Assembly (NCBI GenBank): GCA_030019105.1
Contig: JASEGY010000012.1
Coordinates: 12,627 to 23,635 of the forward strand
Source of the DNA: a bacterium
GTDB taxonomy: Bacteria; UBA9089; JASEGY01
Reading direction: 5' to 3'
Length of the DNA: 11,009 nucleotides
Under the pieces are notes generated by a model that saw nothing but the letters and a program-made list of their open reading frames with translations, was not told the DNA's origin and searched no databases. Position numbers and translations under genes: made by a program. Shown piece after piece: positions 1-11,009 of this stretch. Positions within the stretch are counted from its first letter, which is position 1, and the number at the start of each line of letters is the position of its first letter.

Positions 1-3000
1 GCGCTGCGGATGATACTTACCGGGTTCGCTCCCGGGCGACTGATTCAGCCGGAAACATTGAGGCTACCGACATGGTAACCTTTACCTTAGATACCACTCC
101 CCCGTCCGCAACTATTACTTCTCCGGGGCCTGACGATGTCCTTAGAGATATAACCCATATCACCGGCTCGGCGATTGATAATCTATCCGGTATAGAGAGG
201 GTAGAGGTAAGTATCAAGCAGGCGCTGTCTCAAACCTATTGGAGTGGAGCGGCCTGGGTCACTACCCCAACCTGGTTTATGGCTTTGGGAACCACGGATT
301 GGACCTTCTCCTGGCCTGCGGCTATCTGGGATGGCGCTTACACTGTCCAGGCCCGGGCCACAGATAAGGTGAATAACGTGGAGGCGCCGGAAGAGGGTAA
401 TACCTTTACCTTAGATAAGACTTATCCTGCTTCGTATATTTCAACGCCGGCCAGAGGCGCGGTGCTGGGCAGTTTGCCCCAGGTTAAAGGCACAGCCACC
501 GATGGACTCTCCAGCATAGCTAAGGTGGAAATCAGTATCTGGAAAAATGGATTATATTGGAAGAACACTACTTGGGTGACACCTCCAACCTGGCTGCCGG
601 TGAACGGGACAACCTCATGGAGCTATATCTGGCCTGCCGGATTGATGAGTGGTAGTTATACCTTGACCTCCAGGGCAACAGATGCCGCTGGAAATGAAGA
701 AATCCCGGTTTTATCGACCACCTTTATTCTCGACACGGAAGGGCCTGTCTCCCGGATTACCTCGCCTCAATCAGGGGCGATTCTTCAGTCCCTGGCTCAG
801 ATTGCCGGAACAGCCGGCGATGAGGAATCCGGAATAAAGAAGGTCGAGGTGAGTATCCGAAATGAGACTGATCAGACCTACTGGAACGGCAGTCACTGGG
901 TCACGCAGGAATACTGGCTTCCGGCCATGGGAACCGCTAATTGGAGCTTTCCCTGGCCGGCGCTTGGTGGTGGATGCTATTTAGTTACTGTCAAATCCCG
1001 GGCCACAAATGGGGCTGACATTCAGGAAACCCCCGGGCCTGGTGTGAGCTTTACGGTTGATGACGCGCCGCCCAGCACGGTCATTAATGCGCCCCGGGAA
1101 GGGGATGTGCTTACCTATTTGGGGCAGATTACCGGGACAATACAAGATGGTTGTACTCCCATCGACCGGGTTGAGGTGGCTATTAAGCAGAAGACTACCG
1201 GGAGCTACTGGAATGGGGCGAAGTGGTTGCCGGCTCAAAGCTGGCTCAGGGCCAATGGCACCTCTTCCTGGGCCTTGACCTGGCCGGGCTTAATAGGTAA
1301 TGGGGAATATACCATCCTGGGCCGAACCGTAGATCAGGCCGGAAATGTAGAGACTTCTCTTGCCCCGGGACGTAATTGGGTTAATTTCATGTTAGATTCC
1401 ACTCCACCGGGTTCAACCATAGTTTCACCCCGGTCCGGGGCAATGTTAAATATACTGACCCAAATATCAGGCACGGCCAATGATGACTTTTCGGGGGTCA
1501 AAAAAGTGGAGATTGCTATTCGCCGGGCGGATGATCAGAACTATTGGAATGGAATCACCTGGCAGGGGAGCAGGATACTGCTTCAGACCTTCGGGACGAA
1601 CTCCTGGAACTATCCCTGGCCCCAGCAGGCCGGAGACGGAACCTACACTGTGACCGCCCAGGCCACTGATCAGGCCGGTAACTTAGGACCGCTTCTCGGT
1701 GGAATAACCTTTACCTTAGATGCTGCCCCTCCGGAATCCAGGATTACCTATCCGGCTAACAATCAAATTATAACAACTTCGTTCCAGATTAGCGGGACGG
1801 CTAATGACAATCGATCCGGTGTGGCCGGGGTTGCGCTGGCTATCCGGAATAAGGATGGGAATTATTACAATGGTTCCACCTGGGTGGCTCAGGAGTTCTG
1901 GATATCAGTCCAGGGGCTTAATTCATGGATCTATACCTGGCCTAAGCTGGATGACGCCGTTTATGATCTCTACTCCCGGGCAACAGACCTGGCTGGAAAT
2001 GTAGAAATGCCTTCGTCGCCGGTTCACTTTACCTTTGTTTCAAAAGGGCCGGCCTCCAGCATTACCTTACCCCTTGATGGAAAAGGCTTGACCGCCTTGA
2101 CCGAGATAACAGGTACGGCTAAGGACAACCTCCTGCGCATTACTCAGGTGGAAGTGAGTATCAGGCGTGAGGATATCGGCACTTACTGGAATGGATACGG
2201 TTGGGTCATGATATCGGGCTGGGTAACGGTGAGTGGAACCGAGGTGTGGGCATACTCCTGGCCCCAGGGTAGTGGAGACGGTAGATTTACCGTCTGGTCC
2301 AGGGCCACCAATGAAGCCGGTATGGTAGAGACCCCGGGCCGGGGAAATACCTTTAGCCTTGATAATACCGCCCCGGCGTCCTGGATAACCTCACCTATCG
2401 AAAATGCCACCCTGACAGCTTTAACTAAGATAGAGGGAAAGAGTTCAGATAACCTTTCCGGGGTGAGTAAGGTCGATCTCAGTATTAAAAGAAATCGGGA
2501 TGGAAATTACTGGAATGGGACTAACTGGGCGCAGGGACAAAGCTGGGTAGTCGCTTCAGGCACAACTACCTGGGAACTTGCCTGGCCTAAGACAACCGAT
2601 GGCAGCTACACCTTGCAATCAAGGGCTACTGATGTATCTGGTAATCCTGAAAACCCGCAAACATCCCGGAACTTTACCTTAGTCGATAAAACAGCTCCCT
2701 CCTCGCAGGTTACCTCTCCGGCTAATGGGGCCGTCATTAATAAAGGCCTCGCCATGATCCAGGGAACGGCTGAGGATGATATGTCCGGGGTGGCCCTGGT
2801 GGAAGTGGCTGTCAAGCGGAAGAGCGATGGGGCTTATTGGAACGGAAGCGCCTGGGAGCTTAGCGCCGCGAAACTCTGGCTTGGGGCCGGCGGGACTGAT
2901 TCCTGGTCCTCTCCCTGGCCGCCTGGAGTGAGTGATGGGGATTATCTCATCTATTCCAGAGCCCAGGATTTGGCCGGAAATATAGAAATAAAAGAAGCGG

Positions 3001-5057
3001 GCGCTCAGGTAACTATCGACAGTATCCTCCCGGCATCTAAAGTAACATCTTCTTATGATGGAGCCGTTTTGGGTAATCTAAGTCAGATTTCAGGGACAGC
3101 TTCGGATAATCTGGGGGTGTCTAAAGTAGAGGTGAGTATTCAGCGGAGCGGAACCGGCCGCTATTTTACCGGAACCGGCTGGTCTCCAACCCAGACCTGG
3201 CTTCAGGCTGCCGGGACAAATTCGTGGATTTATGACCTGTCTGTCAAGATAGTGGAGGACGATCACTATCTTATTACTTCCAGGGCAACGGATATTGCCG
3301 GTAATGTAGAAAGCCCAACAGTTACTATTACTGTCATCATAGACACTATCTCATCGGTTTCGACCATTACCAGCCCAACTGACGGGCAGGAGATCAATTA
3401 TTTGGGTCAAATCTCCGGGATAGCTGCGGATGATGGTGGAGTCGCTCAGGTAGGGGTAAGTATCAGGAGGATATCTAATGGAACTTACTGGAATGGTTCA
3501 AACTGGCAGATAAACCAGTTTTGGCTGTCGGCTACCGGGACCACTTCCTGGACTTATGCCTGGCCTTCGGGTATCCCGGAGAACGTCAGCTATCTGATTC
3601 AATCCAGGGCCACTGATATAGCCGGGCATGTCGAGATACCCAAGAAAGGGAATACGGTTACTATTGACACGACTGCGCCGGTTAATCCCACGCTATCTTT
3701 GAGTGACCAAACCAGTGGTTCGCAGAACTACACTGATGACCGGATGGTTAATGTATCTATTGGAAATGATCCCGGTGTGGCGGAATATCTCTTGAGTGAA
3801 ACACTCAGCAGCGCTCCCGGCAGCTCCGATTGGCAAACACTGGGAACAAAAACTAAGCCGGCCATCTATACCCTCCGTTCCGGAGATGGACCAAAGACCG
3901 TTTTCATCTGGGTCAGAGATAAGGCCACTAATGTTAACCCGGGTCAGGTAAGCGCTCAGATTACCTTAGATATGAGCGGACCTGTTATTACAGGAATCCC
4001 TACTGAGAATTCTCCTGATAATGACTATGATGAAGATGGCCGATACACCGTTTATTGGACTGCGGCCTCGGATCCTCAATCCGGAGTGGCCGGTTATGAA
4101 ATTCAGGAAAAAGTCGGTGAGAACGGTCAATGGACTACCCTGAGCAACGCTATTGCCTCCGGGGTAACTAACTATTCCATCACGGGAAGGTCTAAAGGCA
4201 AGACCTATTCCTACCGGGTCAGGGCCAAAAATGGGGTCGGCAACTGGGGCGATTACTCGTCTTCATCGGATGGTATTGAAGTGGCTGACCGGATCGGAAG
4301 CAGCGGCGGAACCGCAACTGATGCCCAGGGTGAAGCCAAAGTAGAGGTGCCACCCCGCAGCTTTAAGGATGACCTTAATGTGGTTATTGAAACTGATCCG
4401 ATTAACAACCCCAATGAAGTAGATCCGGATGATATTGAAAAGGCTGATGCCAAAAAGGATATTAATCTTGGCTCCGGGGGGTTGATGGAGATCAATCTCT
4501 ATGATGCCTGGGATCAACCCGTTGATAATCTCAGCTCGGCTATCACCATTATCCTTTCTTACCCGGATGGAGATCAGGATGGATACGTGGATGGCACCCA
4601 GCCGCCTCTAAATGAGCTTACCTTGAAGATTTACCGGTTAGATGAGACCGCTCAGGAATGGACTCCCGTGCCTGGTTCAGTAGTTGATCCAGTGAAGAAT
4701 ACAGTCTCAGTTGATATTACTCACACCTCAGTCTATAGGTGGTGGGGGACAGCAACTCCGGTGAATCTGAGTAACCCGATTGTCTATCCCAATCCCTTCA
4801 AGGCTTCAAAACACAATGAGATTAACTTTGGGAGCAAGGCGGAACCGGCCAAGATGCTTTCCGTGAATACTACTATCGAGATTTACACCCTGAGCGGTGA
4901 GTTAGTTCAGACCATCAAAGAGGGAGAGGATGCTGATCCCAATAATGGTCAGGCCATCTGGAAGGTGTCTGACGATATCTCCGCCGGGCTTTATTTCTAC
5001 ATCATTACTAATCCATCCGGCGATAAGGTGACCGGGAAGCTGGCGATTATCAGGTAG
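1..5057 (+). CDS. Giant secreted Ig-like tandem-repeat protein with C-terminal T9SS-type sorting domain (5' partial)
   Basis: The frame is open to the left edge (first full codon at base 3), and residues before the ATG at 72 already match the repeat (YRVRSRATDSAGNIEAT). The ATG at 72 is therefore internal and the true start lies outside the window. After one partial unit come eleven complete units of about 108 residues (about 99-3668). Their consensus is: SxITSP...ITGTAxD..SGV.KVEVSI, then YWNG..W......W....GT..W...WP, then DG.YT..SRATD.AGNVE.P...FTLD. Next are a divergent Ig-like unit (3669-3971), a fibronectin III-like domain (3972-4286), and a ZU5-like or otherwise unassigned beta region with an acidic stretch (4287-4766). 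The C-terminus (4767-5054) has VYPNPF, IYTLSGELV, GLYFYIIT and GKLAIIR, the pattern of T9SS type A/FlgD-like sorting domains. Inferred role: long cell-surface or secreted fibre, adhesion or structural. No catalytic motif was seen. The ligand is unknown. Confidence 0.9.
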   Translation, partial: AADDTYRVRSRATDSAGNIEATDMVTFTLDTTPPSATITSPGPDDVLRDITHITGSAIDNLSGIERVEVSIKQALSQTYWSGAAWVTTPTWFMALGTTDWTFSWPAAIWDGAYTVQARATDKVNNVEAPEEGNTFTLDKTYPASYISTPARGAVLGSLPQVKGTATDGLSSIAKVEISIWKNGLYWKNTTWVTPPTWLPVNGTTSWSYIWPAGLMSGSYTLTSRATDAAGNEEIPVLSTTFILDTEGPVSRITSPQSGAILQSLAQIAGTAGDEESGIKKVEVSIRNETDQTYWNGSHWVTQEYWLPAMGTANWSFPWPALGGGCYLVTVKSRATNGADIQETPGPGVSFTVDDAPPSTVINAPREGDVLTYLGQITGTIQDGCTPIDRVEVAIKQKTTGSYWNGAKWLPAQSWLRANGTSSWALTWPGLIGNGEYTILGRTVDQAGNVETSLAPGRNWVNFMLDSTPPGSTIVSPRSGAMLNILTQISGTANDDFSGVKKVEIAIRRADDQNYWNGITWQGSRILLQTFGTNSWNYPWPQQAGDGTYTVTAQATDQAGNLGPLLGGITFTLDAAPPESRITYPANNQIITTSFQISGTANDNRSGVAGVALAIRNKDGNYYNGSTWVAQEFWISVQGLNSWIYTWPKLDDAVYDLYSRATDLAGNVEMPSSPVHFTFVSKGPASSITLPLDGKGLTALTEITGTAKDNLLRITQVEVSIRREDIGTYWNGYGWVMISGWVTVSGTEVWAYSWPQGSGDGRFTVWSRATNEAGMVETPGRGNTFSLDNTAPASWITSPIENATLTALTKIEGKSSDNLSGVSKVDLSIKRNRDGNYWNGTNWAQGQSWVVASGTTTWELAWPKTTDGSYTLQSRATDVSGNPENPQTSRNFTLVDKTAPSSQVTSPANGAVINKGLAMIQGTAEDDMSGVALVEVAVKRKSDGAYWNGSAWELSAAKLWLGAGGTDSWSSPWPPGVSDGDYLIYSRAQDLAGNIEIKEAGAQVTIDSILPASKVTSSYDGAVLGNLSQISGTASDNLGVSKVEVSIQRSGTGRYFTGTGWSPTQTWLQAAGTNSWIYDLSVKIVEDDHYLITSRATDIAGNVESPTVTITVIIDTISSVSTITSPTDGQEINYLGQISGIAADDGGVAQVGVSIRRISNGTYWNGSNWQINQFWLSATGTTSWTYAWPSGIPENVSYLIQSRATDIAGHVEIPKKGNTVTIDTTAPVNPTLSLSDQTSGSQNYTDDRMVNVSIGNDPGVAEYLLSETLSSAPGSSDWQTLGTKTKPAIYTLRSGDGPKTVFIWVRDKATNVNPGQVSAQITLDMSGPVITGIPTENSPDNDYDEDGRYTVYWTAASDPQSGVAGYEIQEKVGENGQWTTLSNAIASGVTNYSITGRSKGKTYSYRVRAKNGVGNWGDYSSSSDGIEVADRIGSSGGTATDAQGEAKVEVPPRSFKDDLNVVIETDPINNPNEVDPDDIEKADAKKDINLGSGGLMEINLYDAWDQPVDNLSSAITIILSYPDGDQDGYVDGTQPPLNELTLKIYRLDETAQEWTPVPGSVVDPVKNTVSVDITHTSVYRWWGTATPVNLSNPIVYPNPFKASKHNEINFGSKAEPAKMLSVNTTIEIYTLSGELVQTIKEGEDADPNNGQAIWKVSDDISAGLYFYIITNPSGDKVTGKLAIIR
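99..3668 (+). repeat. Eleven tandem ~108-residue Ig-like protein repeats
   Basis: Within the giant protein, eleven successive units average about 324 nt. Each unit has an Ig-like first half ending in (V/I)EV(S/A)I. It is followed by a tryptophan-rich middle (YWNG, W, GT..W, WP) and a closing RATD.AGN.E...FT(L/V)D strand. DNA identity between units is clearly lower than protein pattern identity, so the array is old rather than freshly amplified. Unit 10 lacks the WP of the W-GT-W-WP block (IYDLSV in its place) and unit 6 has YYNG instead of YWNG. Confidence 0.85.
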
Positions 5058-5073
5058 CGCCTTTCCTGCCGGT

Positions 5074-5129
5074 AGAAACCTGGTTTCTGCGCCGGTAGAA
5101 ACCAGGTTTCTTGAAGAAACCTGGTTTCT
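5074..5129. repeat. Three copies of a 15-bp palindrome, AGAAACC-N-GGTTTCT
   Basis: Perfect copies lie at 5074-5088, 5097-5111 and 5115-5129, starting 17 bases after the stop codon of the giant gene. Each is a 7-bp inverted repeat around one central base; copies 1 and 3 have T and copy 2 has A, so copy 2 is the reverse complement of the others. The copies can pair within or between themselves and may fold the 3' end of the transcript. No U-run follows, so a classical terminator is not supported. A one-mismatch copy occurs at 7775-7789. Confidence 0.75.
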
Positions 5130-5151
5130 GTAGTCCACCAGAAAATAGGAG

Positions 5152-5382
5152 GGTGGGCTTTGCCCCACTGCCATTAAGTTAAGCCGAAGCTTTTGAAACA
5201 CAATAGGTTGACAAGGTAGGAGTTTAGGCTTTAGCCTTTCATTCTCCTGGTATTGTGCTGCAAATGAAACCCTAAAGGGTAAATTCCCTTCACAGGTGAC
5301 TGCGGGACGAATTACATACTCCCTATATCGCCTTAGCATAAAGAGTTGCCCTTAACTTAATGGCAGTGGGGCTTTGCCCACC
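5152..5382. mobile_element. 231-bp non-coding element with 32-bp terminal inverted repeats (MITE-like)
   Basis: The left arm 5152-5183 (GGTGGGCTTTGCCCCACTGC...) and right arm 5351-5382 are reverse complements at 29 of 32 positions. The three differences are the TTT inside the small hairpin GGGC-TTT-GCCC near each tip. The interior holds a copy of the GGAGTTTAGG hairpin cassette (5219-5287). No transposase or convincing protein is encoded. I see no target-site duplication at the tips, so mobility is inferred from the inverted arms only. A large stem-loop repeat that does not transpose is the alternative. Confidence 0.6.
5219..5287. repeat. Hairpin cassette copy A (GGAGTTTAGGCTTTAGCC type)
   Basis: This starts GGAGTTTAGGCTTTAGCC..TTTCAT (5219-5242) and ends ATGAAACCCTAAAGGG..ATTCC (5264-5287), an imperfect inverted repeat with a 21-base loop. 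The left 24 bases are identical to those at 7231 and 7642. Here the cassette sits inside the 231-bp element, not the 154-bp element. Confidence 0.75.
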
Positions 5383-5396
5383 AAGATGGGTAATCT

Positions 5397-5419
5397 ATCA
5401 CAGGCGTCCCGCCTGTGAT
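5397..5419. repeat. Perfect 10-bp stem hairpin
   Basis: ATCACAGGCG (5397-5406) and CGCCTGTGAT (5410-5419) are exact reverse complements around a TCC loop, 78 bases before the coiled-coil gene. There is no adjacent T-run. It could be a REP-like repeat, a transcription attenuating hairpin or an operator; the sequence does not decide between them. Confidence 0.65.
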
Positions 5420-5496
5420 TAACGATCATAAGGCCGGAATCAACCGAGTAGAATTGATTAGAGGGAAGATACGGCATGGCGTTAAAGGAGTAGCAG

Positions 5497-6018
5497 ATGA
5501 TGAAGATAATCCCGCTAATGGTGGTATTTCTGATCCTTGGCCTTTCTGAGGCCCGGGCTGACCTGAGCAAAAAAGATGTTGAGGAAATCAGGCAAATTGT
5601 CCGGGAAGAAGTAACCTATGCGGTAACTCAGGTAGAAAAGAGATTGAGCCAAAGAATTGATGAGGTAGAGAAAAGATTGGATCAAAGAATCGATGAGTTA
5701 GACAAGAGAGTGAGTAGTCAAATCAATGATTTAGACAAGAGACTCAGTTTATATCTCCAGGCGCTGATAGCTCTGATTGGTATCTTTGGGGGAGCCTTTG
5801 TGGTGGGCTGGGTAAAGCTTACCTCTAAAGTGGCGGCTACTGAGGCAACTTTAACCGAGCACCTTAAAGAGGAAGAAAAAAGAGCGGCGGGAAAAGAGAG
5901 ATTAATCGTTCAGCAGCAAGAAGAGATTAGACAGATGAAGGACTTAAGAGGAGCATTCCAGAATTTAAGGGAAGAGATGAATAGGAGGCTCGAGCGGTTA
6001 GAAAAAATGGCGGCCTAA
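5497..6018 (+). CDS. Coiled-coil, single-pass membrane protein with signal peptide (unknown function)
   Basis: 173 residues that I do not recognise as a named family. An N-terminal hydrophobic segment ending near SEARA (about residues 1-21) looks like a signal peptide or anchor. A charged helix carrying four 11-residue repeats follows (46-89: VEKRLSQRIDE, VEKRLDQRIDE, LDKRVSSQIND, LDKRLSLYLQA). A membrane segment lies at about 86-107 (LYLQALIALIGIFGGAFVVGWV). The C-terminal part is a second charged helical stretch, likely coiled coil (about 117-172). AAAGGAG ends 6 bases before the ATG at 5497; a second ATG follows at once at 5500. It lies between the surface-protein gene and the PorV-like gene, so a cell-envelope role is plausible but unproven. 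The hydrophobic segments could also be two true transmembrane helices. Confidence 0.85.
   Translation: MMKIIPLMVVFLILGLSEARADLSKKDVEEIRQIVREEVTYAVTQVEKRLSQRIDEVEKRLDQRIDELDKRVSSQINDLDKRLSLYLQALIALIGIFGGAFVVGWVKLTSKVAATEATLTEHLKEEEKRAAGKERLIVQQQEEIRQMKDLRGAFQNLREEMNRRLERLEKMAA
5632..5763 (+). repeat. Four in-frame 33-bp tandem repeats encoding 11-residue coiled-coil units
   Basis: Four consecutive 33-base units code for VEKRLSQRIDE-like 11-mers. Units 1 and 2 are close at the DNA level (both begin GTAGA, both end GATGAG); units 3 and 4 are more diverged. The 11-residue period is a hendecad, typical of slightly right-handed or straight coiled coils. Copy number can change by slippage without loss of frame. 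Confidence 0.75.
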
Positions 6019-6032
6019 AATCCGCGAGCTTA

Positions 6033-6230
6033 AATAAAAAGGTGCTCACCCGTTAGTACTTTGATTTAGAAAAAATACCTGATCAGTGGAAATAGTTACT
6101 CCTCTTTTAATAGCACACGGATGACACGGATTTAACGGATTTATACTGATTTTATCCGTGGTAATCCGTGTTATCCGTGTGCTATTAGATTTTCATAATC
6201 AAAGTAGTAGTGGATGAGTACCAATAAAAA
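6033..6230. mobile_element. MITE-like element copy 1 (6041-6222, 182 bp) with 8-bp target duplication AATAAAAA
   Basis: The tips are inverted repeats matching at 21 of 26 positions (6041-6066, GGTGCTCACCCGTTAG...; 6197-6222, ...GGATGAGTACC). AATAAAAA is present exactly on both sides (6033-6040 and 6223-6230). A second internal inverted repeat (6108-6131 with 6164-6187, built on TAGCACACGGAT / ATCCGTGTGCTA) would let most of the element fold into one long stem. No coding capacity. The element ends 19 bases before the PorV-like start, and its right duplication touches the ribosome binding site. An 8-bp AT-rich duplication with GG-starting tips is compatible with an ISL3-type transposase acting in trans, which is an inference. 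Confidence 0.85.
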
Positions 6231-6241
6231 GGAGAGTAAAA

Positions 6242-7183
6242 ATGAGAAAGAGAATAACCCTTCTGATAACCTTTGGATTTATTTTAGGCGCAGCTTCTAC
6301 TGTTATGGCTGACCCTGGTAAAACAGCCGCGGCCCAATTCCTGAAATTTGATGTGGCCGCCAGGGCCGCCGGCATGGGCGGGGCCTTTGCCGGGGTAGCT
6401 GATGATGCCTCGGCCCTTTATTACAATCCGGCGGGGTTGGGCGATCTGATTGACCGGGAGGCGCTGGTTAGCTATGTCTCTCTCTACAGCGAGCTTCCTG
6501 ACCCGGTGAGCCTTTACTATTTAAGCTATGTGCATCCCACACCCTGGGCGAGCTTTGGCGGGAGTTTGACCTACCTTGGTTCTGGTGATATCCCCGGCTA
6601 TGATGATAAGGGTATTCCTATTCAGGGTACCACCTTCACGATCAGAGACCTGGCCCTTTCTTTCGGCCTGGGGAAAAGGGTTTGGGAAGACCTTGCCCTG
6701 GGGGCCGGCCTGAAGATTATTAGCTCCAGGATTGAAGACGCGAGTTCTAATATTGGGATAGCTTTAGACCTGGGGGCCATCTATGAGATCCCTATCCCCG
6801 GGTTATTACTGGGAGCAGCGATTAAAAACCTGGGTACCTCGTTAAAATATGATGACGGTAAATCTAATGACTTGCCTCTGATGCTTAAGACCGGTCTTTC
6901 TTATTCTATTGTCAAGACCAAAGAGCAGGAATTTCGAGCGGCTATAGACGGCAATATCCCAAAGGCAAAGGATGGTAGTACTTATGTCTCAGCCGGACTG
7001 GAGTATTGGTACCAACGCGCCTTTGGCGTAAGGATCGGCTACAATGGCAGCGCCTCTGATCCTGGGGGGGGCTTAACTCTCGGGGCCGGCTTTAAGGGAG
7101 CCAATTTTGGCCTCGATTACGCCTACCATTTCTTTGGCGACCTGGGCGATGTCCACCGGATATCGCTGTTGGGGAAGTTTTAA
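6242..7183 (+). CDS. PorV/PorQ-family outer-membrane beta-barrel protein
   Basis: 313 residues. A signal peptide covers about 1-23 (hydrophobic core, cleavage after VMA). The family signature follows at residues 33-67: FLKFDVAARAAGMGGAFAG then VADDASALYYNPAGLG, as in PorV/PorQ (former UPF0164) and FadL-like barrels. The rest alternates short amphipathic strands (LALGAGLKI, LGAAIKNLGTSL, FGVRIGYNG, FGLDYAYHF) and ends in a C-terminal Phe (LLGKF), usual for BAM-inserted barrels. In Bacteroidota, PorV shuttles T9SS substrates to the attachment complex and PorQ has a related role. Which of these this copy matches cannot be told from sequence alone. GGAGAG lies 5 bases before the ATG. The giant protein upstream, with a T9SS-type C-terminus, is a natural candidate client. 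Any promoter between 6019 and 6241 must lie in or be displaced by the mobile element there. Confidence 0.88.
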   Translation: MRKRITLLITFGFILGAASTVMADPGKTAAAQFLKFDVAARAAGMGGAFAGVADDASALYYNPAGLGDLIDREALVSYVSLYSELPDPVSLYYLSYVHPTPWASFGGSLTYLGSGDIPGYDDKGIPIQGTTFTIRDLALSFGLGKRVWEDLALGAGLKIISSRIEDASSNIGIALDLGAIYEIPIPGLLLGAAIKNLGTSLKYDDGKSNDLPLMLKTGLSYSIVKTKEQEFRAAIDGNIPKAKDGSTYVSAGLEYWYQRAFGVRIGYNGSASDPGGGLTLGAGFKGANFGLDYAYHFFGDLGDVHRISLLGKF

Positions 7184-7230
7184 GGTAACTATAGTGCTTA
7201 AGAAAAAGATTTTGGGGTTGGTTGAAGATT

Positions 7231-7283
7231 GGAGTTTAGGCTTTAGCCTTTCATAAGTAATGAAATCCTAAAGGATTAACTCC
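7231..7283. repeat. Hairpin cassette copy B
   Basis: Left half 7231-7254 (GGAGTTTAGGCTTTAGCC..) and right half 7260-7283 (ATGAAATCCTAAAGGATT..) form an imperfect inverted repeat with a 5-base loop. The small palindromes AGGCTTTAGCCT and TCCTAAAGGA lie within the halves. It is the centre of the 154-bp element B and shares its 24-base left half exactly with copies A and C. Confidence 0.8.
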
Positions 7284-7320
7284 GAAAGCTATATAGCCTA
7301 TCTTGAATTCGCTTACCCCA

Positions 7321-7526
7321 AAATATTTGGTGCTTACCCGTTAGTACTTTGATTTAGAAAAAATCACCTAATCCGTAGGAATAGCTACTCCTTTTAATAG
7401 CACACGGATGACACGGATTTAACGGATTTGCACTGATTTTATCCGTGGTAATCCGTAGTATCCGTGTTATCCGTGTGCTATTAGATTTTCATAATCAAAG
7501 TAGTAGCGGATGAGTACCAAATATTT
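7321..7526. mobile_element. MITE-like element copy 2 (7329-7518, 190 bp) with 8-bp target duplication AAATATTT, inserted in element B
   Basis: Same family as the 6041-6222 element: near-identical tips (7329-7354 and 7493-7518, 21 of 26 paired) and the same TAGCACACGGAT internal stem. AAATATTT is duplicated exactly (7321-7328 and 7519-7526). Deleting the element plus one duplication gives CCCCAAAATATTTATCTTAA, which is what the intact sister element has at about 7727-7746. Copy 2 carries one extra 9-base ATCCGT-type unit (AGTATCCGT) and small indels relative to copy 1. Confidence 0.9.
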
Positions 7527-7543
7527 ATCTTAAGAGCTATATT

Positions 7544-7573
7544 CAGCCACAGAGTCACAGAGACTCAGAGAAT
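7544..7573. repeat. CACAGAG-type short repeat tract
   Basis: AGCCACAGAGTCACAGAGAC continues as TCAGAGAA: three CAGAG steps in about 25 bases. It resembles the CCACAGAG-CACAGAG tracts found dispersed in many environmental bacterial genomes. A weaker remnant (CCAGAGAGTACAGAGAA) is at 8219-8235. No function is assigned. Confidence 0.45.
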
Positions 7574-7600
7574 TATACTGCGCACCGTCATAAACTGAGC

Positions 7601-7754
7601 TATAGTGCTTAAGAAAAAGATTTTGGGGTTGGCTATCAATTGGAGTTTAGGCTTTAGCCTTTCATAACTAATGAAATCCTAAAGGATTAACTCCAAAAGT
7701 TGAACAGCCTGTCTTGAGTTCGCTTACCCCAAAATATTTATCTTAAGAGCTATA
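7601..7754. mobile_element. 154-bp MITE-like element C (uninterrupted copy)
   Basis: This is a full copy of the element seen broken at 7190-7541, in the same orientation. The inverted ends TATAGTGCTTAAG (7601-7613) and CTTAAGAGCTATA (7742-7754) frame the GGGGT/ACCCC arms and the central hairpin cassette. CTATA occurs at both tips of both copies, so it may be part of the element or a preferred target; the exact ends cannot be fixed from two copies. No coding capacity. Confidence 0.8.
7642..7694. repeat. Hairpin cassette copy C
   Basis: Left half 7642-7665 is identical to copies A and B, and right half 7671-7694 is identical to copy B. A 5-base loop separates them. This is the central hairpin of the intact 154-bp element. 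Confidence 0.8.
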
Positions 7755-7774
7755 TTTAAGAGCAGCGGGGTGAT

Positions 7775-7789
7775 AGAAACCAGGGTTCT
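7775..7789. repeat. Degenerate copy of the AGAAACC palindrome
   Basis: AGAAACCAGGGTTCT differs from the form at 5097-5111 by one base. It lies 48 bases before the Shine-Dalgarno of the protease gene. Confidence 0.5.
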
Positions 7790-7836
7790 TACCCACAAGT
7801 GCCCCGAAATATTGCGAGGATACGAGGGAAAGACCA

Positions 7837-8208
7837 ATGGGAGATGTATATCTTAGTCTGACTGTAACTAACGATGCGGATATCTCCAGACAGAAAGATA
7901 TCCAATTCTTAGCCGATTCCGGGGCAGCCCGGGCCTGGATAGACAAAGACGCGGCTGAGGAACTCGACATCACTGAACAAGGACGAGTGCCTCTGGAATT
8001 GGCGGATGGGCAGATCGTCGAATATCCCTATGGGCTCTGCAAGTTCGTCTATGAGGGGGAGATTGTAAACGGAACAGTCATTATTGGGCCGCAAGGATGT
8101 GAGCCGTTGGTTGGTACTCATGTGCTTCAGGACTTTAGACTTAACCTGGACTTTGTCCACCACAGGGTGGTTCGAGCCAGAGCGATGAGGGCGAAATATA
8201 GCTTTTAA
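7837..8208 (+). CDS. Small retropepsin-like (clan AA) aspartic protease family protein
   Basis: 123 residues, no signal peptide. The catalytic-type motif FLADSGA is at residues 24-30, with D27-S28-G29 in place of the commoner DTG. Then come a strand-rich centre (VPLELADGQIVEYPYG, 51-66) and the second-half pattern PLVGTHVLQDFRLNLD (90-105), equivalent to the LLG...L..L.LD element of these proteins. One DSG per chain implies that an active enzyme would be a homodimer, as in retropepsins. Substrates of the short prokaryotic members are not known to me. GAGGGA lies 7 bases before the ATG. It is the first of four closely spaced + strand genes; the gap to the next is 36 bases. A catalytically silent family member is possible. 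Confidence 0.75.
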   Translation: MGDVYLSLTVTNDADISRQKDIQFLADSGAARAWIDKDAAEELDITEQGRVPLELADGQIVEYPYGLCKFVYEGEIVNGTVIIGPQGCEPLVGTHVLQDFRLNLDFVHHRVVRARAMRAKYSF

Positions 8209-8244
8209 GACAAGAAATCCAGAGAGTACAGAGAAAGGTGATTG

Positions 8245-8514
8245 ATGGAAATTTACGAGCTGATTATCGAGATGAAATTACTTGAGCGTCGGTTGACTCT
8301 CTACGAAGAGAAATATGGGGTTCTTAGCGAAGACTTTTACGCTGCTCTTATGTCTGGCAGGTTAGCACGTTATGATGCTTATGATGAGACCCGTGCTGAT
8401 TTCAGCCGATGGAAGGGGATTTATGAGATATGGCTGCGGCGTAAAAAAACTTATAACAACCAAATTCAACAACGTGATTTGGGTGAAGCTTTGCGCATTC
8501 AGCCCGCCTATTGA
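8245..8514 (+). CDS. Small helical protein, probable antitoxin partner of the TumE-family gene
   Basis: 89 residues from the ATG at 8245 ([17 protein letters not shown]...). A TTG at 8242 would add one residue but leaves too little room after GAAAGG (8233-8238), so the ATG is preferred. It is predicted mostly helical, charged ([37 protein letters not shown]), with no transmembrane segment and no clear helix-turn-helix. Its stop overlaps the possible TTG start of the next gene (TTGA at 8511-8514), the tight coupling typical of antitoxin-toxin operons. The antitoxin role is inferred from size, order and partner, not from a motif. Confidence 0.7.
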
Positions 8515-8930
8515 AGATGTCAAGCAATCTGCTGAAATCGCTGGAAGACTACAGCCGCTTTGTAGCCGAGTCGCTCAACCGCCCCACTGTAGAACGTTCT
8601 ACAGTGGTGGTTTGGTCTGACAGTCCATATACTGGAATTGCCGAAGGCGAAGTTTTCTTTTCAAACGGCATCTGTCTCCGCTTGAGAGAAGAGCTGGATT
8701 TCGATGCAGGCTTAATTGCGTCCTATGGTTACGAAGTTTATCGGCGCGAAGAACGATTGTATTGGTACGACGACTTTCCGCATCCAAACGATCCGAATTT
8801 GGCTTCAACCCTTCCTCATCACAAGCATGTGCCTCCCGACGTCAAACATAACCGTATCCCTGCGCCGGAAATGAGTTTTTCCAGACCTAATCTGCCTGTG
8901 CTTATTCGAGGGATTGAAAAACTTGTATAG
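8511..8930 (+). CDS. TumE-family (DUF6516-type) toxin-like protein
   Basis: 139 residues from TTG at 8511, or 137 from ATG at 8517. The TTG start overlaps the upstream stop by four bases; the ATG lies 2 bases past it. Neither has a clear Shine-Dalgarno, so translation is probably coupled. Family features: [20 protein letters not shown] (31-50) and the strongly conserved-looking block [16 protein letters not shown] then [18 protein letters not shown] (85-119), rich in His and Asp. This matches the proteins named TumE-family toxins of two-gene toxin-antitoxin modules. The mechanism is not shown by the sequence; the His/Asp/Lys-rich block is the likely functional site (inference). A perfect 24-bp palindrome lies inside the gene at 8584-8607. 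Confidence 0.72.
8584..8607. repeat. Perfect 24-bp palindrome inside the TumE-family gene
   Basis: The left half CCACTGTAGAAC (8584-8595) is followed directly by its exact reverse complement GTTCTACAGTGG (8596-8607). It has no loop, so it is more like a dimer-binding DNA site or a cruciform than an RNA hairpin. It encodes PTVERSTVV. Its role is unknown. Confidence 0.7.
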
Positions 8931-8976
8931 GCATCAATAGAAAAGCAGAATCATGTCAAGCGAATGAGGTTGAAAG

Positions 8977-9432
8977 ATGCGCGCTCTGGTACAAAGGGTT
9001 AGTGAAGCCTCGGTCCTGGTCGAGGATGAAGTTATTGGCCAGATAAGTAAAGGGCTGGTTTGTCTTCTCGGGGTAGCCAAAGGGGATACTGAAAAAGATG
9101 TCCGGTATCTGGTCAATAAGGTGGCTAATCTCAGGATATTTGAAGACGACTCCGGAAAGATGAACCTCTCGCTATTGGATATTAAGGGACAGATTCTGGT
9201 TATCTCGCAATTTACCCTCTATGGAAACTCCACCCGCGGCAGAAGGCCGGATTTTACTGCCGCTGCCCCCCCTGATTTAGCTGAAAAACTTTATCTTGAT
9301 TTTATCTCGTGCTTAGCAGAAAGCGGATTAAAAGTAGCCAAAGGTGAGTTTGGCGCCCGAATGCTGGTTAATATCCAAAACGAGGGGCCGGTTACTTTAT
9401 TGATCGAAAGCAAAGCATCGGAGGGAGCATGA
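8977..9432 (+). CDS. dtd: D-aminoacyl-tRNA deacylase
   Basis: 151 residues, the usual family length (about 145-150). Dtd hydrolyses D-amino acids, and mischarged glycine, from tRNA in the cytoplasm, protecting translation from wrong-handed residues. Diagnostic features: [13 protein letters not shown] at the N-terminus, SQFTLYG (77-83) with the SQFTL active-site strand, [12 protein letters not shown] (88-99), GEFGARM (123-129) and NEGPVT (135-140) carrying the Gly-cisPro (G137-P138) chirality filter. The common form is NDGPVT; Asp to Glu here is conservative. GAGGT (8966-8970) is 6 bases before the ATG. It follows the TumE-family gene by 46 bases and could share its transcript. Confidence 0.96.
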
Positions 9433-9512
9433 AGGGACGCAGATAAAATACTTAATTCCCCCTGTGCGCTTTGAATTTCAATAACAAATCTAAGGGTAAG
9501 AGCCAAGGCAGG

Positions 9513-9602
9513 GATCAGGAGTCAGGGGTCAGGATGCAAGGTTAGATGGCGCGTAATGTGACCAACCTTGAACTCCTGATTCCTGACTCCTGCCCCCTGA
9601 TC
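9513..9602. repeat. Imperfect long inverted repeat made of GTCAGGA-like units
   Basis: The left arm GATCAGGAGTCAGGGGTCAG (from 9513) and the right arm ending CCTGCCCCCTGATC at 9602 pair imperfectly. The right arm is about 8 bases longer. Inside them CAAGGTT (9537-9543) and AACCTTG (9564-9570) pair exactly. Both arms consist of 6-8 base TCAGG iterations. It lies between the convergent dtd and nuclease genes and could fold either transcript; there is no T-run. Confidence 0.6.
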
Positions 9603-9650
9603 ATTCTACCATGACTTTTGAAGAGGATACTTTGGGCCGTTGGATCAATT

Positions 9651-9704
9651 TTGTAGTGGTCGAGCTTGCTCGACAGGACGGCAGAACAAGCTCTGCAACT
9701 ACAA
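9651..9704. repeat. Cruciform-like element with two nested hairpins
   Basis: TTGTAGT (9651-9657) and ACTACAA (9698-9704) are exact inverted ends. Between them are two perfect hairpins: GTCGAGC-TT-GCTCGAC (9659-9674) and GCAGA-ACAAGC-TCTGC (9681-9696). The layout resembles REP/BIME-type dispersed repeats. It may stop or stabilise the convergent transcripts (inference). Confidence 0.65.
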
Positions 9705-9754
9705 CACCTAATTTGGTCAAGCACTATTGGCCGAAACAATGAACAAGGCTAAGA

Positions 9755-10729
9755 TTATCTTTGTCCGTTCAGAGCCCGTTCGAACTCTTCCAGTGACGCA
9801 CATCGTATTGCACGGCGCAGGAGGGACTTAAGGACATCTCTATCCTCTATCCGGTTTACAGCATCAGAAACAAAAAATGGGACCTCTCCAAACCGCTCAT
9901 CCAATGCCTCCGATATCATCTCTCGACCATCCTCCAACAATCCCTGCTGTATCCCTTTTTTTATTCCGATTCTCTCCACGCTTGTAACGTATGGCATTTT
10001 CTTCACCTCCTCTAATTGTTTTATTTCTTCCCCTATTAGCTCTTCATCTTCATCGCTTAGTTGTAAAACCCAGTCGATAAATTTGAACAGTGCTTCTACT
10101 TCCTCTCTTTTGTATCCTCGTTCATACAATTTCCTTATTAGATATAGTTTGGCATTGAACTTTCCCCCTTTTTGTTTGGCCCGTTCCTTTTCCTGAGAAG
10201 CCAAAACCACCAGGGCTATTGGATTAGTATCTTGTGCTAACTTATCTTTTTTATAATCCATCAGTTTGAAAGAGAGATATCGAAACTCTACCCCACTATC
10301 ATAAGCTTTGAGCTCATATCTTCCCTCCTCTTCTGTAACTCTCTCTGGGCCAGTCAATATGGCTATACTCACTATTTTTCTGCCATAACTTTCGAATATC
10401 TTATAAAAATATCTAAACATCCGAAGTGAAAAATCTTTTTCTGGATACCCTTGAACTTCTATATGAACCAAAATCCATTGTTCCTCCCCATTCTTAAGGT
10501 AAACTTTGACCAGCTTGTCAACATATTTAGCGCCTTTTACGCTCTTTAGGGACAACTGTTCCATTTCCTTATCCATGAAGGTAATCCCCTTTGAAAAATC
10601 AACATCTTCGTAGAAATCGGGGACGAAAAACCGTAAAAGCTGCGGGAAGAACCGCTCTATAATCTTCTTCCATGCCTCATCAAAGTATGCCCAGTATCCA
10701 TCCTGCTTTGTCATAATTTTTCTCGTCAA
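9755..10729 (-). CDS. Rpn-family PD-(D/E)XK nuclease (recombination-promoting nuclease / transposase-like)
   Basis: 324 residues from TTG at 10729, preceded by AGGGGG (9-base gap) and AAAGGA (3-base gap). The ATG at 10714 would give a protein five residues shorter, but its upstream has only a weak GAG. The core is D71 (in VDKLVKVYL) and E91-V-Q93 (in VHIEVQGYPEKDF), the D...ExQ variant of the PD-(D/E)XK fold, followed by MFRYFYKIFESYG and a hydrophobic strand VSIAILTG. The charged helical C-terminus has KKGIQQGLLEDGREM then ALDERFGEVP, usual for Rpn/PDDEXK_2-type proteins. Such nucleases cut DNA and stimulate RecA-independent recombination in E. coli (RpnA). No transposon ends flank it. It is transcribed toward dtd, with its own promoter at 10860-10888. 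Confidence 0.85.
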   Translation of the reverse strand: MTRKIMTKQDGYWAYFDEAWKKIIERFFPQLLRFFVPDFYEDVDFSKGITFMDKEMEQLSLKSVKGAKYVDKLVKVYLKNGEEQWILVHIEVQGYPEKDFSLRMFRYFYKIFESYGRKIVSIAILTGPERVTEEEGRYELKAYDSGVEFRYLSFKLMDYKKDKLAQDTNPIALVVLASQEKERAKQKGGKFNAKLYLIRKLYERGYKREEVEALFKFIDWVLQLSDEDEELIGEEIKQLEEVKKMPYVTSVERIGIKKGIQQGLLEDGREMISEALDERFGEVPFFVSDAVNRIEDRDVLKSLLRRAIRCASLEEFERALNGQR

Positions 10730-10859
10730 GTATCCTTTCCCCCTATTTGTTTGCCGCCGAGATTAAATGATAGGAATTTTGATTTTAGGGCAATTCGGAA
10801 GCGGTGTCACAGAAGTGCCCCCAGATGTTTTTTAGTGCTTTTAAGCCCACTGATTTTGA

Positions 10860-10888
10860 ATTATAGTATATAAAAATGGGTGAGTCAA
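10860..10888 (-). promoter_or_regulatory. Sigma70-type promoter for the Rpn-family gene
   Basis: On the minus strand, TTGACT (10888-10883), a 17-base spacer and a perfect TATAAT (10865-10860). Transcription would begin near 10853, giving a leader of roughly 120 bases before the TTG start at 10729. Confidence 0.75.
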
Positions 10889-10928
10889 GTGAAAAGTTGA
10901 GGAAAAGAGAAGGATTGGGGAAATAAAA

Positions 10929-10957
10929 TTGACAAAGTTTATTTGATGTGCTATCAT
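10929..10957 (+). promoter_or_regulatory. Sigma70-type promoter reading out of the right edge
   Basis: A perfect TTGACA (10929-10934), a 17-base spacer and TATCAT (10952-10957). It points rightward, away from the nuclease promoter 40 bases to the left, so the two are divergent. The gene it serves would begin near or beyond the window end. No start codon with a ribosome binding site was found before 11009. Confidence 0.65.
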
Positions 10958-11009
10958 CAGGTTTGATCAGCGTCTTAGAAATTGCATAACTGGAATTATG
11001 GTGGTTGCG

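Follow-up and report, generated by a model that had tools for sequence, protein, structure and literature searches.

A nested MITE pair and palindromic cores behind different transposon tips in an uncultured bacterium

BOX elements of Streptococcus pneumoniae are modular in build, and REPINs (REPIN/RAYT) are paired hairpins in inverted order. The described element closest in behavior to the one reported here is RUP of S. pneumoniae (107 bp, 108 copies), which has been proposed to be mobilized by IS630-Spn1, targets TA, and is reported to insert into IS elements (PMC2229807). BrickBuilt of Porphyromonas gingivalis is a MITE enclosing a tandem array (PMC4596501), and the uncultured Ca. Thiomargarita nelsonii carries many MITEs, a subset of which end in TATA and were linked to IS630 by the authors; neither nesting nor core sharing comes up in the passages considered, and "nested" occurs 0 times in that text (PMC4853749). 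The same word is absent by term search from a 2024 review of prokaryotic MITEs (PMC10969869), and MITEs lacking a matching IS are classed as type II (PMC3542288). Among the top matches in titles and abstract starts of open-licence PubMed Central articles, we noticed no report of cores shared between tip families, which is not proof of absence, and a text search of papers for six core-like strings gave no match.

The window analyzed here, an 11,009-nucleotide stretch of DNA (G000:C87:12627-23635), comes from a 4.34-Mb assembly of 1053 contigs estimated to be 95% complete, and it holds one short repeat element (A) inside another (B), with an uninterrupted member of the B family (C) nearby. Like RUP, B is short, has a TA target, and has tips in common with a resident IS630; unlike RUP, it is 154 bp long, belongs to an uncultured phylum, and contains a core palindrome not confined to B tips. 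The likeness to BOX lies in short repeats made of modules, but here whole cores are common to different tip families. As in BrickBuilt, MITE ends surround short-repeat arrays, although here the arrays are inverted and several kinds stand behind the same tips. Hairpins paired in inverted order recall REPIN/RAYT, whereas these elements have conventional tips and duplications, and neither core was seen in flanks of up to 1.5 kb around any of 30 Y1_Tnp loci. The features, in positions of the window, are:

5152..5382 (no strand assigned): inverted-repeat element, 231 bp, with 32-bp arms 91% complementary; a B-core-like half at 5213-5242, i.e., B core behind other ends
6041..6222 (+): second A copy in the window, 182 bp, with duplication AATAAAAA at 6033-6040 and 6223-6230
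7185..7189 (+): GTAAC immediately left of B, which with TA and TTCAGCCAC on the right reads as a third-family tip split by B
7190..7328 (+): element B, left part, 139 bp including the first AAATATTT; IS630-type tip TATAGTGCTTAAGAAAAAGATTTTGGGG; the outer TA is the target duplication
7231..7283 (+): B core palindrome (GGAG...CTCC) in element B; also present outside B tips in the phylum
7321..7328 (no strand assigned): AAATATTT, left copy of A's 8-bp duplication
7329..7518 (+): element A, 190-bp MITE; tips GGTRCTYAYCCGYTASTACTTTGATT; one long hairpin predicted
7395..7483 (+): A core palindrome, CACGGAT arrays and their inverse; also in other tip families and without recognized tips
7519..7526 (no strand assigned): AAATATTT, right copy of A's duplication
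7527..7541 (+): element B, right end; TA duplication at 7540-7541
7601..7754 (+): element C, B family, uninterrupted, 154 bp (TA..TA counted in)
7642..7694 (+): B core palindrome in element C

No right-hand tip of the GTAAC element split by B, and no target duplication at the 5152-5382 element, was recognized by eye. The second A copy, the TA-only duplication of B, and the different cores behind one tip set were absent from the first-pass annotation of this DNA.

That annotation had proposed a 190-bp insert at 7329-7518 in a B element of the same length as C, and these coordinates and lengths are borne out, as is the 8-bp duplication: AAATATTT stands at both 7321-7328 and 7519-7526, the flanks rejoin exactly once one copy is kept, and the rejoined B measures 154 bp. 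The joined B is identical over 154/154 bases to intact copies at two other loci (L232, at 364; L233, at 363) and matches two more (L236 and L241) at 153/154, which upholds the proposed order of A into B. Because the joined flanks equal intact copies, the insertion was exact, A came later than B, and the pre-insertion sequence of B is still extant elsewhere. The copies at L232 and L233 each adjoin an N gap and a doubled partial copy, their own 154 bp being free of N. The description of C as a sister element stands as to its length, its uninterrupted state, and its membership in the B family, but C matches the joined B at 141/154, with 13 differences. AAATATTT occupies the insertion position in 30 of 45 uninterrupted B copies and another octamer does so in 15; these 45 are distinct, full-length, and without N, include C, and are mainly best matches to C. 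The nested structure is far beyond chance, because the tip patterns, at up to 3 mismatches, match the genome 77 times for A (39 + 38) and 444 times for B (228 + 216), compared with 0 for each reversed-pattern control.

To define family A, we fetched 29 paired elements, 27 of which were scorable (flanks without N). An exact 8-bp duplication flanks 14/27, compared with 2/702 cross-pairings of flanks, and both cross-pairing matches come from a single pair (L024/L054) with the octamer AAACGATG in common. The remaining 13 comprise two elements with 9-bp repeats, one with a 7-bp repeat, one with a 7-of-8 repeat, and 9 with none of these. Copies lacking flanking duplications had been named in advance as an argument against transposition; they make up 9/27 and not the other 18/27, and the 18 with edge repeats, together with the tips themselves, outweigh them. 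The copies without a duplication could reflect recombination between copies or assembly breaks. With terminal inverted repeats, many copies, a target duplication, and no transposase gene, element A is a MITE.

An 8-bp target duplication is typical of the IS1595/IS1016 family, and we take the GGTACT.. tips and 8-bp duplications of A (exact at 14/27) to resemble elements of this type. A resident partner was not found, the IS1595 transposase domain (PF12762) having 0 places in this genome. Across the phylum, PF12762 has matches in 3/19 genomes, 1 of them over the cut-off; paired A-like tips are absent from all three loci, and A-like 14-base matches occur among them only at L204, two on one strand with 3 mismatches each. 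DDE_Tnp_1 (PF01609) was rejected as a helper for A, since neither of its two loci in the genome has paired tips, with one (L104) showing just single weak tip-like matches (3 mismatches in 14 bases). Nor was a transposase recognized from the ORF lists of five loci with a single A tip (L028, L058, L060, L061, and L062, the first two containing N runs); six more single-tip loci (L030, L043, L044, L047, L049, and L059) lie outside that ORF check.

For family B, the 444 tip matches suggest some 200 elements, a copy number taken from tip counts because the DNA search scored 40 of 469 candidate places. A B copy is nearly palindromic, and mean pairwise identity is 92.3% over the 45 copies chosen for similarity to C. 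Searching with DDE_3, we found two IS630-type genes in this genome (L178 and L186). The former lies in a full IS630 element of 1260 bp (L178:806-2065) with an open 360-aa transposase frame (NF033545, E 5.8e-69; DDE_3 matched at full length, 2-146 of 146). Its tips differ from the 29-base B pattern by 5 mismatches on the left and 2 on the right. The ends of C are common to this element (positions 9-31 at 100% and 126-146 at 90%) with nothing significant in the middle, and 23 bp of C's left end are identical to the element's right end. A full-length insertion sequence with matching tips, which the first-pass annotation had proposed to look for, thus exists for B. At L186, which lies at a contig end, the stretch examined contains no B tips. 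A protein search with the L178 transposase returned 6274 relatives at E ≤0.001 among 8000 candidates, the nearest non-self relative being 85% identical and some being named IS630 family transposase.

The duplication made by B can be read at L054. There an A element is interrupted by B at TTTTAA-TA-GCACAC, and other A elements have this site intact. The window's B lies in GTAAC-TA-TTCAGCCAC, and the GTAAC-family tip reads this way in some copies from a genome of the same genus (G001) and at one listed tip here (C86). TA stands at both ends of 54/56 B pairs, but since TATA opens the search pattern, this count is not independent evidence. A 5-bp duplication, considered from flank matches, was ruled out by L054, which shows TA. 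Identity of the 5 bp outside TA occurs at 6/45 B copies, compared with 8/1980 in the cross control. At L078, L080, and L084, B sits at TA inside 7-bp tandem repeats, such as GTAAGTA or CTACCTA, and the 12-base flanks of L078 and L080 are identical. Because some of the 5-bp matches together with TA read as 7-bp tandem repeats, we tentatively take them as target preference, for sites that may have 7-bp periodicity. By its tips and TA target, B is a RUP-like, IS630-type MITE. It measures 150 bp without the TA on either side, and a transposase of the IS630 (Tc1/mariner) type, encoded at another locus of this genome, most likely moves it in trans. The original suggestion that both elements depend on transposases elsewhere holds in all likelihood for B, given an IS630 with similar tips; for A, no partner was found. 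A 1062-bp B pair on C62 was set aside as two separate B elements around an ORF taken by eye for ClpP. Within 60 bases of a contig start lie 13/100 of the B tips listed, and several B loci contain N runs; B repeats probably break the assembly.

Two more tip sets are present in this genome. The third family (GTAAC..GTTAC, GTAACYRYTCAG) is MITE-like, with short conserved tips, and has 203 exact matches (105 + 98), compared with 0 + 4 in the reversed control. Among 22 exact pairs, picked from the first 100 listed places and those in B loci, 15 have edge repeats of at least 7 bp (scored without a cross control), often of 8 bp, and at least five kinds of interior can be told apart. Their middles (examples L205-L224) comprise CCACAATAT palindromes, inverted GGTTCAAG arrays, and CACAAAG, CACAGAT, and CACGAAT arrays. 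A 1014-bp GTAAC pair on C165 proved to be two 231-bp elements. The fourth set (TTCGACCTGTGCA) bounds six elements with CACGGAG arms and a CACGGAT core (L225-L227, L229, L230, and L073), where inspection by eye showed an adjoining direct repeat in no more than two elements and a script found none of at least 7 bp.

Elements of these families lie within one another, and nesting of A and B runs in both directions: by a flank test, the window alone among the A copies fetched has A in B, and L054 has B in A. B also lies between GTAAC tips (L065, L075, L090, and L098), and a GTAAC element with an 8-bp duplication lies within a B core (L219). At L215, a hairpin related to the window's 5152-5382 element apparently carries a GTAAC element at its center.

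We compared which cores stand behind which tips. Of the 29 A-tip pairs, 20 have the CACGGAT core alone (one of these also scoring CACAGAT) and 4 combine it with CGCAGAG; the other five are single cases of CGCAGAG alone, CACGAAT alone, CACGGAT with a B core without B tips, CACGGAT with a whole B, and none of the listed types. The CACGGAT core also occurs, with CACGAAT arms, between GTAAC tips (up to 1 mismatch; L074 and L216), so that three tip families of this genome enclose the A core. In G001, it lies between GTAAC-type tips, with both tips at 8/9 loci and one tip at 1/9. With up to 13 candidates scored in each genome, A-core matches occur in 11/18 other genomes of the phylum and 1/42 outside it, and B-core matches in 10/18 and 0/42. 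Among the matches listed in relatives, the match spans the core and at most a few tip bases; at 13 loci from other genera of the phylum, the A core is never flanked on both sides by any of the four tip sets, and no tips were recognized by eye around the B core in such genera. Viral contigs gave 0 matches to the exact A-core and B-core patterns, and plasmids gave none to the A core. A single one-sided A-tip match in viral contigs was taken as chance.

We built a tree from 51 distinct A-core sequences (identical ones merged; 94 columns), leaving out L009 and L118, which repeat other loci, and matches covering fewer than some 70 of the 92 bases in the query. On this tree the tip labels cluster, with 8 changes compared with a shuffled mean of 27.6, and 23/48 inner branches are drawn open. 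The GTAAC-tip cores of this genome form a separate supported group (96/96), and the A-tip cores are interspersed with those of the fourth set (six rows, of which L056 shows a single tip). This pattern suggests that cores mostly stay with their tips, and that one core lineage is likely shared between two tip sets, in either direction. The pairings described above are evidence for a partial interchangeability of tips and palindromic cores in this genome. A broader view, in which the cores form a separate phylum-wide repeat layer captured between the tips of different transposons, with vehicle and cargo evolving independently, we offer only tentatively and consider rather less probable than not.

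Overall, we favor the reading, at a probability of about 0.9, that A inserted in an older B, that B is a MITE most likely mobilized by IS630, and that the tip families are vehicles with exchangeable cores. It draws on what can be read from the DNA itself: insertion boundaries, duplications, copy families, an IS630 element with similar tips, nesting in either order, and the occurrence of the same cores behind more than one tip set. B inserted first, at the TA of an apparent GTAAC-family tip, with the IS630 transposase presumably cutting its ends and pasting them at TA, as proposed for RUP and IS630-Spn1. The hairpin-forming A then landed cleanly in the existing B, duplicating AAATATTT, presumably through a separate transposase making 8-bp staggered cuts. 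Cores may be exchanged by repeated insertion of elements into one another's hairpins, together with recombination between copies that swaps their middles; because the elements can each fold into one long hairpin and land in one another, compound elements with usable outer tips would arise.

A falsely joined pair of repeats could in principle mimic such a structure in an assembly of 1053 contigs in which some B loci have N runs and doubled partial copies. However, the whole window is free of N, the insert carries a perfect 8-bp duplication of a kind not expected from a chimeric join, the flanks rejoin 154/154 to intact copies, and the reverse nesting of B in A occurs at another locus (L054), so we consider an assembly artifact very improbable. 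Much less remote, and still unlikely, is a role for the repeats as structural or regulatory hairpins (terminators or protein-binding arrays) that are under selection and whose mobility is past. They are situated between the window's larger ORFs and fold far more stably than 100 shuffles under RNA parameters (on the two strands, z -14.1 and -11.8 for A, and -6.0 and -7.7 for C), but near-identical copies and intact duplications imply fairly recent movement, and Rfam has no family over threshold in the window, a search silent on families not in Rfam.

Slightly more probable than selected hairpins, and unlikely all the same, is that the cores are the real mobile units, REPIN-like, with the tips incidental and a RAYT-type transposase moving the B core (GGAG-hairpins-CTCC). 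Cores do occur without recognized tips in other genera, and the B core resembles REPINs in its head tetranucleotide and its pair of hairpins in inverted order. Against this, neither core was found beside any of the 30 loci of Y1_Tnp (PF01797), which are spread over 10/19 genomes of the phylum and include the single one in this genome (flanks of up to 1.5 kb, often cut by contig ends), and the A and B copies are bounded by tips, where their target duplications are located.

A nested MITE as such is ordinary; the sharing of cores is the notable part. The nested pair fixes the exact boundaries of two MITE families and their order of insertion, and the resident IS630 probably makes B one half of a helper/MITE pair in an uncultured bacterium. 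Should cores indeed swap tips, prokaryotic MITEs would be vehicles for a shared pool of hairpin DNA and not just shrunken insertion sequences, and such exchange would bear on the origin of type II MITEs and of widespread intergenic palindromes.

Other features of the window lie outside these families. Tandem short palindromes of the kind AGAAACCNGGTTTCT, another repeat type (family D14), are present at 5068-5129 and 7769-7789. A PorV-like protein encoded in the window has, in a scan of genome contigs, one confirmed relative only, 28% identical, from a Neomarinimicrobiota MAG. The ORF at 8511-8930 matches the TumE toxin (PF20126, E 1.3e-11) and is preceded by an unassigned 90-aa ORF at 8242-8514, the two possibly forming a toxin-antitoxin pair. 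On the minus strand, the ORF at 9755-10729 has a weak match to YhgA-like Transposase_31 (PF04754, E 0.00014).
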